From Gillisia sp. Hel_I_86 (GTDB taxonomy: Bacteria; Bacteroidota; Bacteroidia; Flavobacteriales; Flavobacteriaceae): a stretch of 64,000 nucleotides of DNA. The position numbers and the translations under genes were made by a program. Within the stretch, counting starts at the first letter, position 1. Each line of letters opens with the position of its first letter. The stretch covers positions 930,001-994,000 of the forward strand of contig NZ_VISE01000001.1 of assembly GCF_007827275.1 (NCBI RefSeq), written 5' to 3'. Shown here one piece after another: positions 1 through 64,000 of the stretch. The notes beneath the pieces were generated by a model. That model saw only the letters and a program-made list of their open reading frames with translations. It was not told the origin of the DNA and searched no databases.

Positions 1-286
1 TATCATATACATAGCGGTCTTGATTTTTAAGACCTTGTTGATCTCCAGCAGCATTCACATCATCACCTCGGGTAGAAACCACCAATGGTTGTTCCCAACC
101 TCTATCAGCAACAGATTGATAGACGCCAATGAGAGAGAAAATCATATCATCGGTTTTCGAAAAATCTGTTCCCCCAGCAAAATTATTATTAAGCTCTGGT
201 TGGTCCAATTCATCTGAGCAGCCTGTTAGCAGCATGCCCAGCAATGCCAACAGAACAGGCAATTGTTTTGTTTTTAAATATATCAT
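1..286 (-). CDS. SusD/RagB-like outer-membrane lipoprotein, N-terminal part only
   Basis: This is the first 95 codons of a gene running off the left edge. The protein opens with a lipoprotein signal: a hydrophobic stretch ending in LLTGCSDE, with the lipobox cysteine at about residue 22, then an acidic and Asn-rich start to the mature chain. The stop of the SusC gene lies 10 bp upstream, so the two are surely co-transcribed in the usual susC-susD order. SusD partners are surface lipoproteins that bind glycan or peptide substrates and form a lid over the SusC channel. Only the leader and the beginning of the mature domain are visible, so the family call rests mainly on position next to SusC and on the lipoprotein signal. 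Confidence 0.82.
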   Translation of the reverse strand, partial: MIYLKTKQLPVLLALLGMLLTGCSDELDQPELNNNFAGGTDFSKTDDMIFSLIGVYQSVADRGWEQPLVVSTRGDDVNAAGDQQGLKNQDRYVYD

Positions 287-296
287 AGCTATTTTT

Positions 297-3200
297 TTAA
301 ATTTTAATATTTACACCGAACGTATATACCCCTGGGATAGGATAGGTTTGATTGTCCCTACCATCTGAAACCTCGGGCGTAAAGCCATTGTATTCAAAGA
401 AAGTTAATGGGCGTTCCGCAGTAACATACAAACGAATATCAGGATTGAATTTCCCTTGAAATTGGGGTAATGTATAACCCAAAGTTACATTTTGAAGTCT
501 AACAAAATCCCCTTTTTCAACAAAAAAGCTATTAAGGAATTGATTGCTCCATGGATTTCTTATACCTCTTGCAGATGGGTAATCGTTTGAAGTTCCGGGA
601 CCATGCCAGCGATTAATAGCAAAATCCCTGTCAATATTAGGATCTGGTGTTTGGCGGATAGCAAAACGTTTCATATTTGCTATAACATTGCCTCCCTGGC
701 CGATGACATTTAAAGAAAAATCCCAAGCCTTATAGTTAAGCCCGAAATTAAAACCGAAAGTATAGGATGGCAAAAAAGAACCCAGGTCAACTCTATCCTG
801 TGCATCAATAATCCCGTCTCCGTTATGGTCCACAAATCTAAAATCTCCAGGTTGCACAGCTGGCGGCATATTGGAATCTCCATCTGCAATGGCCTTTTGC
901 GCAGCAGGGTCCGCTTGAATTTCTTCTGGGGTCTGATATACTCCTGCAACTTCAAGTCCATAAAAAGAATTTATGCTCCCACCTACAACGCTTCGTTGCG
1001 CGACATCTCCACCAGTGGTCAAATTTTCCTGACCTGCTAAATCCAATATTTCATTTTTAAGAGTAGAAAAGTTTGCCCCAATACTGTAAGAAAAATCTTC
1101 TGAAACCCGCTTATTCCAATTTAAATCAAACTCAAATCCAGAGTTTTCAATGATTCCCACATTCTGCCTGGTTGATCCTTGCACTAAAAGCCTTGAAACA
1201 GGTATAATAGCATCCCTAGTTTCCCTCGTAAAATAATCAGCCTCGACAGATAATTGACTTTCAAATAATCTGGCTGAAATTCCAACATTTGTTTCCGCAG
1301 TTACCTCCCATTTTAAAGCTTCAAAATCACTACTGGTAACCAATCCCGGATATCGGACATCTCCAAAAGCGGCAGTAACCTCTGAGGAAGTTATGCCCCC
1401 GGTACTTGCATTTACATTGGCATTTCCCAATTCCCCCCAACTAGCTCTCAGTTTTAAGAAGTCCAATACACCATTGTCTTTCATAAATGATTCTTCTGAA
1501 ATTACCCAACCTATACCAACGGTAGGGAAATAGCCCCATTTTTCCTGATATTTACTGGTACCATCTGCTCGAAAGGTTCCATACAATAAGTAACGATCAT
1601 CAAAATTATAAGCAACACGTCCAAAATAGGAGAAGAAATATTGTCTTACTCCATTATCTCCAGTAGCTCTGTCACCGTTATCTCCCTCGGTTACATCAAT
1701 TGTTTCAGATAAGTCCAGGAAATAAGATTCATCACCAATTCCAGGACCATTCGGGAAATTTACTCCTTTTATTTCCAATTGTTCCCAAGACCTATCCCTA
1801 AAAGATGTACCTGCCAAAACTGTCAAGTTATGTTTTCCAAAATCATCATTATATGTTAAGGTATTGTCCCATGTTTGTTCAGAAAACGTTTCATTTCTTT
1901 TAATCAATTCGGCATTTTTCCTAAAAGCATCTCCAGTACCGAAAAAATAAGGGAGCCTTACTTCTCTTGTTTCCAAGGTTTCGAAATTATGAGAATATGC
2001 CGTTTTAAAAGTTAGTTTATCAGGCATCAGTTGATAACTTAAATCAAAAGTCATTAAGGTATTCCGTATTTTATTCCTGTTCTCCGTATTCTCCATTAAA
2101 GGAAATGGGTTTTGTGGCCCTCTATACTCTAAATCCTGCGCATTTGCATAGGGTCTGGGATATGCGTCGGTTTTAGATGGATCCAGAACGGGCATTATTG
2201 GCACCGCAAAATATGCAGAACTAAAAGCCCCATCTTCCGGGCGGTATCTGGTAGCATTGCTTAAAAGTGTTGAAACACCTGCTTTTAGTCGATCGCTTAT
2301 ATCAACATTTATTTTAGACCTTATATTAAATCGCTCATAATCATTTTTCATTCTCAAAATACCTTCTTGTTCAAATTGACTTAATCCTAAAGAATAGGTA
2401 ACGCTCTCTGAGCCTCCCGTAACCCCTAAACTGTGATTTTGTATTAGGGCATCGCGTAAAATCAAATCGTACCAATCTGTATTAACAGCAGGAATATTGG
2501 GGTTAATTCTGCTACGTCCATAACGTTGCATGGCATTTTCTATAAAACTAGCTTCCGCAGCAGAACCAGATTCTCTCGCTAAGGTGGAAAATTGTTCAGC
2601 ATTTGATAATTTGACAACATTTTGCGCAATTTGCATACCTTGATAACCATTATAAGTTATTTGAGGTTTCTGATTCTTTTTCCCAGATTTAGTTTGAATA
2701 AGCACTACACCGTTTGCAGCTCTTACCCCATAAATAGCAGATGCCGATGCATCTTTAAGCACTGAAATGGTTTCAATTTCTTCGCTGTTCAAAAAGTTAA
2801 TATCATCGTAAAAGACACCATCCACAACATATAACGGATCGGAAGCCCCACCTCCTGTGTAAGACCCAAGACCACGTACCCGAATGGTAGGTGCCGTACC
2901 TGGAGCACCACTGCTTACCACTTGCAAACCTGCCACTTTACCTTGTAAGGATTGCATCGCAGCACCAGAAGGGGTTCTTGTGATATCTTCAGCTTTAATA
3001 GTGGTAATTGACCCCGTTAAGTCTGCTTTCTTTTGAGAGCCATACCCAATTAAAACCACTTCCCCCAAAGCAGAAGCGCTTTCTGTCATTATCACATTTA
3101 TAGTGTTTTGTGTACCTACACTAAGCTCGTTGGTTTCGAATCCCAAAAAACTAAATACCAGGATATCACTATTTGTGGCGCTTATGGAATAGTTGCCATC

Positions 3201-3371
3201 AAAATCGGTTATGGTTCCTTTGGAAGTACCTTTAACCACAACATTCACACCTGGGAGAGACACCCCCCCCGGCTCCGATGTTACTGTTCCATTAATTATA
3301 CGTTCTTGTGCAAAAGACTGCATATTCGCTAGAAAAAGAAGCAAACATAATAACGTTGGTTTTGTTTTCAT
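297..3371 (-). CDS. SusC/RagA family TonB-linked outer-membrane receptor
   Basis: The protein imports a polymer breakdown product across the outer membrane with TonB energy and its SusD lipoprotein partner. The order of domains is a signal peptide (MKTKPTLLCLLLFLANMQ, cut after SFA), a carboxypeptidase-D-like regulatory domain over about residues 25-110, a TonB plug, and a long beta-barrel. The SusC hallmark LKDASASAIYGVRAANGV ends the plug, and the chain ends in VNIKI, a typical barrel terminus. I chose the ATG at 3371 because the signal peptide starts there; an in-frame ATG at 3425 would add 18 residues ahead of it. Full length for the family (about 1020 residues). The substrate cannot be told from sequence. 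The downstream lipoprotein gene is SusD-like and the upstream gene is a probable dedicated regulator. Confidence 0.95.
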   Translation of the reverse strand: MKTKPTLLCLLLFLANMQSFAQERIINGTVTSEPGGVSLPGVNVVVKGTSKGTITDFDGNYSISATNSDILVFSFLGFETNELSVGTQNTINVIMTESASALGEVVLIGYGSQKKADLTGSITTIKAEDITRTPSGAAMQSLQGKVAGLQVVSSGAPGTAPTIRVRGLGSYTGGGASDPLYVVDGVFYDDINFLNSEEIETISVLKDASASAIYGVRAANGVVLIQTKSGKKNQKPQITYNGYQGMQIAQNVVKLSNAEQFSTLARESGSAAEASFIENAMQRYGRSRINPNIPAVNTDWYDLILRDALIQNHSLGVTGGSESVTYSLGLSQFEQEGILRMKNDYERFNIRSKINVDISDRLKAGVSTLLSNATRYRPEDGAFSSAYFAVPIMPVLDPSKTDAYPRPYANAQDLEYRGPQNPFPLMENTENRNKIRNTLMTFDLSYQLMPDKLTFKTAYSHNFETLETREVRLPYFFGTGDAFRKNAELIKRNETFSEQTWDNTLTYNDDFGKHNLTVLAGTSFRDRSWEQLEIKGVNFPNGPGIGDESYFLDLSETIDVTEGDNGDRATGDNGVRQYFFSYFGRVAYNFDDRYLLYGTFRADGTSKYQEKWGYFPTVGIGWVISEESFMKDNGVLDFLKLRASWGELGNANVNASTGGITSSEVTAAFGDVRYPGLVTSSDFEALKWEVTAETNVGISARLFESQLSVEADYFTRETRDAIIPVSRLLVQGSTRQNVGIIENSGFEFDLNWNKRVSEDFSYSIGANFSTLKNEILDLAGQENLTTGGDVAQRSVVGGSINSFYGLEVAGVYQTPEEIQADPAAQKAIADGDSNMPPAVQPGDFRFVDHNGDGIIDAQDRVDLGSFLPSYTFGFNFGLNYKAWDFSLNVIGQGGNVIANMKRFAIRQTPDPNIDRDFAINRWHGPGTSNDYPSARGIRNPWSNQFLNSFFVEKGDFVRLQNVTLGYTLPQFQGKFNPDIRLYVTAERPLTFFEYNGFTPEVSDGRDNQTYPIPGVYTFGVNIKI

Positions 3372-3657
3372 AAACACAGGTGTTTTAAATAATTTCGGAA
3401 ATCGTGCATTATATTTCCTCCCCATTTGAGATAAATATCACTCCCAGAAAAGAATTGTAATAAAATTAACCTATGAGGGAAGTTTTTAAGATTTTTTTGG
3501 TATAACCAGACACATCAAGTTAATTAGAAATACTAATTTACTGATTATTAGTTTATTATAAAAAATAAATAAAGTATTATTGAATGTGAAAATATGATTT
3601 GATGTGGAAAAGATGTGGTTAAAAAATAGAATTTACAACGTTTTCGTAACGAAGCCT
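3372..3657. other. AT-rich intergenic region between regulator and susC-like gene
   Basis: This gap of nearly 290 bases (about 230 if the susC-like gene starts at 3425) should hold the susC promoter and any operator for the sensor-regulator encoded upstream. It is very AT-rich with several A/T runs. I see no perfect TAnnTTTG box and no convincing inverted repeat, so the promoter position is not called. Confidence 0.4.
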
Positions 3658-6411
3658 TTACATTTTCATAAGAAATTTAACTAGGTTTTGGCTTTTGGAG
3701 AGATGAAATTTCTTTCTTAACCTATAACGATGTAACTCTATACTTCTAAAAGTTATTCCTATTAAAGGGGCGATCTCCTTTGAACTTAAATTCATTTTCA
3801 AATAAGCACAAAGTTTTAGATCTTTAGGGGTAAGACTGGGATATTTTTTTTGCAATACTTTAAAAAAGTCGTCATGAACTTCATTGAAATTTCGCTCGAA
3901 CAACTTCCACTCATCCTGGGAATTGGATTGCCTATCTTTGATATCCATTAATTTTGAATAGAGCTTTTCATTATCCTTTTTGATATTGGATTTATTGATT
4001 TCCTGCTCCATTTCGGTAAGAATATCCTCCTTCCTTGCCATTAAAGCTGCATAACTGGCCAATTCCTTACTTTTGGCTTTCAGTTTGGCACGTAGCTTAT
4101 CCTGCTCCAGTTGCGTGATCCTTTTACTGTTTTCAAAATTCTGGCGTTGGATCACAAGTTTTTGTTCATATCCCAATTCTTTCTCATAAGCCCTCTTGCG
4201 TTTAACGAATTTTAGTTTGTTATATAAGTGAATTAGGTAAAAAATCACCATAAGAATAAAGACATAGATTCCCCATGCCCAACCGCGTAGGAACCATGGT
4301 TGAAGAATTTTAAAGCTGAAGCTTGAAATGTCACTTTCCACTAATTTCACATTATTTTTAACCTTAAAAACAAACCTGCCGGGTGGGAGGTTGTTGTAGG
4401 AAACCAGATGGGATTTGGATGGAGTAGACCAAGAATTATCATAACCCTCCAGCTTATAAGTATAAACAGGAAGGGAAAGTTTCCCGGGATCCTTACTGGA
4501 AAACCAGAAACCAATGGCGTTTTTATTATATGCAATTTCATCATTGTCTTTTAGATCTGACAACTCCCCATTAATAAATACCTTTTCGATATAGGCTTTC
4601 CCGGGAACTGTTTTTAGATCTATTTCAGAAATAGCGATTTTTAAAAACCCATCGTCCATAAATACGTATATATAAGATCCAATGGTAACTGCGCTTCGAA
4701 AATTCTTAATAATCCTGCTGTAAATAAGATCATCGTTGAGATTAAAACGCTTTCCGGTAGGGATATCCACAATTTTGAATGCGTCCGTGCTTTTGGAAAC
4801 CACAAGCTGTTTATTTAAAGCAGCAATCTCATTAAATGGCCTTAGTTTTTTCTCTAGGACTTTGTCTTGCACCAGGGTGTCGTTCACAGAATCGTATTTC
4901 AAGATGGTTTTGTTCCTCGACAGGAAAATATTGTTCCCTACAGCAAATAATTGAGTCTGCTTAGACTTTATTTCTCTTTTTAAAATAAGGTTTTCATGAT
5001 TTTCGGAAAGTGAAAATTGAAAAATACCTCTATATGCAGACTCAATCCAAAGGGTATTGTTTTCATCGAAATAAGCTTTATTAACCGGAAAGTTTATTTC
5101 AGGGTACCTCGAGAACAACCATTCGCCGTTCACTTTTCGATATCTTGCCACACCTGTATAATTGGGTTGTATATAATAGCTGGAATGTGGGATCTTAACA
5201 AAATCCATTCCTCCGTTTATATCATTAAGCTGCTTAAAATCACCATTTTTAATGATAAATGTTCCATTATTGTGGCCACATATTATTTCATTTTCAACCC
5301 GTGTTAAATTCCATACTTGCCCATTAGAAGATTTCAAAAAATCGAGTGTTCCATTTTTAAGATAGAAAACCCCATGATTAGAGCCCAAAATAAGTTGATC
5401 GTTATCTGAAATAATGGAGTACACAGTGCCCAATGCCCCAGATTTATCGTTGAAAGCGTATATGTCCTTGGAAAGGTGGATCTTGCTCAATCCATTATCC
5501 AAGGCCAACCATAGATTATTGTCATTATCTATAAACTGCCGAATTACGGTATTGTTTTGAAAACCATTTCCTTTATTAAAAACATATTTATAATGTCCTT
5601 TAGAATCCAATATTAGGAGCCCATGGTTAATGGTCCCAATACAAACAAAGCCATCTACAATCTTTAAATTATTTATTTCCAGGTTCTCGAATTTAGCATC
5701 CAAGGAAGATTCCCATTTACTTAAACTCCCATCCCTATAAAAATATAAACCGTTTAGTTGGGTAGCTATAAGAAGGCCATTGTTAAATGAAACCAAACTC
5801 TGAATGGTATATTCCTTTAATGGCGTACTCCAATCTATAAACGCTATGCCCCCATCTTTCAATTTATAGAGTCCGTTGTTCTTTGTGGTAATGTAAAGGG
5901 TATCGCCTATATAAAAACTATAAACAGCAGAGATCTCACCAAAAGGTATGACCATAATTCGATGATCCTTTTTACTGAAAACATACAGTTTTCCAAAAGA
6001 CTGAAATAGGATCTTATCCTTAAAATCTATAATCTTCCAGATCTCATCATTATCAAAATATTTGGGTGCTACCGAAGAACTCAAGGAAGTATACACCAGT
6101 TCGTTCTTAGCGTTTTTGAGCCAGTAGCCGAATTCATGATAGGAACCGGTATAAACAGTGTCATTTATAACCTTGACAGAACGAATTGTAAATGGGTTTG
6201 GCAGTTTGTATTTTTGCCAAAAATCCCCGTTAAAGGTGAGAAGATTGGTGCCATTGGCTATAAAAATTGTGCCTTCGGAATTTTGCGAGATGTCCCAATT
6301 GGAGTTTTCCCCTTTGTAATCCTGTTTGTTGTAGTTTTTAAAATAAGGACTAATCTCTTGGGCAGAGATAGAAATCGTGAAAAGAAATAGAATTATTGAG
6401 TTTCTTATCAT
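3658..6411 (-). CDS. Ligand-sensing propeller/Y_Y_Y transmembrane regulator with LuxR-type HTH
   Basis: The 917-residue protein has a signal peptide (cut after SISAQ), a long region of repeated beta-propeller blades (about 30-600), a Y_Y_Y immunoglobulin-like domain around 640-710 with the signature YTYKLEGYDNSW, one membrane helix near 720-740, a Lys/Glu-rich coiled coil, and a C-terminal helix-turn-helix (about 855-917, including LSSKEIAPLIGITFRSIELH). It lacks the histidine kinase and receiver domains of classical hybrid two-component systems, so the periplasmic sensor is wired directly to a LuxR/GerE-like DNA-binding domain at the membrane. Proteins of this build usually control an adjacent SusC/SusD locus, and here the receptor lies directly downstream on the same strand. 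The target genes and ligand are inferred from position only. Confidence 0.88.
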   Translation of the reverse strand: MIRNSIILFLFTISISAQEISPYFKNYNKQDYKGENSNWDISQNSEGTIFIANGTNLLTFNGDFWQKYKLPNPFTIRSVKVINDTVYTGSYHEFGYWLKNAKNELVYTSLSSSVAPKYFDNDEIWKIIDFKDKILFQSFGKLYVFSKKDHRIMVIPFGEISAVYSFYIGDTLYITTKNNGLYKLKDGGIAFIDWSTPLKEYTIQSLVSFNNGLLIATQLNGLYFYRDGSLSKWESSLDAKFENLEINNLKIVDGFVCIGTINHGLLILDSKGHYKYVFNKGNGFQNNTVIRQFIDNDNNLWLALDNGLSKIHLSKDIYAFNDKSGALGTVYSIISDNDQLILGSNHGVFYLKNGTLDFLKSSNGQVWNLTRVENEIICGHNNGTFIIKNGDFKQLNDINGGMDFVKIPHSSYYIQPNYTGVARYRKVNGEWLFSRYPEINFPVNKAYFDENNTLWIESAYRGIFQFSLSENHENLILKREIKSKQTQLFAVGNNIFLSRNKTILKYDSVNDTLVQDKVLEKKLRPFNEIAALNKQLVVSKSTDAFKIVDIPTGKRFNLNDDLIYSRIIKNFRSAVTIGSYIYVFMDDGFLKIAISEIDLKTVPGKAYIEKVFINGELSDLKDNDEIAYNKNAIGFWFSSKDPGKLSLPVYTYKLEGYDNSWSTPSKSHLVSYNNLPPGRFVFKVKNNVKLVESDISSFSFKILQPWFLRGWAWGIYVFILMVIFYLIHLYNKLKFVKRKRAYEKELGYEQKLVIQRQNFENSKRITQLEQDKLRAKLKAKSKELASYAALMARKEDILTEMEQEINKSNIKKDNEKLYSKLMDIKDRQSNSQDEWKLFERNFNEVHDDFFKVLQKKYPSLTPKDLKLCAYLKMNLSSKEIAPLIGITFRSIELHRYRLRKKFHLSKSQNLVKFLMKM

Positions 6412-6499
6412 TACCTGTAATTACAATAGATGAAATGCAAGGTAAAGAAAAAAAGAAATTTCGATCGATTTTAATTTTGACCAGAGGCTATTTTAATCT

Positions 6500-6835
6500 C
6501 TAACTGGTTTCCGGCGCCAATTTAACTTCCAAACCTTCCAGTTCTGCAGTTATTGGAATCTGGCAACTTAACCTACTACTGTCTTGTACGAAAAATGCCT
6601 GATCCAGCATGTCTTCTTCTTCGTAGCTCTTTTCAGGAAGCAAATGTTCATGACTTAAAACATAGCACTGGCAGGACGCGCACATCGCCATTCCGCCGCA
6701 GATACCAATTGTACCTTCTGGAGCCAATTCATGCATGCGCACTATCTCCATCAAGTTCATGTTCATATCTATGGGCGCTACTACATTGTGAGCTTCACCT
6801 CCTCTATCTATTATGGTAATTTTAATATCAGACAT
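6500..6835 (-). CDS. 2Fe-2S ferredoxin, adrenodoxin type
   Basis: This is a small electron carrier of 111 residues with the ligand pattern of [2Fe-2S] ferredoxins of the adrenodoxin/ISC type: Cys46, Cys52 and Cys55 in CGGMAMCASC, and Cys91 in LSCQIP. An additional Cys57 is unlikely to be a ligand. The gene is the last of a minus-strand run (Mrp ATPase, Nfu, reductase, ferredoxin), 21 bp after the reductase stop, so the reductase next door is its likely electron donor. Roles in iron-sulfur cluster assembly or in a monooxygenase/desaturase chain are both possible; the Mrp and Nfu neighbours favour the former. Confidence 0.92.
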   Translation of the reverse strand: MSDIKITIIDRGGEAHNVVAPIDMNMNLMEIVRMHELAPEGTIGICGGMAMCASCQCYVLSHEHLLPEKSYEEEDMLDQAFFVQDSSRLSCQIPITAELEGLEVKLAPETS

Positions 6836-6856
6836 ATCTTGAAAAAACTGAAATCC

Positions 6857-7918
6857 TTAATTTATACTTTTAACAACTTCGCGTTTCGCTTCCTTTTTAG
6901 AACCATCAAATCCGTTTATCCCGCTTACCGTAGTATATTTCATAACATACTTCTTTTCTGGGTAGATTCGTTGGTACGCGCTCTGGCACATAATAGCAGC
7001 TTCATGAAAACCACAAAGGATCAGCTTTAATTTTCCAGGATAGGTATTTACATCCCCAATAGCGTAAACTCCAGGAATAGTTGTTTGATAATCGTAAGTA
7101 TTATCTACCTTGATCGCATTTTTCTCGATTTCCAAACCCCAATCGCCTATTGGGCCTAGTTTTGGGGACAGCCCAAATAACGGAATAAAATGATCTGTAG
7201 GTTTTACTTCTTCTTCTGCAACATTCCCTTTATGACGAATAACAACAGCCTCTAAACGATTATCCCCTTTAAGATCTACAACTTCAGCATCGGTAATTAA
7301 ATTGATCTTCCCAATCTTGGATAACTCTTCTACTTTTTCCACGGAATCCAAGGCTCCCCTAAAATCCCTTCTTCGGTGCACTAAAGAGACTTCCTTTGCA
7401 ATATTGGACAGAAAAATAGACCAGTCTAAAGCCGAATCTCCTCCGCCCGCGATTACCACAGATTTACCCCTATAAACTTCTGGATCTTTAATAATATAGG
7501 AGACTCCTTTATCTTCAAAATTGGCTATTGAAGGGATTGGTGGTTTTCTAGGTTCGAAACTGCCTAAGCCCCCTGCAATTACAACAACGGGTGCAGTATG
7601 TTTAACTCCCCTAGAGGAAGTAACCATAAATGTGCCGTCCTCAAGTTTATCGAGAGTTTCCGCTCGATCCCCCAAGGTGAAACCAGGACGAAATGGCTTT
7701 ATTTGTTCCATAAGGTTGCCTACCAGATCTCCCGCCAATATTTCTGGAAATCCGGGAATATCATAAATTGGCTTTTTGGGATAGATCTCGGCACATTGCC
7801 CACCAGGAACAGGCAAGGCATCTATTAAATGACATTTAAGTTTAAGCAATCCCGCCTCGAACACGGCAAACAAACCTGTGGGTCCGGCGCCGATTATAAT
7901 AATATCTGATTTAATCAT
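6857..7918 (-). CDS. NAD(P)/FAD-dependent oxidoreductase, ferredoxin-NADP reductase type 2 (thioredoxin-reductase-like)
   Basis: The 353-residue flavoprotein has an N-terminal FAD-binding Rossmann motif (IIIGAGPTGL, residues 8-17) and a second nucleotide-binding motif VVIAGGGDSALDW near 155, followed by the HRRRDFRG segment typical of NADPH-preferring members. The thioredoxin-reductase CxxC pair is missing, as in bacterial ferredoxin/flavodoxin-NADP reductases of the TrxR-like class. A terminal GDVNTYPGK segment is the usual FAD-binding GD motif. The gene sits between the Nfu scaffold gene (43 bp gap) and a [2Fe-2S] ferredoxin gene (21 bp gap), which supports a ferredoxin reductase role. Confidence 0.92.
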   Translation of the reverse strand: MIKSDIIIIGAGPTGLFAVFEAGLLKLKCHLIDALPVPGGQCAEIYPKKPIYDIPGFPEILAGDLVGNLMEQIKPFRPGFTLGDRAETLDKLEDGTFMVTSSRGVKHTAPVVVIAGGLGSFEPRKPPIPSIANFEDKGVSYIIKDPEVYRGKSVVIAGGGDSALDWSIFLSNIAKEVSLVHRRRDFRGALDSVEKVEELSKIGKINLITDAEVVDLKGDNRLEAVVIRHKGNVAEEEVKPTDHFIPLFGLSPKLGPIGDWGLEIEKNAIKVDNTYDYQTTIPGVYAIGDVNTYPGKLKLILCGFHEAAIMCQSAYQRIYPEKKYVMKYTTVSGINGFDGSKKEAKREVVKSIN

Positions 7919-7961
7919 TCTTTTTCAATTTGCAATAAAAGATAAGTGGCTAAAATTCCAC

Positions 7962-8207
7962 TTACCTTTCAATATTCACCACTTTTTCAATTTGCGGCGC
8001 ATATTTTTTGATGGTCATTTCCACACCAGATTTCAATGTCATTTGGTTAACGTGGCAACCAACACAAGCCCCTTCCAACTGAACCTTCACAAGGCGATTA
8101 TTGTCTTCTATAGACACCAAGGAGATATCCCCTCCGTCGCTTTGCAAAAAAGGCCTAATTTCTTGCAGGGCCTTTTCAACATTGATCCTGATTTCTTCCG
8201 TTGTCAT
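7962..8207 (-). CDS. NifU/Nfu C-terminal domain protein, Fe-S cluster scaffold
   Basis: At 81 residues this is a stand-alone Nfu domain. The cluster-binding CxxC is Cys48 and Cys51 in GACVGCHVN, preceded by the conserved LQSDGGDISLV segment. Nfu proteins carry or transfer [4Fe-4S] clusters to target apoproteins. Its start codon touches the stop codon of the Mrp ATPase gene, so the two are probably translationally coupled; Mrp and Nfu proteins act in the same late step of cluster delivery. No N-terminal degenerate or IscU-like domain is present. Confidence 0.93.
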   Translation of the reverse strand: MTTEEIRINVEKALQEIRPFLQSDGGDISLVSIEDNNRLVKVQLEGACVGCHVNQMTLKSGVEMTIKKYAPQIEKVVNIER

Positions 8208-9338
8208 TTAGTTCTTTTTAACTGCACTACATCCAGCCATCGTAGTTATTTTAATAGCCTCTGTTGGAGGCAAGCTTGTATTTCTGTTTACTGTTTCCTG
8301 AACCACATTTCTGGTTAGTTCTTCAAAAGAACTTTCCAAAGCAGTAGCCGTTTGTAATGCTGCCGGCCTTCCCAGATCTCCAGCTTCACGGATGCTTTGT
8401 ACCAGTGGAATTTCCCCTAAAAATGGCACTCCAAGATCGGTTGCCAGATTTCTTGCCCCTTCTTTTCCAAAAATATAATACTTATTCTCTGGTAATTCCT
8501 CTGGAGTGAAATATGCCATATTTTCTATGATCCCCAAAACGGGAACATTGATGCTCTCTTGTTGAAACATGGCAACGCCTTTTTTGGCATCGGCAAGTGC
8601 CACATTTTGTGGTGTGCTTACAATAACAGCTCCTGTGATAGGAAGGGATTGCATAATGGATAAATGAATATCCCCTGTCCCCGGAGGAAGATCTATCAAC
8701 ATAAAATCCAATTCGCCCCAAGCTGCATCAAAAATCATCTGATTTAATGCTTTGGCTGCCATTGGACCACGCCAAACTACTGCTTGATCTGGTTTCGTAA
8801 AAAAACCTATGGATAATAATTTAACTCCGTAACTCTCTACAGGTTTCATCTTGGACTTTCCATCTATGTATACAGATAAAGGTCTTTCAGCTTCCACATC
8901 CAACATGATGGGCATAGAAGGCCCATAGATATCGGCATCCAACAACCCAACTTTAAAACCCATTTTGGCCAAAGAAACGGCTAGGTTTGCGGTCACCGTG
9001 GATTTGCCAACGCCACCTTTTCCAGAGGCAATTGCAATTATATTTTTGATGCCCGGAATGGCCTTCCCTTTTATCGTAGGTTTTTCTGGAGCTTCCACTT
9101 TGATATTGACTTTTACGATAGCCTTATCGAAGATCTTTTCTTGAATAACTTTAATTATATCTGCTTCGGCCCTTTTTTTAATATGCATTGCAGGAGTGGT
9201 CATTACCAAATCTACTACTACCTCATCTCCAAAGGTCATCACATTTTTCACGGCGCCACTTTCCACCATATTGCTTCCTTCACCAGAAAGGGAAATAGTT
9301 TCTAGAGCTGCAAGTATATCTTTTCTCTCTAATTTCAT
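8208..9338 (-). CDS. Mrp/ApbC (NBP35-type) P-loop ATPase, Fe-S cluster carrier
   Basis: The 376-residue protein has an N-terminal MIP18/DUF59 domain (residues 1-80) fused to a deviant Walker A P-loop ATPase: GKGGVGKST at 106-114, the DADIYGPS switch near 138, and the LIDLPPGTGD segment. These features define Mrp/ApbC carriers that load [4Fe-4S] clusters onto targets. The MinD/ParA branch was excluded because of the DUF59 fusion and the PPGTGD motif. The family's paired CxxC before the C-terminus is not seen; a lone cysteine occurs in GCSAVKKN at the end. First gene of the Mrp-Nfu-reductase-ferredoxin operon. Confidence 0.94.
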   Translation of the reverse strand: MKLERKDILAALETISLSGEGSNMVESGAVKNVMTFGDEVVVDLVMTTPAMHIKKRAEADIIKVIQEKIFDKAIVKVNIKVEAPEKPTIKGKAIPGIKNIIAIASGKGGVGKSTVTANLAVSLAKMGFKVGLLDADIYGPSMPIMLDVEAERPLSVYIDGKSKMKPVESYGVKLLSIGFFTKPDQAVVWRGPMAAKALNQMIFDAAWGELDFMLIDLPPGTGDIHLSIMQSLPITGAVIVSTPQNVALADAKKGVAMFQQESINVPVLGIIENMAYFTPEELPENKYYIFGKEGARNLATDLGVPFLGEIPLVQSIREAGDLGRPAALQTATALESSFEELTRNVVQETVNRNTSLPPTEAIKITTMAGCSAVKKN

Positions 9339-9386
9339 TTGAACTTATTTCATTTTCAACCTCTTATATAGATTGATTCTAAAATG

Positions 9387-9394
9387 CAAATATA
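9387..9394 (-). promoter_or_regulatory. -7 promoter box (TATATTTG on minus strand) for mrp-nfu-reductase-ferredoxin operon
   Basis: The minus strand reads TATATTTG, an exact match to the Bacteroidota -7 consensus TAnnTTTG, about 50 bases before the Mrp start codon. A second match, TATCTTTG, lies slightly upstream (9405-9412). Neither has a clean TTTG -33 box at the usual distance, so the exact start point is uncertain. Confidence 0.5.
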
Positions 9395-9454
9395 GAAGGT
9401 TTCCCAAAGATAAAGAAGTATTCCGCGAAAATTATAGATGCATCTTCCAGCAAT

Positions 9455-9796
9455 TTAAAGCGGTCTCCCCAATTCCTTATTTGGATCCCAGAAAATTTTT
9501 TCGAAATTTTGAATTTGGTTATCCCTAACCACTATTCCTTCACTTTCCAACAATTGCTGCATGGCATTTGTGCCTCCAAAGTGATGTTTTCCCGTGAGCA
9601 ATCCCAATCTATTCACCACTCTTTGTGCAGGTACATTTTCCAGATCATGCGCTTTGTTCATCGCCCAACCTACCATTCTGGCACTTCTTGCCGCACCTAC
9701 ATATCTGGCGATAGCTCCATAAGAAGAAACCCTTCCAAAAGGAATAAGCTTTACCACCTCATAAACTCGCTCAAAAAAGTTGGTTTCCATGGCCAT
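9455..9796 (-). CDS. Alkyltransferase-like (ATL) protein, MGMT fold without the active cysteine
   Basis: The 113-residue protein matches the C-terminal DNA-binding domain of O6-alkylguanine-DNA alkyltransferases: FGRVSSYGAIARYVG is the helix-turn-helix and SARMVGWAM carries the arginine finger. The active-site motif PCHR is replaced by PAQR (VPAQRVVNRLG), so the methyl-accepting cysteine and its histidine are both gone. ATL proteins bind O6-alkylguanine lesions and hand them to nucleotide excision repair rather than repairing them directly. Two ATGs (9796 and 9790) could start it. It begins just after the stop of the LysE gene (2-bp gap), so they are probably co-transcribed. Confidence 0.88.
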   Translation of the reverse strand: MAMETNFFERVYEVVKLIPFGRVSSYGAIARYVGAARSARMVGWAMNKAHDLENVPAQRVVNRLGLLTGKHHFGGTNAMQQLLESEGIVVRDNQIQNFEKIFWDPNKELGRPL

Positions 9797-9798
9797 TT

Positions 9799-10422
9799 TT
9801 AATAATAGAAAATCCTGATCAAGGTTATTATCACTAAAACCAACATTAAAGCCGCCATAAAATAATTGGAATATTTAGCGAAAACTACCGACTTATCCTC
9901 AATTTTCCAGAAGGAAAAAATATAAAAATATAGGGTTGTAAATGTACCCAAAGTAGCCGCCAACACAAAAAACAACATCACAGACCAATCATAACTAACC
10001 CCGCCACCAACGTTTAGGGCTGCAGCAATGGCAACGAAAAAAGGAATTGGAAATACATTTAAAACCGCTACCAACATACCTTTAAAAATACTGTTGGAAT
10101 TGGCCTTTTTAGAATGTTTTTTCATGTGGGAATCACTTCTGGCCTTCATATAAAAATAAATCATTAAGACTATGAATATAACAAGCCCGGTCCTAAGAAG
10201 AATGTTGCGGACAAAAGGATTATCGAAAATATATTTTGCCAGGAAAACAGCGATTAATGCCTGAAAAAAGACAATAATGGATGCACCAATCGCAACATAA
10301 ATTCCATTTCTCTTTCCATATTCCACACAAGTTTTAGCCACTGTCATGTTTACTAATCCAGGGGGTACTACTCCTAAAAGAGCTGCGAAATATGTGATCA
10401 GGAAAATTTTTGTTTCCTCCAA
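9799..10422 (-). CDS. LysE family amino-acid/metabolite exporter
   Basis: The 207-residue integral membrane protein has about six hydrophobic helices, an N-terminal LLGVVPPGLVN segment equivalent to the PGPN motif of LysE/RhtB exporters, and a basic cytoplasmic loop in the middle (KARSDSHMKKHSKKAN). LysE proteins export amino acids or similar small molecules; the substrate here is unknown. No ATG is available before the conserved N-terminus, and an in-frame stop occurs four codons upstream, so translation most likely starts at the TTG at 10422. The gene follows trmB with a 4-bp gap and continues into the ATL gene. Confidence 0.85.
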   Translation of the reverse strand: MEETKIFLITYFAALLGVVPPGLVNMTVAKTCVEYGKRNGIYVAIGASIIVFFQALIAVFLAKYIFDNPFVRNILLRTGLVIFIVLMIYFYMKARSDSHMKKHSKKANSNSIFKGMLVAVLNVFPIPFFVAIAAALNVGGGVSYDWSVMLFFVLAATLGTFTTLYFYIFSFWKIEDKSVVFAKYSNYFMAALMLVLVIITLIRIFYY

Positions 10423-10426
10423 ATTG

Positions 10427-11101
10427 CTACTTTATCTTAAATTGAATATAGGTAATGGGTTTCCCTTGCTCAAGGTACTGTTTTTCATAGAAAGTTTGTA
10501 TCCCCACCACCTCTTTTGGAGAATATACATTTTTGTACACATCATGGTTAGCATGCAAGATTTCATGTCCCTCCCCATGTAGCAGCCCCAATGTATATCC
10601 ATGCATAAACTCACTATCTGTCTTTAGGTTTACCAAGCCCCCTGGTTTTAAGATATGCTTATATTTTTTAAGGAATTCAGAATTTGTTAACCTATGCTTG
10701 GTGCGCTTGTATTTTATTTGAGGATCTGGAAAGGTGATCCAGATTTCATCCACTTCATTTTCTTCGAACAACAACTCTATAAGTTCTATTTGGGTTCTAA
10801 TAAATCCGATGTTCTTCATGCCCTCCTCAACAGCGGTCTTTGCGCCCCTCCAAAAACGGGCACCTTTAATATCCACCCCAATAAAGTTTTTATCCGGATT
10901 GGCTTGGGCCATCGCAACACTATATTCCCCTTTTCCACAACCCAATTCCAAAACTATAGGATTGTTGTTCTTAAAAAAATCTTTGTTCCAATTCCCTTTA
11001 AGAGGATAGGTGTGATCTACAATTTCTTGCCTGGATGGCTGAACAACATTGTTAAAACTTTCATTTTCCCTAAATCTCTTGAGTTTGTTCTTGCTGCCCA
11101 C
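10427..11101 (-). CDS. trmB: tRNA (guanine-N7-)-methyltransferase
   Basis: The 224-residue enzyme makes m7G46 in the variable loop of tRNA using S-adenosylmethionine. The SAM-binding motif is VLELGCGKGEYSVAMA (about 49-64), followed by NFIGVDIKGARFWRGA, and the catalytic-region signature ITFPDPQIKYKRTKHRL, all typical of TrmB. The N-terminal MGSKNKLKRFRENESFNNV stretch is the form seen in Bacteroidota. The start is a GTG at 11101; no ATG precedes the conserved N-terminus. A TAATTTTG promoter box lies about 20 bases upstream. Confidence 0.96.
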   Translation of the reverse strand: MGSKNKLKRFRENESFNNVVQPSRQEIVDHTYPLKGNWNKDFFKNNNPIVLELGCGKGEYSVAMAQANPDKNFIGVDIKGARFWRGAKTAVEEGMKNIGFIRTQIELIELLFEENEVDEIWITFPDPQIKYKRTKHRLTNSEFLKKYKHILKPGGLVNLKTDSEFMHGYTLGLLHGEGHEILHANHDVYKNVYSPKEVVGIQTFYEKQYLEQGKPITYIQFKIK

Positions 11102-11120
11102 GTGTAGTTGAATATTTTGC

Positions 11121-11128
11121 CAAAATTA
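11121..11128 (-). promoter_or_regulatory. -7 promoter box (TAATTTTG on minus strand) for trmB
   Basis: The minus strand reads TAATTTTG, matching TAnnTTTG, 20 bases ahead of the GTG start of trmB. The position supports the GTG start. The -33 element is not clear. Confidence 0.5.
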
Positions 11129-11194
11129 ACTAAAATAGATCAGAAAGTCATTATTGGATTTTTATGTGTTTTGGATATTTTTAAAAATTAAATT

Positions 11195-11485
11195 GTTTGT
11201 CCCTAAAGTATCTTAAACGAAAAAGACGTCATTCTGTTCCGATATGTAGCAGAATTGTTTCAGAATCTCATTTCAATGTAAATCAATGCAATATTGAGAC
11301 CCTGAAATAAATTACCATTGACGAATTTTTATTTATTTGTGAATCCAAGACCCTGAAACCAGTTCAGGGTGACGATGCGAAATTGTCGTCATGCTGAACT
11401 TGTTTCAGCATCCCCTCAGCTTATATAAAAAACACGTCAATTTCCTACGCTGGATAACTTTTTTATCACGGGTCTCAGGGTGACG
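11195..11485. repeat. Composite intergenic repeat block (palindromes plus 51-bp CGTCA element)
   Basis: This part of the gap between trmB and the glycosyltransferase is built of repeats seen elsewhere in the window. 11195-11412 is an inverted, diverged copy of 24630-24845, sharing for example TGTCC.TAAAGTATC and the ATTTTTATTTATTTGTGAATCCA block. It contains the palindrome CGTCATGCTGAACTTGTTTC (11387 onward, continuing AGCATC). 11435-11485 is a minus-oriented copy of a 51-bp element running from CGTCAATTTCCTACGC to GGGTCTCAGGGTGACG, with CGTCA/TGACG ends. No open reading frame here is credible. Confidence 0.8.
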
Positions 11486-11580
11486 AAAGAAATATTAGGA
11501 CAAAAAACGAATATACATATAAACCAAGAACCCCGGGGCAAGCCCACGAGGTATGTATTGGAAAATATTTTTAAAAAATT

Positions 11581-11622
11581 CGAGGCAAGCCTCGGGGAAT
11601 TAAACCCTCAATAAGGGATTAA
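11581..11622 (+). repeat. Two-hairpin repeat (GAGGCAAGCCTC / CCCTCAATAAGGG), copy 1
   Basis: The sequence holds GAGGCAAGCCTC, a short perfect hairpin, then GGGGAATTAAA, then CCCTCAATAAGGGATTAA, a second small hairpin. Copies 2 and 3 are at 40413-40454 and 43654-43699, in the same orientation, each just upstream of a plus-strand gene. A degenerate half copy precedes it at 11530-11550. Confidence 0.75.
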
Positions 11623-11632
11623 TGCACGTTTC

Positions 11633-11661
11633 TTGTTTCAACAATGGGTTGATTATATTTG
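11633..11661 (+). promoter_or_regulatory. Promoter: TTG (-33) and TATATTTG (-7) before the glycosyltransferase gene
   Basis: TATATTTG (11654-11661) matches the Bacteroidota -7 box and a TTG lies 18 bases upstream (11633-11635). The box ends only three bases before the ATG at 11665, so the transcript would be leaderless or nearly so. Confidence 0.55.
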
Positions 11662-11664
11662 CTT

Positions 11665-12723
11665 ATGTCGAAAAAACGGATTTTAGTTGCCCCATTAAAT
11701 TGGGGTTTAGGCCATGCAACAAGATGCATCCCAATAATCAATGAACTAGTTCGTCAAGATTTTGAACCTGTTATCGCTTCAGATGGAGCTGCGCTAGAAT
11801 TACTTCGGAAGGAATTCCCAGATTTGGAACACCATGTTTTGCCGGAATATAATATTACTTATTCAAAAAAGAATACTTTTTTTAAATTGAAACTTTTAAG
11901 TCAAACCCCAAAAATAATCGCTGCGATTCAGCAAGAAAGAAAAACAACAAAAAAATTGGTAGATTCCCACAACATTTCAGGGATTATTTCTGACAATAGA
12001 TGGGGAGTGAGAAGCAAAAAAGTTCCATCGGTATTTATAACCCATCAGTTAAAAGTGCTTTCTGGAAGTTCAACTTTGTTAAGCAGTAAAATTCAGCAAA
12101 AATTGATTTCAAAATTCACGGAATGCTGGGTTCCCGATTTTGAAGAGAAACCTAATTTAAGTGGGGAAATGGGACATTTAGAGAAAACACCGTTTTCAGT
12201 AAGATATATTGGACCCCTAAGTAGATTTACGAAACTACAACTTCCAGTTAAACACAACTATGCCATCCTACTCTCTGGGCCTGAACCCCAGCGGGAAATT
12301 TTAGAAGAACTACTTCTGAAAGAATTTAAAAACTATTCATCTCCCGTTTTAGTGGTTCGAGGAGTATTGGAAAAGGAATCTAAAAGCGAGAAAATGGGGA
12401 ACCTTAAAATTTACAACTACTTGATTGGAAGAGAATTGGAAGAGGCATTAAACAGTAGCGAAGCCATCATTTGCAGATCTGGTTATACCAGTGTGATGGA
12501 CATTGCGAAATTAGAGAAGAAAGCTTTTTTTATTCCCACTCCAGGACAACCGGAGCAAGAATATTTAGCAAAGGATTTAACTAAAAAAGGCTTCGTGGAC
12601 AGTTGTGACCAAAATAAATTTACCCTGAAGAAATTGGAAAATCTGGAAAATACGAGTGGTTTAAGCTTTGATTTTTTTACCAGCAGTTTTAGTGCTGCTT
12701 TTGGCCTTTTCCAGTGTAAATGA
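11665..12723 (+). CDS. Glycosyltransferase, GT28/MurG-like GT-B fold
   Basis: The 352-residue protein begins MSKKRILVAPLNWGLGHATR, the glycine-rich N-terminal loop of MurG/GT28-like glycosyltransferases. The C-terminal half has SGPEPQRE, a nucleotide-sugar-binding ICRSGYTSVMDIAKL segment and PTPGQPEQEYLA, which match the donor-binding region of that family. The sugar and acceptor are unknown; cell-surface glycan or glycolipid synthesis is the likely setting. ATG at 11665 is preferred to the in-frame TTG at 11659 because the conserved strand starts there. Its last 63 bases overlap, tail to tail, the end of the histidine-kinase gene on the other strand. Confidence 0.82.
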   Translation: MSKKRILVAPLNWGLGHATRCIPIINELVRQDFEPVIASDGAALELLRKEFPDLEHHVLPEYNITYSKKNTFFKLKLLSQTPKIIAAIQQERKTTKKLVDSHNISGIISDNRWGVRSKKVPSVFITHQLKVLSGSSTLLSSKIQQKLISKFTECWVPDFEEKPNLSGEMGHLEKTPFSVRYIGPLSRFTKLQLPVKHNYAILLSGPEPQREILEELLLKEFKNYSSPVLVVRGVLEKESKSEKMGNLKIYNYLIGRELEEALNSSEAIICRSGYTSVMDIAKLEKKAFFIPTPGQPEQEYLAKDLTKKGFVDSCDQNKFTLKKLENLENTSGLSFDFFTSSFSAAFGLFQCK

Positions 12724-13740
12724 AAATTCGCTGCTTACTCCATAAACACTTTCTACATAGATTTTCTCATTATGTGCTTCCAGAATATGTTTTACTATAG
12801 AAAGCCCCAACCCCGAACCTCCTTCTTTTCTAGATCCGCTTTTATCTACCCTAAAAAAACGTTCGAACAGGCGGGGAATATTTGCTTTTTCTATCCCTTC
12901 CCCATTATCTGAGATCCTAATGATCACCTTATTTTTAATGAGGTTCTCGATACTTACTTCAGTAGTCCCGTCCTTTTTACCATATTTAATAGAGTTCACC
13001 ACCAAATTGGAAATTACCTGTTGCATTCTATCCATATCGGCTTTTACCATAATGGGCTCTTTATAAGGGCGGTCGAAAACAAGGGAAATATTTTTTTTTG
13101 CAGCTTTCATCTCCAAAAGGTCGAAGACGTTCTGGATTAATTCGACTATATTAAAATCCTCTTTATTTAAATGAAGGTCACCGGTTTCCAATTTGGTGAT
13201 CATATCCAGATCTTTTACAATATAAATAAGCCGTTCCACCCCTTTATTTGCTCTCTGCAAGTATTTTTTACGCACTGCTTTATCCTTCATGGCGCCATCC
13301 AACAACGTGAGGATGTAGCCTTGCACAGTAAATAATGGGGTTTTAAGTTCGTGGGAAACATTTCCAATAAACTCTTTTCTATAGGTCTCTCTAACCTGTA
13401 AAGTTTCAATCTCGAGCTTTTTACCTTTGGCGAATTTTTCTACTTCCTTGGTTAGGGTTGCCATATCTGTAGTGATCTGGCTGGGATCCAAAGTGCTTGC
13501 GTCCAAAAGTGCAACATTATCGTAGATGTTTTTTATACGCTTGTAAATGAAATGTTCTACCCTATATTGAATTATAATAAAAGAGATCAAAAAACAAACT
13601 AAGGCAAAACCAAGAGTTGGCCAAATTAAAAATCCTGAAGTCCACAAGGAAAAAACACCCACAATCAAAGTGAGAAATATGGAAAGATATAACGAGGTCT
13701 TAAAAGAAAATTTATATGAACGCTTAAAACTTTTAGCCAT
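12661..13740 (-). CDS. Sensor histidine kinase, PhoR-like
   Basis: The 359-residue protein starts with two closely spaced membrane helices (about 16-34 and 38-58) and almost no periplasmic loop, so it probably does not sense an external ligand directly. A HisKA domain follows with the phosphoacceptor His130 in FIGNVSHELKTPL, then an HATPase domain with the N box (NLVVNSIKYG), DNGEGIEKANIPRLFERFFR and GGSGLGLSIVKHI. This short two-helix form is like PhoR of phosphate signalling, but no Pst genes are in view. It overlaps the upstream response-regulator gene by one base, so the pair is translationally coupled. Confidence 0.9.
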   Translation of the reverse strand: MAKSFKRSYKFSFKTSLYLSIFLTLIVGVFSLWTSGFLIWPTLGFALVCFLISFIIIQYRVEHFIYKRIKNIYDNVALLDASTLDPSQITTDMATLTKEVEKFAKGKKLEIETLQVRETYRKEFIGNVSHELKTPLFTVQGYILTLLDGAMKDKAVRKKYLQRANKGVERLIYIVKDLDMITKLETGDLHLNKEDFNIVELIQNVFDLLEMKAAKKNISLVFDRPYKEPIMVKADMDRMQQVISNLVVNSIKYGKKDGTTEVSIENLIKNKVIIRISDNGEGIEKANIPRLFERFFRVDKSGSRKEGGSGLGLSIVKHILEAHNEKIYVESVYGVSSEFSFTLEKAKSSTKTAGKKIKA

Positions 13741-14423
13741 TAAACAACAAACTTATAACCTACTCCTTTTACAGTTTTAAAACTGTCGTCCCCAATTTTT
13801 TCGCGTAGTTTTCGAATATGTACATCGATAGTTCTTCCGCCAACTACCACATCGTTGCCCCACACATTATCCAAGATATCTTCTCTTTTAAAGACTTTCC
13901 CAGGTTTGGATGCAAGTAGTGAAAGTAATTCAAATTCTTTTCTTGGCAAGATAATTTCCTTTTCGTTATTAATGATTTTATATTCATCCCTATTAATAAC
14001 CAGGTTCCCAATTTTCACAATATTGGACGAGGGTTCAGTTTCCTTAAATCTTCTAAGCAAAGCGTTTACCTTACTTACTAAAACCTTGGGTTTTATAGGT
14101 TTGGTAATATAATCGTCTGCGCCGGCATCAAAACCCGCCATTTGGGAATAATCCTCTCCCCGGGCTGTTAGGAATGTTATCATGGTTTCGGCTAATTCCG
14201 GGATTTTTCGGATTTGCTCACAAGCTTCAATTCCGTCCATCTCAGGCATCATAACATCTAGTATGATAAGTTGTGGTTTTTTTTTCTTGGCGAGTTTCAC
14301 TGCTTCGATACCATTTTCAGCGGTAATTACATGATAGCCTTCCGCAGAAAGATTGTAACCAACGATCTCCAAGATATCCGGCTCATCATCCACCAACAAA
14401 ATTGTTATGTTTTTTTTCTTCAT
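13740..14423 (-). CDS. OmpR/PhoB-family response regulator
   Basis: The 227-residue protein has a receiver domain (1-120) with the acidic pair DDE at 12-14, the phosphorylation site Asp56 in LIILDVMMPEMDG, and a conserved Lys in DDYITKPIKP. A winged-helix output domain follows (about 130-227, with RTIDVHIRKLREKIG and KTVKGVGYKFVV). This is the OmpR/PhoB subgroup, which binds direct repeats with a centre spacing of about 11 bp. Such repeats occur in the divergent intergenic region just upstream (14500-14521 and 14655-14676), fitting autoregulation and control of the divergent lipoprotein/receptor genes. Phosphate as the signal is inference. Confidence 0.92.
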   Translation of the reverse strand: MKKKNITILLVDDEPDILEIVGYNLSAEGYHVITAENGIEAVKLAKKKKPQLIILDVMMPEMDGIEACEQIRKIPELAETMITFLTARGEDYSQMAGFDAGADDYITKPIKPKVLVSKVNALLRRFKETEPSSNIVKIGNLVINRDEYKIINNEKEIILPRKEFELLSLLASKPGKVFKREDILDNVWGNDVVVGGRTIDVHIRKLREKIGDDSFKTVKGVGYKFVV

Positions 14424-14499
14424 GAGAATTGAAACTATTCATTGAGATTATATAGGTAAAGATAAAATTAATCTCCCATAGTTTTATCCAAATCCCTAT

Positions 14500-14521
14500 T
14501 GGTAACACTTAGGTAACAATG
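14500..14521. promoter_or_regulatory. 11-bp-spaced direct repeat (GGTAAC), candidate response-regulator operator
   Basis: The sequence TGGTAACACTT AGGTAACAATG contains GGTAAC twice at exactly 11-bp spacing (14501 and 14512), the geometry recognised by OmpR/PhoB-type dimers. It lies about 80 bp upstream of the response-regulator start codon. Confidence 0.5.
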
Positions 14522-14595
14522 CCTTTATGGTTTAAAGCCCTTAAAGCCCCAATAATTTCGGTGCCCTAGACCCCAAAAACATCAATTTTGAGGTT

Positions 14596-14628
14596 TTATC
14601 TTATTGTTCCTTCTAAACAATAAGATAA
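14596..14628. promoter_or_regulatory. Perfect 13-bp inverted repeat in divergent intergenic region
   Basis: TTATCTTATTGTT (14596-14608) and AACAATAAGATAA (14616-14628) are exact reverse complements separated by 7 bases. It sits between the two 11-bp-spaced operators, with about 170 bp to one gene and 120 bp to the other, so it is not after any gene end. It could be an operator for another regulator or a transcription-insulating hairpin. Confidence 0.55.
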
Positions 14629-14654
14629 CATTAAAACGCCCGTCATTAACCCAA

Positions 14655-14676
14655 AGGTAAAGTTTAGGTAAGCTTT
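14655..14676. promoter_or_regulatory. 11-bp-spaced direct repeat (AGGTAA), candidate response-regulator operator
   Basis: AGGTAAAGTTT AGGTAAGCTTT places AGGTAA at 14655 and 14666. A weaker AGGTGG is in the same phase at 14688 (22 bp further). It lies about 75-95 bp before the lipoprotein start at 14748, a suitable position for activation by the adjacent PhoB-like regulator. Confidence 0.55.
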
Positions 14677-14747
14677 AAACAGGATTAAGGTGGTTAATTT
14701 GTCTTGAATTTAAACCTAAACAGATTAAAATTTAAAATTAACGATTT

Positions 14748-16055
14748 ATGAAAAAATTATTTTTAACCGGAATGGCATTAACAGCCTTGCTTTTTACAAG
14801 CTGTAGCAAAGATGATAATGCAGCTCCACTGGTACAACTAGCAACCTGTACCGATGGAATTAAGAATGGAAATGAAACCGGGATAGATTGTGGTGGCGCT
14901 TGTGTGCCCTGCAAAACTGCAAATATAGATTCGGATCTATCAGGATTGATTTCTCAGGATTTAACCTTAACCAAAGATATTATCTGGGAATTGAACGGAA
15001 AGGTAGTAGTTGGCGATGGAGTTACTTTAACAATTGAACCCGGAACTATTATTAAAGGTACAGAAGGAACAGGATCTTTGGCTTCTGCACTAATCGTTGG
15101 TAGAGGTGGATTAATTGATGCCCGAGGGACCGCAGAGGAACCAATCATTTTTACCTCTATTAATGATAATATTCAAGTAGGCCAAAAGGCCGGAACTAAT
15201 CTGGATGAAAACGACAGGGGCCTTTGGGGTGGAGTTTTAATTTTAGGAAAAGCACCAGGTTCATTTGAAGGTGATCCTGAGGAATCTCAAATTGAAGGAA
15301 TCCCTGCCGATGACGAATTTGGCCGCTTCGGTGGTACTGATCCGGAAGATAATTCAGGATTTTTCCAATATGTTTCTATCCGTCACGGAGGTGCCTTAAT
15401 TGGTTCTGGTAATGAAATCAATGGTTTGTCCATGGGTGGTGTTGGTAGCGGTACCTTAATAGATAATATCGAAGTTGTAGGTAATGTAGATGATGGTTAT
15501 GAATTTTTTGGTGGAACTGTAAACCCAACCAATCTAGTAGCTTTCGCAGGTGGAGATGATGGCCTTGACGTTGACATGGCTTATTCAGGAACTATAACCA
15601 ATGCACTGGTGATCCAAGGAAACATTTCAGACCATGCTTTGGAAATTGATGGTCCTGAAGGAACTCTTCTAGGCGCATTTACTATAGACGGTTTAACCAT
15701 AATTGGTGATCCAAGTGCTCCACAAGGTGAAATCGCCGATTTTAGGGATGCAGCGAAGGGAACAATTAAAAATGTGTTTATTAAAGGATTTGGCGCTACT
15801 CAAGATCTCGAATTTGATGATGCCGGTACAGCCGAAAATTATATCGATGGAAGCCTTAGTTTTTCTGCCTGGGAAATAGTTTTGCCTGAAGGAGTTTCAA
15901 GTGTTGAAGATCTATTTAATGATACTACCGATAGTACGACCCTAAAAGCTGATTCTGCCAACTTTGCCACTGCGGTACAAGCCGGATCACAAACCGTAGG
16001 TGCAGACCTTTCGGTATTCGATTGGACCTTTGCCAAAGCACGTGGCGCATTCTAA
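14748..16055 (+). CDS. Surface lipoprotein with beta-helix-like repeats, TonB-receptor partner
   Basis: The 435-residue protein has a lipoprotein signal (LLFTSC, Cys19) and then a Cys-rich CTDGIKNGNETGIDCGG segment often found after the anchor in Bacteroidota secreted proteins. The rest is Gly/Asp/Asn-rich and reads like a parallel beta-helix (for example GGDDGLDVDMAYSG, HALEIDGPEG). Homologues are often annotated loosely as multidrug transporter, which the sequence does not support. The gene stands before a TonB-dependent receptor with 94 bp between, and both are divergent from the PhoB-like regulator, suggesting a nutrient-scavenging pair switched on by that system. Part of a second relative survives as a fragment at 20822-21055. 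Confidence 0.72.
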   Translation: MKKLFLTGMALTALLFTSCSKDDNAAPLVQLATCTDGIKNGNETGIDCGGACVPCKTANIDSDLSGLISQDLTLTKDIIWELNGKVVVGDGVTLTIEPGTIIKGTEGTGSLASALIVGRGGLIDARGTAEEPIIFTSINDNIQVGQKAGTNLDENDRGLWGGVLILGKAPGSFEGDPEESQIEGIPADDEFGRFGGTDPEDNSGFFQYVSIRHGGALIGSGNEINGLSMGGVGSGTLIDNIEVVGNVDDGYEFFGGTVNPTNLVAFAGGDDGLDVDMAYSGTITNALVIQGNISDHALEIDGPEGTLLGAFTIDGLTIIGDPSAPQGEIADFRDAAKGTIKNVFIKGFGATQDLEFDDAGTAENYIDGSLSFSAWEIVLPEGVSSVEDLFNDTTDSTTLKADSANFATAVQAGSQTVGADLSVFDWTFAKARGAF

Positions 16056-16087
16056 AAAAAAAATTGACCAGCATATAAAACTACAGC

Positions 16088-16120
16088 AAATTGCTCGCCC
16101 CTTTTAGGGTCGGGCAATTT
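16088..16120 (+). terminator. Intercistronic hairpin between lipoprotein and receptor genes
   Basis: AAATTGCTCGCCCC and GGGTCGGGCAATTT can pair around a TTTTA loop with one mismatch and one wobble. A proper T-tract does not follow (ATTATAAAG), so it may reduce rather than end transcription, or stabilise the upstream message. Confidence 0.5.
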
Positions 16121-16149
16121 ATTATAAAGATTAATTATTTGAAATTTCT

Positions 16150-18978
16150 ATGAAAACTAAATTCACACTAGTTTTAATTTTAAGTTTATTGTTTAATTTC
16201 ACTTATGCACAAAAAGGAAAAATATCCGGGACCATTAACGATACAGAAGTAAATGATGTGCTGCCCTTTGCAAATGTTTTTATCAAAGGCACCTCTATAG
16301 GTACAACCACAGATTTTGAAGGAGATTATACCCTGGCAGCAGATAAAGGCACCTACACCATAGTGTTTTCCTTTGTAGGTTATGAAACCCTTGAAGTTTC
16401 ACAGGTTATTGTAAAACCCGGGGAAACTACCAGCCTGAATGTCAACATGAAATCATCGGCCGGCGCTTTGGATGAGGTGATAATTACTACCACTACCGCA
16501 AGGGATACAGAAGCTTCTGTGCTTAGCCTTCAAAGAAATTCGGTCAATTTAATGGATGGATTGTCCTCTCAAAGTTTCAGCAAAATAGGAGCCAGTGATG
16601 TTTCAGCTGCGGTTAAAACTGTTCCTGGGGTATCTGTACAAGATGGAGGACACGTGTATGTAAGAGGTCTGGGAGACAGATATACCAAATCTATTTTGAA
16701 CGGAGTAGATATTCCCGGATTGGATCCGGATAGGAACAGTATTCAATTGGATATATTTCCTACAAATATTCTGGATAATGTATTAGTTATTAAATCCTCA
16801 ACCGCCGATCTTCCGGCCGATTTTACCGGGGGAATGGTGAATATAATTACCAAAGATTTTCCTGCCAGGGCAGAATATAGTGTTTCAATAGGAGGAACTT
16901 ATAATCCCGGAATGCACCTTAAATCAAATTATTTGCAATATAATGGTGGAAATACCGATTTTCTTGGCTATGATGATGGCACCCGCGATTTGCCGGTTAG
17001 GAGGCGACAGGTTTTTCCAAGACCATTTGATAATGATGAAGCATTGACTAGGCTTACCCAGCGATTCAATCCAGTTTTAAGTGCTTCTACCGCTACCAGT
17101 CCAATAGATTTTAGCGGCGGTTTTACAGCAGGGAATCAATTTGATGTGGGAAAAAACAACAAACTCGGATTTTTTGCTTCTGCATCCTATAAAAATACTA
17201 CGGAATTTTATGAAAATTATGAGAGCAATTCCTATTTAAAACCTCGGGAGACAAATGAATTGGAACTTAGACCTGCGCGAACCCTGAGGGGCGATTATGG
17301 GAAAAATAAGGTTTTATTAAGCGGAATGGCCGGATTAGCCTTTAAAACCCAAAAATCAAAATACCAGTTAAATATACTGCACATTCAAAATGGAGAATCC
17401 ACTGCAGGATATTTCAATGAAAATATCTTCGTTGCAGATGCTATTGAGGTTTTTCGGGATAACCTTGAATATACACAACGCTCCATTACCAATGCTATAT
17501 TATCAGGGAAACATTCCAATAAAGATGCAAGCTGGACTACAGAATGGAAACTTTCTCCATCACTTGCACAGGTAAACGATAAAGATGTGCGGATTACTGC
17601 TTTTGAATTTGACAATAATTCCGGAAGTTATAGTATTCGTCCAAGTTCTTCTGAAAGTCCAACAAGAATTTGGAGGGATCTGGAAGAGATCAATTTGGTG
17701 AGCAAACTTGATCTTTCAAAAAGACACGATCTTTTTAAAAGAAATGCAACCCTAAAATTTGGCGGAGGTTACACATACAAGCAACGGGATTTCAGTATAG
17801 ATCAATACCAAATTTTAATTCAAGGTTCGGTTAGCCAAAATTACAATGGTGATGCCAACCAGATTTTAACTCCCGGAAATATCTGGACACCACAATCCGG
17901 AACTGGATCTTATCTAAATGGTTTCTACGAACCTGCCAATACCTTTGATGCATATAATACTAATGCAGCTGCATATATTTCTGAAGAATTCAATATTTCA
18001 GATAAAATAAAAACCATTTTAGGAGTGCGATTTGAAAAATTCGATTTGTTCTATACAGGCCAGAATAATCTTGGCGATTTAAAACTGGATAACGAACACC
18101 TAATAGATAAAGCCGATATTTTTCCTTCGGCCAATATTATTTACAGCACTACAGATAATGCAAATCTTCGTTTGTCTTACGCCAGAACTACAGCAAGGCC
18201 TTCCTTTAAAGAAGCCTCTATCGCTCAAATTTACGACCCCTTAACCAACAGGACGTTTATTGGGAATCTCAATATTCGTCCAACTTATATTGACAATCTG
18301 GATATCCGTTATGAAATTTTCGGGAAATCAACAGAGTTATTAGCCATAAGCGGATTTTATAAATCCTTTACCGATCCAATCGAGTTGTCTATTTACAGTG
18401 ATTTTTCTGCAGATAATTTTCAGCCCAGAAATGTAAATGATGCTATAGTATATGGAATAGAACTTGAAGTGAGAAAGAACCTGGATTTTATTTCCCCGGC
18501 CTTTGAAAAATTTGCTGTCAATTTAAATATATCCCTAATAGATTCCGAAGTTAAAATGGACAGGAGCCCAAACGGGGAATTTGAATCGAAGCAGCGCAAT
18601 TTAAGAGTGGGTGAGAAATTTGATGGCAGCAGGGAACTTCAGGGCCAATCTCCTTACCTTATCAATTCAGGAATTAATTATAACAATAATGAGAACGGTT
18701 GGCAAGCAGGCATTTTCTATAACGTTCAGGGAAAAACCCTGGAATTGGTAGGTTTAGGTACCGTTCCGGATGTTTACACCATGCCTTTTCACAGTTTAAA
18801 TTTAAATGTGAATAAAACATTTGGAGAAACCGGAAATTCTGTCATCTCATTAAAAGTTTCCAATATTTTGGATGAGGTCATAGAAAGCAGGTTCCAGTCC
18901 TTTAATGCTGAAGATCAAATCTTCTCAAAAAGAAGTCCGGGACAGCCAATATCTTTAAGTTATTCTTATAAATTCTAA
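16150..18978 (+). CDS. TonB-dependent outer-membrane receptor with carboxypeptidase-like N-domain
   Basis: The 942-residue receptor has a signal peptide (cut after TYAQ), a carboxypeptidase-D regulatory-like domain at about 22-115, a TonB plug around 150-245 (VPGVSVQDGGHVYVRGLGDR, then FTGGMVNIITKDF), and a beta-barrel ending in SLSYSYKF. It lacks the LKDASASAIYG signature and is not of the SusC subfamily; it resembles the single-component receptors that work with a lipoprotein partner. The upstream gene encodes such a partner and both lie in the reach of the two-component system at 12.7-14.4 kb. The substrate is unknown; a phosphorus compound would fit a PhoB-type regulator but that is inference. 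Confidence 0.92.
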   Translation: MKTKFTLVLILSLLFNFTYAQKGKISGTINDTEVNDVLPFANVFIKGTSIGTTTDFEGDYTLAADKGTYTIVFSFVGYETLEVSQVIVKPGETTSLNVNMKSSAGALDEVIITTTTARDTEASVLSLQRNSVNLMDGLSSQSFSKIGASDVSAAVKTVPGVSVQDGGHVYVRGLGDRYTKSILNGVDIPGLDPDRNSIQLDIFPTNILDNVLVIKSSTADLPADFTGGMVNIITKDFPARAEYSVSIGGTYNPGMHLKSNYLQYNGGNTDFLGYDDGTRDLPVRRRQVFPRPFDNDEALTRLTQRFNPVLSASTATSPIDFSGGFTAGNQFDVGKNNKLGFFASASYKNTTEFYENYESNSYLKPRETNELELRPARTLRGDYGKNKVLLSGMAGLAFKTQKSKYQLNILHIQNGESTAGYFNENIFVADAIEVFRDNLEYTQRSITNAILSGKHSNKDASWTTEWKLSPSLAQVNDKDVRITAFEFDNNSGSYSIRPSSSESPTRIWRDLEEINLVSKLDLSKRHDLFKRNATLKFGGGYTYKQRDFSIDQYQILIQGSVSQNYNGDANQILTPGNIWTPQSGTGSYLNGFYEPANTFDAYNTNAAAYISEEFNISDKIKTILGVRFEKFDLFYTGQNNLGDLKLDNEHLIDKADIFPSANIIYSTTDNANLRLSYARTTARPSFKEASIAQIYDPLTNRTFIGNLNIRPTYIDNLDIRYEIFGKSTELLAISGFYKSFTDPIELSIYSDFSADNFQPRNVNDAIVYGIELEVRKNLDFISPAFEKFAVNLNISLIDSEVKMDRSPNGEFESKQRNLRVGEKFDGSRELQGQSPYLINSGINYNNNENGWQAGIFYNVQGKTLELVGLGTVPDVYTMPFHSLNLNVNKTFGETGNSVISLKVSNILDEVIESRFQSFNAEDQIFSKRSPGQPISLSYSYKF

Positions 18979-19039
18979 TTGTAGTACTGCATTAAAAAAC
19001 CGAAAGAGGCAGCCTATAAAAATTAACAATAGAATTATC

Positions 19040-19266
19040 ATGATAGTTGCTGTAGAAGGAGGAGATGGAGATCCAAGTAGTGCCTCAGATTACATCAATT
19101 TAACATATGGACCTGGAGCTAAAGCAGCTACAACATCCATTAACGTTTCTGCTGTTGGTTCCGCTGATGGCACAGACATAAAGAACGAAGTTGGTGCTAC
19201 TATCAATTTAATGTCGTTGAAGGAAACACAGGAGAAGATGCTTCTTTGTTTGGATGGACAGGTTAG
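19040..19266 (+). pseudogene. Frameshifted C-terminal gene remnant
   Basis: One frame gives a short secreted-protein-like stretch (MIVAVEGGDGDPSSASDYIN to EVGATIN). Just after it, another frame gives FNVVEGNTGEDASLFGWTG and a stop at 19264. Adding one T to the TTT run at 19207-19209 would join them into one chain, so a one-base deletion is the simplest explanation. The tail GEDASLFGWT resembles GADLSVFDWT near the end of the lipoprotein encoded at 14748, suggesting a remnant of a relative. There is no signal peptide, and the 5' part is missing. Not a functional gene in my view. Confidence 0.5.
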
Positions 19267-19319
19267 AACATCACATTCATCCAATAATTTGAATTAGCCA
19301 TTCAAAATTAGATATGATG

Positions 19320-19346
19320 AAAAACCGCCAATTGGCGGTTTTTGTT
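19320..19346 (+). terminator. Rho-independent terminator
   Basis: AAAAACCGCC AATT GGCGGTTTTT is a perfect palindrome followed by TTGTTG. It would end transcription from the receptor gene and the remnant after it, and works equally in the other direction. Confidence 0.8.
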
Positions 19347-19438
19347 GTTATAATAACCATTTATTAAAATTAAGACAACATTACAAGAACTTTAATGCAA
19401 TACTTATTATTATAAACCATTTAATTTAAATATTATTG

Positions 19439-20404
19439 ATAGAGCTGTCTACCTAAATACTTATATTTTGTTAGGTAAAATAAAAGGAAAATGGAAAAAT
19501 CCAAGGGCCAAGGGATGCTGGAATATTTTGATAAATTTAAAACCGATTTGGATTGTTTGGAATATTCAGCAAATCCTAAATGGAAGGATGGCTTCCTTTG
19601 TGTAAAATGTGAACATACAAAATTCACGATCCGTAAAGCTAATTTAGCCAGGGATTGCAATAGATGCCACCATATTGAAAGCCCAACTGCCAATACCTTG
19701 TTTCACAAAGTTGAAATTGGTGTAAGAAAAGCATTTATGATCGTCTTTGAAATGAGTGCCACAACAAAAAGCATGTCTTCACGCCAAATGGCAAAACGAG
19801 TAAATGTTAGCAGGAGCACAACTTGGTTGTTTATGCATAAAGTTCGGAGTGCTATGAAAAGCAGTGAATGCTACCCAATTACAGCCACTGTTATCGTTGA
19901 TGAATTTGTGTTTGGGGGAAAAGAAGATTTAAAACCCGGAAGAAGTACAAATACCAAGAAAAAAAAAGTAGTGGCAGCTGTTGAAATCGACAAAAAAGGT
20001 GGTGTTAAAAGAGCCCATTTCAAAAGTATCAAAGATTATTCATCTACATCATTAGAAAAAATATTCGATGCCCATATTTCAACAACAGCAAAGGTGGAAA
20101 CAGACCAATGGACAGGGCATGAACCATTAATGGGCTTGTATGACATAACTCAAACAAAGAGTAATAAAGGTGCTACATTTTTTGAAATGAACACGATAAC
20201 CCATCACGTGAAATCTTGGTTAAGGAGCACTTTTTCATGGATGCATGAGGGGCATATTGAAAAGTATTTAGATGAGTACAGTTACCGACTTAACAGATCG
20301 AACAGCAAGGAAACAATATTTGATAATCTAATTAACAGGAGGATTGAATCCAAACCACTGACTTATGAACAAATTTCAATAAGTAGTTAATTGGACACCT
20401 CTAT
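19439..20404 (+). mobile_element. IS1595-family insertion sequence
   Basis: The transposase gene is flanked by imperfect inverted ends: ATAGAGCTGTCTA (19439-19451) on the left and ATAGAGGTGTCCA, read from the right end inward (complement of 20392-20404). The element would be 966 bp. The 8-bp target duplication expected for this family is not visible (TATTATTG against AAAACTAT), so either the ends are slightly off or the flanks were rearranged after insertion. It lies among gene fragments. Confidence 0.75.
19491..20390 (+). CDS. IS1595-family transposase (ISXO2-like)
   Basis: The 299-residue protein has an N-terminal zinc ribbon (CVKCEHTKF and CNRCHHIES, about residues 36-64), a helix-turn-helix-like region (MSSRQMAKRVNVSRSTTWLF), and an ISXO2-like DDE-type catalytic domain: IVDEFVFGG for the first Asp, VETDQWTGH for the second, and HHVKSWLRSTFSWMHEGHIE near the end. 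The C-terminal RWxR-like YSYRLNRS stretch is usual. The reading frame is intact, so it may still be active. It is transcribed in the same direction as the receptor gene upstream, but a terminator at 19320 separates them. Confidence 0.9.
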   Translation: MEKSKGQGMLEYFDKFKTDLDCLEYSANPKWKDGFLCVKCEHTKFTIRKANLARDCNRCHHIESPTANTLFHKVEIGVRKAFMIVFEMSATTKSMSSRQMAKRVNVSRSTTWLFMHKVRSAMKSSECYPITATVIVDEFVFGGKEDLKPGRSTNTKKKKVVAAVEIDKKGGVKRAHFKSIKDYSSTSLEKIFDAHISTTAKVETDQWTGHEPLMGLYDITQTKSNKGATFFEMNTITHHVKSWLRSTFSWMHEGHIEKYLDEYSYRLNRSNSKETIFDNLINRRIESKPLTYEQISISS

Positions 20405-20814
20405 AAAACTATAAGTATTCCAGCAATAGGAGCAAATGTACAGATGGATTTTTTAATCAGACCTTTTATACAAATACTGATTTTACTCCTGGTTTGCAGG
20501 GCTATTGGTATATTATTGCGAGGATAAAAGCATCAGACTCTGATGATTCAAATACTACTGCAGCAATTAAGGTATATTTTAATCCTAATAGATCACCAGT
20601 ACCTGCCATATCAAAAACTTTTAAAACAAACATGAGCTTATCCAAAAACTCTACCATTTATAATATGGACGTTTATGACTTTTCTGGGAATAAAGTTATT
20701 GATGATCATAACTTAACAGAAGATGAGAAGGACAAAATAATTTCTGAATTACCAAAAGGATATTACATCATTAAAACCCAAGAAGAAAAAACGGTTAAAA
20801 TTAGAAAAAATTAA
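20405..20814 (+). pseudogene. C-terminal fragment of a secreted protein with a T9SS-like tail
   Basis: An open frame without a start codon begins right at the right end of the insertion sequence (NYKYSSNRSKCTDGFFNQTF), continues into WYIIARIKASDSDD, and ends in a region like a type IX secretion sorting domain (YNMDVYDFSGNKVI, then LPKGYYIIKTQEEKTVKIRK). This is the 3' part of a gene whose 5' part is not on the other side of the element, so a deletion or rearrangement accompanied the insertion. A TTG at 20494 could start a 106-codon frame but it would have no signal peptide. Confidence 0.6.
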
Positions 20815-20821
20815 ATTTATA

Positions 20822-21055
20822 AACTTTACAGCGATCTCAACCGCTGGAATTACTGTACTACAGTTCAAGAAAGAATCCGGGGCAACATTCAGCAACATCT
20901 ATATCGAAGGTTACCAAACCAATTTGGATATGAAGGACAACGGACCGGTAGCCAATGTGAAGATTGACGGGACAAATGCCAGTATTTCAGGAAATTACAA
21001 ACCCGGAACCAAGCTGGATGTATCTGGATGGCCTTGGAGGAACGCAAGCTTATAA
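20822..21055 (+). pseudogene. Fragment of a beta-helix lipoprotein like that at 14748
   Basis: The frame reads from NFTAISTAGITVLQF to GTKLDVSGWPWRNASL without a start codon. SGATFSNIYIEGY aligns with KGTIKNVFIKGF in the intact lipoprotein. After the stop, a different frame gives GTQAYKNKFRVGMSFN and a stop at about 21088, which looks like the last strand of an outer-membrane barrel; this could be a third fragment fused by deletion. The region thus holds remnants of at least two lost genes. Confidence 0.5.
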
Positions 21056-21250
21056 AAATAAATTCCGGGTTGGGATGTCCTTTAATTAGTTGAAATTAGC
21101 ATTTGAATGAAAAAAGAGATGAGGTGTAACTACCTCATCTCTTTTGTTTTGAGAGTAAAATATGAATAGTTAATTATATGCACAAGCATGAATTATTGGT
21201 ATCATTTTTGAATTATTTATTGTAGATTTACAGTTGCCAACGTAAAAAGT
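21056..21250. other. Intergenic stretch after gene remnants, with possible terminator
   Basis: GAGATGAGGTGTAACTACCT and the following CATCTC pair as a hairpin followed by TTTTGTTTTG at about 21117-21152, a plausible terminator. The rest is AT-rich with no obvious promoter match to TAnnTTTG. Confidence 0.5.
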
Positions 21251-21589
21251 ATGAAAAAATTCTACATCTTAAGTTTATTATTGGTTTGTTTTCTGCTGTT
21301 CGCCCCTAGGTCTATAGCTCAAAACACAGCGCTTCCTACGTTTACTGCAGAAAAACCTATTGAGGGCCTTTCTATTTATCCCAACCCTGTGGTTGGCAGT
21401 AAAGTATATATTACATCCAATAAAAATCACGCTAAAGAAGTAGAAATTTATAATGTTCTAGGTAAAAAAGTGCTAATTGCCCGTATCACTGGGAAAGAAC
21501 TGGATGTTTCAGAATTAACTCCTGGAATCTATATTTTAAAAATCAAAGAAGGAGTTACTCAAGCTACCAGAAAGCTGGTGGTCAGGTAA
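21251..21589 (+). CDS. Small secreted protein consisting almost entirely of a T9SS type A sorting domain
   Basis: The 112-residue protein has a signal peptide (about 1-24, ending SIAQ), a linker of about 15 residues, and then a type A T9SS C-terminal domain: GLSIYPNPV, VEIYNVLGKKVL, LDVSELTPGIYILKI and a final TRKLVVR. There is no cargo domain between signal and tail. The CTD normally directs a larger passenger through the type IX secretion system and is then cut off or anchored. A tail-only protein may be a degenerate remnant, or a small surface protein in its own right. Codons and start look normal, and a terminator follows, so it seems to be a real gene. Confidence 0.75.
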   Translation: MKKFYILSLLLVCFLLFAPRSIAQNTALPTFTAEKPIEGLSIYPNPVVGSKVYITSNKNHAKEVEIYNVLGKKVLIARITGKELDVSELTPGIYILKIKEGVTQATRKLVVR

Positions 21590-21605
21590 TTTTAAAATCC
21601 TCTAA

Positions 21606-21640
21606 TAAAAAAAGCTTCTAACCGTAGAGGCTTTTTTTAT
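21606..21640 (+). terminator. Rho-independent terminator after the T9SS-tail gene
   Basis: AAAAAAGCTTCT, a short loop ACCGT and AGAGGCTTTTTTT form a stem with one wobble followed by a T-run, 15 bases after the stop codon. Confidence 0.8.
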
Positions 21641-21675
21641 TTCAACGCATACCCTTTCTTCTGAGTTTAATAATT

Positions 21676-21950
21676 CGTCACCCTGTGACCAGTGATAAAA
21701 AAAATTATCTAGCGTAGGAAACTGAAAATTTAAAAATCAATTCAAATATTGCCTGTTGAAAAATATCAGAGCATATCCCTCCTAAGCGAGGATGACACTA
21801 AAAAAGACTTGTCATTCTGAAGGAAACATAGTGGACTGAAGAATCTCAATACGACAGAATCAATTTACCTAGAGATCCCTTCTAGTGTCGGGATGACATA
21901 GAATAAATTAATATACCGTCGGGACGGCATGACGAAAAACCTGGAGGTAG
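21676..21950. repeat. Dispersed repeats upstream of the LuxE-like gene
   Basis: 21676-21725 is a plus-oriented copy of the 51-bp element (CGTCACCCTGTGACCAGTGA to AGCGTAGGAAACTGA), with the right end diverged. The remainder holds degenerate pieces typical of flavobacterial intergenic repeats, such as GTCATTCTGAAGGAAACATA, GAAGAATCTCAATACGACAG and CCGTCGGGACGGCATGACG. CCGTCGGGACGG is itself palindromic. No coding frame is supported. Confidence 0.65.
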
Positions 21951-21999
21951 TTAGTTAAAAGTAATAACTGTGGCAATAGCGGGCAATCACTTTTATTTC

Positions 22000-22007
22000 T
22001 ACCTTTG
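22000..22007 (+). promoter_or_regulatory. -7 promoter box (TACCTTTG) for the LuxE-like gene
   Basis: TACCTTTG matches TAnnTTTG and lies 25 bases upstream of the ATG at 22033. The -33 TTG is not clear. Confidence 0.45.
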
Positions 22008-22032
22008 CCTTCATTTTCTTCAAAACCCATAA

Positions 22033-23010
22033 ATGGATCCAGAAAAGATCTTTTCTATTTCTTCTGAACAAGCTTTCAAGGAAATTGCACTGGAAATTTT
22101 TAGATTTCAATATGCCAACAATCCGGTATATCGAAAGTTTTCAGATTTGTTAAAAATAGATCCGAAGCGGATAAACAGGATTGAAAAAATTCCTTTTTTA
22201 CCTATAGGCCTTTTTAAGTCTCATACTATATTATCTTCTGAAGAACCTATCCAGAAAACATTTACTAGCAGTGGCACTACGGGTACTAAAACCAGTAAGC
22301 ATTATGTGACAGATCTCGCGGTTTACGAGCAGAGTTTCAATCTAGGTTTTAAAAAGTTCTACGGGGATATTGAAGATTATGTGGTTTTAGCGCTCTTGCC
22401 TTCTTATCTGGAACGGGATGGTTCTTCTTTAATTTACATGGCGCAGCATTTAATTGAAGAAAGTGCACATCCGGATAGTGGATTCTATCTTAATAACCTT
22501 GCTGAATTAAAAGAAAAATTGATTTCCTTGGATAACAAAGGCCAAAAAGTGCTACTTATTGGGGTGTCTTTTGCCTTATTGGATCTTGTAGAAGACTTTC
22601 AGTTTAAACTGAAGAATACCATAGTTATGGAAACAGGCGGCATGAAAGGCAGGCGCAAAGAAATGATTAGGGAGGAACTGCATAGTATTCTAAAAAAGGG
22701 TTTTGGTGTAGCTACCATACATAGTGAATATGGAATGACAGAATTATTGTCACAGGCATATTCCGCAGGAAATGGGATTTTTGATTGCCCTCCTTGGATG
22801 AAAATCTTGATTCGGGATCCTGAAGATGCACAATCTTTTCTCGAAAATAATAGTACCGGCGGAATTAATGTGATAGATCTCGCAAATATTAATTCCTGCT
22901 CTTTTATTGCAACCCAAGATCTTGGTAAAAAGCACGCAAACAATTCGGTAGGAATTATGGGAAGGTTTGATAACAGCGATATACGCGGGTGCAACCTAAT
23001 GGTACTTTAA
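22033..23010 (+). CDS. LuxE-like acyl-protein synthetase / acyl-activating domain protein
   Basis: The 325-residue protein resembles LuxE, the AMP-forming ligase that activates fatty acids in bacterial luciferase operons: FTSSGTTGTKTSKHYV is the nucleotide-binding loop, followed by the VLALLPSYLERDGSSLIYMA segment and a SEYGMTELLSQAYS motif as in the ANL superfamily. It has no C-terminal ANL lid domain. No lux genes are near. In Bacteroidota such stand-alone proteins occur widely, and activation of a carboxylic acid for transfer to an unknown acceptor is the most that can be said. Confidence 0.8.
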   Translation: MDPEKIFSISSEQAFKEIALEIFRFQYANNPVYRKFSDLLKIDPKRINRIEKIPFLPIGLFKSHTILSSEEPIQKTFTSSGTTGTKTSKHYVTDLAVYEQSFNLGFKKFYGDIEDYVVLALLPSYLERDGSSLIYMAQHLIEESAHPDSGFYLNNLAELKEKLISLDNKGQKVLLIGVSFALLDLVEDFQFKLKNTIVMETGGMKGRRKEMIREELHSILKKGFGVATIHSEYGMTELLSQAYSAGNGIFDCPPWMKILIRDPEDAQSFLENNSTGGINVIDLANINSCSFIATQDLGKKHANNSVGIMGRFDNSDIRGCNLMVL

Positions 23011-23176
23011 GCACACCAAATCACTTTCTGTTTTAGCGAAAAAAAATAGAAAAACTTTCAAAAAAGTGTAATGAAAAAGAAATTTTTCGAACTAATAACT
23101 GTAAACATAATTTTTGGTTAGGTTTTTGTTTACAATAAGCTATATGAATTTTTTCATATTGGATTGGTTAGTTAGT

Positions 23177-23217
23177 TGCAAAGCCCTTTAACATCTTAAT
23201 GTTTAGGGGCTTTTGCA
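23177..23217. terminator. Bidirectional terminator between the LuxE-like gene and tyrS
   Basis: TGCAAAGCCCTTTAACAT pairs with ATGTTTAGGGGCTTTTGCA around CTTA, with minor bulges. It sits directly after the tyrS stop codon on the minus strand and about 170 bp past the LuxE-like gene. Confidence 0.7.
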
Positions 23218-24507
23218 TTATACCACTCTTAAAATATAGGTATTTCTCTTCCCTTTATTAATGATAACATATTTGTTATTTATAAGATCTGATTGAGAAA
23301 TAAGGTAATCCTCCCCCACTTTTTCTTTATTTACAGAGATAGAATTTTCTTTTAAAGCTCTTCTTGCCTCTCCATTGGAATTTAAAAATCCTGTTTTAGC
23401 GGCTAAAGCGGCAATCATGTCCAATCCGGCATCTATATCGGCTCGTTCGATTTCTGCCTGCGGTACTCCTTCAAAAATATCCAAAAAGGTAGCTTCGTTT
23501 AAACTTCTAAAATCGGCCGCAGTACTTTTTCCGAAGAGCACATTTGAAGCTTTTACCGCATTCTCAAAATTTTCTTCCCCATGTACCGTAATCGTTACTT
23601 CTTCAGCCAAACGTTTTTGGAGTGATCTTAAATGAGGCTCTTTTGAGTGTTCTGCTATTAGCTCCTCAATCGTTTTTTGATCCAGAAATGTAAAGATCTT
23701 GATATATTTTTCAGCATCTTCATCACTGGTATTTAACCAATATTGGTAAAATTTATAAGGAGACGTCCTATTTGCATCCAACCATACATTCCCACCTTCA
23801 CTCTTACCAAACTTGCTACCATCACTCTTGGTGATTAAAGGGCAGGTAAGCGCAAAGCCTTTTCCGTTTCCAATCCTTCTAATAAGCTCGGTTCCGGTCG
23901 TGATATTTCCCCACTGGTCGCTTCCGCCCATTTGCAGGGTGCAGGCCTGATTTCTATATAAATGAACAAAATCGTAACCCTGTACCAATTGATAGGTGAA
24001 CTCCGTAAAAGACATTCCTTCGGTATCTTCTCCAGAAATCCTGTTTTTCACAGAATCTTTGGACATCATATAATTTACCGTAATATGCTTGCCTACATCC
24101 CTTATGAAATCCAGAAAAGAAAATTCTTTCATCCAGTCGTAATTGTTCACTAAAATCGCTTCATTTTTTTCTCCTGAAGAAAAATCCAGAAAATGTGAAA
24201 GTTGTTTTCGCACGCATTCTTGATTATGCCTTAAAGTGGCTTCATCCAAAAGGTTACGTTCGCTAGATTTCCCAGATGGATCCCCTATCATTCCTGTTGC
24301 CCCACCTACCAAGGCTACCGGTTTATGTCCACAACGCTGAAAATGTGCCAACAACATAATGGGTACCAAGTTCCCAATATGCAAGGAATCTGCAGTTGGG
24401 TCGAAACCTATATATGCAGCACGCATTTCTTCCAGCAAGTGCTCTTCGGTCCCGGGCATCATATCGTGCATCATGCCTCTCCAGGTAATTTCCTCAACAA
24501 AATTCAT
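23218..24507 (-). CDS. tyrS: Tyrosyl-tRNA synthetase
   Basis: The 429-residue class I synthetase attaches tyrosine to tRNA-Tyr. The HIGH-type motif is [14 protein letters not shown] (about 34-47) and the KMSKS equivalent is KFGKSEGGN near 231-239. [12 protein letters not shown] and [12 protein letters not shown] are the tyrosine-binding blocks of TyrRS. A C-terminal S4-like RNA-binding domain (about 360-425) completes the bacterial TyrRS architecture. Standard length. It is a single-gene unit between repeat-rich gaps. Confidence 0.97.
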
Positions 24508-24544
24508 AAGTATATTATTTTCAATATTAATTCTAAAAAATTCT

Positions 24545-24845
24545 TTTATGTATATCCGTTTTATGTCCTAAAAGTTCTTTTGTCACCCTGAATTTATTTC
24601 AGGGTCTCATATCGTATTGATTCCCATTGAAATGAGATGCTGAAACAAGTTCGGCATGACGACAATTCCGCATCGTCACCCCGAACTGGTTTCAGGGTCA
24701 TGGATTCACAAATAAATAAAAATACATCAATGGTAATTTATTTCAGGGTTTAATATTTCACTTATTTACATGGTATTGAGATTCTGAAACAAGTTCAGAA
24801 TGACCTTCTTTTTTAGTTTAGGATACTTTACGGACAAATCATTTC
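24545..24845. repeat. Composite intergenic repeat block, inverted relative to 11.2-11.4 kb
   Basis: This region between divergent tyrS and the epimerase gene contains hairpins GTCACCCTGAATTTATTTCA, GATGCTGAAACAAGTTCGGC (24636 onward), GTCACCCCGAACTGGTTTCA (24675 onward) and GATTCTGAAACAAGTTCAGA (24780 onward). As a whole, 24630-24845 is the reverse complement, with scattered changes, of 11195-11412. The end (24810-24845) TTTAGTTTAGGATACTTTAC is shared with 34310-34330. Nothing looks coding. Confidence 0.8.
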
Positions 24846-24957
24846 TTTTATATAAAATATTGAATCTAGAAGTTATATTCCATTATCCAATAGAAAACAG
24901 CGGTAAAGATACCAATAACTGCCATTTTTCCTAAGTTGAAATAGCTATATTTACCAT

Positions 24958-25977
24958 ATGATATTAGTTACCGGAGGCACAGGACTAGTGGGCTCACATT
25001 TACTTTTGGATTTGGTGAAGTCTGGGAAAAAAGTTAGGGCGATCTATAGAACAGAAAGCAAACTTACTGAGGTGAAAAAGGTGTTTTCCTATTATGTCCC
25101 AGCTAAAGAAGCCACTTTTTTGTTCGATTCTATAGATTGGGTTCAAGCAGATATATTGGATATCCCTTCCCTTAATGAAGCATTTAAGAATGTGGACTAT
25201 GTATACCACTGTGCGGCAATAATCTCCTTTGATGCCAATAATGCACAGCAGCTAAGAACAACAAATATTGAAGGAACTGCCAATATTGTGAACTCTTGCA
25301 TAAAATTCAATGTCGAAAAACTGTGCCATATCAGCTCTATAGCCACAATGGACCTTGCTTTGGGAGACGAACAAATTTCTGAAAATTATACTTGGTATCC
25401 GGAAAAGGAACATAGCGATTATGCCATCTCAAAATATGGAGCCGAAATAGAGGTGTGGAGAGGGACCCAGGAAGGTCTTCACGCAGTAATAGTTAATCCC
25501 GGAGTAATCATTGGCCCCGGATTTTGGAACGCTGGCAGCGGACAATTATTCAAAAAAACAAATAACGATTTAAACTATCATTTCCCAAAGACAACTGGTT
25601 TTGTTGGAGTGCAGGATGTGTCCAAAGCTTCCATTCTCCTTATGGATTCTTCCATAGAAAATGAGCAATTTATCTTGGTTTCCGAAAACTTGAGTTTTAG
25701 AACGGTCTTAAAATGGGGAGCAGAAAGCCTTCATAAAAAAGCGCCACAAACCAAATTGAAACCCTGGATGGTCTTTGTTGGCTGGATCTACCAAAGTATT
25801 GCAAACATCTTATGGGGAGCCAAGAAACAACTTTCAAGAAATGATTATAAATCATTGTTTAAGCATTCCTATTATAGCAATGAGAAAATTAAGCGGAAAA
25901 CAGGGTTTTCATTTACACCCATAAAAAGCGTTATAATAGAAACTGGGGCCTTATTTAAAGCAGAAAAAAAACCTTAA
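24958..25977 (+). CDS. NAD-dependent epimerase/dehydratase (extended SDR family)
   Basis: The 339-residue protein has the extended short-chain dehydrogenase cofactor motif VTGGTGLVGSHL at 3-14, the HCAAIISFD segment, HISSIATMD, and the catalytic pair in YAISKYGAE (Tyr-x3-Lys). This fits the dihydroflavonol-4-reductase-like/3-beta-HSD branch of the family; the substrate is unknown. TATATTTA, one base off the -7 consensus, lies just before the start. The stop overlaps by 4 bp the end of the convergent DUF4296 gene. Confidence 0.88.
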   Translation: MILVTGGTGLVGSHLLLDLVKSGKKVRAIYRTESKLTEVKKVFSYYVPAKEATFLFDSIDWVQADILDIPSLNEAFKNVDYVYHCAAIISFDANNAQQLRTTNIEGTANIVNSCIKFNVEKLCHISSIATMDLALGDEQISENYTWYPEKEHSDYAISKYGAEIEVWRGTQEGLHAVIVNPGVIIGPGFWNAGSGQLFKKTNNDLNYHFPKTTGFVGVQDVSKASILLMDSSIENEQFILVSENLSFRTVLKWGAESLHKKAPQTKLKPWMVFVGWIYQSIANILWGAKKQLSRNDYKSLFKHSYYSNEKIKRKTGFSFTPIKSVIIETGALFKAEKKP

Positions 25978-26453
25978 TAAACCTCCTCGCTTACCGCTTG
26001 CAAACCAAGACTATCAATTAAAATAGCTTTTGGCATTATTTTAAGGCTCTCTATACTTAAAGTGTCTTTTGTGTCCAATAACCTTATAGAATCTTCAATT
26101 CGTTGTTCTTCTTCTCTAATCACTTCCAACTTCGCCTTCATAGCTTCCAGGTTTTGCTTCACCTTTTGGTAAATGCCTTCGAATTTATCATACTTTTTAG
26201 CGTAATAGGTCGTGCTTTCTGCCAATTGCAAACTGTCGATCTTATATTTCGAATAAAGATAGGTGTCTGGCTGAAGGCCAGTTTCTTCAAGAATTCGCTT
26301 ATTATAGTTTTTTGCAGAGTTCAATAGGTTCAATTCTGTAAGCACCTCCACCATTTTATCTTCAGATATCAAATTACCGGGTTTCTTGACCTCCTCTATA
26401 TTCTGGCAGGAACTCAAGAAACAAGCAATTATAAACATCTTTAAAAACTTCAT
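25974..26453 (-). CDS. DUF4296 lipoprotein
   Basis: The 159-residue protein begins MKFLKMFIIACFLSSCQN with a lipobox cysteine, and then carries the DUF4296 domain (LISEDKMVEVLTELNLL, LYSKYKIDSLQLAESTTYYA), followed by a charged helical tail (about 95-130). Function unknown. In Bacteroidota it is regularly linked to dihydroorotase and polyprenol-phosphate-mannose synthase genes, as here. I placed the start at ATG 26453 where the signal sequence begins; an in-frame alternative at 26471 would overlap dihydroorotase by 11 bp. Confidence 0.88.
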   Translation of the reverse strand: MKFLKMFIIACFLSSCQNIEEVKKPGNLISEDKMVEVLTELNLLNSAKNYNKRILEETGLQPDTYLYSKYKIDSLQLAESTTYYAKKYDKFEGIYQKVKQNLEAMKAKLEVIREEEQRIEDSIRLLDTKDTLSIESLKIMPKAILIDSLGLQAVSEEVY

Positions 26454-26460
26454 ATTTTTA

Positions 26461-27804
26461 CTATCTATCAAATGTCAACTGCTCTGCTACCTGGGCAAAA
26501 GGCATGAATTTGAAGTTGTTATAAACCAATTGGCCATTTACAAAGGTATGGGTAACCCTGGATTTAAAGGTCACGCCATCGAACGGGGACCATCCACATT
26601 TGTAAACCGTGTTACTAGGTTGTACGGCCCAAGGAGCATTAAGATCTATTAAAACAAGATCTGCTTTATAGCCTTCCCGAATGAATCCCCGTTTTTCAAT
26701 TTGAAATAGAATTGCAGGGTTATGGCACATTTTTTCAACTATCTGTTCAAGGCTAATCTTTTCCTGATGATGCATTTGCAACATTGCGGGAAGTGCATGT
26801 TGTACCAAAGGACCTCCACTAGGTGCTTTGGTGTACACATTTTTCTTTTCCTCTTTTGTATGGGGTGCATGATCTGTAGCAATTACATCTATACGCCCCT
26901 CCAATAATCCTTTTAACAAAGCATCTTGATCCTTCTTTGTTTTTATTGCAGGGTTCCACTTAATCAAAGTTCCTTTCTTCTCATAATCGGAATCATTGAA
27001 CCACAAGTGATGTACACAAACTTCGGCAGTGATCTTTTTATCTTTTAGAGGCAATTTATTGTCGAACAACTTTATCTCCTTTGCGGTAGAAAGATGAAAA
27101 ACATGCAATCTTGCCCCTGTCTTTTTTGCTAGGGCAACGGCATTGGAAGAAGAAATATAACAAGCTTCCTCACTTCGTATTTTAGGGTGCAGTTCTATGG
27201 GAATATCATCCCCATAACGCTCCACACATTCAGCTAAATTCTTTTGGATAGTCGCTTCGTCTTCACAATGCACTGCGATCATTAAAGGGGATTTTAAGAA
27301 GATCTGTTCCAATACTTTTACATCATCTACCAACATGTTGCCTGTAGAAGAGCCCAAAAATAATTTTAGCGCAGCCGTGGTTTTAGGATCTACCTTTAAG
27401 ATTTCTTCCAGGTTATCATTCGTGCCACCAAACATAAAAGAGTAGTTGGCATAGGAGGAATTCTTTGCCAAATCGAATTTCTCCTGCAACTTTTCTATGG
27501 TCGTGGTCTGGGGGTGGGTGTTTGGCATCTCTATAAAAGAAGTGATCCCACCTGCAATCGCAGCACGAGAACCTGTTTCTATAGTTTCTTTATGGGTTAA
27601 GCCTGGCTCCCTAAAATGCACCTGATCGTCTATAATTCCAGGAATAAGATAATTCCCTTCTGCATCTATTATTGCTAGATCGGGAGATTTTGCACTTATA
27701 CTATCAGCTATTTCAACGATAATTCCATTTTCGATAAACACATCACCCTCCATAATTGTCCCTTCATTGACAATTCGTGCATTTTTAATTAAAACCTTCT
27801 TCAT
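26461..27804 (-). CDS. pyrC: Dihydroorotase (class I, PyrC)
   Basis: The 447-residue amidohydrolase catalyses the third step of pyrimidine synthesis. Zinc ligands and signature are in DDQVHFREPGLTHKETI (about 59-75), VHCEDEA, HVFHLSTA and IATDHAPHTKEEK. The PGLTHKE form is the multifunctional-type (class I) dihydroorotase rather than the E. coli type. Its first base overlaps the last base of the glycosyltransferase stop codon, so they are coupled. The downstream DUF4296 lipoprotein gene is 7 bp away. Confidence 0.95.
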   Translation of the reverse strand: MKKVLIKNARIVNEGTIMEGDVFIENGIIVEIADSISAKSPDLAIIDAEGNYLIPGIIDDQVHFREPGLTHKETIETGSRAAIAGGITSFIEMPNTHPQTTTIEKLQEKFDLAKNSSYANYSFMFGGTNDNLEEILKVDPKTTAALKLFLGSSTGNMLVDDVKVLEQIFLKSPLMIAVHCEDEATIQKNLAECVERYGDDIPIELHPKIRSEEACYISSSNAVALAKKTGARLHVFHLSTAKEIKLFDNKLPLKDKKITAEVCVHHLWFNDSDYEKKGTLIKWNPAIKTKKDQDALLKGLLEGRIDVIATDHAPHTKEEKKNVYTKAPSGGPLVQHALPAMLQMHHQEKISLEQIVEKMCHNPAILFQIEKRGFIREGYKADLVLIDLNAPWAVQPSNTVYKCGWSPFDGVTFKSRVTHTFVNGQLVYNNFKFMPFAQVAEQLTFDR

Positions 27805-28535
27805 TATTTTGATGTCTTATTAAATAGACTTTTTAATTTCATATTAATTACTCCAAAAACAGCTTCAGAAATAATTCCTCCACTCATTTTAGAGCTTCCC
27901 TTGGTTCTATCGGTAAAAATTACCGGAATTTCCTTAATCTCAAAATTCTGCAAATATGCTTTAAATTTCATTTCTATCTGAAATGCATACCCAACAAAAT
28001 GTATCTTATCCAGATCTATACTTTCCAGAACATTTCTTTTATAACAAACAAAGCCTGCAGTAGTATCATGAATATCCATGCCCGTGATAAATTGGACATA
28101 TTTTGAAGCCAGCCATGAAAGCAGCACCCTGCTCATTGGCCAGTTGATCACATTTACTCCCGTTACATATCTGGAACCAATAGCAAGATCTGCACCATTT
28201 TTCTCACAGGTATTGTATAACCGAATGAGATCGTTGGGATTGTGCGAAAAATCGGCATCCATTTCAAAAACGTACTCATATTTATGAGCTAATGCCCATT
28301 TAAAACCGTGGATATACGCTGTCCCTAATCCTAATTTCCCTTGTCTTTCCTCTAAAAACAACGAACCAAAATACTCGGCCTGAAGCTCTTTTACCTTCGC
28401 AGCAGTTTGATCTGGAGAGTTATCATCTACCACCAAAATATGAAATTTGCGCTGCAAGGAAAATATGTTCCTTATCAGGCGTTCAATATTTTCAATTTCA
28501 TTAAAGGTGGGTATAATGATTATCCCATTGGACAT
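27804..28535 (-). CDS. Polyprenol-phosphate mannosyltransferase-like glycosyltransferase (GT2, DPM1 type)
   Basis: The 243-residue GT2 enzyme begins GIIIIPTFNEIENIERLI, has VVDDNSPDQT as the nucleotide-binding site, EMDADFSHNP as the metal-binding DxD-like site, and RQGKLGLGTAYIHGFKWA, the signature of dolichol-phosphate mannose synthase-like proteins. It has no C-terminal membrane helices, so it is of the soluble DPM1 form and likely transfers a sugar to a polyprenyl phosphate at the membrane. ATG at 28535 was chosen over the in-frame TTG at 28553 because the conserved strand starts two residues later. First gene of the operon with pyrC and DUF4296. Confidence 0.9.
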   Translation of the reverse strand: MSNGIIIIPTFNEIENIERLIRNIFSLQRKFHILVVDDNSPDQTAAKVKELQAEYFGSLFLEERQGKLGLGTAYIHGFKWALAHKYEYVFEMDADFSHNPNDLIRLYNTCEKNGADLAIGSRYVTGVNVINWPMSRVLLSWLASKYVQFITGMDIHDTTAGFVCYKRNVLESIDLDKIHFVGYAFQIEMKFKAYLQNFEIKEIPVIFTDRTKGSSKMSGGIISEAVFGVINMKLKSLFNKTSK

Positions 28536-28614
28536 TCTAGAAATTTTGGGCAAATGTAACCATTTTTGTCCTTTTCAGGTTTAATTTTACTTTCAACTTT
28601 AGCGCTATTAATTA

Positions 28615-28622
28615 TACATTTG
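28615..28622 (+). promoter_or_regulatory. -7 promoter box (TACATTTG) for DUF4271-hemD
   Basis: TACATTTG matches TAnnTTTG and precedes the proposed TTG start codon at 28636 by 13 bases, which fits a short leader. Confidence 0.5.
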
Positions 28623-28635
28623 TAAAAATTTGTAA

Positions 28636-29295
28636 TTGGAAGCAATAGAACGATATATAAGCTCAAACGACCTACTTACCATTATTATTCTCTTTGTATT
28701 ATTATTATTGGTGCTAGGGAAGGCCTTATTTCACAATCGGTTCGAGGATTTCACTTCTTTAGCAACATCGGGAAAATTCTTAATGATAAAATCCAGAGAG
28801 CATAAACTCTTATTTGGTTTTAACGTTTTAATGCTCACGGTACATATATTGAGTGTCTCTTTATTTGTGTTTTTAACATTCAGGCTCTTTACATCCCAAA
28901 CTTTAGAAAACCAAGGAAGTTTATTATTGAGAATAATTACCGCATATGGTTTTATTGTATTGCTAAAGTTTACCGTAGAAAAAATTATTGCTAACGTTTT
29001 TGACATAGATGAAATTATAGATACTTATATTTTCCAAAAACAAACCTATCTCAATTTTATCTCTCTGATTATCTTTGGATTATCCCTATTTCTTGTGTAT
29101 AGTGATATTCCTAGGCTACCTCTTTTTTATCTAATTATCGTCCTTATAATTATTGCGCTCTCCTATACACTGTATACGATTATTAATAAAAACCTCAGAC
29201 TAATATCACGCTTTTGGTTCTATTTTATTTTGTACATTTGCGCTCTCGAAATTGCCCCTTATGTTATTTTGTATAAGCTAATTACAAAGTACTAA
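28636..29295 (+). CDS. DUF4271 membrane protein
   Basis: The 219-residue protein has about six hydrophobic helices (for example LLTIIILFVLLLLVLG, LTVHILSVSLFVFLTF, LISLIIFGLSLFLVY). The conserved LVLGKALFHNRFEDF region near the N-terminus marks DUF4271, found in Bacteroidota. A stop codon lies directly before the TTG at 28636 and no ATG is available before residue 48, so TTG is the likely start. The gene precedes hemD with a 21-bp gap, an arrangement that recurs in related genomes; its function is unknown. Confidence 0.85.
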   Translation: MEAIERYISSNDLLTIIILFVLLLLVLGKALFHNRFEDFTSLATSGKFLMIKSREHKLLFGFNVLMLTVHILSVSLFVFLTFRLFTSQTLENQGSLLLRIITAYGFIVLLKFTVEKIIANVFDIDEIIDTYIFQKQTYLNFISLIIFGLSLFLVYSDIPRLPLFYLIIVLIIIALSYTLYTIINKNLRLISRFWFYFILYICALEIAPYVILYKLITKY

Positions 29296-29316
29296 GAAAT
29301 CTAAATTTATACTAGT

Positions 29317-30063
29317 ATGAAAGTGAAAACAATTTTAATATCTCAGCCAGAGCCTAAAATAGAAAATTCACCTTATTTTGAGCTGGAAGAAAAACAACGA
29401 GTAAAAATTGATTTCATACCATTTATTCATGTTGAAGGAGTTAACTCCAAGGATATTAGACAACAAAAAATAGATCTTACCAATTATACGGCTATTATTT
29501 TAACCAGCAGAAATGCGGTAGACCACTTTTTTAGAATAGCAGAGGAAATGCGCTTTAAAGTGCCAGACACCCTTAAGTATTTTTGTTTAAGTGAAGCGGT
29601 AGCATATTATTTACAGAAATATGTAGTGTACAGAAAGCGAAAAATATATGTTGGGAAGCGCACATTCTCAGAGTTGTCCCCATATATTAAAAAGTATAAG
29701 AACGAAAAATTCCTTTTGCCGGCCTCAGATATGCTGAAGCCGGATGTGCCCAAAATACTTAACAAGTTGGGCGTAGAATGGAAACAAGCGGTTTTTTACA
29801 AAACTGTGGTAAGCGATCTTTCAGATTTAAGAAATGTTACTTACGATATTCTAGTATTCTTTAGCCCCAGCGGAATAAAATCGCTTTTTGAGAACTTCCC
29901 GGAATTCGAACAAAAAGATACGAAGATCGCAGTTTTTGGAAATACCACCATCAAGGCAGCAAAAGATCACGGATTGGTTTGCAATATAAAAGCACCCACC
30001 CCGGAAACCCCATCCATGACAATGGCACTTCAGAAATACATTAAAGAAGCTAACAAGAAATAA
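29317..30063 (+). CDS. hemD: Uroporphyrinogen-III synthase
   Basis: The 248-residue enzyme cyclises hydroxymethylbilane to uroporphyrinogen III in haem synthesis. HemD proteins are poorly conserved; the supporting features are the two alternating alpha/beta domains, YTAIILTSRNAVDHFF near 50-66, FCLSEAVAYYLQ, LPASDMLKPDVP, and the second-domain VFFSPSGIKSLFE and KIAVFGNTTIKAAKDHG, where the conserved Thr/Ser residues line the cleft. It is co-transcribed with the DUF4271 gene and followed by a terminator. Confidence 0.9.
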   Translation: MKVKTILISQPEPKIENSPYFELEEKQRVKIDFIPFIHVEGVNSKDIRQQKIDLTNYTAIILTSRNAVDHFFRIAEEMRFKVPDTLKYFCLSEAVAYYLQKYVVYRKRKIYVGKRTFSELSPYIKKYKNEKFLLPASDMLKPDVPKILNKLGVEWKQAVFYKTVVSDLSDLRNVTYDILVFFSPSGIKSLFENFPEFEQKDTKIAVFGNTTIKAAKDHGLVCNIKAPTPETPSMTMALQKYIKEANKK

Positions 30064-30083
30064 AGAATTTTTTTTACATAAAA

Positions 30084-30127
30084 TAAAAAAAGCCGATTCC
30101 TCCTAACAAAGGGCATCGGCTTTTTAA
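30084..30127. terminator. Bidirectional terminator between hemD and the lipoprotein gene
   Basis: AAAAAGCCGAT and ATCGGCTTTTT pair around an 18-base loop and T-runs occur on both strands. It is 22 bases after the hemD stop and about 20 bases from the end of the convergent lipoprotein gene. Confidence 0.85.
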
Positions 30128-30147
30128 TTTCATTTTAAAACCATTGT

Positions 30148-30624
30148 TTACTCACAATCCCCATCACAAGGCATTGCGTTTTCATAATTTTCTGTTGTAA
30201 AAGTATATCGCCTAAGAATTACATCCTCATCAGAACTATAATCTTCAACTACTGCTAAAATATTATTTTCTTCATCACAACCTTCTTCCTGGTTACTAAA
30301 AATATTATAACAATAAAAGCTAGCTATTCTCCTATCTCTGTAGATAATTTTTAATGAATCTGCATTAAAAACATCAGAAAATAAATAAGATCTTCCACTT
30401 TTTCTACTCAGAAAGTTTTCCTTATATAATCCACCATCTTGAATTTTTATTTCTTTTACCAGAATAGGTGCAAAAGCAGAATTATAACTTTTTATTTTAA
30501 TATCCCCTCCTGACTCGTTGATAATTTCAAAACGGTAGGTTACTGGTTTATCGCTCCTATCACTACAGCCCACAGTAAGCAGGAGCAATAAATTAAATAT
30601 TACTATTTTTTTCATTAGTTCCAA
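30148..30624 (-). CDS. Small lipoprotein with C-terminal NAMPCDGDC tail (paralogue A)
   Basis: The 158-residue protein has a lipoprotein signal (VIFNLLLLLTVGCSDR) and a beta-rich body (TYRFEIINESGGDIKIKSY, SLKIIYRDRRI). The last residues, TENYENAMPCDGDCE, are almost identical to those of the next gene (QDYENAMPCDGDCD), although the bodies are only loosely similar. The two tails also agree over about 37 consecutive nucleotides, including third positions. I do not recognise a named family. It is the last gene of a minus-strand cluster with its paralogue and a split metallopeptidase. The function is unknown; the paired Cys in the tail could form a disulfide or bind metal. Confidence 0.72.
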   Translation of the reverse strand: MELMKKIVIFNLLLLLTVGCSDRSDKPVTYRFEIINESGGDIKIKSYNSAFAPILVKEIKIQDGGLYKENFLSRKSGRSYLFSDVFNADSLKIIYRDRRIASFYCYNIFSNQEEGCDEENNILAVVEDYSSDEDVILRRYTFTTENYENAMPCDGDCE

Positions 30625-30755
30625 TAGTTATAAAGTTCATCTACATAACGTGCTATACTGTTATCGTTTTAGTTCCGAACTTTAATTAGTTTAAGCCCTA
30701 AAAGCTAATCCGGCCCGCATGATACATGACCGGACTTTTTTTGAGGATTCTTTTT

Positions 30756-31223
30756 CTAATCACAATCCCCATCACAAGGCATTGCGTTTTCATAATCTTG
30801 TTGTGTAATAATATATAAAAACTGGTCTCCTCCTATATCTTCATAATTACCATGACGAAAAATATTTCTTTCTATAGGGTCAGAGAAGAAGATACCATCC
30901 TGAAGATCATTTACAACATTAATTTTCTTCTTTTCATTATTAAAAATTATAACAAGAGAATCTGAAGATAATGAGGAGCTTGGATAAATTGCGTTAGGAT
31001 CAACTGAAAGAGGTTGTCCCACTTCAAATTGTTCACCATTATAACTACTTCTTGGAGTTAATTTTAATTCATTACTTAATGAACCATCAAATTTATAATA
31101 AAATTTTATTTTCAATTCTTGCTGAGTATCATTTTCAATAATATAAGTTCTCTTATACATTTTTGCTTCGGGCCCACAATTCAGAAAAAAAAGCAGGGGT
31201 AATAAAAATATTGTTTTTTTCAT
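30756..31223 (-). CDS. Small lipoprotein with C-terminal NAMPCDGDC tail (paralogue B)
   Basis: The 155-residue protein has a lipoprotein signal (LLPLLFFLNCGPEAK), then TYIIENDTQQELKIKFYYK, which aligns with the corresponding strand of paralogue A (FEIINESGGDIKIKSYN), and SLVIIFNNEKKKIN aligning with SLKIIYRDRRI. It ends in YENAMPCDGDCD. The start codon is only 6 bp from the end of the metallopeptidase frame, so it should be co-transcribed with it. A hairpin with TCCGG arms lies between it and paralogue A (30709-30734). Function unknown. Confidence 0.72.
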   Translation of the reverse strand: MKKTIFLLPLLFFLNCGPEAKMYKRTYIIENDTQQELKIKFYYKFDGSLSNELKLTPRSSYNGEQFEVGQPLSVDPNAIYPSSSLSSDSLVIIFNNEKKKINVVNDLQDGIFFSDPIERNIFRHGNYEDIGGDQFLYIITQQDYENAMPCDGDCD

Positions 31224-31229
31224 CGTAAT

Positions 31230-32801
31230 TTAATTAGGCCAATTTGCAAATAATTCATCTATATATTGCTCTGTAGAATTATTATACATGTTCTTTATAT
31301 TATCTCTCCATTGGTTCCAAGACCTGGCACCTATCAAAGCATCTTCTAACTGTTTAAGGGTATAACCGCTAACTCGATCTATAGGTCTTGTTAGACCATA
31401 ACGAAACCTTTGATTTGTATTATCAATCATATCCCAACCGGCAGAGGTATAATGAATATCGTCTAAAATACCGAAGTTTTGGTAATTATTAAATTTGTAT
31501 TCATACCCTGATATCGTGAACTTTCGTGCATAACGTTCATTTGCAAATGCAATTTCTACAGTTCTAGCCCATGTTTCCATAAGTCGACGGTTATTATTCG
31601 CAGTAGGCCCTAAATTTTCATTACATTGAAAAATTGGAGTACTAAAACATACATTTGTATAAGCATCCCAAACTATATTACTATAAGAAGGTCTATCTGT
31701 TTCCCTATGAGCCGAATGTGCAAGTTCGTGAATTGTCGTGCCATAAACTACATCGGATGGTTCTCCCCATGCTTTAATAAAAATCTGTGGCACAATACCT
31801 TTAGTAGCCATAGAAAAAAATGGAATATGAGATGATTCACCATCAAGTTCCCTTGCTCCTAATTTCATTTGCCTTTTCAAAAATGAGTTCTGAGAAGGTG
31901 AAGTTAATCCAAATCTACTTCCATAATAATAATCGTATGCGGCGGTATGAATCATGCCATGATATTCATCGTCGCCCCCTTTAATCTTTTTGTTCCAAGC
32001 CTGCTCTTTTACCCGTGGACCGCGGGTCTCTGCCTGAAAAATAGAACCATTTCTAATGCTATATTGGTGACGTTCCCACTGTATGATGTACCTGGCATTA
32101 CCTTTTAAAGATCGTGTGCTAAAGTTCCCGTTAGCATCTGTAATTCCCTGTCTAATAGTAAACCACTGCCGCATTAATACTTGCGCTCCTACTAAAGGTA
32201 CATATTGCCCATCTGTGGGTACTTTCTTATAATTATATACTGCCCGTTGACAAGTACCGGTACTTCCTCCATCATCAATAGGTGTAATTTGAGCAGGTTG
32301 ATTTGGATCTTGTATGGTGGTATCGCCACCTTCACAAGGATAATATTCATAATATGGTGATACTCTAACAGTTTCGAACCCAGAGAAGGTATTGTCCCAA
32401 ATTTGGATATTGCCAGAGGGGGTCCAACGGGTTCCAAAAATCCATCCTTTATTTTGATTTTCATTTTTACTTTGAACTTTCTTATCATCTAATTGGTCTT
32501 CATTTTCAGTTAAAATATAAGCTTCTCTTAGTAAACGTGTAAACAATTCATCTTTGTCGGCTTTTGATGCTTTTCCAGACCCCTTAATGGCGTCGTCAAA
32601 ATAAGGATCCTCTTCAGGTATATATAAATCTTCCAAAACTCTAGGAGTTATGGTTGTTGTTACAGTCGCTGTTACTGGAACTGCTGTATAATACTGTGGT
32701 ATCGCATCAGGGTTAGTAGAAGTTCGGCTATCTAAATATTCATCAGTATATTCTACATCTAAAGGATAGTCGAATAAAACAAGTGAACTATCTTTTTTCA
32801 T
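31230..32801 (-). CDS. Zinc-metallopeptidase-like secreted protein, 3' part of a gene split by an in-frame TAG
   Basis: This frame gives 523 residues. A central HELAHSAHRE (358-367) is a zincin HExxH site, followed about 65 residues later by a helix with RLMETWARTVEIAFA that could supply the third ligand. Before it is a possible carboxypeptidase-regulatory-like domain (VPLVGAQVLMRQWFTIRQ, TDANGNFSTRSL). There is no signal peptide, and the first residues (MKKDSSLVLFDYPLDVEY) look internal, as LFDYPLD follows a shared segment in related lipoproteins. The upstream frame (32805-33134) is in the same phase and ends two codons before, so the two were one gene of about 630 codons. As separate products this part would stay in the cytoplasm, so it is probably inactive unless the stop is read through. 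Confidence 0.75.
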   Translation of the reverse strand: MKKDSSLVLFDYPLDVEYTDEYLDSRTSTNPDAIPQYYTAVPVTATVTTTITPRVLEDLYIPEEDPYFDDAIKGSGKASKADKDELFTRLLREAYILTENEDQLDDKKVQSKNENQNKGWIFGTRWTPSGNIQIWDNTFSGFETVRVSPYYEYYPCEGGDTTIQDPNQPAQITPIDDGGSTGTCQRAVYNYKKVPTDGQYVPLVGAQVLMRQWFTIRQGITDANGNFSTRSLKGNARYIIQWERHQYSIRNGSIFQAETRGPRVKEQAWNKKIKGGDDEYHGMIHTAAYDYYYGSRFGLTSPSQNSFLKRQMKLGARELDGESSHIPFFSMATKGIVPQIFIKAWGEPSDVVYGTTIHELAHSAHRETDRPSYSNIVWDAYTNVCFSTPIFQCNENLGPTANNNRRLMETWARTVEIAFANERYARKFTISGYEYKFNNYQNFGILDDIHYTSAGWDMIDNTNQRFRYGLTRPIDRVSGYTLKQLEDALIGARSWNQWRDNIKNMYNNSTEQYIDELFANWPN

Positions 32802-32804
32802 TTC

Positions 32805-33134
32805 CTATACTTCTTCTTCTGTAGTTGGTTCAAATTTTAAGTAAAGATGTGAAGTAGTTACGGTATAGTCATCATCTATAATAATATATTGCTCCGCGCC
32901 TTCCACTTTATTTTTATTTTTTTCTTTAACTTTCGCCAAAGCTTTTTGCATATTTTTTACGGAGTAAGGGTTCTTGAGCTTTTTTCCGTTTTCTTTACCT
33001 TTATTCCCAGAGTTTTCTTCGTTTTGATGAACAGTTTGTTCCTCCATATAGTCAAACTCTTTCTTTTCACAAGAACTATTTGCAATTATTAGAACAAAAA
33101 AACAAAAAATTTTAAAATGTAGATTTCTTTTCAT
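32805..33134 (-). CDS. N-terminal part of the split metallopeptidase lipoprotein
   Basis: The 109-residue product begins MKRNLHFKIFCFFVLIIANS followed by the lipobox cysteine (NSSC), then a Lys/Asn/Glu-rich linker, and a YIIIDDDYTVTTSHLYLKF segment that belongs with the LFDYPLD strand in the next frame. A TAG (32805-32807) ends it, with GAA and then the ATG of the downstream frame in the same phase. A single substitution in one codon would explain the split. An in-frame start at 33185 would add 17 residues ahead of the signal; the ATG at 33134 suits the lipoprotein leader better. Confidence 0.7.
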   Translation of the reverse strand: MKRNLHFKIFCFFVLIIANSSCEKKEFDYMEEQTVHQNEENSGNKGKENGKKLKNPYSVKNMQKALAKVKEKNKNKVEGAEQYIIIDDDYTVTTSHLYLKFEPTTEEEV

Positions 33135-33288
33135 AATTATATTTAAAATTGTTAAAGTAAAAGCAATATATACATATAAAATCATTTATGTTAGGAAAAT
33201 CATAATTTTTAACATACTCATTGTTTTATCCTTTCAAAAAATAATGTACTATTGTCGTAATCCTTTTTAAAAATTTAATTCATAAAAA

Positions 33289-33723
33289 ATGAAAGCCACT
33301 TATCTTACCTGCACTACTCTTCTTTTTAGTTTTATCTTATTTACTTCTTGCAAGAAGGATGATGAGCCAACTATCACAACCACCAGTAGTGAGATTTTAG
33401 GAAGGTGGTATCCTGTTGAGGCTGTTGTAGAAGGAGTGGTTTTTCCATATGATGATCATGAAGATTGTGGTAAAGATTATTTGGAATTTACCGTTGAGGA
33501 GATAATAAGAGAAGTAGATATATTGAATTGCGAAGAAGTTATTGATGGAACTGGAAGATATGAGATCAATGGCAATATTTTGAGTCTAAATTATGGAGGC
33601 TTAGAAAGCATTCAAATAGAAATTATAGATTTAACGGCCTCAACCCTTATCTTGTTATTTGAAGAAGATCAGGATGACGATGGAGATTTAGAAGAGGTTA
33701 GGGCACGGTACTCTAGAGAATAA
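33289..33723 (+). CDS. Lipocalin-like lipoprotein
   Basis: The 144-residue protein has a lipoprotein signal (LLFSFILFTSCKKDDE, Cys21), followed by a beta-rich domain with ILGRWYPVEAVVEG at the start and GRYEINGNILSLNY in the middle, as in the lipocalin-like domains (type DUF4923/lipocalin_4) common in Bacteroidota. Mature protein is strongly acidic with a DQDDDGDLEE stretch near the end. It is divergent from the split metallopeptidase gene (154-bp gap). Ligand and role unknown. Confidence 0.8.
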   Translation: MKATYLTCTTLLFSFILFTSCKKDDEPTITTTSSEILGRWYPVEAVVEGVVFPYDDHEDCGKDYLEFTVEEIIREVDILNCEEVIDGTGRYEINGNILSLNYGGLESIQIEIIDLTASTLILLFEEDQDDDGDLEEVRARYSRE

Positions 33724-33789
33724 TCTTTTTGAGCAAAAGACTGCAGTTATTTAAAAACTTCTTAAGAATGGTGTGGAATAAACAATTAT

Positions 33790-34345
33790 ATTGTATATCC
33801 GTTTTATGTACTATAGTTGTTTCGTCAGCCTGAGACCTGTGACAAAAAAAAATTATCCAGTGTAGGAAATTGACGTATGATGGTTCTTAGCATATTTATC
33901 GTTTTTAAGAACTTCTTTTTTGCAGTGTAGTGCTTCCCCAGCGTAAAATCTTCGAAGCCAAGGAGAAAATTTAGCTGGGGGAGCACGGTTCTAGTTATGC
34001 GGCAGCATAATTGGAAACACCTACAAAAAAGTGTCCTTTTTTTGGTTCCGTTTTTTTCGACAAACAAAAAAATGAACAATCATTAAAATTAATCAAAGCT
34101 TTATAGACCAAAGGGAGTGTTTTGCAAATTCTTGGAATTACCGCAATGAGAACAAAAAGCGCATTAAAAATGGCCAAGGAATTAGATGCTATAATTAGCT
34201 ATAAATCAGTAACTTATTAATTACGTCAATGGTAATTTATCTCAGGTTCTCAATTTACTATATTGATTATTAGTGCTATAAGATTCTGAAACAAGTTCAG
34301 AAAGACGTTATTTATTGTTTTATTATACTTTACGGATATATTATA
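33790..34345. repeat. Repeat-filled gap with 51-bp element and 250-bp structured element, copy 1
   Basis: After a TGTATATCCGTTTTATGTA motif shared with 24549, a 51-bp element runs from 33823 to 33875 (CGTCAGCCTGAGACC to AATTGACG). The structured element (33876-34123) follows and is listed separately. 34230-34330 resembles the end of the block at 24720-24845, with GATTCTGAAACAAGTTCAGA at 34282. A minus-strand frame over 33825-34079 is not considered a gene. Confidence 0.75.
33876..34123 (+). repeat. Candidate structured RNA / MITE-like element, copy 1
   Basis: Three potential hairpins occur in order. First, GTGCTTCCCCAGC (33930-33942) with GCTGGGGGAGCAC (33974-33986). Second, AGTTATGC (33993-34000) with GCATAATT (34005-34012). 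Third, GG-AA-ACAC (34013-34020) with GTGTCC (34031-34036), followed directly by seven T. Copy 2 (47887-48135) keeps all three although the arms differ at wobble positions (GGGGGAGCAC against GGGGAAGTAC; AGTTATGC against AATTATGC). The last hairpin plus T-run looks like an intrinsic terminator. No family is recognised. Confidence 0.6.
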
Positions 34346-34377
34346 TCTAAAAATAAATAAAACCCGATAAATATTGA

Positions 34378-35976
34378 CTACACAATAGGCCCTCCAGAAA
34401 GGATTTCCTTATTGGAGTTGTCTTCATATTTCTTAAAGTTCGTTTTAAACGAATTGGCAAGTTCCATTGCCTTGGCATCGTAAGCATCCTTATCGCTCCA
34501 AGTTTGTCTAGGATTCAATACTTCACTGGGAACATTTTCGCATTCCAACGGCATATGAAGGCCAAATATGGGATGTCGAGTAAATTCCACATCTGCCAAT
34601 TTACCGTCCAAAGCAGCTTCGATCATTGCCCTGGTATATTTTAACTTCATCCTGTTCCCTGTACCGTAAGCTCCACCGGTCCAACCAGTGTTTACCAACC
34701 ATACATTTACATCAGCTTCTTTCATTTTCGTGCTTAACATCTCGGCATATTCTGCTGGGTGCAACGGCATAAAAGGTGCGCCAAAACATGCAGAAAAGTT
34801 TGGTTGTGGCTCATCTACCCCAGCCTCGGTTCCTGCCACTTTCGCAGTATATCCACTCATAAAGTGATATGCCGCTTGGGCAGGAGTAAGTTTGCTTATT
34901 GGAGGCAATACCCCAAAGGCATCGGCAGTTAAGAAAAATATGTTCTTGGGATTTTTTCCTATAGAAGGTTTTGCTATATTTTTAATATGATTTAAAGGAT
35001 AACTCACACGAGTGTTAGGGGTAATAGACGTATTTCCAAAATCTACACTGCCATCTTCATTAAAGATCACATTTTCCAAGATCGCTCCGGGCTTAATGGC
35101 ATGAAATATATCCGGTTCATTTTCTTCTGAAAGGTTGATCACTTTTGCGTAACATCCACCTTCAAAATTGAAAATAGTGTTTTCTTTGGTCCATCCGTGC
35201 TCATCGTCTCCAATAAGCTTGCGCTTTGGATCTGCAGACAAGGTTGTTTTTCCCGTCCCTGAAAGTCCGAAGAAAACAGCGGTATCTCCATCTTCACCTA
35301 TATTTGCAGAACAATGCATGGGAAGGGTGTTCTTGTGTACAGGAAGAATAAAATTCAATGCTGAAAAAATTCCTTTTTTGATTTCCCCAGTATATCCACT
35401 ACCACCTATCAATGCGATTTTCTTTGTGAAATTTAAAATAGAAAAATTTCCTTGGCGCGTTCCATCCACTTCCGGATCGGCTTTAAAACCAGGCGCATTC
35501 ACTACGATCCAGTCTTCCTTAAAATTTTCCAGCTCAGCTTCTTCTGGTCTTAAAAACATATTGTATGCAAATAAATTGGACCAGGGATATTCGTTTATTA
35601 CACGAATATTTAAACGGTAGTTATCATCTGCACATATATAAGAGTCCCGTACATAAATTTCCTTTTCAGAAAGGTAATCTACTACCTTGTCGTACAACTT
35701 GTCAAATTTATCAGCGTCAAAGGGAATATTGATATCTCCCCACCAAACTTTCTCCTTGGTCTCTTCATCCTTTACCAAAAAGCGGTCTTTAGGGGATCTC
35801 CCGGTAAATTCTCCTGTGTTCACAGCTAAAGCGCCACTCGATGCCTCAACTCCTTGGTTATTGTCCAAAGTTATCTGATGTAATTTTTCTGGAGATAGTT
35901 GATAGTGAGCAGTAGCGTTAATAATTCCGTATTTGTCTAACGATAACGATTTCGTAATTTGCTTGTTTGCCAACAT
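34378..35976 (-). CDS. pckA: Phosphoenolpyruvate carboxykinase (ATP)
   Basis: The 532-residue enzyme converts oxaloacetate and ATP to phosphoenolpyruvate at the start of gluconeogenesis. The ATP-type signature LIGDDEHGW and the P-loop FFGLSGTGKTTLSADPKRK occur at about 245-275, with HCSANIGEDGD (catalytic metal/substrate site) just before. VNTGEFTGRSPKDRF near 50-65 binds oxaloacetate. The start ATG at 35976 gives the usual N-terminus and length. The gene stands alone between a repeat-filled gap and the DUF423 gene. Confidence 0.97.
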   Translation of the reverse strand: MLANKQITKSLSLDKYGIINATAHYQLSPEKLHQITLDNNQGVEASSGALAVNTGEFTGRSPKDRFLVKDEETKEKVWWGDINIPFDADKFDKLYDKVVDYLSEKEIYVRDSYICADDNYRLNIRVINEYPWSNLFAYNMFLRPEEAELENFKEDWIVVNAPGFKADPEVDGTRQGNFSILNFTKKIALIGGSGYTGEIKKGIFSALNFILPVHKNTLPMHCSANIGEDGDTAVFFGLSGTGKTTLSADPKRKLIGDDEHGWTKENTIFNFEGGCYAKVINLSEENEPDIFHAIKPGAILENVIFNEDGSVDFGNTSITPNTRVSYPLNHIKNIAKPSIGKNPKNIFFLTADAFGVLPPISKLTPAQAAYHFMSGYTAKVAGTEAGVDEPQPNFSACFGAPFMPLHPAEYAEMLSTKMKEADVNVWLVNTGWTGGAYGTGNRMKLKYTRAMIEAALDGKLADVEFTRHPIFGLHMPLECENVPSEVLNPRQTWSDKDAYDAKAMELANSFKTNFKKYEDNSNKEILSGGPIV

Positions 35977-36054
35977 AAAAGTTTAGGTTGTGTGTTTGTT
36001 TAGGCATACAAAAGTAAATAAACTTAAACTGTTAGCTAGAAAAAAACCACTAAT

Positions 36055-36444
36055 TTATTTCTTTTTTAACTTTATAAAATGAACCAAGAGCCATGCCCAG
36101 GCTATAATTAACAAACTGCCGCCCAAAGGCGTAGCCAAGGCGATTACTTTAAAATCCATGCTGGTCAAGGCATTTGTAGCCAATAAATAAATAGATCCGC
36201 TAAACAAAATCACTCCAAAAATCAGCAAGTAAAAGATCCCGGTTGAAAGTTTCTGTCCAGAGGATATTAGTAGCCCCAAAATCAGCAATAAAAAAGAATG
36301 ATAGATCTGGTATTTTATTCCTGTTTCCAACGAAATAAAGGAGTCTGGTGATAATAATGGTTTTAGTCCGTGAGCTCCAAAGGCGCCAATTACTATTCCC
36401 AAAAGCCCAAAAACAAACCCGGCAATATAATATTTTCTCTCCAT
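36055..36444 (-). CDS. DUF423 inner-membrane protein
   Basis: The 129-residue protein has four hydrophobic helices and the DUF423 pattern: IVIGAFGAHGLKPLLSPD in the first third, GIKYQIYHSFLLL, and ATPLGGSLLIIAWAWL at the end. It matches the length of E. coli YgdD. Function is not known. It is divergent from the saccharopine-dehydrogenase-like gene. Confidence 0.9.
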   Translation of the reverse strand: MERKYYIAGFVFGLLGIVIGAFGAHGLKPLLSPDSFISLETGIKYQIYHSFLLLILGLLISSGQKLSTGIFYLLIFGVILFSGSIYLLATNALTSMDFKVIALATPLGGSLLIIAWAWLLVHFIKLKKK

Positions 36445-36519
36445 GCTATAGTTTTATTAGTCTAAACATTTAAGTACTTTCGTCCCTTAAGTTTACAAAA
36501 CTAATTAAGAAAATTCAAT

Positions 36520-37893
36520 ATGCGACAAATATTAATAATTGGTGCCGGCAAATCCACTTCGGTATTAATTTCCTACTTGCTTAATAAATCTGAAACAGAA
36601 AACTTGTTCCTTACCATCGGGGACCTGGATATAGAGCACGCAAAAAAACTCAGCCAGAATCACGAAAGATGCAAAGCTATTGTATTGAATGTTTTCAATA
36701 AAGAAAGTCGGGAATCGGCAATTAAGGATGCCGATATCGTAATTTCCATGTTGCCAGCAAGATTTCATATAGAGGCAGCCAAAGATTGTATTAAATACAA
36801 AAAATCATTGGTTACCGCTTCTTATGTAAGCAAGGAGATGAAAGCACTGGATCAAAAAGTGAAAGAAAACGGCTTGGTCTTTATGAACGAGATTGGGGTG
36901 GATCCTGGGATAGATCATATGAGTGCCATGAAGGTAATAGACAGCATTCGCGATAAAGGCGGGAAAATGATCCTTTTTGAATCTTTTACCGGCGGATTGG
37001 TAGCTCCGGAAAGTGATACCAACCTTTGGAACTATAAATTCACTTGGAACCCAAGAAATGTTGTGGTAGCTGGCCAAGGTGGCGTAGCTGAATTTATCCA
37101 AGAAGGAAAATACAAATATATCCCGTACCATCGTTTGTTCCGAAGAACAGAATTCTTGGAAGTGGAAGGTCATGGAAAATTTGAAGGATATGCCAACAGG
37201 AACTCTTTGGACTACCGAAGCATTTATGGCTTGGAAGATATTCTCACACTTTATAGGGGAACTATAAGACGGGTTGGGTTTAGCAAGGCTTGGAACATGT
37301 TTGTTCAGCTAGGTCTAACAGATGATACTTATACCATGCAGGACACTACGAATATGAGCTACAGGGACTTTATCAATTCATTTTTACCCTATTCTACAAC
37401 AGATAGCGTGGAGCTAAAACTAAGGCATAACTTGAAAATAGACCAAGATGATATTATGTGGGAGAAATTGGTAGAATTAGACCTTTTCAACAAAGACAAA
37501 AAAATAGGATTAGAAAATGCTACTCCGGCCCAAGCGCTTCAAAAAATATTATCAGATAAATGGACACTTGCAGAAGATGACAAAGACATGATCGTGATGT
37601 ACCATAAATTTGGATATGAAATTAATGGAGAGAAAAAGCAGATAGATTCTACCATGGTGTTAATTGGGGACGATCAAACACATACTGCTATGGCTAAAAC
37701 AGTAGGCTTGCCAGTTGCAATAGCAACCTTGGCAATTTTGAATAAAAAAATAACCACTCCAGGGGTTCAAATACCAATTACCAAAGAAGTGTACACCCCT
37801 ATATTAGAGGAGTTGGAATCTCATGGAATTGCCTTTAAAGAAAAGGAAACAACATATTTAGGCTATAATCCGTTTGGAGGAGTTGGGAATTGA
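36520..37893 (+). CDS. Saccharopine dehydrogenase-like protein
   Basis: The 457-residue protein begins with a Rossmann fold (ILIIGAGKSTSVLISYLL) and has MLPARFHIEAAKDCIKYKK and the NEIGVDPGIDHMSA segment of saccharopine reductases/dehydrogenases, with a C-terminal domain ending in YLGYNPFGG. This is the family that links lysine and 2-aminoadipate semialdehyde or acts in related amino-acid steps. Lysine metabolism is inferred from family and from an Lrp/AsnC regulator gene directly downstream (47-bp gap). TACTTTCG upstream (36474-36481) is close to the -7 consensus. Confidence 0.88.
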   Translation: MRQILIIGAGKSTSVLISYLLNKSETENLFLTIGDLDIEHAKKLSQNHERCKAIVLNVFNKESRESAIKDADIVISMLPARFHIEAAKDCIKYKKSLVTASYVSKEMKALDQKVKENGLVFMNEIGVDPGIDHMSAMKVIDSIRDKGGKMILFESFTGGLVAPESDTNLWNYKFTWNPRNVVVAGQGGVAEFIQEGKYKYIPYHRLFRRTEFLEVEGHGKFEGYANRNSLDYRSIYGLEDILTLYRGTIRRVGFSKAWNMFVQLGLTDDTYTMQDTTNMSYRDFINSFLPYSTTDSVELKLRHNLKIDQDDIMWEKLVELDLFNKDKKIGLENATPAQALQKILSDKWTLAEDDKDMIVMYHKFGYEINGEKKQIDSTMVLIGDDQTHTAMAKTVGLPVAIATLAILNKKITTPGVQIPITKEVYTPILEELESHGIAFKEKETTYLGYNPFGGVGN

Positions 37894-37940
37894 TTAAAAT
37901 AGCAGTAAATTTTAAGCCCCAAACTTAACAACCTAACCAA

Positions 37941-38411
37941 ATGAAATATGTAGATGACCAGGTTACCATTGATGGTATAGACAAGACCATCCTTAACTAT
38001 CTCATGGAAGATGCGCGAAAGCCTATACTGGAAATTGCCAGAAGTATTGGTATAAGTGGTGCTGCCATCCATCAAAGATTGAGAAAACTAGAAAAAGCCG
38101 GATTAATAGAAGGCTCAAAACTCATGATCAACCCACGGGTTTTAGGCTATAAAACTTTGGCCTTTGTGGGTGTTTATTTGGACAAGGCCGTGAGCAATCC
38201 TCAAGCTGTAAAAAGGCTGAGTGAGATTCCCGAAGTATTGGAATGCCACTATACAACAGGAAACTGGTCTATCTTTTTAAAGATCCTCTGTAGGGACAAT
38301 GAGCACCTTATGAATGTTCTCAACAAGAATATACAGGCTATTGATGGAGTCTCAAGGACAGAAACCTTTATTTCCCTGGATCAGCAAATAAAAAGGCAGA
38401 TAAAAGTGTAG
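37941..38411 (+). CDS. Lrp/AsnC family transcriptional regulator
   Basis: The 156-residue protein has an N-terminal winged helix (about 8-65: ILNYLMEDARKPILEIARS, then GAAIHQRLRKLEKAGLI) and a C-terminal RAM/AsnC ligand-binding domain (EVLECHYTTGNWSIFLKI). These regulators sense amino acids. Its neighbour upstream is the saccharopine-dehydrogenase-like gene, which it may control. A hairpin is found 165 bases past its stop. Confidence 0.92.
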   Translation: MKYVDDQVTIDGIDKTILNYLMEDARKPILEIARSIGISGAAIHQRLRKLEKAGLIEGSKLMINPRVLGYKTLAFVGVYLDKAVSNPQAVKRLSEIPEVLECHYTTGNWSIFLKILCRDNEHLMNVLNKNIQAIDGVSRTETFISLDQQIKRQIKV

Positions 38412-38702
38412 TTCCTATCTTTAGGAATACATAAAAAATGAATTTGTCTCCCTGAGCCCTTCGAATATCGCTCAGGATAAACTAAAGTCGATAGGCCTTA
38501 AAAAACATCTCGACTCCGCTCGATGGGACATTTGATAGAATGTCGGTAGAAAATAGAAATACCCCCTAAATTAAATAAAAGCGGCGTTGTAATTTACAAG
38601 GCCTCTTTTATATTAAAATATTTAAACCTTATCCTGCACTTGAGCAAGAATATAAAACGAATTTAAAGAGATGCTGAAACAAGTTCAGCATGACGAAAAA
38701 CC
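38412..38702. repeat. Intergenic repeats between lrp-like and zinc peptidase genes
   Basis: This gap has a CCCTGAGCCCTTCGAATATC/GCTCAGG segment and ATCTCGACTCCGCTCGATGG, short repeats often dispersed in flavobacteria, a terminator-like hairpin at 38577-38611, and at 38670-38695 a copy of the palindrome GATGCTGAAACAAGTTCAGC (continuing ATGACG). Both genes that flank it end here. Confidence 0.65.
38577..38611 (+). terminator. Terminator-like hairpin
   Basis: AAAAGCGGCGTTGTAA and TTACAAGGCCTCTTTT pair with two small bulges. The T-run and the position between two convergent genes support a terminator. Confidence 0.5.
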
Positions 38703-39389
38703 TTAATCCCTGCCCAAGTAAATACTCACGAAATAAAGCAAGGTTGCCAAAGATCCAATAGCTGCTACCACATAGGTTCTCGCTGCCCACTTTAAAGAAT
38801 CTTCTGCTGCATCATGTTCTGCTGCAGTAAGCATATTTTCACTTTCCAACCATACCAAAGCCCTCTTACTTGCATCATATTCCACAGGCAAAGTTACAAA
38901 ACTAAACAAAGTTCCCATCCCAAAAAGGATGATCCCAACTAACAACACGGTACTTCCCAATGCTGTGGTCCCCATTAAAACCAGACCTCCCAGGATCACC
39001 CATGTAGAAAGTTTAGACGCTACGCTTACTACGGGTACAAGCTGGCTGCGCATTCCCAGCCAACTATATGCCTGTGCGTGTTGTACAGCATGTCCACATT
39101 CATGTGCTGCGACGGCAGCAGCAGCGGCGTTTCGTTGCGTATAAACACCTTCGCTTAAATTCACCGTTTTCTTCTGTGGGTTGTAATGGTCCGATAACAT
39201 TCCAGGTGTTGAAATTACTTTCACATCGGTTATCCCATTATCATAAAGCATTTTTTCAGCAATCTCTTTCCCACTCATTCCATTTTGGAGATGAACTTTA
39301 GAGTATTTTTTGAATTTGCTTTTTAATTTATTGCTTACATATAAACTCACAATAAATATGAGCCCGGCAATTATATAGTATCCAATCAT
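38703..39389 (-). CDS. Neutral zinc metallopeptidase of the YugP type
   Basis: The 228-residue membrane protein has an N-terminal helix (YYIIAGLIFIVSLYVS), a conserved substrate/metal segment with HYNPQKKTVNLSEGVY, the zinc site AAHECGHAVQHAQAY (HExxH), and three hydrophobic helices later on. These match the Zn-dependent protease family of Bacillus YugP (PF04298). The substrate is unknown. It is a single gene, convergent with the region of lrp. Confidence 0.92.
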   Translation of the reverse strand: MIGYYIIAGLIFIVSLYVSNKLKSKFKKYSKVHLQNGMSGKEIAEKMLYDNGITDVKVISTPGMLSDHYNPQKKTVNLSEGVYTQRNAAAAAVAAHECGHAVQHAQAYSWLGMRSQLVPVVSVASKLSTWVILGGLVLMGTTALGSTVLLVGIILFGMGTLFSFVTLPVEYDASKRALVWLESENMLTAAEHDAAEDSLKWAARTYVVAAIGSLATLLYFVSIYLGRD

Positions 39390-39586
39390 TTCTTTTTTAT
39401 TTGATGTTTTTACATTTCAAATATAACAAAAACCCAGCCATTTTTATCTGTGTCAGTTCTGCATCCAAATTGGCAAAAAACCTTTTGTTATAGGCTTCAG
39501 CAAGCACACACACTTAAAATTATCCTAAATATTAAAGCATACTTACAATAGGACGCTAGAGATTCCTTTCAATTTAAGATATTGTC

Positions 39587-39594
39587 TATATTTG
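39587..39594 (+). promoter_or_regulatory. -7 promoter box (TATATTTG) for pyrH-frr
   Basis: TATATTTG matches TAnnTTTG exactly and lies 23 bases ahead of the ATG at 39618. Because it falls inside the longer frame from 39582, it supports the downstream start. Confidence 0.6.
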
Positions 39595-39617
39595 CAGCAT
39601 TCATCTATAAACAGTTT

Positions 39618-40334
39618 ATGCAATACAAAAGAATTCTTCTTAAATTATCGGGCGAAGCATTAATGGGCGACAGACAATACGGGATAGATCCTGATCGTTT
39701 GGCCGAATATGCACAAGAAATAAAAACGGTCATAGAAAAAGGTGTGGAGGTTGCTATTGTTATAGGAGGTGGAAATATTTTTAGAGGTGTGGCCGGTGCA
39801 AGCAAAGGAATGGACAGAGTACAAGGAGACCACATGGGGATGCTTGCCACTGTAATTAATGGGCTAGCGCTTCAAGGATCGTTGGAAGATGCGGGAATAC
39901 AAACACGTTTGCAATCTGCCATCCAAATAAACGAAGTAGCAGAACCTTTTATTAGACGAAGAGCAATTCGTCACCTGGAAAAAGGGCGTGTTGTTATTTT
40001 TGGGGGAGGGACAGGAAATCCATATTTTACCACAGATTCTGCTGCAGTTCTTAGAGCAATCGAAATCCATGCAGATGTGATTTTGAAGGGAACACGAGTA
40101 GATGGTATTTATACCGCAGATCCTGAAAAAGATAAGAAGGCTACAAAATTCGATTTTATATCTTTCGATGATGTAATTCGTAAAGGCTTAAAAGTGATGG
40201 ACACCACAGCATTTACCCTTAGCCAGGAGAATGAACTGCCAATCATTGTGTTCGATATGAACAATAAAGGGAACCTGTTAAAAGTAGTGACCGGCGAAAA
40301 TATTGGAACTAAAGTAAATTTACAAGAAGATTGA
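39618..40334 (+). CDS. pyrH: UMP kinase
   Basis: The 238-residue enzyme phosphorylates UMP to [17 protein letters not shown] at the N-terminus, [10 protein letters not shown] near 57-66, the [15 protein letters not shown] segment and [13 protein letters not shown] are the conserved blocks of bacterial UMP kinases. ATG 39618 was selected because homologues begin with this short lead to [11 protein letters not shown] and because a promoter box sits just upstream. frr follows, the common order in bacteria, with an interval of about 130 bp that holds a two-hairpin repeat. Confidence 0.96.
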
Positions 40335-40412
40335 ATGAAATAATCAAACTTTTTAGGAAGGTACCGTTGCCAAGGATTCAAGGCATAAAGTTTGAACACT
40401 AATTTTAAAAAT

Positions 40413-40454
40413 CGAGACAAACCTTAAGGAATTAACCCCTCACTGAGGGATTAA
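40413..40454 (+). repeat. Two-hairpin repeat, copy 2
   Basis: The sequence CGAGACAAACCTTAAGGAAT is a degraded first hairpin, followed by CCCCTCACTGAGGG, a well-formed second hairpin, then ATTAA. It lies 12 bases ahead of the frr start codon and in the pyrH-frr interval. Confidence 0.65.
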
Positions 40455-40466
40455 AGTTTTAACAAT

Positions 40467-41021
40467 ATGAACGAAGATTTAAATTTTATTCTGGAAAGTA
40501 CAGAAGAGAACATGCACAATGCACTTAAGCATTTGGAAAAACAATTGCTTAATATTCGTGCCGGGAAAGCAACCCCATCTATGCTTGGGAGTGTAATGGT
40601 AGAATATTATGGTAGTATGACTCCTTTGGCACAAGTTGCAAACATCAACACACCGGATGCCAGAACACTTACCATACAGCCATATGAAAAGAATACCATC
40701 CCAAACATCGAAAAAGGGATCATGTATGCCAATCTTGGTTTTAATCCTATGAACAATGGGGAAAGTGTAATAATTAGCGTTCCTCCTTTAACTGAAGAGC
40801 GACGTAAAGAACTGGTAAAACAAGCAAAAGCTGAAGCAGAGGAAGCTAAGATTGGGATTAGAAACGACAGAAAAGTCGCCAATAACGATATCAAGAAATT
40901 GGAGATCTCTGAAGATGAGTCTAAAATTGCGGAAGAAAATATTCAGACCTTAACAGATACCCATATTAAAAAAGTAGATGCTATTTTAGAGGTTAAAGAA
41001 AAAGAAATCATGACCATCTAA
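40467..41021 (+). CDS. frr: Ribosome recycling factor
   Basis: The 184-residue protein separates ribosomal subunits after termination with EF-G. Sequence shows the two-domain RRF pattern: LLNIRAGKATPSML in the first helix, VEYYGSMTPLAQVANI in the hinge/domain II, RKELVKQAKAEAEEAKIGIRN and the C-terminal helix ending LEVKEKEIMTI. Standard length. Its terminator is a large hairpin at 41049-41119. Confidence 0.97.
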   Translation: MNEDLNFILESTEENMHNALKHLEKQLLNIRAGKATPSMLGSVMVEYYGSMTPLAQVANINTPDARTLTIQPYEKNTIPNIEKGIMYANLGFNPMNNGESVIISVPPLTEERRKELVKQAKAEAEEAKIGIRNDRKVANNDIKKLEISEDESKIAEENIQTLTDTHIKKVDAILEVKEKEIMTI

Positions 41022-41048
41022 ACCTAAGATTCTTTTAAAACATATCCT

Positions 41049-41119
41049 AATCGGCTTTAGAATATTATATTTGGTTCAACCAAAGTATTATAACTATTTT
41101 AAAGCCGATTTTTTTTTTA
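41049..41119 (+). terminator. Terminator after frr
   Basis: AATCGGCTTTA and TAAAGCCGATT form the outer arms with a T-run of at least nine after them. An inner palindrome (TTTGGTTCAACCAAA) lies in the loop. Confidence 0.85.
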
Positions 41120-41149
41120 AGTCTTTTACTTGGAGGAATTAATGAATGT

Positions 41150-43618
41150 ATGCAAAAACTACTTACCCTAGCTTTATTTATTATTTCATGTTCTAGCATT
41201 ATCGGTCAAAATACGTTTAATGGCCAAATAATAAATGCTAAAAATGGGGAGCCTTTAGCCTATGCTACTGTAAAGGGCTCAGAAAAAACACAGGCCCTTA
41301 CCAATATAGACGGAAGCTTCAGTTTACAATTAAGCACCAAAGATTCTATCATAACCGTTTCTTATATTGGTTTTTCCAGCAAAAAGATCCCGGTCACAAA
41401 ATTTTCAGGTTTCTACATTATAAAATTGCAGCCATTTGCAGAAAACCTTTCGGCAGTAATGTTATATTCTGAAGAAAGTCCTGTAGATAAAATTATTCGT
41501 AAGGCAATCGAGAGAAAAGCTAAAAACGACCCGGAAAAAGCGTTGAATAGTTTTACTTATAAAAGCTACAACAAATTCATTATAGACAATGAAGCTTCAG
41601 GAATCAGTACTCAAACTGATTCTTCAAATATAGAGATCAGGACCATCATCAACCAAGGTCGTGCCTATCTTTCAGAAAAAACAGCAACCCATCTGTTTGC
41701 GAAACCAAATAAGAGAAAAGAATTAGTAGAAGGTATTAAAACTGCAGGTTTTAACAAGCCTGTTTACGATGTACTGTCTTTAAAGGCCGAGCCTCTTTCT
41801 CTTTACAAGAGCAACTATCAATTATTTGATACAGATTATGCAGGACCTTTGGCAAATGGGGCATTCAATAATTATTCTTATAAAATATTGGACACCACAA
41901 GTATAGCAGGCAGGCCTTCCTATATGATCTACTTTAAACCAAAAAGGCAAAAGAAGGTTGCTGGATTGGAAGGTGTTTTATATTTAGACACAACGAGCTA
42001 TGCCATTCAGAAAGCAACCGCGCAACTTATGGGAGCAGTAGAATTGGTGGTAAACCATAATTACGATTATTATAAAGCCCAAGACTTGTGGTTCCCAAGC
42101 AATCAAACAATCACGTTGAAACCTGGTACTGGCGGAAAAGACATCTCGGTTTTTGGGGGAAGTATTTCTTTAGGAACAGTCCAACGTAAAAAATCCATTT
42201 TAAACACTGTCATTGGGTCCGGAGAAATAGAATCGGGGCTTTTTTTGGAATCCACTACTGTTAACTACGAGCTTCGGTTCAACGAGGAAGTTTCCTTCCC
42301 TAAATATGCGGCTACTATCAATGTATTAAAAGATGCAAACGAAAAGCCTGTTAATTACTGGGAAGCCAATCGCCAAATTCCATTTACCATAGCAGATGAG
42401 CTTACTTCTCAAAAAGTAGATAGTATTATTAAGACTAGGAATATCGAGCAAAAGATCAGGGTGAAAAAGGCCATTTCCAATGGTCATTTACCTGCGGGAA
42501 TGTGGGATTTTGATATTAGTAAATTTTTTAAATTCAATAATTACGAGGGGATTCGAATAGGAGCCGGAGGAACCACCAATGCCGGTTTTTCTGAAAAAAT
42601 TAGATTACACGGCTATCTTGTTTATGGTTTTAAAGATGCGGAATTCAAATATGGTTTGGGAGCAGGAACATTATTGAGAAAACGCACGGATACTTGGCTG
42701 GATATAAAATATAGCGATGACATTCGGGAAGTTGGAAGCTATAAATACCTAAAAGGCATCAATGATTTTTCGATTTTGGAACCCCGATTCGTAAATATTA
42801 GTTTTTACTATAAATATCGGGAACTTCAAGCGGGGCTAACCCATAGATTTACTCCAAAATTGGAAACGGAATGGGTGATCAACAGAAGCGATATTTCCCA
42901 AATAGGAAATTATGGCTTTGTAGACAACAACATCCTTTATACAGATTATACAATTGCAGAAGCCACTGTTGGGTTTTTATACCGCCCATTTAGTACCTTT
43001 TTGAACACTCCGGAAAGCAACCAAATAATCAATAAAGGGTATCCGCAATTTACCGGGCAAATATCAAAAAGTTTTTCTAATATTCTGGGTGGGGACTTCG
43101 ATTTCACTAAAATAGGATTAAAGGCTGAATATCAAATAAACAGACTGGACCTATCCAATACCCAATTTACATTGGAGGGAAATTATGCCTTCGGTGCTAT
43201 TCCACTAACACATGCATTTCACTCGTTCCCAAACAATCCCAATAAAACAGAAATCTTCGATAGATTTTCCATAGCAGGAAAGATCAGTTTTGAAACGATG
43301 TATTTCAATGAATTCTTTAGTGATCGCCAAGTGGCTTTGCACGTAAGACATCAGTTTAGACCAATAAGAATTACAGACTCATACAAACCTGAACTTGCGA
43401 TTTTAAATAGATTTGTAATTGGAAGTTTCGATGATATTGAAGCACATCAGAACATCGAATTCAATTCCCTAAAACACGGTTTTTCTGAAGCTGGCTTGGA
43501 ACTCAACAAGTTGCTTGGTGGTTTCGGACTTAGTTTTGCTTATAGATATGGAGCTTATCACCTACCTACTTTCAAAGAAAATTTTTCTTTTAAATTTACA
43601 TTGAAGCTTAAAATTTAG
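41150..43618 (+). CDS. DUF5686 and carboxypeptidase-like regulatory domain protein (outer membrane)
   Basis: The 822-residue protein has a signal peptide (cut after SIIGQ), an Ig-like carboxypeptidase-regulatory domain (about 22-105, GEPLAYATVKGSEKTQALTN), and then the long DUF5686 region, which starts with SPVDKIIRKAIERKAKNDPE and ends as a beta-barrel (SFKFTLKLKI). DUF5686 proteins are common in Bacteroidota and are thought to sit in the outer membrane; the function is unknown. Standard length for this family. The next gene (MMPL transporter) is 123 bp downstream with its own promoter. Confidence 0.9.
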   Translation: MQKLLTLALFIISCSSIIGQNTFNGQIINAKNGEPLAYATVKGSEKTQALTNIDGSFSLQLSTKDSIITVSYIGFSSKKIPVTKFSGFYIIKLQPFAENLSAVMLYSEESPVDKIIRKAIERKAKNDPEKALNSFTYKSYNKFIIDNEASGISTQTDSSNIEIRTIINQGRAYLSEKTATHLFAKPNKRKELVEGIKTAGFNKPVYDVLSLKAEPLSLYKSNYQLFDTDYAGPLANGAFNNYSYKILDTTSIAGRPSYMIYFKPKRQKKVAGLEGVLYLDTTSYAIQKATAQLMGAVELVVNHNYDYYKAQDLWFPSNQTITLKPGTGGKDISVFGGSISLGTVQRKKSILNTVIGSGEIESGLFLESTTVNYELRFNEEVSFPKYAATINVLKDANEKPVNYWEANRQIPFTIADELTSQKVDSIIKTRNIEQKIRVKKAISNGHLPAGMWDFDISKFFKFNNYEGIRIGAGGTTNAGFSEKIRLHGYLVYGFKDAEFKYGLGAGTLLRKRTDTWLDIKYSDDIREVGSYKYLKGINDFSILEPRFVNISFYYKYRELQAGLTHRFTPKLETEWVINRSDISQIGNYGFVDNNILYTDYTIAEATVGFLYRPFSTFLNTPESNQIINKGYPQFTGQISKSFSNILGGDFDFTKIGLKAEYQINRLDLSNTQFTLEGNYAFGAIPLTHAFHSFPNNPNKTEIFDRFSIAGKISFETMYFNEFFSDRQVALHVRHQFRPIRITDSYKPELAILNRFVIGSFDDIEAHQNIEFNSLKHGFSEAGLELNKLLGGFGLSFAYRYGAYHLPTFKENFSFKFTLKLKI

Positions 43619-43653
43619 AAAGCAGATTGCTTTACTTAAAATTAAATCAGGAA

Positions 43654-43699
43654 CCTTGGGGCAAGCCTCAGGGAATTAAACTCTCATTGAGGGATTAAT
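43654..43699 (+). repeat. Two-hairpin repeat, copy 3
   Basis: CCTTGGGGCAAGCCTCAGGG and AATTAAA, then CTCTCATTGAGGGATTAA, the equivalent of the second hairpin. It is 42 bases before the transporter start codon, just upstream of a TAACTTTG promoter box. Confidence 0.7.
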
Positions 43700-43713
43700 A
43701 CCACGGCTTTTCT

Positions 43714-43721
43714 TAACTTTG
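43714..43721 (+). promoter_or_regulatory. -7 promoter box (TAACTTTG) for the MMPL transporter
   Basis: TAACTTTG matches TAnnTTTG and is 20 bases ahead of the ATG at 43742. Repeat copy 3 ends 14 bases upstream, in the place of the -33 region. Confidence 0.5.
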
Positions 43722-43741
43722 CCAGCGCTTAAAAAACAGGC

Positions 43742-46156
43742 ATGTCAAAAATTTTCAGTTTTGGGTTTTGGAATTCCATTGCACGAGTGATCCTTCGGAA
43801 TAGAATTATTATTATTGCCATAATTATTGGTATTACCATATTTCTTGCCTCCCAATGGCAAAATATGCGATTTTCTTATACCGAAGCAAACCTCTTGCCA
43901 GACGATCATGAGATTAATATCACCTACAATAATTTTCTGGACAAATTCGGGGAGGAAGGGAATTTAATAGTGTTAGCCGTAAATGACCCCACCCTTTTCA
44001 CTCCTGAAAAATTTATAGCATGGAACAAACTTTCAGAAAAATTACAAACTTATCCCCAAGTAGAGAATGTAATTTCCCTAGACAACTTAAAGAAGTTACA
44101 AAAATTCAATAATCCCAATAGGTTTGAAATGGTGCCATTCCTCAAAAAAGGGAAATGGGACAGTACGCAGGTTGCTGAATATAAAGATGAGATTTTCAAT
44201 AAACTGCCTTTCTACGATAATCTGGTTTATAGCAACAATACCAATACCGTACAAACGGCCCTTTACCTTAAAGAAGAGATAGTTAACTCTAAAGAACGAA
44301 AGATTTTTGTGATAGACGAGTTGGGACCGCTTATCAAGCAATTCGAAGAAGACAATGACATCAATGTTTACGTGTCTGGGATGCCGTACATAAGGACCTT
44401 GAACTCACAAAATATTATAGATGAGATAGGCTTGTTTATTGGGGGAGCATTGTTGGTAACTTCTTTGATCTTCTTCTTTTTCTTCAGATCCTTTAGAGCT
44501 ACTTTAATCTCCATGATCACCGTACTTATTGGAGTAATGTGGGCTTTTGGGGTAATTGGGCTATTGCATTACGAGATCACGGTGCTTACCGCCCTAATCC
44601 CTCCTCTTATTATTGTAATTGGGGTCCCCAATTGTATTTTCCTGATCAATAAATATCAGCAGGAAATAAAAAACCATGGGAATCAGGCGAAATCCCTACA
44701 ACGTGTTATCGCCAAAGTTGGGAATGCAACCTTACTTACCAACCTAACTACGGCATCTGGATTTGCAACTTTTATCCTTACAGATAGTAAGTTATTAAAG
44801 GAATTTGGTACTGTTGCCTCCATTAACATCATTGCGATTTTTATTTTGAGCTTAGTGATCATCCCGATTATTTATAGCTATATGCCATTGCCAAAGGACA
44901 AGCACCTAAAGCATCTCAACAAAAGATGGATTGGCGGATTTGTGGATTGGGTGGAGCGCATGGTAAGAGACCATAGGATTGCAATCTATATAGGTTCCAT
45001 TGCATTATTAGTAGTAAGCATCATAGGTATGTATACTATTAAGATCTCTGGAAGTTTGTTGGAAGATATGCCACAGCAAGCAGATTTCTTTAAGGATATT
45101 GAGTTTTTCGAAGAGGAATTCAATGGGGTAATGCCATTGGAGATTTTAATTGATACTAAAAGGCCTAAAGGTGCCCTAAAACTTTCCACCCTAAAGAAAA
45201 TGGAAAATTTGGAGAACACCATTATTGAGGTTCCAGAGCTTTCATCTCCTCTTTCCCTAGTACGACTCGCCAAATATTCCAAACAAGCTTATTATAATGG
45301 AAATCCAAAGTATTACCAATTGCCTACTTCTCAGGAGCAAAACTTTATTGCTCCCTATTTAAAAGGAATCGCTTCTGAAGGCAACTTGCTGAATGCCTAT
45401 GTGGATACAACAGGGCAATATGCTAGAATGACCACTTTCATGAAAGATATTGGTACCGAAGAAATGGAACGAATTGAAGCAGGTTTATGGCCACAGATCA
45501 ATAAAATATTCCCTCCAGACAGGTTCGATATTTCCATTACCGGGAAAGCGCTGATTTTTCAGAAAGGGACTACCTATCTGGTGAAAAACCTTGTTATCTC
45601 CCTTTCATTTGCCATCTTGTTGATCGCTTTATTGATGGCGTGGATGTTCAGATCGTTTAGAATGATCCTCATCTCGCTAATTCCAAACTTATTGCCGTTA
45701 ATTGTAACCGCAGGAATGATGGGCTTTTTAGGGGTTCCTATTAAACCATCCACGATTTTGGTATTTAGTATTGCCTTTGGAATCTCTGTAGACGACACCA
45801 TACATTTTCTGGCGAAATATAGGCAGGAACTAAAAGCGAACAACTGGAAGATCAAGCGCTCTGTTTATGGCGCATTAAGAGAAACTACCGTAAGTATGTT
45901 CTATACTTCCATAGTTTTGTTCTTCGGGTTTTCAGTGTTCATGATCAGTAGTTTTGGAGGTACCGTAGCATTGGGAGGATTGGTTTCGGCAACCCTTCTT
46001 TTTGCCATGTTGGCCAACTTATTGTTGCTCCCGTCTTTATTGCTTTCCTTGGAAAAGAGGATAGCCAATAAAGAGATCTTAAAAGAGCCAGCTATGCAGA
46101 TTATTGTGAACGAGGATGATGATCTTTTAGATGAAGATCAAAATAACCAAAATTAG
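43742..46156 (+). CDS. MMPL/RND superfamily exporter
   Basis: The 804-residue protein has twelve membrane helices in two repeats: one helix at about 20-35, a large periplasmic loop, five helices (215-385), a second single helix (about 410-430), a loop, and five helices at about 620-780. Signatures include AFGVIGLLHYEITVLTALIPP in the first repeat and FSIAFGISVDDTIHFLAKYR in the second; the GISVDD aspartates are the usual proton-relay positions of this family. It probably exports lipids or hydrophobic molecules, but the substrate is unknown. The C-terminus is acidic (NEDDDLLDEDQ). Confidence 0.92.
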   Translation: MSKIFSFGFWNSIARVILRNRIIIIAIIIGITIFLASQWQNMRFSYTEANLLPDDHEINITYNNFLDKFGEEGNLIVLAVNDPTLFTPEKFIAWNKLSEKLQTYPQVENVISLDNLKKLQKFNNPNRFEMVPFLKKGKWDSTQVAEYKDEIFNKLPFYDNLVYSNNTNTVQTALYLKEEIVNSKERKIFVIDELGPLIKQFEEDNDINVYVSGMPYIRTLNSQNIIDEIGLFIGGALLVTSLIFFFFFRSFRATLISMITVLIGVMWAFGVIGLLHYEITVLTALIPPLIIVIGVPNCIFLINKYQQEIKNHGNQAKSLQRVIAKVGNATLLTNLTTASGFATFILTDSKLLKEFGTVASINIIAIFILSLVIIPIIYSYMPLPKDKHLKHLNKRWIGGFVDWVERMVRDHRIAIYIGSIALLVVSIIGMYTIKISGSLLEDMPQQADFFKDIEFFEEEFNGVMPLEILIDTKRPKGALKLSTLKKMENLENTIIEVPELSSPLSLVRLAKYSKQAYYNGNPKYYQLPTSQEQNFIAPYLKGIASEGNLLNAYVDTTGQYARMTTFMKDIGTEEMERIEAGLWPQINKIFPPDRFDISITGKALIFQKGTTYLVKNLVISLSFAILLIALLMAWMFRSFRMILISLIPNLLPLIVTAGMMGFLGVPIKPSTILVFSIAFGISVDDTIHFLAKYRQELKANNWKIKRSVYGALRETTVSMFYTSIVLFFGFSVFMISSFGGTVALGGLVSATLLFAMLANLLLLPSLLLSLEKRIANKEILKEPAMQIIVNEDDDLLDEDQNNQN

Positions 46157-46168
46157 AAAATAGGGTCC

Positions 46169-46199
46169 TTGTTAAGCTAGCAAGGAAAATTTATCTTTG
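46169..46199 (+). promoter_or_regulatory. Promoter: TTG and TATCTTTG for asnS
   Basis: TATCTTTG (46192-46199) matches TAnnTTTG, with TTG 20 bases upstream (46169-46171). The asnS ATG is 24 bases downstream. Confidence 0.6.
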
Positions 46200-46223
46200 A
46201 ATCCCTAAAATAATATAAGAAAA

Positions 46224-47666
46224 ATGATAAAAGCAAAAATTGCTGATTTATTGAACAGCGATAAATTCTTACAGGAAGTTGAAGTAAAAGGTTGGGTACG
46301 ATCTTACAGAAGCAATAGGTTTATAGCGCTAAACGATGGTTCTACCATCAACAACATCCAATGTGTTATAGATTTTGAAAACACTGCTGAAGATATTTTA
46401 AAACGAATCACCGTAGGAGCTGCTTTAAAGATCAAGGGAACTTTAAAAGAAAGTCTGGGGAGTCAGCAAAGTGTGGAAGTGGAAGTTACTTCCATAGAAA
46501 TACTAGGAGATGCCAATCCAGAAGAGGTAAAATTAACCATCTTGTCCCCAAAAAAACATAGCCTTGAAAAATTAAGGGAGCAAGCACATTTAAGGATTCG
46601 CACCAATACCTTTGGAGCAGTAATGCGCGTACGTAGCAAGCTGTCTTTTGCTGTTCATAGTTATTTTCAGCAGAATAACTTCCATTATGTGAACACTCCC
46701 ATTATTACCGGTAGCGATGCCGAAGGGGCTGGAGAAATGTTCAAGGTAACAGGAATGGATTTGAACAATCCCGCAAGAGATGAAAAAGGAAATATAAATT
46801 ATAAAGAAGATTTCTTCGGAAAAGAAACAAACCTTACCGTTTCTGGTCAGTTAGAAGCTGAAACCTACGCGATGGGACTTGGACAGGTGTATACTTTTGG
46901 GCCAACTTTTAGAGCTGAAAACTCAAACACTTCAAGACACTTAGCAGAATTTTGGATGATAGAGCCAGAAGTGGCTTTTTGCGACCTGGATGGAAATATG
47001 GACCTGGCAGAAGATTTTATAAAATATGTGGTTTCTTATGTATTGGAGAACTGTAAAGATGATCTGGAATTTCTTGAAAACAGGTTGAAAGATGACGAAA
47101 AAACGAAACCAGCTGCAGAACGTAGCGAATTGGATTTACTAGAGAAATTGAAATTTGTGACTGAAAATAATTTCAAAAGGGTAAGTTATACGGAAGCTAT
47201 AGATATCTTAAAAAATTCCAAGCCCAACAAAAAGAAAAAGTTCCAATACCCAATCGAAGAATGGGGAGCAGACCTTCAAAGTGAGCATGAGCGCTTTTTA
47301 GTTGAAAAACACTTTAAATGCCCGGTGATCCTTTTTGACTATCCTGCTGATATCAAGGCTTTTTACATGCGCCTTAATGAAGATGGCAAAACCGTAAGAG
47401 CAATGGATATTTTATTTCCAGGAATTGGAGAAATTGTAGGAGGCTCCCAAAGAGAGGAGCGCTTGGATGTTCTTAAAGAGAAAATGAAGGCATTGGGTAT
47501 CGATGAAAAAGAACTTTGGTGGTACTTAGATACCCGTAAATTCGGGACTTGTGTGCATAGTGGCTTCGGACTTGGTTTCGAAAGGTTGGTACTTTTTGTA
47601 ACCGGAATGACCAACATTAGAGATGTGATCCCTTTTCCAAGAACACCTCAAAACGCAGAATTTTAA
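46224..47666 (+). CDS. asnS: Asparaginyl-tRNA synthetase
   Basis: The 480-residue class IIb synthetase has an N-terminal OB-fold anticodon domain (VEVKGWVRSYRSNRFIALND, about 20-40) and class II motifs: motif 2 in FGPTFRAENSNTSRHLAEFW and motif 3 in SGFGLGFERLVLFVTGM near the end. The motif-2 pattern and MFKVTGMDL region separate it from AspRS. Length is standard. rpoN often follows asnS in Bacteroidota; here a 750-bp repeat region and an RluA-type gene lie between. Confidence 0.97.
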   Translation: MIKAKIADLLNSDKFLQEVEVKGWVRSYRSNRFIALNDGSTINNIQCVIDFENTAEDILKRITVGAALKIKGTLKESLGSQQSVEVEVTSIEILGDANPEEVKLTILSPKKHSLEKLREQAHLRIRTNTFGAVMRVRSKLSFAVHSYFQQNNFHYVNTPIITGSDAEGAGEMFKVTGMDLNNPARDEKGNINYKEDFFGKETNLTVSGQLEAETYAMGLGQVYTFGPTFRAENSNTSRHLAEFWMIEPEVAFCDLDGNMDLAEDFIKYVVSYVLENCKDDLEFLENRLKDDEKTKPAAERSELDLLEKLKFVTENNFKRVSYTEAIDILKNSKPNKKKKFQYPIEEWGADLQSEHERFLVEKHFKCPVILFDYPADIKAFYMRLNEDGKTVRAMDILFPGIGEIVGGSQREERLDVLKEKMKALGIDEKELWWYLDTRKFGTCVHSGFGLGFERLVLFVTGMTNIRDVIPFPRTPQNAEF

Positions 47667-47749
47667 ATTTCCATAATTGAAAATTGCTTATTCAAATGGA
47701 TCCCAATTACATACTTTTGTCCTTAAGAGCAGTGATAAATTATTTATTT

Positions 47750-48418
47750 AGCCTAAGAAATTGACGTATTTATTAAAATACCTTATAAGATGCTGAAACG
47801 AGTTCAGCATGACGTGCAAATTCAGGATCAGCATCGTCACCCTGAGACCCGTGATAAAAAAATTTACCTAGCGTAGGAAATTGACATATTGTGATTCCTT
47901 GCAAGTTTATTTTTCTTAAGAACCCCTTTTTTGCAAGTGTAGTGCTTCCCCAGCGTAAAAATTTTTGAAGCCTTGGAGAAAATTTAGCTGGGGAAGTACG
48001 GTTCTAATTATGCGGTAGCATAATTGGAAACACCTACAAAAAAGTGTCCTTTTTTTGGTTCGTTTTTTTGGACAAGCAAAAAAATGAACAATGATAAAGA
48101 TTACGTAAGTCTTTATCGACCAAAGGGAGTGTTTTACGTATCTTTAAAAATACGTCAATGGTAGACCCGTGACAAAAAAATATCTAGCCTAGGAGAATTG
48201 ACGTAATTTTCGATTTTCTAATGAAATATAGATGCTGAAACGAGTTCAGCATGACGCTCAAATTCCAAGCGAGCATCGTCACCCCTGTGCCGATAGCTAT
48301 CGGAATTGTTTCAGAGTCTATATTACGCAAATAAAATACGTCATGGCAGTGTAGTCGAAGGATCGGGATACTCTGGTGACATTTTTTTAGATGTTGAGAA
48401 TATTTATAGATGCTCAAA
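47750..48418. repeat. Repeat-filled gap with two 51-bp elements flanking structured element copy 2
   Basis: The palindromes GATGCTGAAACGAGTTCAGC (47789 onward) and GATGCTGAAACGAGTTCAGC (48231 onward) flank the block. The 51-bp elements at 47835-47886 (CGTCACCCTGAGACC to AAATTGACA) and 48153-48203 (CGTCAATGGTAGACC to GAATTGACG) stand in direct orientation on both sides of the structured element at 47887-48135. After that come CGTCACCCCTGTGCCGATAG and CTATCGGAATTGTTTCAGAG, another degenerate repeat. No credible gene. Confidence 0.8.
47887..48135 (+). repeat. Candidate structured RNA / MITE-like element, copy 2
   Basis: Hairpin 1 pairs GTGCTTCCCCAGC (47942-47954) with GCTGGGGAAGTAC (47987-47999). 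Hairpin 2 pairs AATTATGC (48006-48013) with GCATAATT (48018-48025). Hairpin 3 pairs GG and ACAC (48026-48033) with GTGTCC (48044-48049), with a T7 run after it. Overall similarity to copy 1 is high from about 47921 to 48075, with changes concentrated in loops and at wobble pairs. Downstream, GACCAAAGGGAGTGTTTT is also shared. Confidence 0.6.
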
Positions 48419-49273
48419 ATGAAAATCATCGAATCGCATATGGTTCCTGCAGTTGCTACAAAAATACGGTTGCAGGAATACGCAGTTGGAATTTTTAAAA
48501 TGCTTCCTTCCAAAAGCGGACTTAAAAAGGCGATTAAAAAGGAGCAAATACTTCTAAACGGCAAAATTGCTCAAACTTCAGATTGGATTGAGGAACATCA
48601 GCAAATAGATTATATTCAGAAAGAAGAAAAGCAATTAAAAGTCTTTCAATTAAAACTGGAAGTGGTTTTTGAAGATGATTATTTAGCCGTGATTAATAAA
48701 CCTGCCGGATACCCCACAAGCGGAAATTATTTTAAAACAATAGAACACGCGCTCCACTTTAACCTAAAACCCTCATCGCAACCAGATGCATTGCCAAACC
48801 CAGTTCCGGTTCATAGATTGGACAATCCCACAAGTGGCCTATTGATCATTGCAAAAACAAAAACGGCGCAACTACAATTACATCAAGATTTCGAGGAGAA
48901 AAAGATCCAAAAAACGTATATAGCTTTAGTTACCGGCGAAACTCCATTAAAGGCTTCGATTCAAACTAAAATAGAAGATAAAGAGGCATCAACAACTTAT
49001 AGAACACTAAGATCCTTTCAATATAAGGAGGGCATTTATTCAGTTTTGGAAGTCGCTCCAAAAACAGGCAGAACCCATCAAATAAGAAGACATCTCTCTT
49101 CTTCTGGCTTTCCCATTGTAGGGGATAAACTATATGGTTCTGGCGAGGATCCATTCAGTAAAAAAGGACTTTACCTTGCGGCAATAGGTTTGGAACTCCG
49201 GCATCCAATAGATAAAACTCTTCTAAAATTAAAAGTAGAAATCCCTTCAAAATTCAGCAGGGCAATTAGTTAG
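48419..49273 (+). CDS. RluA family pseudouridine synthase
   Basis: The 284-residue protein has an N-terminal S4 RNA-binding domain (LPSKSGLKKAIKKEQILLNG) and a catalytic domain with PVHRLDNPTSGLLIIAKT, where the Asp in HRLD is the catalytic residue of RluA-type synthases. GRTHQIRRHLSSSGFPIVGD is the conserved C-terminal block. The RNA target is not predictable. Start could be ATG 48410 (adding three residues) or 48419; I prefer the second, which begins MKIIESH. It stands between asnS and rpoN, after a repeat-filled gap. Confidence 0.92.
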   Translation: MKIIESHMVPAVATKIRLQEYAVGIFKMLPSKSGLKKAIKKEQILLNGKIAQTSDWIEEHQQIDYIQKEEKQLKVFQLKLEVVFEDDYLAVINKPAGYPTSGNYFKTIEHALHFNLKPSSQPDALPNPVPVHRLDNPTSGLLIIAKTKTAQLQLHQDFEEKKIQKTYIALVTGETPLKASIQTKIEDKEASTTYRTLRSFQYKEGIYSVLEVAPKTGRTHQIRRHLSSSGFPIVGDKLYGSGEDPFSKKGLYLAAIGLELRHPIDKTLLKLKVEIPSKFSRAIS

Positions 49274-49350
49274 CTCATAAACAAGCCTTTCTTAACAAAA
49301 ATTTACGAAAGCAATTTCGATGCCAAAGCTGCAATAGCATGCTTTTTGCT

Positions 49351-49358
49351 TATTTTTG
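49351..49358 (+). promoter_or_regulatory. -7 promoter box (TATTTTTG) for rpoN
   Basis: TATTTTTG matches TAnnTTTG and lies 22 bases ahead of the ATG at 49381. It falls within the longer frame opening at 49339 and so supports the downstream ATG as start. Confidence 0.5.
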
Positions 49359-49380
49359 TAGAAAGTGCAATTTATTACCT

Positions 49381-50844
49381 ATGCTAAAGCAGCAATTAAA
49401 TTTTAAATTATCCCAAAAGCTCTCTCCTCAACAAATCCAGTTGATGAAGCTTATCCAGTTACCCACGCAGGCTTTCGAGCAGCGTATAAAACAGGAACTG
49501 GAAGAAAATCCTGCGTTGGAAGATGGGAAAGAAGATTTGGATGCCGAGTTTGATGATGAATTTTCTAACGATGAATATGATAATGACGATTATGATAATG
49601 ACACTATAGATGCCGATATTAATGTAGATGATTATCTAAGTGACGATGAAATTCCTAATTACAGGCTTCAGGCAAATAACTATAGTGCAGATGATGAAGA
49701 CAAACATGTGCCTTATGCCTCCGGCACTTCTTTCGCACAACATTTAAAAACACAATTAAGCACATTTAGGTTAACAGAAATTCAACAGGAAATCGCCGAT
49801 TTTCTCGTGGGCAGTGTAGACGAAAGTGGATATATAAGAAGGACCTTACAGGATATTGTAGATGATCTTGCTTTTACACAGAATGTTTATACCGATGAAG
49901 AATCGGTTGAAAAGGTTCTGAAAAAGGTTCAGGAATTAGATCCCGCAGGAGTTGGTGCTCGTTCGCTTCAGGAGTGCTTGTTAATACAGTTGAAGCGCAA
50001 GGAAGCAACTAAAGAGGTTTCACTTGCTACAGACCTTCTGGAAAAATCTTTTGACCACTTCAGTAAAAAACATTATACCAAATTACTTGCGAAACATGAT
50101 ATTTCTGAAGATGAACTTAGAGATGCCATAGATGTCATTGAGCATTTAAACCCGAAACCAGGGGGGGCTTTTGCAGGAAACTTAAGAATGGTGGAACATG
50201 TAATTCCAGATTTTGCCATTAAAATTGTTGATGGAGAGTTGGAATTAACCTTGAACGGAAGGAATGCTCCAGAAATGCATATTTCGAATGATTATAGCAA
50301 TATGCTTAAAGGCTATAAAGAGTCTAAAGAAAAAACAAAGTCGCAAAAAGATGCGGTTATGTTTATAAAACAAAAACTGGACTCTGCCAAGTGGTTTATA
50401 GACGCTATTAAGCAGCGACAGCAGACTCTAATGGTTACGATGAGCTCCATAATGAATTATCAAAAAGAATACTTTTTGAGTGGGGATGAGCGTAATTTGC
50501 GCCCAATGATCCTAAAGGACATTGCCGATGAGATTGGAATGGATGTTTCCACGGTATCCCGTGTTGCAAACAGCAAGTATGTAGATACCCCGTACGGGAC
50601 TAAATTGATCAAGGAATTCTTTTCTGAATCTATGACGAACGATCAAGGAGAAGAGGTTTCTACCAGGGAGATTAAAAAGATCTTGGAAATATCCATTGAG
50701 GAAGAGGATAAGCGCAAGCCGTTAACCGATGATAAACTTGCTAAATTGTTATTGGAAAAAGGATATCCCATAGCTAGAAGGACAGTTGCAAAATATAGAG
50801 AACAACTGGATATCCCGGTGGCAAGAATGAGAAAAGAGATTTAA
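49381..50844 (+). CDS. rpoN: RNA polymerase sigma-54 factor
   Basis: The 487-residue protein begins with the Gln/Leu-rich region I (MLKQQLNFKLSQKLSPQQIQ and LMKLIQLP), then an unusually acidic region II (about 50-115, runs such as DDEFSNDEYDNDDYDND), the core-binding domain, the helix-turn-helix LKDIADEIGMDVSTVSRVAN and the C-terminal RpoN box RRTVAKYREQL. All domains are present. ATG at 49381 gives the conserved N-terminus. The last base of its stop codon overlaps the ATG of the next gene (TAATGA), so they are coupled. Confidence 0.96.
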   Translation: MLKQQLNFKLSQKLSPQQIQLMKLIQLPTQAFEQRIKQELEENPALEDGKEDLDAEFDDEFSNDEYDNDDYDNDTIDADINVDDYLSDDEIPNYRLQANNYSADDEDKHVPYASGTSFAQHLKTQLSTFRLTEIQQEIADFLVGSVDESGYIRRTLQDIVDDLAFTQNVYTDEESVEKVLKKVQELDPAGVGARSLQECLLIQLKRKEATKEVSLATDLLEKSFDHFSKKHYTKLLAKHDISEDELRDAIDVIEHLNPKPGGAFAGNLRMVEHVIPDFAIKIVDGELELTLNGRNAPEMHISNDYSNMLKGYKESKEKTKSQKDAVMFIKQKLDSAKWFIDAIKQRQQTLMVTMSSIMNYQKEYFLSGDERNLRPMILKDIADEIGMDVSTVSRVANSKYVDTPYGTKLIKEFFSESMTNDQGEEVSTREIKKILEISIEEEDKRKPLTDDKLAKLLLEKGYPIARRTVAKYREQLDIPVARMRKEI

Positions 50845-51449
50845 TGAAGTTCTTGATTAAAAGTGCTTCTTATATTTTCCATCCTTTATGGATGCCTTTT
50901 GCCGGTAGTCTATTTTATTTTCTGGTTACCCCACGATTCTTTCCCTTGCCATTGATTCAAGCTAAATTGCTGGCTATAGCCATTACCACCCTGTTTATTC
51001 CTGTGGTCTTTTATTTTCTTCTGAAAAATTTAGGCAAGGCAGATTCAATATTTCTAAAAGATGTAAACCAACGCCGTTGGCCGTTATTTTTTTATAGTTT
51101 GCTTATTGGTCTTAACCTCTACCAGATCCTAAACATCTATAATTATCCCGCCTTGTATTACTTTTTTGTGGGCATTTTGTTTTCCATAATCACTGCCCTC
51201 TTTCTAGCATGGCTCAAACTGAAAATAAGTTTGCATATGCTAGGCCTTTCCGGGATTTTAATGTTCGTGCTAGCGTTAAGTATTTATTATAGGCTAAACC
51301 TAATTTATACCATAGCCTTTTTAATAGCAGCCCTAGGGCTAACTGCAACATCAAGATTGCATTATAAGGCCCACACCTGGCTAGAGTTATTTCTAGGATT
51401 TTTTATAGGCTTTTTGCCGCAATTAATCGTGCTTAACTACTGGTTATAG
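50844..51449 (+). CDS. PAP2-like membrane protein
   Basis: The 201-residue integral membrane protein has six predicted helices. The C-terminal segment SRLHYKAHTWLELFLGFFIG has the spacing of the third PAP2 phosphatase motif (SRxxxxxHxxxD), but the aspartate is not clear and the first two motifs are not obvious, so catalytic activity is doubtful. The gene overlaps rpoN by one base. Its last six bases overlap the end of the convergent beta-barrel gene. Confidence 0.7.
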   Translation: MKFLIKSASYIFHPLWMPFAGSLFYFLVTPRFFPLPLIQAKLLAIAITTLFIPVVFYFLLKNLGKADSIFLKDVNQRRWPLFFYSLLIGLNLYQILNIYNYPALYYFFVGILFSIITALFLAWLKLKISLHMLGLSGILMFVLALSIYYRLNLIYTIAFLIAALGLTATSRLHYKAHTWLELFLGFFIGFLPQLIVLNYWL

Positions 51450-52148
51450 AATATAGAACATCAATCCCAATTTAAAGGTAGATATCCCCACGGGAGTGTT
51501 GTTTAGTTGAGCATCCTTAAAGAAAGGATTTAAGCTATAGTACACATGAAAATTAAAGGTATTATAACCAAATGTAAAAGTGGTGCCTAATCGCAACCTT
51601 TCCAATTCTGGTACATCTGTTTGAATTACCTGATTGGAACCTTGCCTAAAATTAGATTTAAAATAATAAACATATCCAAGTTTAAAACCAGTATAAATCC
51701 TCCAGAACTTATAAGATTGAGGTGTAGAAGTACGCCACCTAAACTCTAAAGGCAATTCCAAGAGTTGTGTAGAAAACCTATTGGTATCATAATCTACCTC
51801 AGGATCGCTTAAATTTCTGAAAATAGTATTATTATTTTCATCCTCGCCAATAAACAATTCCTGTCCATACGAATTTAAGGACCAACCCAGTCCCGCACCT
51901 ATAGCAATATTCCGACGTTTGTTTATAGGAAAATCCCGAATAAAACCAAGATGAAGTCCTCCTGAAAATCCAGATTGTGCAACTGTTTCCGGTAGATCTG
52001 TTAATAGGTGGAACGTAAGTCCCACATAAAGTTGATCCTCCCTATAAAGGCTGTCAATTGGTTTAAGAAGGGTATCCCCTACTGCTGTTTGTGAAAATGA
52101 AGGTCCCAAAGCAAAAAGGGCAAAAGCAAAAAATAAAAGTCTTTTCAT
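51444..52148 (-). CDS. Outer-membrane beta-barrel protein (porin/PorT-like superfamily)
   Basis: The 234-residue protein has a signal peptide (MKRLLFFAFALFALGPSFSQ) and alternating strands with a terminal FKLGLMFYIL. GGLHLGFIRDFPINKRRNIA and FRWRTSTPQSYKFWRIYTGF are characteristic of a Bacteroidota barrel family that accompanies ExbB/ExbD clusters. It is probably not the type IX secretion PorT/SprT, which is normally next to ubiE. A terminator separates it from exbD upstream. ATG 52148 is preferred to 52169 because of the signal peptide. Function unknown. Confidence 0.75.
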   Translation of the reverse strand: MKRLLFFAFALFALGPSFSQTAVGDTLLKPIDSLYREDQLYVGLTFHLLTDLPETVAQSGFSGGLHLGFIRDFPINKRRNIAIGAGLGWSLNSYGQELFIGEDENNNTIFRNLSDPEVDYDTNRFSTQLLELPLEFRWRTSTPQSYKFWRIYTGFKLGYVYYFKSNFRQGSNQVIQTDVPELERLRLGTTFTFGYNTFNFHVYYSLNPFFKDAQLNNTPVGISTFKLGLMFYIL

Positions 52149-52194
52149 TTTCAAAACGTTGGTTCCCATAATATTCAGAAAGTTAAATATAAAA

Positions 52195-52232
52195 AAAACA
52201 TCCCATCTGGTAAATCCAGATGGGACGTTTTA
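52195..52232 (-). terminator. Terminator after the exbB-exbD operon
   Basis: TCCCATCTGG and CCAGATGGGA are exact inverted arms around TAAAT, with A8 on the plus strand making a T-run on the minus strand. It ends the exbB/exbD transcript about 25 bases past the last stop. Confidence 0.85.
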
Positions 52233-52255
52233 TTAACAGTAATGTAACAGTGTTA

Positions 52256-52732
52256 CTAATTCTTAGCTACTTCCCCAATTCGGGTAGTGTAGTTTATTTT
52301 AAGTGCTTCTGCTTTTCTTAATTCTTGTTTAATATCAGACACCAATCCCATATTGGTTTCAACATCCACTTTTAAGGCAGTTGTTAAATAAGGAATCAAT
52401 TCTTCACGTTTAGTCTCTCTTTCTGCGTAGATAAAATTCTGGATATCTTTGATATCTGCAAACTTATCGTTTAACTGAATTCGAGCTTCACTACCAAACT
52501 TCTGTTGGTATCTAGGGCTTGGTTTTCCTGCATAAATATACATTACCAATTCCTTTCTATCCAACTTTTCTACTTGGTCTGCAAAGGGTAACTTATTTTC
52601 AATCATCAAAGTATTTTGACGCATTACCGTAGCCACCATAAAAAAGAAAAGCAACATAAAAACGATATCTGGCAATGAAGCCGTGTTTACCGCTGGTAAT
52701 TCACCACTCTTTTTCTTTTTAAATTTAGACAT
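52256..52732 (-). CDS. ExbD-family biopolymer transport protein (second ExbD)
   Basis: The 158-residue protein has a short basic cytoplasmic start (MSKFKKKKSGELP), one membrane helix carrying the functional aspartate (SLPDIVFMLLFFFMVAT), and a periplasmic domain of about 110 residues. ExbD works with ExbB as a proton-driven motor that powers TonB. Two different ExbD genes in a row is the usual layout in Bacteroidota. It lies 30 bp downstream of the first ExbD. Confidence 0.92.
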   Translation of the reverse strand: MSKFKKKKSGELPAVNTASLPDIVFMLLFFFMVATVMRQNTLMIENKLPFADQVEKLDRKELVMYIYAGKPSPRYQQKFGSEARIQLNDKFADIKDIQNFIYAERETKREELIPYLTTALKVDVETNMGLVSDIKQELRKAEALKINYTTRIGEVAKN

Positions 52733-52762
52733 AATTAGATTGAATTAAAATTTTATACTAAT

Positions 52763-53374
52763 CTAAGAGCTTTTTGGCTCTGCTTCAGATAACAACTGAG
52801 GATACATTTCCTTTACTTGATCTATCTGCTTTTCCATTTTATCCTTATTACCTCTATAATTAGGATCATTGTATCTAGCTTCCATCTCAGTATAATCCAT
52901 ACCGAACAATCTCTGTGATTCCCTGTTTCTCAATTCATTATAAGCTGCAACCAGTTCGTTTTGCACAGAAATATAAGTTCTGTATTCAGTTTGACGATCA
53001 TTTACCAATGAGATAATAGCTTTCTTTGGGTTATCTGATGATTGTGGATCTCTAGCTCCTTTACAGTAACTACATCCATCTTCACCAGCTCCTCCACCGT
53101 TATCCAGAAAATCCATGGCAGCCTTACGTAGTTCGCTAAGTTGCATAACTTGATCTTCTACCAATAAATCATTGTTTCTGTTAACAATTACAGTAAAGAT
53201 GTTTTTTTGCTTAATAACTGGCGGCTCAACGTTCTCATCTTGAATAGGGGGCAATTTACGGCTGATTCCCCTATCGTTCTCCATTGTTGTGGTTACCAGG
53301 AAAAAAATCAATAGCAAGAATGCTATATCGGCCATAGAGCCGGCATTTATTTCTGGTGCTGATCTTTTAGCCAT
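52763..53374 (-). CDS. ExbD-family biopolymer transport protein (first ExbD), with inserted Cys-rich loop
   Basis: The 203-residue protein starts MAKRSAPEINAGSMADIAFL; the Asp in SMADIAFLLLIFFLVTTT is the conserved proton-binding residue of the single helix. The periplasmic domain is longer than in the next ExbD, because it carries an insert with GEDGCSYCKGARDPQSSDN, a CxxC pair after a Gly-rich stretch. That pair could form a disulfide or respond to redox in the periplasm, but no test is possible here. It ends with a basic/acidic helix (DKMEKQIDQVKEMYPQLLSE). The preceding gene is 3 bp away. Confidence 0.92.
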   Translation of the reverse strand: MAKRSAPEINAGSMADIAFLLLIFFLVTTTMENDRGISRKLPPIQDENVEPPVIKQKNIFTVIVNRNNDLLVEDQVMQLSELRKAAMDFLDNGGGAGEDGCSYCKGARDPQSSDNPKKAIISLVNDRQTEYRTYISVQNELVAAYNELRNRESQRLFGMDYTEMEARYNDPNYRGNKDKMEKQIDQVKEMYPQLLSEAEPKSS

Positions 53375-53377
53375 AAT

Positions 53378-53815
53378 TTATTTTATTAATTTTCTTATTC
53401 CGGAAAGTACCATAGCTCCAACCGCTATTGCTGTTAGAATATAGAATACCACTAATCCGGTACCAACCCAATGGTCTGCACTGGCAGATAAAGTATCACC
53501 ATCTTTGAGTTGAACTTCATTACCATCGGTTAAAACGTATGCTATAACTATAACAAGTACAAATGCTCCTACTGAAATTAGTGTGTTCTTCACGTTTCCG
53601 GAGAACAATCCCTTAATCACGAAGAAACCTACTATTAATATACAAACAGCCAGTACAAAATAGGCAACCCACATCATAGGATCAAGTAAACTTTGCTGTT
53701 CGGCAGCTGAGGCCACAATAGCATCATCACCAGCTATAATAATTCTACCCACAAGGATAAGACCTATTACACCAATAACAAGTGCTAAATATTTTAAAAC
53801 TTTGTGTATGGTCAT
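53378..53815 (-). CDS. Small membrane protein of the ExbB/ExbD operon
   Basis: The 145-residue protein has four hydrophobic helices (VLKYLALVIGVIGLILVG, MMWVAYFVLAVCILIVG, NTLISVGAFVLVIVIAYV, GLVVFYILTAIAVGAMVL). I do not recognise a named domain. Its place between exbB (13 bp) and exbD (3 bp) is the same in many flavobacteria, so it is probably an accessory subunit of this TonB-energising complex; that is inference. Confidence 0.8.
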   Translation of the reverse strand: MTIHKVLKYLALVIGVIGLILVGRIIIAGDDAIVASAAEQQSLLDPMMWVAYFVLAVCILIVGFFVIKGLFSGNVKNTLISVGAFVLVIVIAYVLTDGNEVQLKDGDTLSASADHWVGTGLVVFYILTAIAVGAMVLSGIRKLIK

Positions 53816-53828
53816 GATTTATTATTTC

Positions 53829-54623
53829 TTAGATTCTTTTTTTGTTTTTGTAATCAACTAACATATCGATCAATAAGATAGACGCATCTTCCATATCATT
53901 TACAATACTATCGATCTTAGCGATGATGTAATTATAAAAAATTTGAAGAATAATCGCTACGATCAAACCAAATACAGTTGTAAGAAGTGCTACTTTAATA
54001 CCACCTGCTACCAATGAAGGTTGCATATCCCCTGCTGCTTCAATTTTATCGAATGCTTGGATCATCCCAATTACCGTACCCATGAATCCTAACATAGGAG
54101 CCAAGGCGATAAATAAAGATACCCAAGAAACATTCTTCTCTAGTTGTCCCATTTGCACACCACCGTAAGCAACAACCGCTTTTTCAGCAGCTTCAATACT
54201 TTCGTCTGCACGATCCAAACCTTGGTAATATATAGAGGCAACCGGCCCACTTGTATTTCTACAAACTTCTTTAGCAGCTTCTACCCCACCATTGTTTAAT
54301 GCATCTTCAACATCCTGAGCTAATTTCTTAGTGTTTGTTGTAGATAAGTTTAAAAAGATAATTCTCTCGATGGCAATGGCCAAACCTAGAATTAAACATA
54401 AAAGAACGATCCCCATAAATCCGGCACCACCTTCTATAAAACGTTTTTTAAGTTTTTGATGAAAACCTAAATCTTCCTCTTGTGTGTCGAGGCCTGCTTC
54501 GTCATCCTGAACAATCGTCTGGATGTTATCAGGTAAGATGTTTACATTAATTGTCGCATTAGCTTGTGCGGCTCCAAATAACATAATCGAAGCGATTACC
54601 AAAGTTGAAAATAATCTTTTCAT
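53829..54623 (-). CDS. MotA/TolQ/ExbB proton channel protein
   Basis: The 264-residue protein has an N-terminal signal-like helix (cleaved at QANA, as in other flavobacterial ExbBs), an acidic linker (VQDDEAGLDTQEEDLG), a first membrane helix (GFMGIVLLCLILGLAIAIER), a cytoplasmic loop, and the paired helices of the MotA/ExbB domain with the conserved APMLGFMGTVIGMIQAF. It forms the proton channel with ExbD. It is the first gene of an operon of four (exbB, membrane protein, exbD, exbD). Upstream, TATCTTTA on the minus strand is close to a -7 box. Confidence 0.93.
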   Translation of the reverse strand: MKRLFSTLVIASIMLFGAAQANATINVNILPDNIQTIVQDDEAGLDTQEEDLGFHQKLKKRFIEGGAGFMGIVLLCLILGLAIAIERIIFLNLSTTNTKKLAQDVEDALNNGGVEAAKEVCRNTSGPVASIYYQGLDRADESIEAAEKAVVAYGGVQMGQLEKNVSWVSLFIALAPMLGFMGTVIGMIQAFDKIEAAGDMQPSLVAGGIKVALLTTVFGLIVAIILQIFYNYIIAKIDSIVNDMEDASILLIDMLVDYKNKKRI

Positions 54624-54694
54624 TACTGTTTGTCTTAAATTAATTAGTTAAAAGGTTAAAGATATAAAAATAAATATTTAATAAAAATAAATTG

Positions 54695-54782
54695 CAGAGA
54701 GGAAGGGATTCGAACCCTCGATACGCTTGTGGCGTATACACACTTTCCAGGCGTGCGCCTTCGACCACTCGGCCACCTCTCT
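54695..54782 (-). tRNA. tRNA-Ser (anticodon GGA)
   Basis: On the minus strand the gene is 88 bases. The acceptor arms AGAGAGG and CCTCTCT pair perfectly, with G as discriminator. The D arm is GGCCGAGTGGTCGAAGGC, the anticodon loop CTGGAAA carries GGA, a long variable arm (TATACGCCACAAGCGTA) is present as in serine tRNAs, and the T arm is GGGTTCGAATCCC. The CCA end is not encoded. It lies between exbB and the asparaginase gene, all on the same strand. Confidence 0.95.
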
Positions 54783-54855
54783 AAATAGCTTATTTTAATT
54801 AGTGCGCCAAGTAACAAAAAAAAAAGATTACCATCAAAATAAGAATCGTTAATAT

Positions 54856-55884
54856 TTATAACATTTCACCACGCAGGGAAGTCTCAAAAATGGTTTTGAA
54901 TACTTTAGGTGATAATTCTTTACCCAAAAGGTACATTAATTTTGCGATTGCAGCTTCTGTTGTAATGTCTTTCCCAGACACTACCCCTATTTTTTTTAAT
55001 TGCGTACTTGTCTCGTAATTACCCATAGCCACACTGCCCGCAACACATTGGGTCACATTAACGACCATTAAACCATCAGAAATATGCTTTCTTAATAAAT
55101 TAATAAACCAAGCGTCTGTGGGTGCATTTCCGCTTCCGAATGTTTCCAACACCACCCCCCGAAGATTTTTCTTGGCCAAAATATGTGCGACAGTGCTTTC
55201 GGTTATTCCTGGAAACATTTTCAAAATAAGCACTTCCGAGTTAAATTCTTTATGCAGTTTTATCTTTTTTCTTCTGTTTGTAACCCAAAGAGCTGAATGA
55301 TTTACCGATAAATATACCCCAGACTCTGCAAGTGGAGGATAATTTGAAGATGCAAATGCCTGAAAATGCTCTGCATTTATTTTTGTGGTTCTATTGCCCC
55401 TGTACAATTTATATTCAAAATAAAGGCAAACTTCAGAAATTACGGGCCGCCCTTGTTTTTGTAAACCGGCAATTTGAATACTGGTGATTAGATTTTCCTT
55501 TGCATCGGTCCTAAGATCTCCAATTGGCAATTGTGAACCCGTAAAAATGATGGGTTTTGTAAGGTTCTCGAACATAAAACTTAAGGCCGAAGCAGTGTAC
55601 GACATGGTATCACTACCGTGCAACACCACGAACCCATCATACTCTTCGTATTTTTCTTCAATGATCTCTGCAATCTGAAGCCAGTTTACCGGGTTCATGT
55701 TAGAAGAATCTATTGGTTTCTTAAAACTTACAGTATCTATGGAATGTTCCAAAAGTTTAAGCTCAGGAATGTTTTGAAGTAAGTCACTAAAATTAAAGGC
55801 CTTTAAGGCCCCGGTTTCAAAATCTTTGATCATACCAATGGTTCCCCCGGTATAGATCAATAAAATATTAGATTTTGTTTTCAT
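54856..55884 (-). CDS. ansA: Type I L-asparaginase
   Basis: The 342-residue enzyme hydrolyses asparagine. The first catalytic threonine is in ILLIYTGGTIGM (about 7-18), and the second in GFVVLHGSDTMSYTASALSF with its Thr-Asp-Lys partners (RTDAKENLI). Absence of a signal peptide and the sequence of the central region point to the cytoplasmic type I enzyme. Its first 17 bases overlap the end of the acyltransferase gene, so the two are translated from one message. Confidence 0.94.
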   Translation of the reverse strand: MKTKSNILLIYTGGTIGMIKDFETGALKAFNFSDLLQNIPELKLLEHSIDTVSFKKPIDSSNMNPVNWLQIAEIIEEKYEEYDGFVVLHGSDTMSYTASALSFMFENLTKPIIFTGSQLPIGDLRTDAKENLITSIQIAGLQKQGRPVISEVCLYFEYKLYRGNRTTKINAEHFQAFASSNYPPLAESGVYLSVNHSALWVTNRRKKIKLHKEFNSEVLILKMFPGITESTVAHILAKKNLRGVVLETFGSGNAPTDAWFINLLRKHISDGLMVVNVTQCVAGSVAMGNYETSTQLKKIGVVSGKDITTEAAIAKLMYLLGKELSPKVFKTIFETSLRGEML

Positions 55885-57016
55885 TTAAAACTTCATGGTT
55901 TATCACTGGGTTGGCATACATTAGAAGGTAACTATTTACTTCCAGGGCATTTTTAAAATCCACCCTTCGGGTTAATCTCCTTTCAAACTGCCTTTTTTCC
56001 TTATCGGTATACCGACCAGCGTGTGTTTCAGAATTGTTCAACAAGTCGCAGGCAATATAATTTGCAGGCCAAAGTTTGTAGTTTTTATAGATCTTAGAAT
56101 CAATAGCGCCAGCAATAGCTTGTAATTGATCGTTCACGGAATGCTCTGTCTTCTCTAATTCCTCAAACCAGTTCTCATCGAGCATGTCTCCAGCGGTGAT
56201 ATGTATTCTCCCCTTATTTCCTAGTGCACCTTTGAGAATAGAATTAAAATCCTCGTGAGCAGACTTTTTATAAACTTCCTCTTTTCTCTTGGCCATCAAC
56301 TCTGGCATTTTAAGAACATCTGTAGGATCGAACTCATAAGAAATAGAAACTGGAACAATTTTGATTTTTGAAAAATATTCAGAAATACTCATGTCTCCCT
56401 TGGCCATAGCCAGCATTTTGAGGACTCCTTGTTGTGTAACATCATTACCATCCTTGGTTCGCCCTTCTCGCTGTGCCATCCAAACAGATCTCTTCTCTTC
56501 CAGCAATAAATGCCGAATATATTCTGAAAGGTTTTGAGAACTGCGAAGCATTTCCCTGGGAGTAAGTCCGCGTTGCACCAAAAAATTCCTATTTAGCCTG
56601 GATAACAGCAACAAAAATGGTTTTTGAACTAGATTATCCCCAATTGCCGAAGCCGTCATCACCAAATCCTGCTCATATAATGCACAATTTATAAGACTGG
56701 TATCCAATATGATATCCCTATGATTGGAAATAAACATATAGGATTCATCTTTTTTAAGTTTTTCAAAACCGCTATAAGAAAGGCCTTCAGAACTTTTTTC
56801 CAATACCTTTTTTACGGAATTATAAATAACTTTTCCTTGAAAATCGTAGATCGAATGGCAATCGTTTAATATTTGTTTAATCTCATCGAATGATTTCTCC
56901 GGGAAAGTAAATTGAAGCAACGTCTTGATCATTGGGTGATTCGCGTACTTGTTTAAAGCCGGTTGCACCTCATTATCATTATAAAACCTTATTTCTTCGA
57001 AGTTTGCCACGTACAT
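55868..57016 (-). CDS. 1-acylglycerol-3-phosphate acyltransferase-like protein
   Basis: The 382-residue protein has the acyltransferase motif I as FISNHRDIILD (NHxxxxD-like), a second block near WMAQREGRTKDG that matches the EG(T/S)R substrate-binding motif, and no membrane helices of note. The type is found in Bacteroidota as a single cytosolic or peripheral acyltransferase. It probably transfers an acyl chain to a phospholipid or related acceptor. I used the ATG at 57016 (MYVANFEEI) rather than 57043, which would add nine residues. TatD lies 49 bp upstream on the same strand. Confidence 0.85.
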   Translation of the reverse strand: MYVANFEEIRFYNDNEVQPALNKYANHPMIKTLLQFTFPEKSFDEIKQILNDCHSIYDFQGKVIYNSVKKVLEKSSEGLSYSGFEKLKKDESYMFISNHRDIILDTSLINCALYEQDLVMTASAIGDNLVQKPFLLLLSRLNRNFLVQRGLTPREMLRSSQNLSEYIRHLLLEEKRSVWMAQREGRTKDGNDVTQQGVLKMLAMAKGDMSISEYFSKIKIVPVSISYEFDPTDVLKMPELMAKRKEEVYKKSAHEDFNSILKGALGNKGRIHITAGDMLDENWFEELEKTEHSVNDQLQAIAGAIDSKIYKNYKLWPANYIACDLLNNSETHAGRYTDKEKRQFERRLTRRVDFKNALEVNSYLLMYANPVINHEVLNENKI

Positions 57017-57065
57017 TTTTTGGTTAGCTTCACAAATGAACAAAATAATATGTTAATTCCCCACA

Positions 57066-57833
57066 TTACACACCAAATATATCTTTGGAGTTTTTGGTGG
57101 TGATAGCAGCAACCTCCTCTAAACAGAGTCCGTAAAGGGTTGCAACTTTCTGGGCGATTATCTCTATGTGGGCACTTTCATTTCTTTTTCCCCTAAATGG
57201 TGCAGGGGCCAAATAAGGAGCATCGGTCTCCAAAACTATATGTTCCATAGGAATTTCAGCTAAAAATTTATCCAAACCTCCATTTTTAAACGTAACCACA
57301 CCACCAATCCCCAGTTTCATATTATAAGAAAGTGCCTTTAAAGCCTGCTCCTTATTTCCCGTAAAACAGTGAAAAATCCCGAAAAGATGATCGTCCTTCT
57401 CAGACTCCAACACTTCAAAAACCTCATCGAATGCATCCCTGCAATGTATAACTATTGGCAGGTTCTTGGATTTGGCCAATTGGATTTGGTGCTTAAAGGC
57501 TGTTTGCTGCTCCTTAAGCAAGGTTTTGTCCCAATAAAGATCTATCCCAATTTCACCAACGGCGTAAAAATCCCTTTTGTTAAATTGCTCCTCTATAAAT
57601 TGCAGTTCCTCTTCAAAATTACTTTTTACCGATGTTGGGTGCAAGCCCATCATCAAAAAAACATTCTCGGGAAATTGAGCTTCCAGCTCATACATGGCTA
57701 TGGTATGCGAAGAATCTATAGCCGGAATAAAAAAGCGACTGATTCCTTTTTTGATAGCCTTTTCGATAACTTCTTTTCTATCGGCATCAAACTCCTTGCT
57801 ATATAAATGCGTGTGGGTATCGGTTAACATCAT
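57066..57833 (-). CDS. TatD family metal-dependent hydrolase/DNase
   Basis: The 255-residue TIM-barrel hydrolase has TDTHTHLY (metal ligands) at 4-11, GEIGIDLYWDKT near 93-104, VIHCRDAFDEV, GIFHCFTGN and LETDAPYLAP; these five metal-binding blocks are those of TatD nucleases. Activity includes 3'-5' exonuclease work on damaged DNA in the family. Two start codons are adjacent (57833, 57830). It is divergent from the retropepsin-like gene; each has its own -7 box. Confidence 0.94.
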   Translation of the reverse strand: MMLTDTHTHLYSKEFDADRKEVIEKAIKKGISRFFIPAIDSSHTIAMYELEAQFPENVFLMMGLHPTSVKSNFEEELQFIEEQFNKRDFYAVGEIGIDLYWDKTLLKEQQTAFKHQIQLAKSKNLPIVIHCRDAFDEVFEVLESEKDDHLFGIFHCFTGNKEQALKALSYNMKLGIGGVVTFKNGGLDKFLAEIPMEHIVLETDAPYLAPAPFRGKRNESAHIEIIAQKVATLYGLCLEEVAAITTKNSKDIFGV

Positions 57834-57838
57834 AAAGG

Positions 57839-57846
57839 CAAAAATA
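57839..57846 (-). promoter_or_regulatory. -7 promoter box (TATTTTTG on minus strand) for tatD
   Basis: The minus strand reads TATTTTTG, five bases before the start codon of TatD, so the transcript would be leaderless or nearly so. Confidence 0.4.
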
Positions 57847-57862
57847 ATTTATTTTGAAGACC

Positions 57863-57870
57863 TATCTTTG
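57863..57870 (+). promoter_or_regulatory. -7 promoter box (TATCTTTG) for the retropepsin-like gene
   Basis: TATCTTTG matches TAnnTTTG and lies 14 bases before the ATG at 57885. Confidence 0.5.
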
Positions 57871-57884
57871 CGAAAAGATAAAGA

Positions 57885-58322
57885 ATGTCGTCCCTTAGAA
57901 AACTGCTTGACAATAAAGGTTATCATCGCATCAAATTAAAATATACCGAAACCAATCATTTTGAGCTGGTCGCAAAAATAAATGAAATTGAGGGCAATTT
58001 TATTCTGGATACAGGCGCGTCCAGTACCTGTGTTGGTTTTGACGCGGCAGCTCATTTTAAATTATTGGGTGAAGAAAGCAAGATTAGGGCCGCGGGAGCT
58101 GGCGCCACCAATATGCTAACCCAAATAGCCTCTAAGAACCGTATAGAAATTGAAGGCTGGAAAACCAAAAAATTAGATCTGGTGTTATTTGACCTAACCC
58201 ATGTAAATGAAGCTCTTGTAAACCATAAAGCCGAAAAAGTACATGGTATACTTGGTGCAGATATCCTAAAAAAAGGAAAAGCAATAATAGATTATAAAAA
58301 TAAAGCGCTTTATTTAAAATAA
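57885..58322 (+). CDS. Retropepsin-like aspartic protease domain protein
   Basis: The 145-residue protein has FILDTGASSTCVGFD, the DTGA active-site loop of clan AA aspartic proteases, and GILGADILKKGKAIIDY at the end, matching the ILG.D.L hydrophobic-glycine element of that fold. Members of this bacterial group (often with a signal peptide or membrane anchor) are single-domain and act as homodimers. No signal peptide is present here. The substrate is unknown. A hairpin ATGGGG AAAAA CCCCCAT follows the stop. Confidence 0.85.
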   Translation: MSSLRKLLDNKGYHRIKLKYTETNHFELVAKINEIEGNFILDTGASSTCVGFDAAAHFKLLGEESKIRAAGAGATNMLTQIASKNRIEIEGWKTKKLDLVLFDLTHVNEALVNHKAEKVHGILGADILKKGKAIIDYKNKALYLK

Positions 58323-58329
58323 CTTGAAA

Positions 58330-58348
58330 ATGGGGAAAAACCCCCATT
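58330..58348 (+). terminator. Hairpin after the retropepsin-like gene
   Basis: ATGGGG and CCCCAT (with one extra C) pair around A5, eight bases after the stop codon. The following TTAAATC is weak as a T-tract. Confidence 0.5.
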
Positions 58349-58369
58349 AAATCATCTTGTTTTTCCTTT

Positions 58370-58377
58370 TATATTTG
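58370..58377 (+). promoter_or_regulatory. -7 promoter box (TATATTTG) for the small membrane peptide gene
   Basis: TATATTTG matches TAnnTTTG exactly and lies 18 bases before the ATG at 58396, giving support to that short reading frame. Confidence 0.5.
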
Positions 58378-58395
58378 GATTATAAGGTAAAGGTT

Positions 58396-58509
58396 ATGAA
58401 AATTTTAGATAATAAAAAATCGGCTTCGAGTATAGGTGTTTTATTTTTGACCATTGCGGTTATTGCAGTGCTCCTCTTAAATATCCTTACACTAATAGCT
58501 TTATTTTAA
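58396..58509 (+). CDS. Small single-helix membrane peptide, 37 residues
   Basis: The frame begins MKILDNKKSASSIGV and continues with a hydrophobic helix (VLFLTIAVIAVLLLNILT, about residues 15-32) ending LIALF. The positive-inside charge pattern suggests that the N-terminus stays in the cytoplasm. A perfect -7 box upstream and a strong terminator 15 bases downstream make a complete mini transcription unit. No named family is recognised. Such short single-helix proteins often modulate a larger membrane protein, but nothing here shows which. Confidence 0.55.
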   Translation: MKILDNKKSASSIGVLFLTIAVIAVLLLNILTLIALF

Positions 58510-58524
58510 TTGATATATAACAAG

Positions 58525-58557
58525 AAAAAGGGTGACAATTAAAATTGTCACCCTTTT
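58525..58557. terminator. Bidirectional terminator between the small gene and sucB
   Basis: AAAAAGGGTGACAATT and AATTGTCACCCTTTTT are perfect inverted arms with a 2-base centre; T-runs appear on both strands. Confidence 0.9.
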
Positions 58558-58578
58558 TTAATGAATATTCTTCCTGAA

Positions 58579-59904
58579 CTATAGTTCCAATGCTCTTTTC
58601 ACATCGTTATCCATCAATAATTCTTCCGGACTCTCTAAAGCTTCTTTAACAGCAACCAAGAAACCAACAGACTCTCTTCCATCAATCACCCTGTGATCGT
58701 AAGAAAGCGCAACAAACATGACAGGTCTAATTTCCACGTGACCATCTATTGCCACTGGTCTTTCCACAATGTTGTGCATTCCCAAAATCCCGCTTTGAGG
58801 TGGATTTATAATTGGCGTAGATAACATGGATCCAAAAACACCACCATTGGAAATAGTAAAGGTTCCACCCGTCATTTCATCCACAGTGATCTTACCATCC
58901 CTAGCGCGAATTGCAAGACGCTTCACTTCCTCTTCTACTCCCCTAAAACCAAGGTTTTCTACATTGCGCATTACAGGAACCATTAATCCTTTAGGACCGG
59001 ATACTGCAATACTGATGTCTTTGTAATCGTATTTTATTTGGTAATCTCCATCTAACATAGAGTTTACGTCTGGATATAATTCCAGGGCACGAACAACGGC
59101 AAGGGTAAAGAAGGACATAAATCCTAAGCCTACTCCATGCTTCTCCTTGAATTCTTCTTTGTATTGTTTACGTAACGAGAAAATAGCCGACATATCTACC
59201 TCATTAAAAGTAGTAAGCATGGCTGTTTCATTTTTAGCTTTCACCAAACGTTCCGCCACTTTACGACGTAACATGGACATTTTTTTACGCTCTTCTCCTC
59301 TTTTCCCAGTTCCCGGAGTTCCCATAGAAGCTTTTGCTTGTACAGCATCTTCTTTGGTGATTCTTCCATCACGTCCAGATCCAGAAACAGATTTAGAATC
59401 TATTCCCTTTTCATCCAAAATCTTCTTGGCAGAAGGGGACGGGGTTCCGGTAGCATACGTTTTATCTTGTTGCTGAGATGGAGTTGAAGGTTTGGAAGGA
59501 GTTTGGGTTAAGGCTTCCTCTTTCTCGCTATTAGCTTTTGTGGGCGCTTCTTCTCTTTGTTCTTTTACTTCCTTTTCTGCAGATTCATCTTTTGAATCAT
59601 CTTGAGGTTCCTCTTTAGCTTCATCATTGCGTTTGGCTTCCTTTTTATCACCACCCCCTGGTTTTGGGGCATCTGTATCTATAAGGCACACCACTGCACC
59701 AACAGCAACGGCATCGCCTTCTTCCGCTTTCAGGGTAATTATTCCGCTTGCCTCAGCAGGAAGTTCTAAGGTTGCCTTATCGCTATCTACTTCAGCAATA
59801 GGCTGGTCTTTTTCAACATAATCTCCATCTTCTACCAGCCATTGAGCTATTTCAACCTCTGTAATAGATTCTCCCGGAGAAGGAACTTTCATTTCTAAAG
59901 CCAT
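58579..59904 (-). CDS. sucB: 2-oxoglutarate dehydrogenase E2, dihydrolipoyllysine succinyltransferase
   Basis: The 441-residue E2 protein has one lipoyl domain (about 1-75, lipoylated Lys in [11 protein letters not shown]), a long charged, proline/glutamate-rich linker (about 80-150), a peripheral-subunit-binding domain ([20 protein letters not shown]) and the catalytic domain ending with [16 protein letters not shown] (His and Asp catalytic pair). The lipoyl and catalytic forms match the OdhB/SucB type. sucA lies 69 bp upstream on the same strand. The E3 gene is not in view. Confidence 0.96.
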
Positions 59905-59973
59905 GATCTTTTGTTTTATTTTTTTAAAACTTACTTATTACTAAGAAAGGGTGTTAAATTTATTGGTATTTGA

Positions 59974-62751
59974 TTACACCATTGTTTTATCAAATACGCT
60001 TTCAATTACTTTTTCGTGTCGTTTTTTAAACCTTACTGAACTACCGGCTGCCGGAGATCCGTAGAACTTTCTACTGCAAACCCTAAAGCTTTTTGCTGCA
60101 TCAAAATGCAACAATAAATAACTATATGCCCCCATATTTCTTGGTTCTTCCTGGGCCCAGACAATATCATCGGCATTCTTATATTTAGCCATTACTTCAT
60201 TTATCCTTTTTTCAGGTAAAGGGAATAATTGCTCTACACGAACCAGCGCGATATCCTCCCTCTTGTTATCTTCTTGATGCCTTAAAAGGTCGTAGTAGAA
60301 TTTACCGGTACAAAATACCAAAGATTTTACTTTATCAACCTTGGCTGTAGCATCGTCTATCACTGTTTGGAAAGTACCACTTGCAAATTCTTCTTTGGTG
60401 GACAACACTTTTGGATGCCTAAGCAAACTCTTTGGGGTAAATACTATTAGAGGTTTTCTGTAATTCACTTTCATTTGCCTCCTCAACAAATGGTACATAT
60501 TTGCAGGAGTCGTTACGTCGGCAACAAACATATTATCTGTAGCACAAAGTTGTAAAAAACGTTCCATTCTTCCTGAAGAATGTTCTGCTCCTTGACCTTC
60601 ATATCCATGCGGCAGTAACATTACCAAGCCATTTTGTAATTTCCACTTATCTTCTGCGGCAGAAATATACTGATCTATCATGATTTGTGCACCATTCACA
60701 AAATCCCCAAACTGGGCTTCCCAAATGGTGAGTGTATCTGGACTCGCCATGGCGTACCCATAATCGAATCCTACCACACCATATTCTGACAATAAGGAAT
60801 TGTAAATACTAAAATCCCCTTTTCTGTCTGGAATATTATTGTGCAGAATGATCTCCTCTTCACTTTCTTCGACTTTAACCACTGCGTGACGGTGAGAAAA
60901 AGTGCCTCTTTCTATATCTTGCCCACTCATTCGTACGCTATATCCTTCGGTCATCAAAGTTCCATAAGCAAGCAGTTCTGCCATGGCCCAATCCAATTGA
61001 TTGGTTTCAAAATACATTTTTTCACGAGCCTCTATAAGCTTTGCGATCTTTCTAAGGAATTTCTTGTCCTCTGGAAGTTTCGTGATTATTTTAGCAACCT
61101 TATCGAGTATCTTTATATCTATAGTAGTATCTACAGGAGCCATCATCGTGTCTTCCTGCACATTCTCGAATCCCTCCCATTCATCTTGCATGAAAGGGGT
61201 GATCCTTGTAGTGTCTTCTTTACGGGAATCTACTAGTTCTTCTTCTAAATTTGCTTTATATTCTTCTTCTAGTTTCTTTACATGACCCTCTTCAATTACC
61301 CCACTTTTGATCAATTTTTCAGCATAAATATCCCGTGGGTTTTGGTGCTTTGCAATTGCTTTATATAATTTAGGCTGAGTAAATCTTGGCTCATCTCCTT
61401 CATTATGCCCATATTTTCTATATCCCAATAGATCTATAAAGACATCCCTTTTGAATTGCATTCTAAAATCTAAAGCAAATAAAATTGCATGCACAACCGC
61501 TTCTGCATCATCGGCATTTACGTGAAGTACAGGTGAAAGGGTCGCTTTTCCCACATCTGTACAATAAGTAGAAGAACGTCCATCTAAATAATTGGTAGTA
61601 AATCCAATTTGATTGTTCACAACAATATGAATAGTTCCACCAGTTTTGTAGCCTTCCAATTGCGCCATCTGCACCAGCTCGTATACCAAACCTTGGCCTG
61701 CAATTGCTGCATCCCCATGTACAATTATGGGTAAAACCTTAGAAAAATCGTCTTTAAAATGCCTATCCTGTTTTGCTCTGGAAATTCCTTCTACAACCGC
61801 CCCTACGGTCTCTAAGTGAGATGGGTTGGGAGCAATGTTTATGTTTATCCCGTTACCACTTTCAGTAGTCCTACAACTGGTCCAGCCCAAATGATATTTT
61901 ACATCTCCATCAAAAATATCTTGTTCGTAATCCTTGCCATCAAATTCACTAAAGATGTCTTTTGCACTTTTCCCGAAGATATTGGTAAGTGTATTCAATC
62001 TTCCCCGGTGAGCCATTCCCATTACAAAATCTTTTACACCAAGACTTGCAGCTTTTTCTATAAGGATATCCAATGCTGGAATTAAACTCTCGTTCCCTTC
62101 TAAAGAAAATCTTTTTTGCCCCACATATTTGGTATGCAAAAAGCTTTCAAAAGAAACAGCCTTATTTAATTTGGCAAGGATATTCTTTTTTTCGGCGTCA
62201 TTAAAATTAGGCTGATTATCGTTGATATTAAGTTTTTTCTGAATCCAATCGATCTCCTCAGGCTTTCGGATATACATATATTCCACTCCGATAGATTGGC
62301 AATAAATCGTTTCCAAATGCCCAACGATATCTTTTAGCGTTGTGGTCCCAATTCCTATAATTTCCCCTGCACTAAATGTTTTCTCTAGATCTTCTGAAGT
62401 CAATCCGAAATTCTCTAACGCTAAAGTAGGTACATATTGCCTACGTTCCCTTACTGGATTTGTTCTAGTAAACAAATGCCCTCGAGTTCTATAACCGTCT
62501 ATTAATCGGATTACCTGAAACTCTTTTCTTATATTTTCCGGGACTTCGGCTAGCGCGAACTCTTGTGGTGCAACACCATTTTCCTGATGTGCTTCTTGAG
62601 AAAGTTTTCCATCTTGCTCCATTCCAAAGTCGAAACCTTGAAAGAAAGCTCTCCAACTAGGTTCTACGCTATCTGGATTTTGTAAATACTGATCGTAAAG
62701 ATTTGCGAAGTAAGCTGTAGGTGCAGCGTTTAGAAATGAAAATTTGTCCAT
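59974..62751 (-). CDS. sucA: 2-oxoglutarate dehydrogenase E1 component
   Basis: The 925-residue thiamine-diphosphate enzyme decarboxylates 2-oxoglutarate in the TCA cycle. The N-terminal FLNAAPTAYFANLYDQYLQ element is the E1o-specific E2-binding region. GMAHRGRLNTL and HGDAAIAGQGLVYE with QIGFTTN form the ThDP-Mg site, and HGYEGQGAEHSSGRMERFLQ is the conserved substrate-side block of E1o. Length matches the family. It is first in an operon with sucB. Confidence 0.97.
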   Translation of the reverse strand: MDKFSFLNAAPTAYFANLYDQYLQNPDSVEPSWRAFFQGFDFGMEQDGKLSQEAHQENGVAPQEFALAEVPENIRKEFQVIRLIDGYRTRGHLFTRTNPVRERRQYVPTLALENFGLTSEDLEKTFSAGEIIGIGTTTLKDIVGHLETIYCQSIGVEYMYIRKPEEIDWIQKKLNINDNQPNFNDAEKKNILAKLNKAVSFESFLHTKYVGQKRFSLEGNESLIPALDILIEKAASLGVKDFVMGMAHRGRLNTLTNIFGKSAKDIFSEFDGKDYEQDIFDGDVKYHLGWTSCRTTESGNGININIAPNPSHLETVGAVVEGISRAKQDRHFKDDFSKVLPIIVHGDAAIAGQGLVYELVQMAQLEGYKTGGTIHIVVNNQIGFTTNYLDGRSSTYCTDVGKATLSPVLHVNADDAEAVVHAILFALDFRMQFKRDVFIDLLGYRKYGHNEGDEPRFTQPKLYKAIAKHQNPRDIYAEKLIKSGVIEEGHVKKLEEEYKANLEEELVDSRKEDTTRITPFMQDEWEGFENVQEDTMMAPVDTTIDIKILDKVAKIITKLPEDKKFLRKIAKLIEAREKMYFETNQLDWAMAELLAYGTLMTEGYSVRMSGQDIERGTFSHRHAVVKVEESEEEIILHNNIPDRKGDFSIYNSLLSEYGVVGFDYGYAMASPDTLTIWEAQFGDFVNGAQIMIDQYISAAEDKWKLQNGLVMLLPHGYEGQGAEHSSGRMERFLQLCATDNMFVADVTTPANMYHLLRRQMKVNYRKPLIVFTPKSLLRHPKVLSTKEEFASGTFQTVIDDATAKVDKVKSLVFCTGKFYYDLLRHQEDNKREDIALVRVEQLFPLPEKRINEVMAKYKNADDIVWAQEEPRNMGAYSYLLLHFDAAKSFRVCSRKFYGSPAAGSSVRFKKRHEKVIESVFDKTMV

Positions 62752-62861
62752 AGGTGGAAACTAATGTTTCTTTTATATTAAACAAAGCGAAAATACAAAT
62801 TTTAGAATTTATAGCTTATAGAAATCCTTATATTTATCCCTCATCTTATAAGAAATTTAAC

Positions 62862-63410
62862 ATGTTTAAAAAAAAACTGCTCCTTAATTATTTAGCCTTT
62901 TATTGTCTTTTTACCGGTCTTCTTGGTGTTAATAACCTTTTAGCACAAGAAAATGGAGCTGCACAATATTTGGAGAATGATTTTTGGGATTCGGTTAGGT
63001 TTGGCGGTAGCTTGGGATTGAGTTTTGGCAACAAGCAATTTACAGGAATCATTGCTCCATCGGCAGTTTACGATTTTAATGAAATTGTTTCGGCAGGAGT
63101 AGGATTGAATGCAGCATACGCCAAACAAGGCCAATCCAAGGCAACCAGCCTTGGGGGAAGTGTCTTGGCGCTAATAAGGCCTCTTAGGTTTATTCAACTT
63201 TCAGCAGAATTCCAGGAATTGAATATTCACAGGAAATATGAACTGATTGGCTTGGACTTAGAAGAGAGATATTGGGTGCCCGCGCTTTGGGCAGGAATTG
63301 GGTACAACACAGGAAATGTTGTCGCCGGCGTACGCTATGATCTTTTGTACGATGAAAACAAAAGCTTCTATAGCAATGCTTTTATGCCATTTGTTAGTGT
63401 ATATTTTTAA
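62862..63410 (+). CDS. Outer-membrane beta-barrel protein
   Basis: The 182-residue protein has a signal peptide (MFKKKLLLNYLAFYCLFTGL, cut near LLAQ), and strands with Gly/aromatic alternation (FGGSLGLSFGNKQFTGII, AGVGLNAAYAKQG, AGVRYDLLYDENKS) ending in FMPFVSVYF, a normal barrel end. ATG 62862 is better than an in-frame ATG at 62754 because the signal peptide begins there. It is divergent from sucA and its stop overlaps by 4 bp the convergent polyprenyl synthetase gene. Function unknown. Confidence 0.82.
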   Translation: MFKKKLLLNYLAFYCLFTGLLGVNNLLAQENGAAQYLENDFWDSVRFGGSLGLSFGNKQFTGIIAPSAVYDFNEIVSAGVGLNAAYAKQGQSKATSLGGSVLALIRPLRFIQLSAEFQELNIHRKYELIGLDLEERYWVPALWAGIGYNTGNVVAGVRYDLLYDENKSFYSNAFMPFVSVYF

Positions 63411-64000
63411 ACCTCACGCTCCATTAGGGAAGAGCCAAACTGCCTTAACAATGCTTTTTTGTTCTTTGGCAAATCCATTTTATCTAGAATCCCAAAGGCT
63501 TGGTTTGTATATTTTGAGATTTCTTTTCTCGTAAGTTCTGCAGCACCACTTTCTTCAAAAATAATTTTTACAGCCTCTATCTTTCCACTGGCATCCATAG
63601 GATTAATGGAGTAAAGATCTTCTAGGTTATTAACATCTAATTTTCCCGAGTGCTCTAATGCCTTTAGGTACAAAAATGTCTTTTTGTTTTCTATAATATC
63701 CCCCCCCGGTTGTTTTCCAAAAGTTTCTGGATCTCCAAAGGCATCCAAGTAATCGTCTTGTAACTGGAATGCAATGCCCAACAATCTACCGTATTGATAT
63801 ACCGCTTTTTTGCACTCTTCAGTAGTTTCGGCTATGATAGCGCCCATTTGCAAGGAAGCGCCCACCAAAACAGCCGTCTTATATTCTATCATTTTAAGAT
63901 AATCCTCAATCTCTACATCATCCCTACTCTCAAAATCTATATCGTATTGCTGCCCTTCACAAACCTGGATTGCCGTTTGTGTAAACAATTGCGCCAGTTC
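63407..64000 (-). CDS. Polyprenyl diphosphate synthase, C-terminal part (runs off the right edge)
   Basis: 197 codons are in the window; the frame stays open to the right edge, so the start and first Asp-rich motif are missing. The visible part has the EGQQYDIDFE segment, YKTAVLVGASLQMGAI, and the second Asp-rich motif QLQDDYLDAFGD followed by GKQPGGDIIENKKTFLY, typical of trans-isoprenyl diphosphate synthases (IspA/GGPP synthase group). It makes C15-C20 or longer isoprenoid precursors; chain length cannot be set without the N-terminal part. Confidence 0.93.
   Translation of the reverse strand, partial: ELAQLFTQTAIQVCEGQQYDIDFESRDDVEIEDYLKMIEYKTAVLVGASLQMGAIIAETTEECKKAVYQYGRLLGIAFQLQDDYLDAFGDPETFGKQPGGDIIENKKTFLYLKALEHSGKLDVNNLEDLYSINPMDASGKIEAVKIIFEESGAAELTRKEISKYTNQAFGILDKMDLPKNKKALLRQFGSSLMEREV

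What the first reader, a model, noticed from the sequence alone, without database searches (positions are those of the whole stretch)
33876..34123. Two-copy element with three hairpins that persist through wobble changes, and a terminator-like end
The pair 33876-34123 and 47887-48135 shares a core with three potential stems in the same order. The differences inside arms tend to keep pairing: the 3' arm of stem 1 is GCTGGGGGAGCAC in one copy and GCTGGGGAAGTAC in the other against an identical 5' arm, and stem 2 is AGTTATGC or AATTATGC against GCATAATT. Stem 3 is followed by T7 in both. This suggests selection on, or recent descent from, a structured RNA of about 120-170 nt. It has no open frame worth keeping and matches no RNA class I know. 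It may be a non-coding RNA that has been duplicated or a mobile RNA-like repeat.
Basis: partly seen in the sequence, partly recalled or inferred. Interest (0 to 1): 0.72.

Follow-up and report, generated by a model that had tools for sequence, protein, structure and literature searches.

The report
Jumping repeat carrying a folded RNA
The repeat is a small jumping element that lacks its own enzyme gene and carries a conserved folded RNA found between genes of many flavobacteria; I found no description of this RNA, and its job is unknown.

Summary
Two things are nested.

Vehicle: 33834-34234 and 47846-48163 have the ends of a REP-targeting IS110-family insertion sequence, sit in REP hairpin loops, and copy 1 keeps an in-frame remnant of the transposase C-terminus. 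They are non-autonomous IS110-type elements.

Cargo: a structured RNA matching no Rfam family: a three-way junction with a near-invariant apical loop, then an H-type pseudoknot. Covariation is strong: 30 of 42 pairs changed on both sides, 36 of 42 in a second set sharing one row.

The RNA occurs in 53 of 249 sampled Flavobacteriaceae genomes, many copies without IS110 ends, some in other inverted-repeat elements or operon gaps (paa, trp, bio, kyn). In one subfamily the near upstream gene is on the RNA's strand in 23 of 23 distinct copies.

Function is inferred. I favour a cis-acting 3' mRNA stabiliser or insulator (about 0.4). That it is the bridge RNA of this IS is largely excluded.

The parts
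33834..34234 (+). Copy 1: non-autonomous IS110-type element, left end GACCTGTGAC, right end ACGTCAATGGTA
   Evidence: junctions and ends; shared with autonomous IS of G005
33822..33833 (+). Left arm of the REP hairpin into which copy 1 is inserted (TCGTCAGCCTGA)
34235..34251 (+). Right arm of that REP (ATTTATCTCAGGTTCTC)
34150..34219 (+). In-frame remnant of the transposase C-terminus (frame from 34152: TKSALKMAKELDAIISYKSVTY and stop)
   Evidence: blastn match to G005 IS
33913..34032 (+). RNA core of copy 1, R1 match 89.2 bits
33915..33922 (+). P1 5' arm CTTTTTTG (3' arm 34024-34031)
33930..33942 (+). P2 5' arm (3' arm 33974-33986)
33943..33973 (+). Conserved apical motif of P2, with loop GAAGCC..GGA
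33989..34016 (+). P3 hairpin (33989-34000 with 34005-34016)
34032..34036 (+). Pseudoknot stem S1 5' strand TGTCC (partner 34058-34062 CGACA; one mismatch in this copy)
34037..34043 (+). Loop L1, the T7, proposed third strand of a triple helix
34045..34077 (+). Hairpin S2 (GTTCCGTTTTTTT with AAAAAAATGAAC)
47846..48163 (+). Copy 2: element of the same kind, followed directly by a further left end
47924..48045 (+). RNA core of copy 2, R1 match 106.5 bits
48045..48089 (+). 3' module of copy 2: TGTCC 48045-48049, T7 48050-48056, S2 48058-48069 with 48078-48089, GGACA 48070-48074

Best explanation
Shown by sequence: the finding is a small non-autonomous transposable element with the ends of a REP-targeting IS110-family insertion sequence. 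It carries a conserved structured RNA of a family that I found in Flavobacteriaceae only and that matches no Rfam family: a three-way junction (P1, P2 with a near-invariant apical motif, P3) followed by a 3' H-type pseudoknot. Inferred: the element moves when an IS110 transposase with its own guide RNA acts on the ends in trans; the pseudoknot loop L1 (the T7) lies in the major groove of S2 as a U.A-U triple helix (about 0.75). The RNA is not the guide RNA of that IS but a module that also lives outside it. Function (about 0.4, inference): a sense-strand cis element at the 3' side of a gene, whose compact pseudoknot shields the upstream mRNA from 3'-to-5' decay or insulates neighbouring operon segments, as REP hairpins are thought to do.
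For: Ends and REP-loop insertion: of 21 distinct genus copies (22 rows, L034 repeats L032), left junction read in 17, after TGA or CGA in 16; right junction read in 19, REP arm in 16, another left end in 3. Same ends on an IS110-family RNA-guided transposase element. In-frame transposase remnant. Structure: A1 30 of 42 pairs changed on both sides, score 0.609 against 0.173 shuffled; A2 36 of 42, 0.596 against 0.175. Pseudoknot pairing of at least 4 nt in 117 of 136 hairpin-bearing copies. L1 holds C in 53 of 53 copies with G in the purine tract and in 1 of 25 without (78 of 136 usable). Sense bias: near upstream gene sense in 23 of 23 distinct copies of one subfamily and in 91 of 133 of the rest.
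Against: No transcript, decay or mobility data. In the other subfamilies 42 of 133 copies with a near upstream gene are antisense to it, which a pure cis role does not predict. Operon gaps without the RNA hold REPs and other repeats, so the operon association may only reflect where repeats are tolerated. Triple helix: one exception in 25, 58 of 136 copies could not be used, and in the common 9-nt tract both strand directions fit. Copies are related, so P values overstate independence. This genome has no close transposase (best 36% identity).
Confidence: 0.72

Rival explanations
1. The RNA is a cis-acting regulator of operon expression: a riboswitch, attenuator or processive antitermination element that lets RNA polymerase read through long operons.
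For: Sense orientation and operon gaps: in six genomes all 12 R1 matches lie in the phenylacetate operon; others in trp, bio, kyn. Riboswitch-like build (junction plus pseudoknot).
Against: Neighbours span unrelated pathways (paa, trp, bio, kyn, arsM, metY, ffh), the gap used differs between genomes, and distance to the next gene varies. Antisense copies exist outside one subfamily.
Confidence: 0.2
2. The RNA works in trans with an unidentified protein (nuclease, transposase or reverse transcriptase) that spreads it, as omega-RNAs do with TnpB.
For: Many copies (37 R1 matches in G005; seven within 7.7 kb in G454), two or more vehicle types, pseudoknotted scaffold with a near-invariant loop suited to protein binding.
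Against: No recurrent partner gene beside 163 or 204 copies beyond common domains and operon neighbours; a distant partner was not sought genome-wide.
Confidence: 0.2
3. It is the bridge RNA (guide RNA) of the IS110 element, kept in the deletion derivative.
For: It lies where the left non-coding end of an IS110 element lies; short similarity around AGTRTAGTGYTTC to the IS leader.
Against: The autonomous IS copies have another leader that R1 does not match and whose loop repeats the target (7 of 7 copies read). The RNA occurs in genera and operons without IS110 ends.
Confidence: 0.06
4. There is no functional RNA: DNA hairpins of a neutral repeat, alike by recent descent.
For: Dispersed, patchy, with internally deleted copies; within the genus the pair-change signal is weak.
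Against: Strand-specific signals: covariation across genera, pseudoknot, L1 tracking the purine tract, near-invariant loop, sense bias.
Confidence: 0.05

Closest known systems
REP-targeting IS110/IS1111 insertion sequences (IS621, PMC11208160, passages; ISPa11, PMC11187229, passages; ISPpu9, PMC8450116, abstract start in a search listing)
   Same: Same transposase family (NF033542), REP targets, long leader upstream of the gene with a loop matching the target.
   Different: The window element lacks the gene and carries an unrelated structured RNA; it has subterminal inverted repeats (ATTGACGTAT / ATACGTCAAT) as IS1111 does, but the long non-coding end is upstream as in IS110.
Bacterial interspersed repeats and MITEs (REP/BIME, ERIC, BOX; recalled)
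   Same: Short, dispersed, intergenic, folding, often between operon genes.
   Different: A conserved RNA with pseudoknot covariation across genera, oriented, in more than one vehicle.
[quoted passage not shown] SAM-II and telomerase RNA, recalled)
   Same: Topology: U-rich loop 1 beside an A-U stem 2.
   Different: No metabolite gene class; preceded by a three-way junction; multi-copy.
Bridge RNA / seekRNA
   Same: Structured RNA inside an IS110-type element.
   Different: Not matched by R1 in the sister IS leaders; occurs without IS110 ends.

Membership tests
Non-autonomous IS110-family element | Ends shared with an autonomous IS of that family | tested here: met
Non-autonomous IS110-family element | Autonomous IS encodes a DEDD/IS110 transposase | tested here: met
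   PF01548, PF02371, NF033542
Non-autonomous IS110-family element | Same specific target (REP loop after TGA/CGA) | tested here: met
   16 of 17 left junctions read; 19 of 21 right junctions read, 16 REP arms
Non-autonomous IS110-family element | Mobilised in trans by that transposase | not testable with these tools
   needs a mobility assay
IS110 bridge RNA | Homologous to the leader RNA of the autonomous IS | tested here: not met
   R1 finds no match in the IS leaders of L085, L092, L093; only a short similarity
IS110 bridge RNA | Loops complementary to target and donor | not tested
   looked at by eye only; met by the IS leader loop, not systematically tried for the window RNA
Known Rfam family | Match at the gathering score | tested here: not met
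   window; permissive search of 33800-34200; seven other loci
Riboswitch / cis-regulatory RNA | Consistent class of regulated gene | tested here: not met
   neighbours of many pathways
Triple-helix pseudoknot | Third strand in register with the purine strand | tested here: inconclusive
   C tracks G 53 of 53; parallel better in 72, antiparallel in 3, equal in 3 of 78 parsed, but 9-nt tracts fit both ways after a slide
Intrinsic terminator | GC stem followed by T run | tested here: not met
   0 sites at 33700-34400

The most novel reading that the evidence does not exclude
A mobile RNA module, something like a bacterial SINE: one conserved RNA with a triple-helix pseudoknot that has been taken up by at least two unrelated transposable-element types, spreads to dozens of copies, and in some lineages is settled between operon genes as a sense-strand mRNA stabiliser or read-through element.
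Probability: 0.35. Interest if true: 0.88.

Novelty: new variant of a known kind. Interest (0 to 1): 0.7.

Why it matters
A structured RNA found in 53 of 249 sampled Flavobacteriaceae genomes, with a probable triple helix and no Rfam family, is a concrete new target in a group whose non-coding RNAs are poorly charted. If the triplex blocks decay in cis, it would be a bacterial counterpart of stability triplexes known elsewhere (recalled), spread by transposable elements. The sister IS110 copies also show leader loops that follow two different REP targets in nature.

Tried and rejected
Rejected or unsupported: bridge RNA of this IS110. Terminator. Known Rfam family. Y1/RAYT transposase with the same ends: this genome has 13 Y1 matches, but among the fetched loci L061-L084 only the IS110 locus L083 matched the repeat; 12 of the many Y1 places were fetched. 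Recurrent partner gene: none apart from common domains, operon neighbours, and one family beside 4 of 204 copies. Phages, plasmids (blastn) and viral contigs (exact motif): no match.

Rows dropped or double: A1 used 21 of 24 representatives (L100, L136, L143 left out); one search failed for 7 of 163 copies; one search kept 136 of 161; one search used 78 of 136; its first version had a faulty pattern and is not used; one search parsed 78 of 175 (inserts and 7-nt tracts fall outside its pattern). In some searches and 106 rows L032 and L034 are one copy, so 21 distinct copies stand. One search held 2 repeated copies, removed. One match (L105) lies inside a gene and is probably chance. Comparisons with empty operon gaps and between copies gave no clean unit boundaries outside the IS110-type elements.

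Literature: seven searches; passages only of PMC11187229, PMC11208160, PMC2864571, PMC9723704; other papers only as listings. I saw no description of this RNA there; preprints and most subscription papers are not covered.

Full report
The observation. Both copies are present as described and each folds far better than its shuffles (z -5.67 and -5.48, 0 of 200). No Rfam 15 family matches. The core is not two-copy: blastn finds it in 11 of 60 genomes including this one. The covariance model R1 gives 8 matches here (7 complete copies and one internally deleted) and matches in 8 of 16 genomes of the genus; G005 has 37, four of them low-scoring and of a second type. Contig lengths show the genus to be Gillisia: contigs of G001, G005 and G006 have the lengths of Gillisia limnaea, G. 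hiemivivida and Gillisia sp. CAL575 records.

The vehicle. The left end alone recurs at 29 further places in this genome; of the 15 of these that I read, 13 show the matching right end within about 170 nt, around two REPs in place of the RNA. The RNA-bearing element lies inside the loop of a REP hairpin. In 21 distinct genus copies, the left junction could be read in 17 and follows TGA or CGA in 16; the right junction could be read in 19 and continues as the REP right arm in 16 and as another left end in 3 (one of its 22 rows is a repeat). The REP arms on the two sides often match each other, for example CACCCCGA with TTTCAGGGGTCTC. The same ends bound a complete insertion sequence in G005, whose 443-aa protein is an IS110-family RNA-guided transposase (PF01548, PF02371; NF033542, 213 bits). 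Copy 1 still reads in frame as the transposase tail (TKSALKMAKELDAIISYKSVTY against SLFKMAKEMGMVISYNTAT, each followed by a stop). So 33834-34234 and 47846-48163 are non-autonomous IS110-type elements. A close transposase is rare: 5 of 299 family genomes match at E 1e-60, one of them at 71% identity; the three copies in this genome are 35-36% identical. G010 has six such IS copies but no R1 match.

The leader of the autonomous IS. Upstream of the transposase gene lies a structured leader. In 7 of 7 copies that could be read (8 examined; L339 is cut by a contig end), of three RNA variants, a hairpin loop repeats the left target: CCTGAG where the flank is CCTGA (2 copies), TTCGAG where it is TCGA (5 near-identical copies). 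This is what a target guide should look like (PMC11208160, passages), but is inferred. R1 does not match the leaders in L085, L092 and L093, so the window RNA is not the bridge RNA of this IS, apart from a short similarity at its start.

The RNA family. From 163 distinct copies I aligned 21 divergent ones (A1). For the structure read from them, 92.5% of cells pair (69.4% shuffled), 30 of 42 pairs change on both sides, and the covariation score is 0.609 (0.173 shuffled, at most 0.207 slid). Because the structure was read from these rows, I tested it on A2: 27 rows, one shared with A1, the next nearest 91% identical to an A1 row. There 85.8% pair (61.5%), 36 of 42 change on both sides, score 0.596 (0.175; slid at most 0.230). 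Within the genus alone the signal is weak, as expected at 94% identity: 98.7% paired against 97.3%; 3 pairs changed on both sides, a number reached by 59 of 500 shuffles; score 0.084 against 0.054, 0 of 500. R1 matches 53 of 249 family genomes, 52 of 235 genera, and 5 of 296 genomes of a phylum sample, all five in the same family.

The 3' module. Downstream of P1, 136 of 161 copies give a strong hairpin. Part of its loop pairs with a segment shortly upstream over at least 4 nt in 117 and over 3 nt in 17; 2 have none. The pairing changes in step (UGUC/GACA, CGCA/UGCG, CGUC/GACG, UGCC/GGCA, UUCC/GGAA). The loop L1 is a pyrimidine tract that mirrors the purine strand of the hairpin: in 78 usable copies of 136, L1 holds a C in 53 of 53 whose purine tract holds G and in 1 of 25 whose tract does not (Fisher 3e-19); by unique modules, 39 of 39 against 1 of 15, 48 of 102 skipped. 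Copies are related, so P overstates independence. In 78 of 175 modules parsed, parallel register fits better in 72, antiparallel in 3, equal in 3. But a common L1 is the 9-nt tract UUUUCUUUU, where sliding by one base fits both directions, so only a minority truly discriminates. In two copies of the second RNA type (L350, L352) the purine strand has a U and L1 a G at that place (by eye), the third base that I recall as best for such an inversion; in one of that type (L354) L1 has C against A. I take a triple helix as probable (about 0.75), not proven. In the window, L1 is the T7.

Where it sits. In 114 copies scored (3 more lie in ORFs) the upstream gene is on the RNA's strand in 84. In a subfamily defined by TTGAAATG in P1 (24 distinct copies), 23 of 23 with a gene within 600 nt upstream are sense; of 22 with both neighbours near, 21 are in line with both and one is convergent. 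In the rest the near upstream gene is sense in 91 of 133 (correcting for two repeats). Neighbours in the subfamily include paaA-paaB, paaJ-paaZ, trpC-trpF, trpB, bioD-bioA, kynureninase, PNP-arsM, metY and ffh. In six genomes (G348, G490, G533, G436, G484, G495) all 12 R1 matches lie in the phenylacetate operon, on its strand. Against a specific role there, several gaps of those operons without the RNA hold REPs and other repeats.

Other vehicles. Kordia, Dokdonia and Haloflavibacter copies are flanked by inverted repeats like TAACGTnAGTTCGATAT. With up to 2 mismatches this occurs 56, 64 and 29 times in three of five genomes (controls 5, 3 and 4), but 5 and 11 times in the other two (controls 2 and 7). 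In 3 of 8 copies shown for Salinimicrobium and relatives I see IS110-type ends (L126, L220, L238, by eye). In G454 seven copies lie within 7.7 kb, four of the six steps being 361-391 nt. No partner gene recurs; phages, plasmids and viral contigs gave no match. The simplest reading is an RNA module that rides in different elements.

How it most likely works. Shown by sequence: ends, target, transposase remnant, fold, pseudoknot, distribution, sense bias. Inferred: movement in trans by an IS110 transposase; triple helix; function. A compact pseudoknot at the 3' end of a module that tends to lie behind genes on their own strand suggests protection or insulation of the upstream mRNA (about 0.4), ahead of a switch or read-through role (0.2) and a trans-acting partner (0.2). 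No transcript data were available.

Noticed in passing
window 48164-48350: Directly behind copy 2 lies a further left end GACCCGTGAC and, near 48346, a degenerate right end (ACGTCATGGCA): a short element of the same kind, with REPs inside, in tandem.
   Followed up: partly
this genome, 29 places (L046-L060 and others): Short elements share the left end (and in 13 of 15 read the right end) but carry two REPs instead of the RNA.
   Followed up: partly
L085, L092, L093, L346-L349: IS110-family IS whose leader hairpin loop repeats the left target, in two target types; a natural example of guide and target varying together.
   Followed up: partly
L350-L358: A second type of the RNA with another P2 apex but the same P1, P3 and pseudoknot; in G014 and G006 it lies between the same two genes, the second beginning like DNA polymerase I (by eye).
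   Followed up: partly
L281, L282, L283, L286, L291, L295: Phenylacetate operons whose intergenic gaps hold this RNA, REPs and other repeats.
   Followed up: partly
Kordia and Dokdonia genomes (G886, G887, G889): Abundant short elements with TAACGTnAGTTCGATAT inverted repeats, many pairs 100-400 bp apart; transposase not identified.
   Followed up: no
L020 about 1540-1570; L085 2989-3132: GC-rich REP-like hairpins inserted in the apical loop of the RNA.
   Followed up: no
window 30053-30136 (-): Weak R1 match (24.2 bits, E 0.0039) at a GC hairpin followed by T's near a gene end; probably chance.
   Followed up: partly
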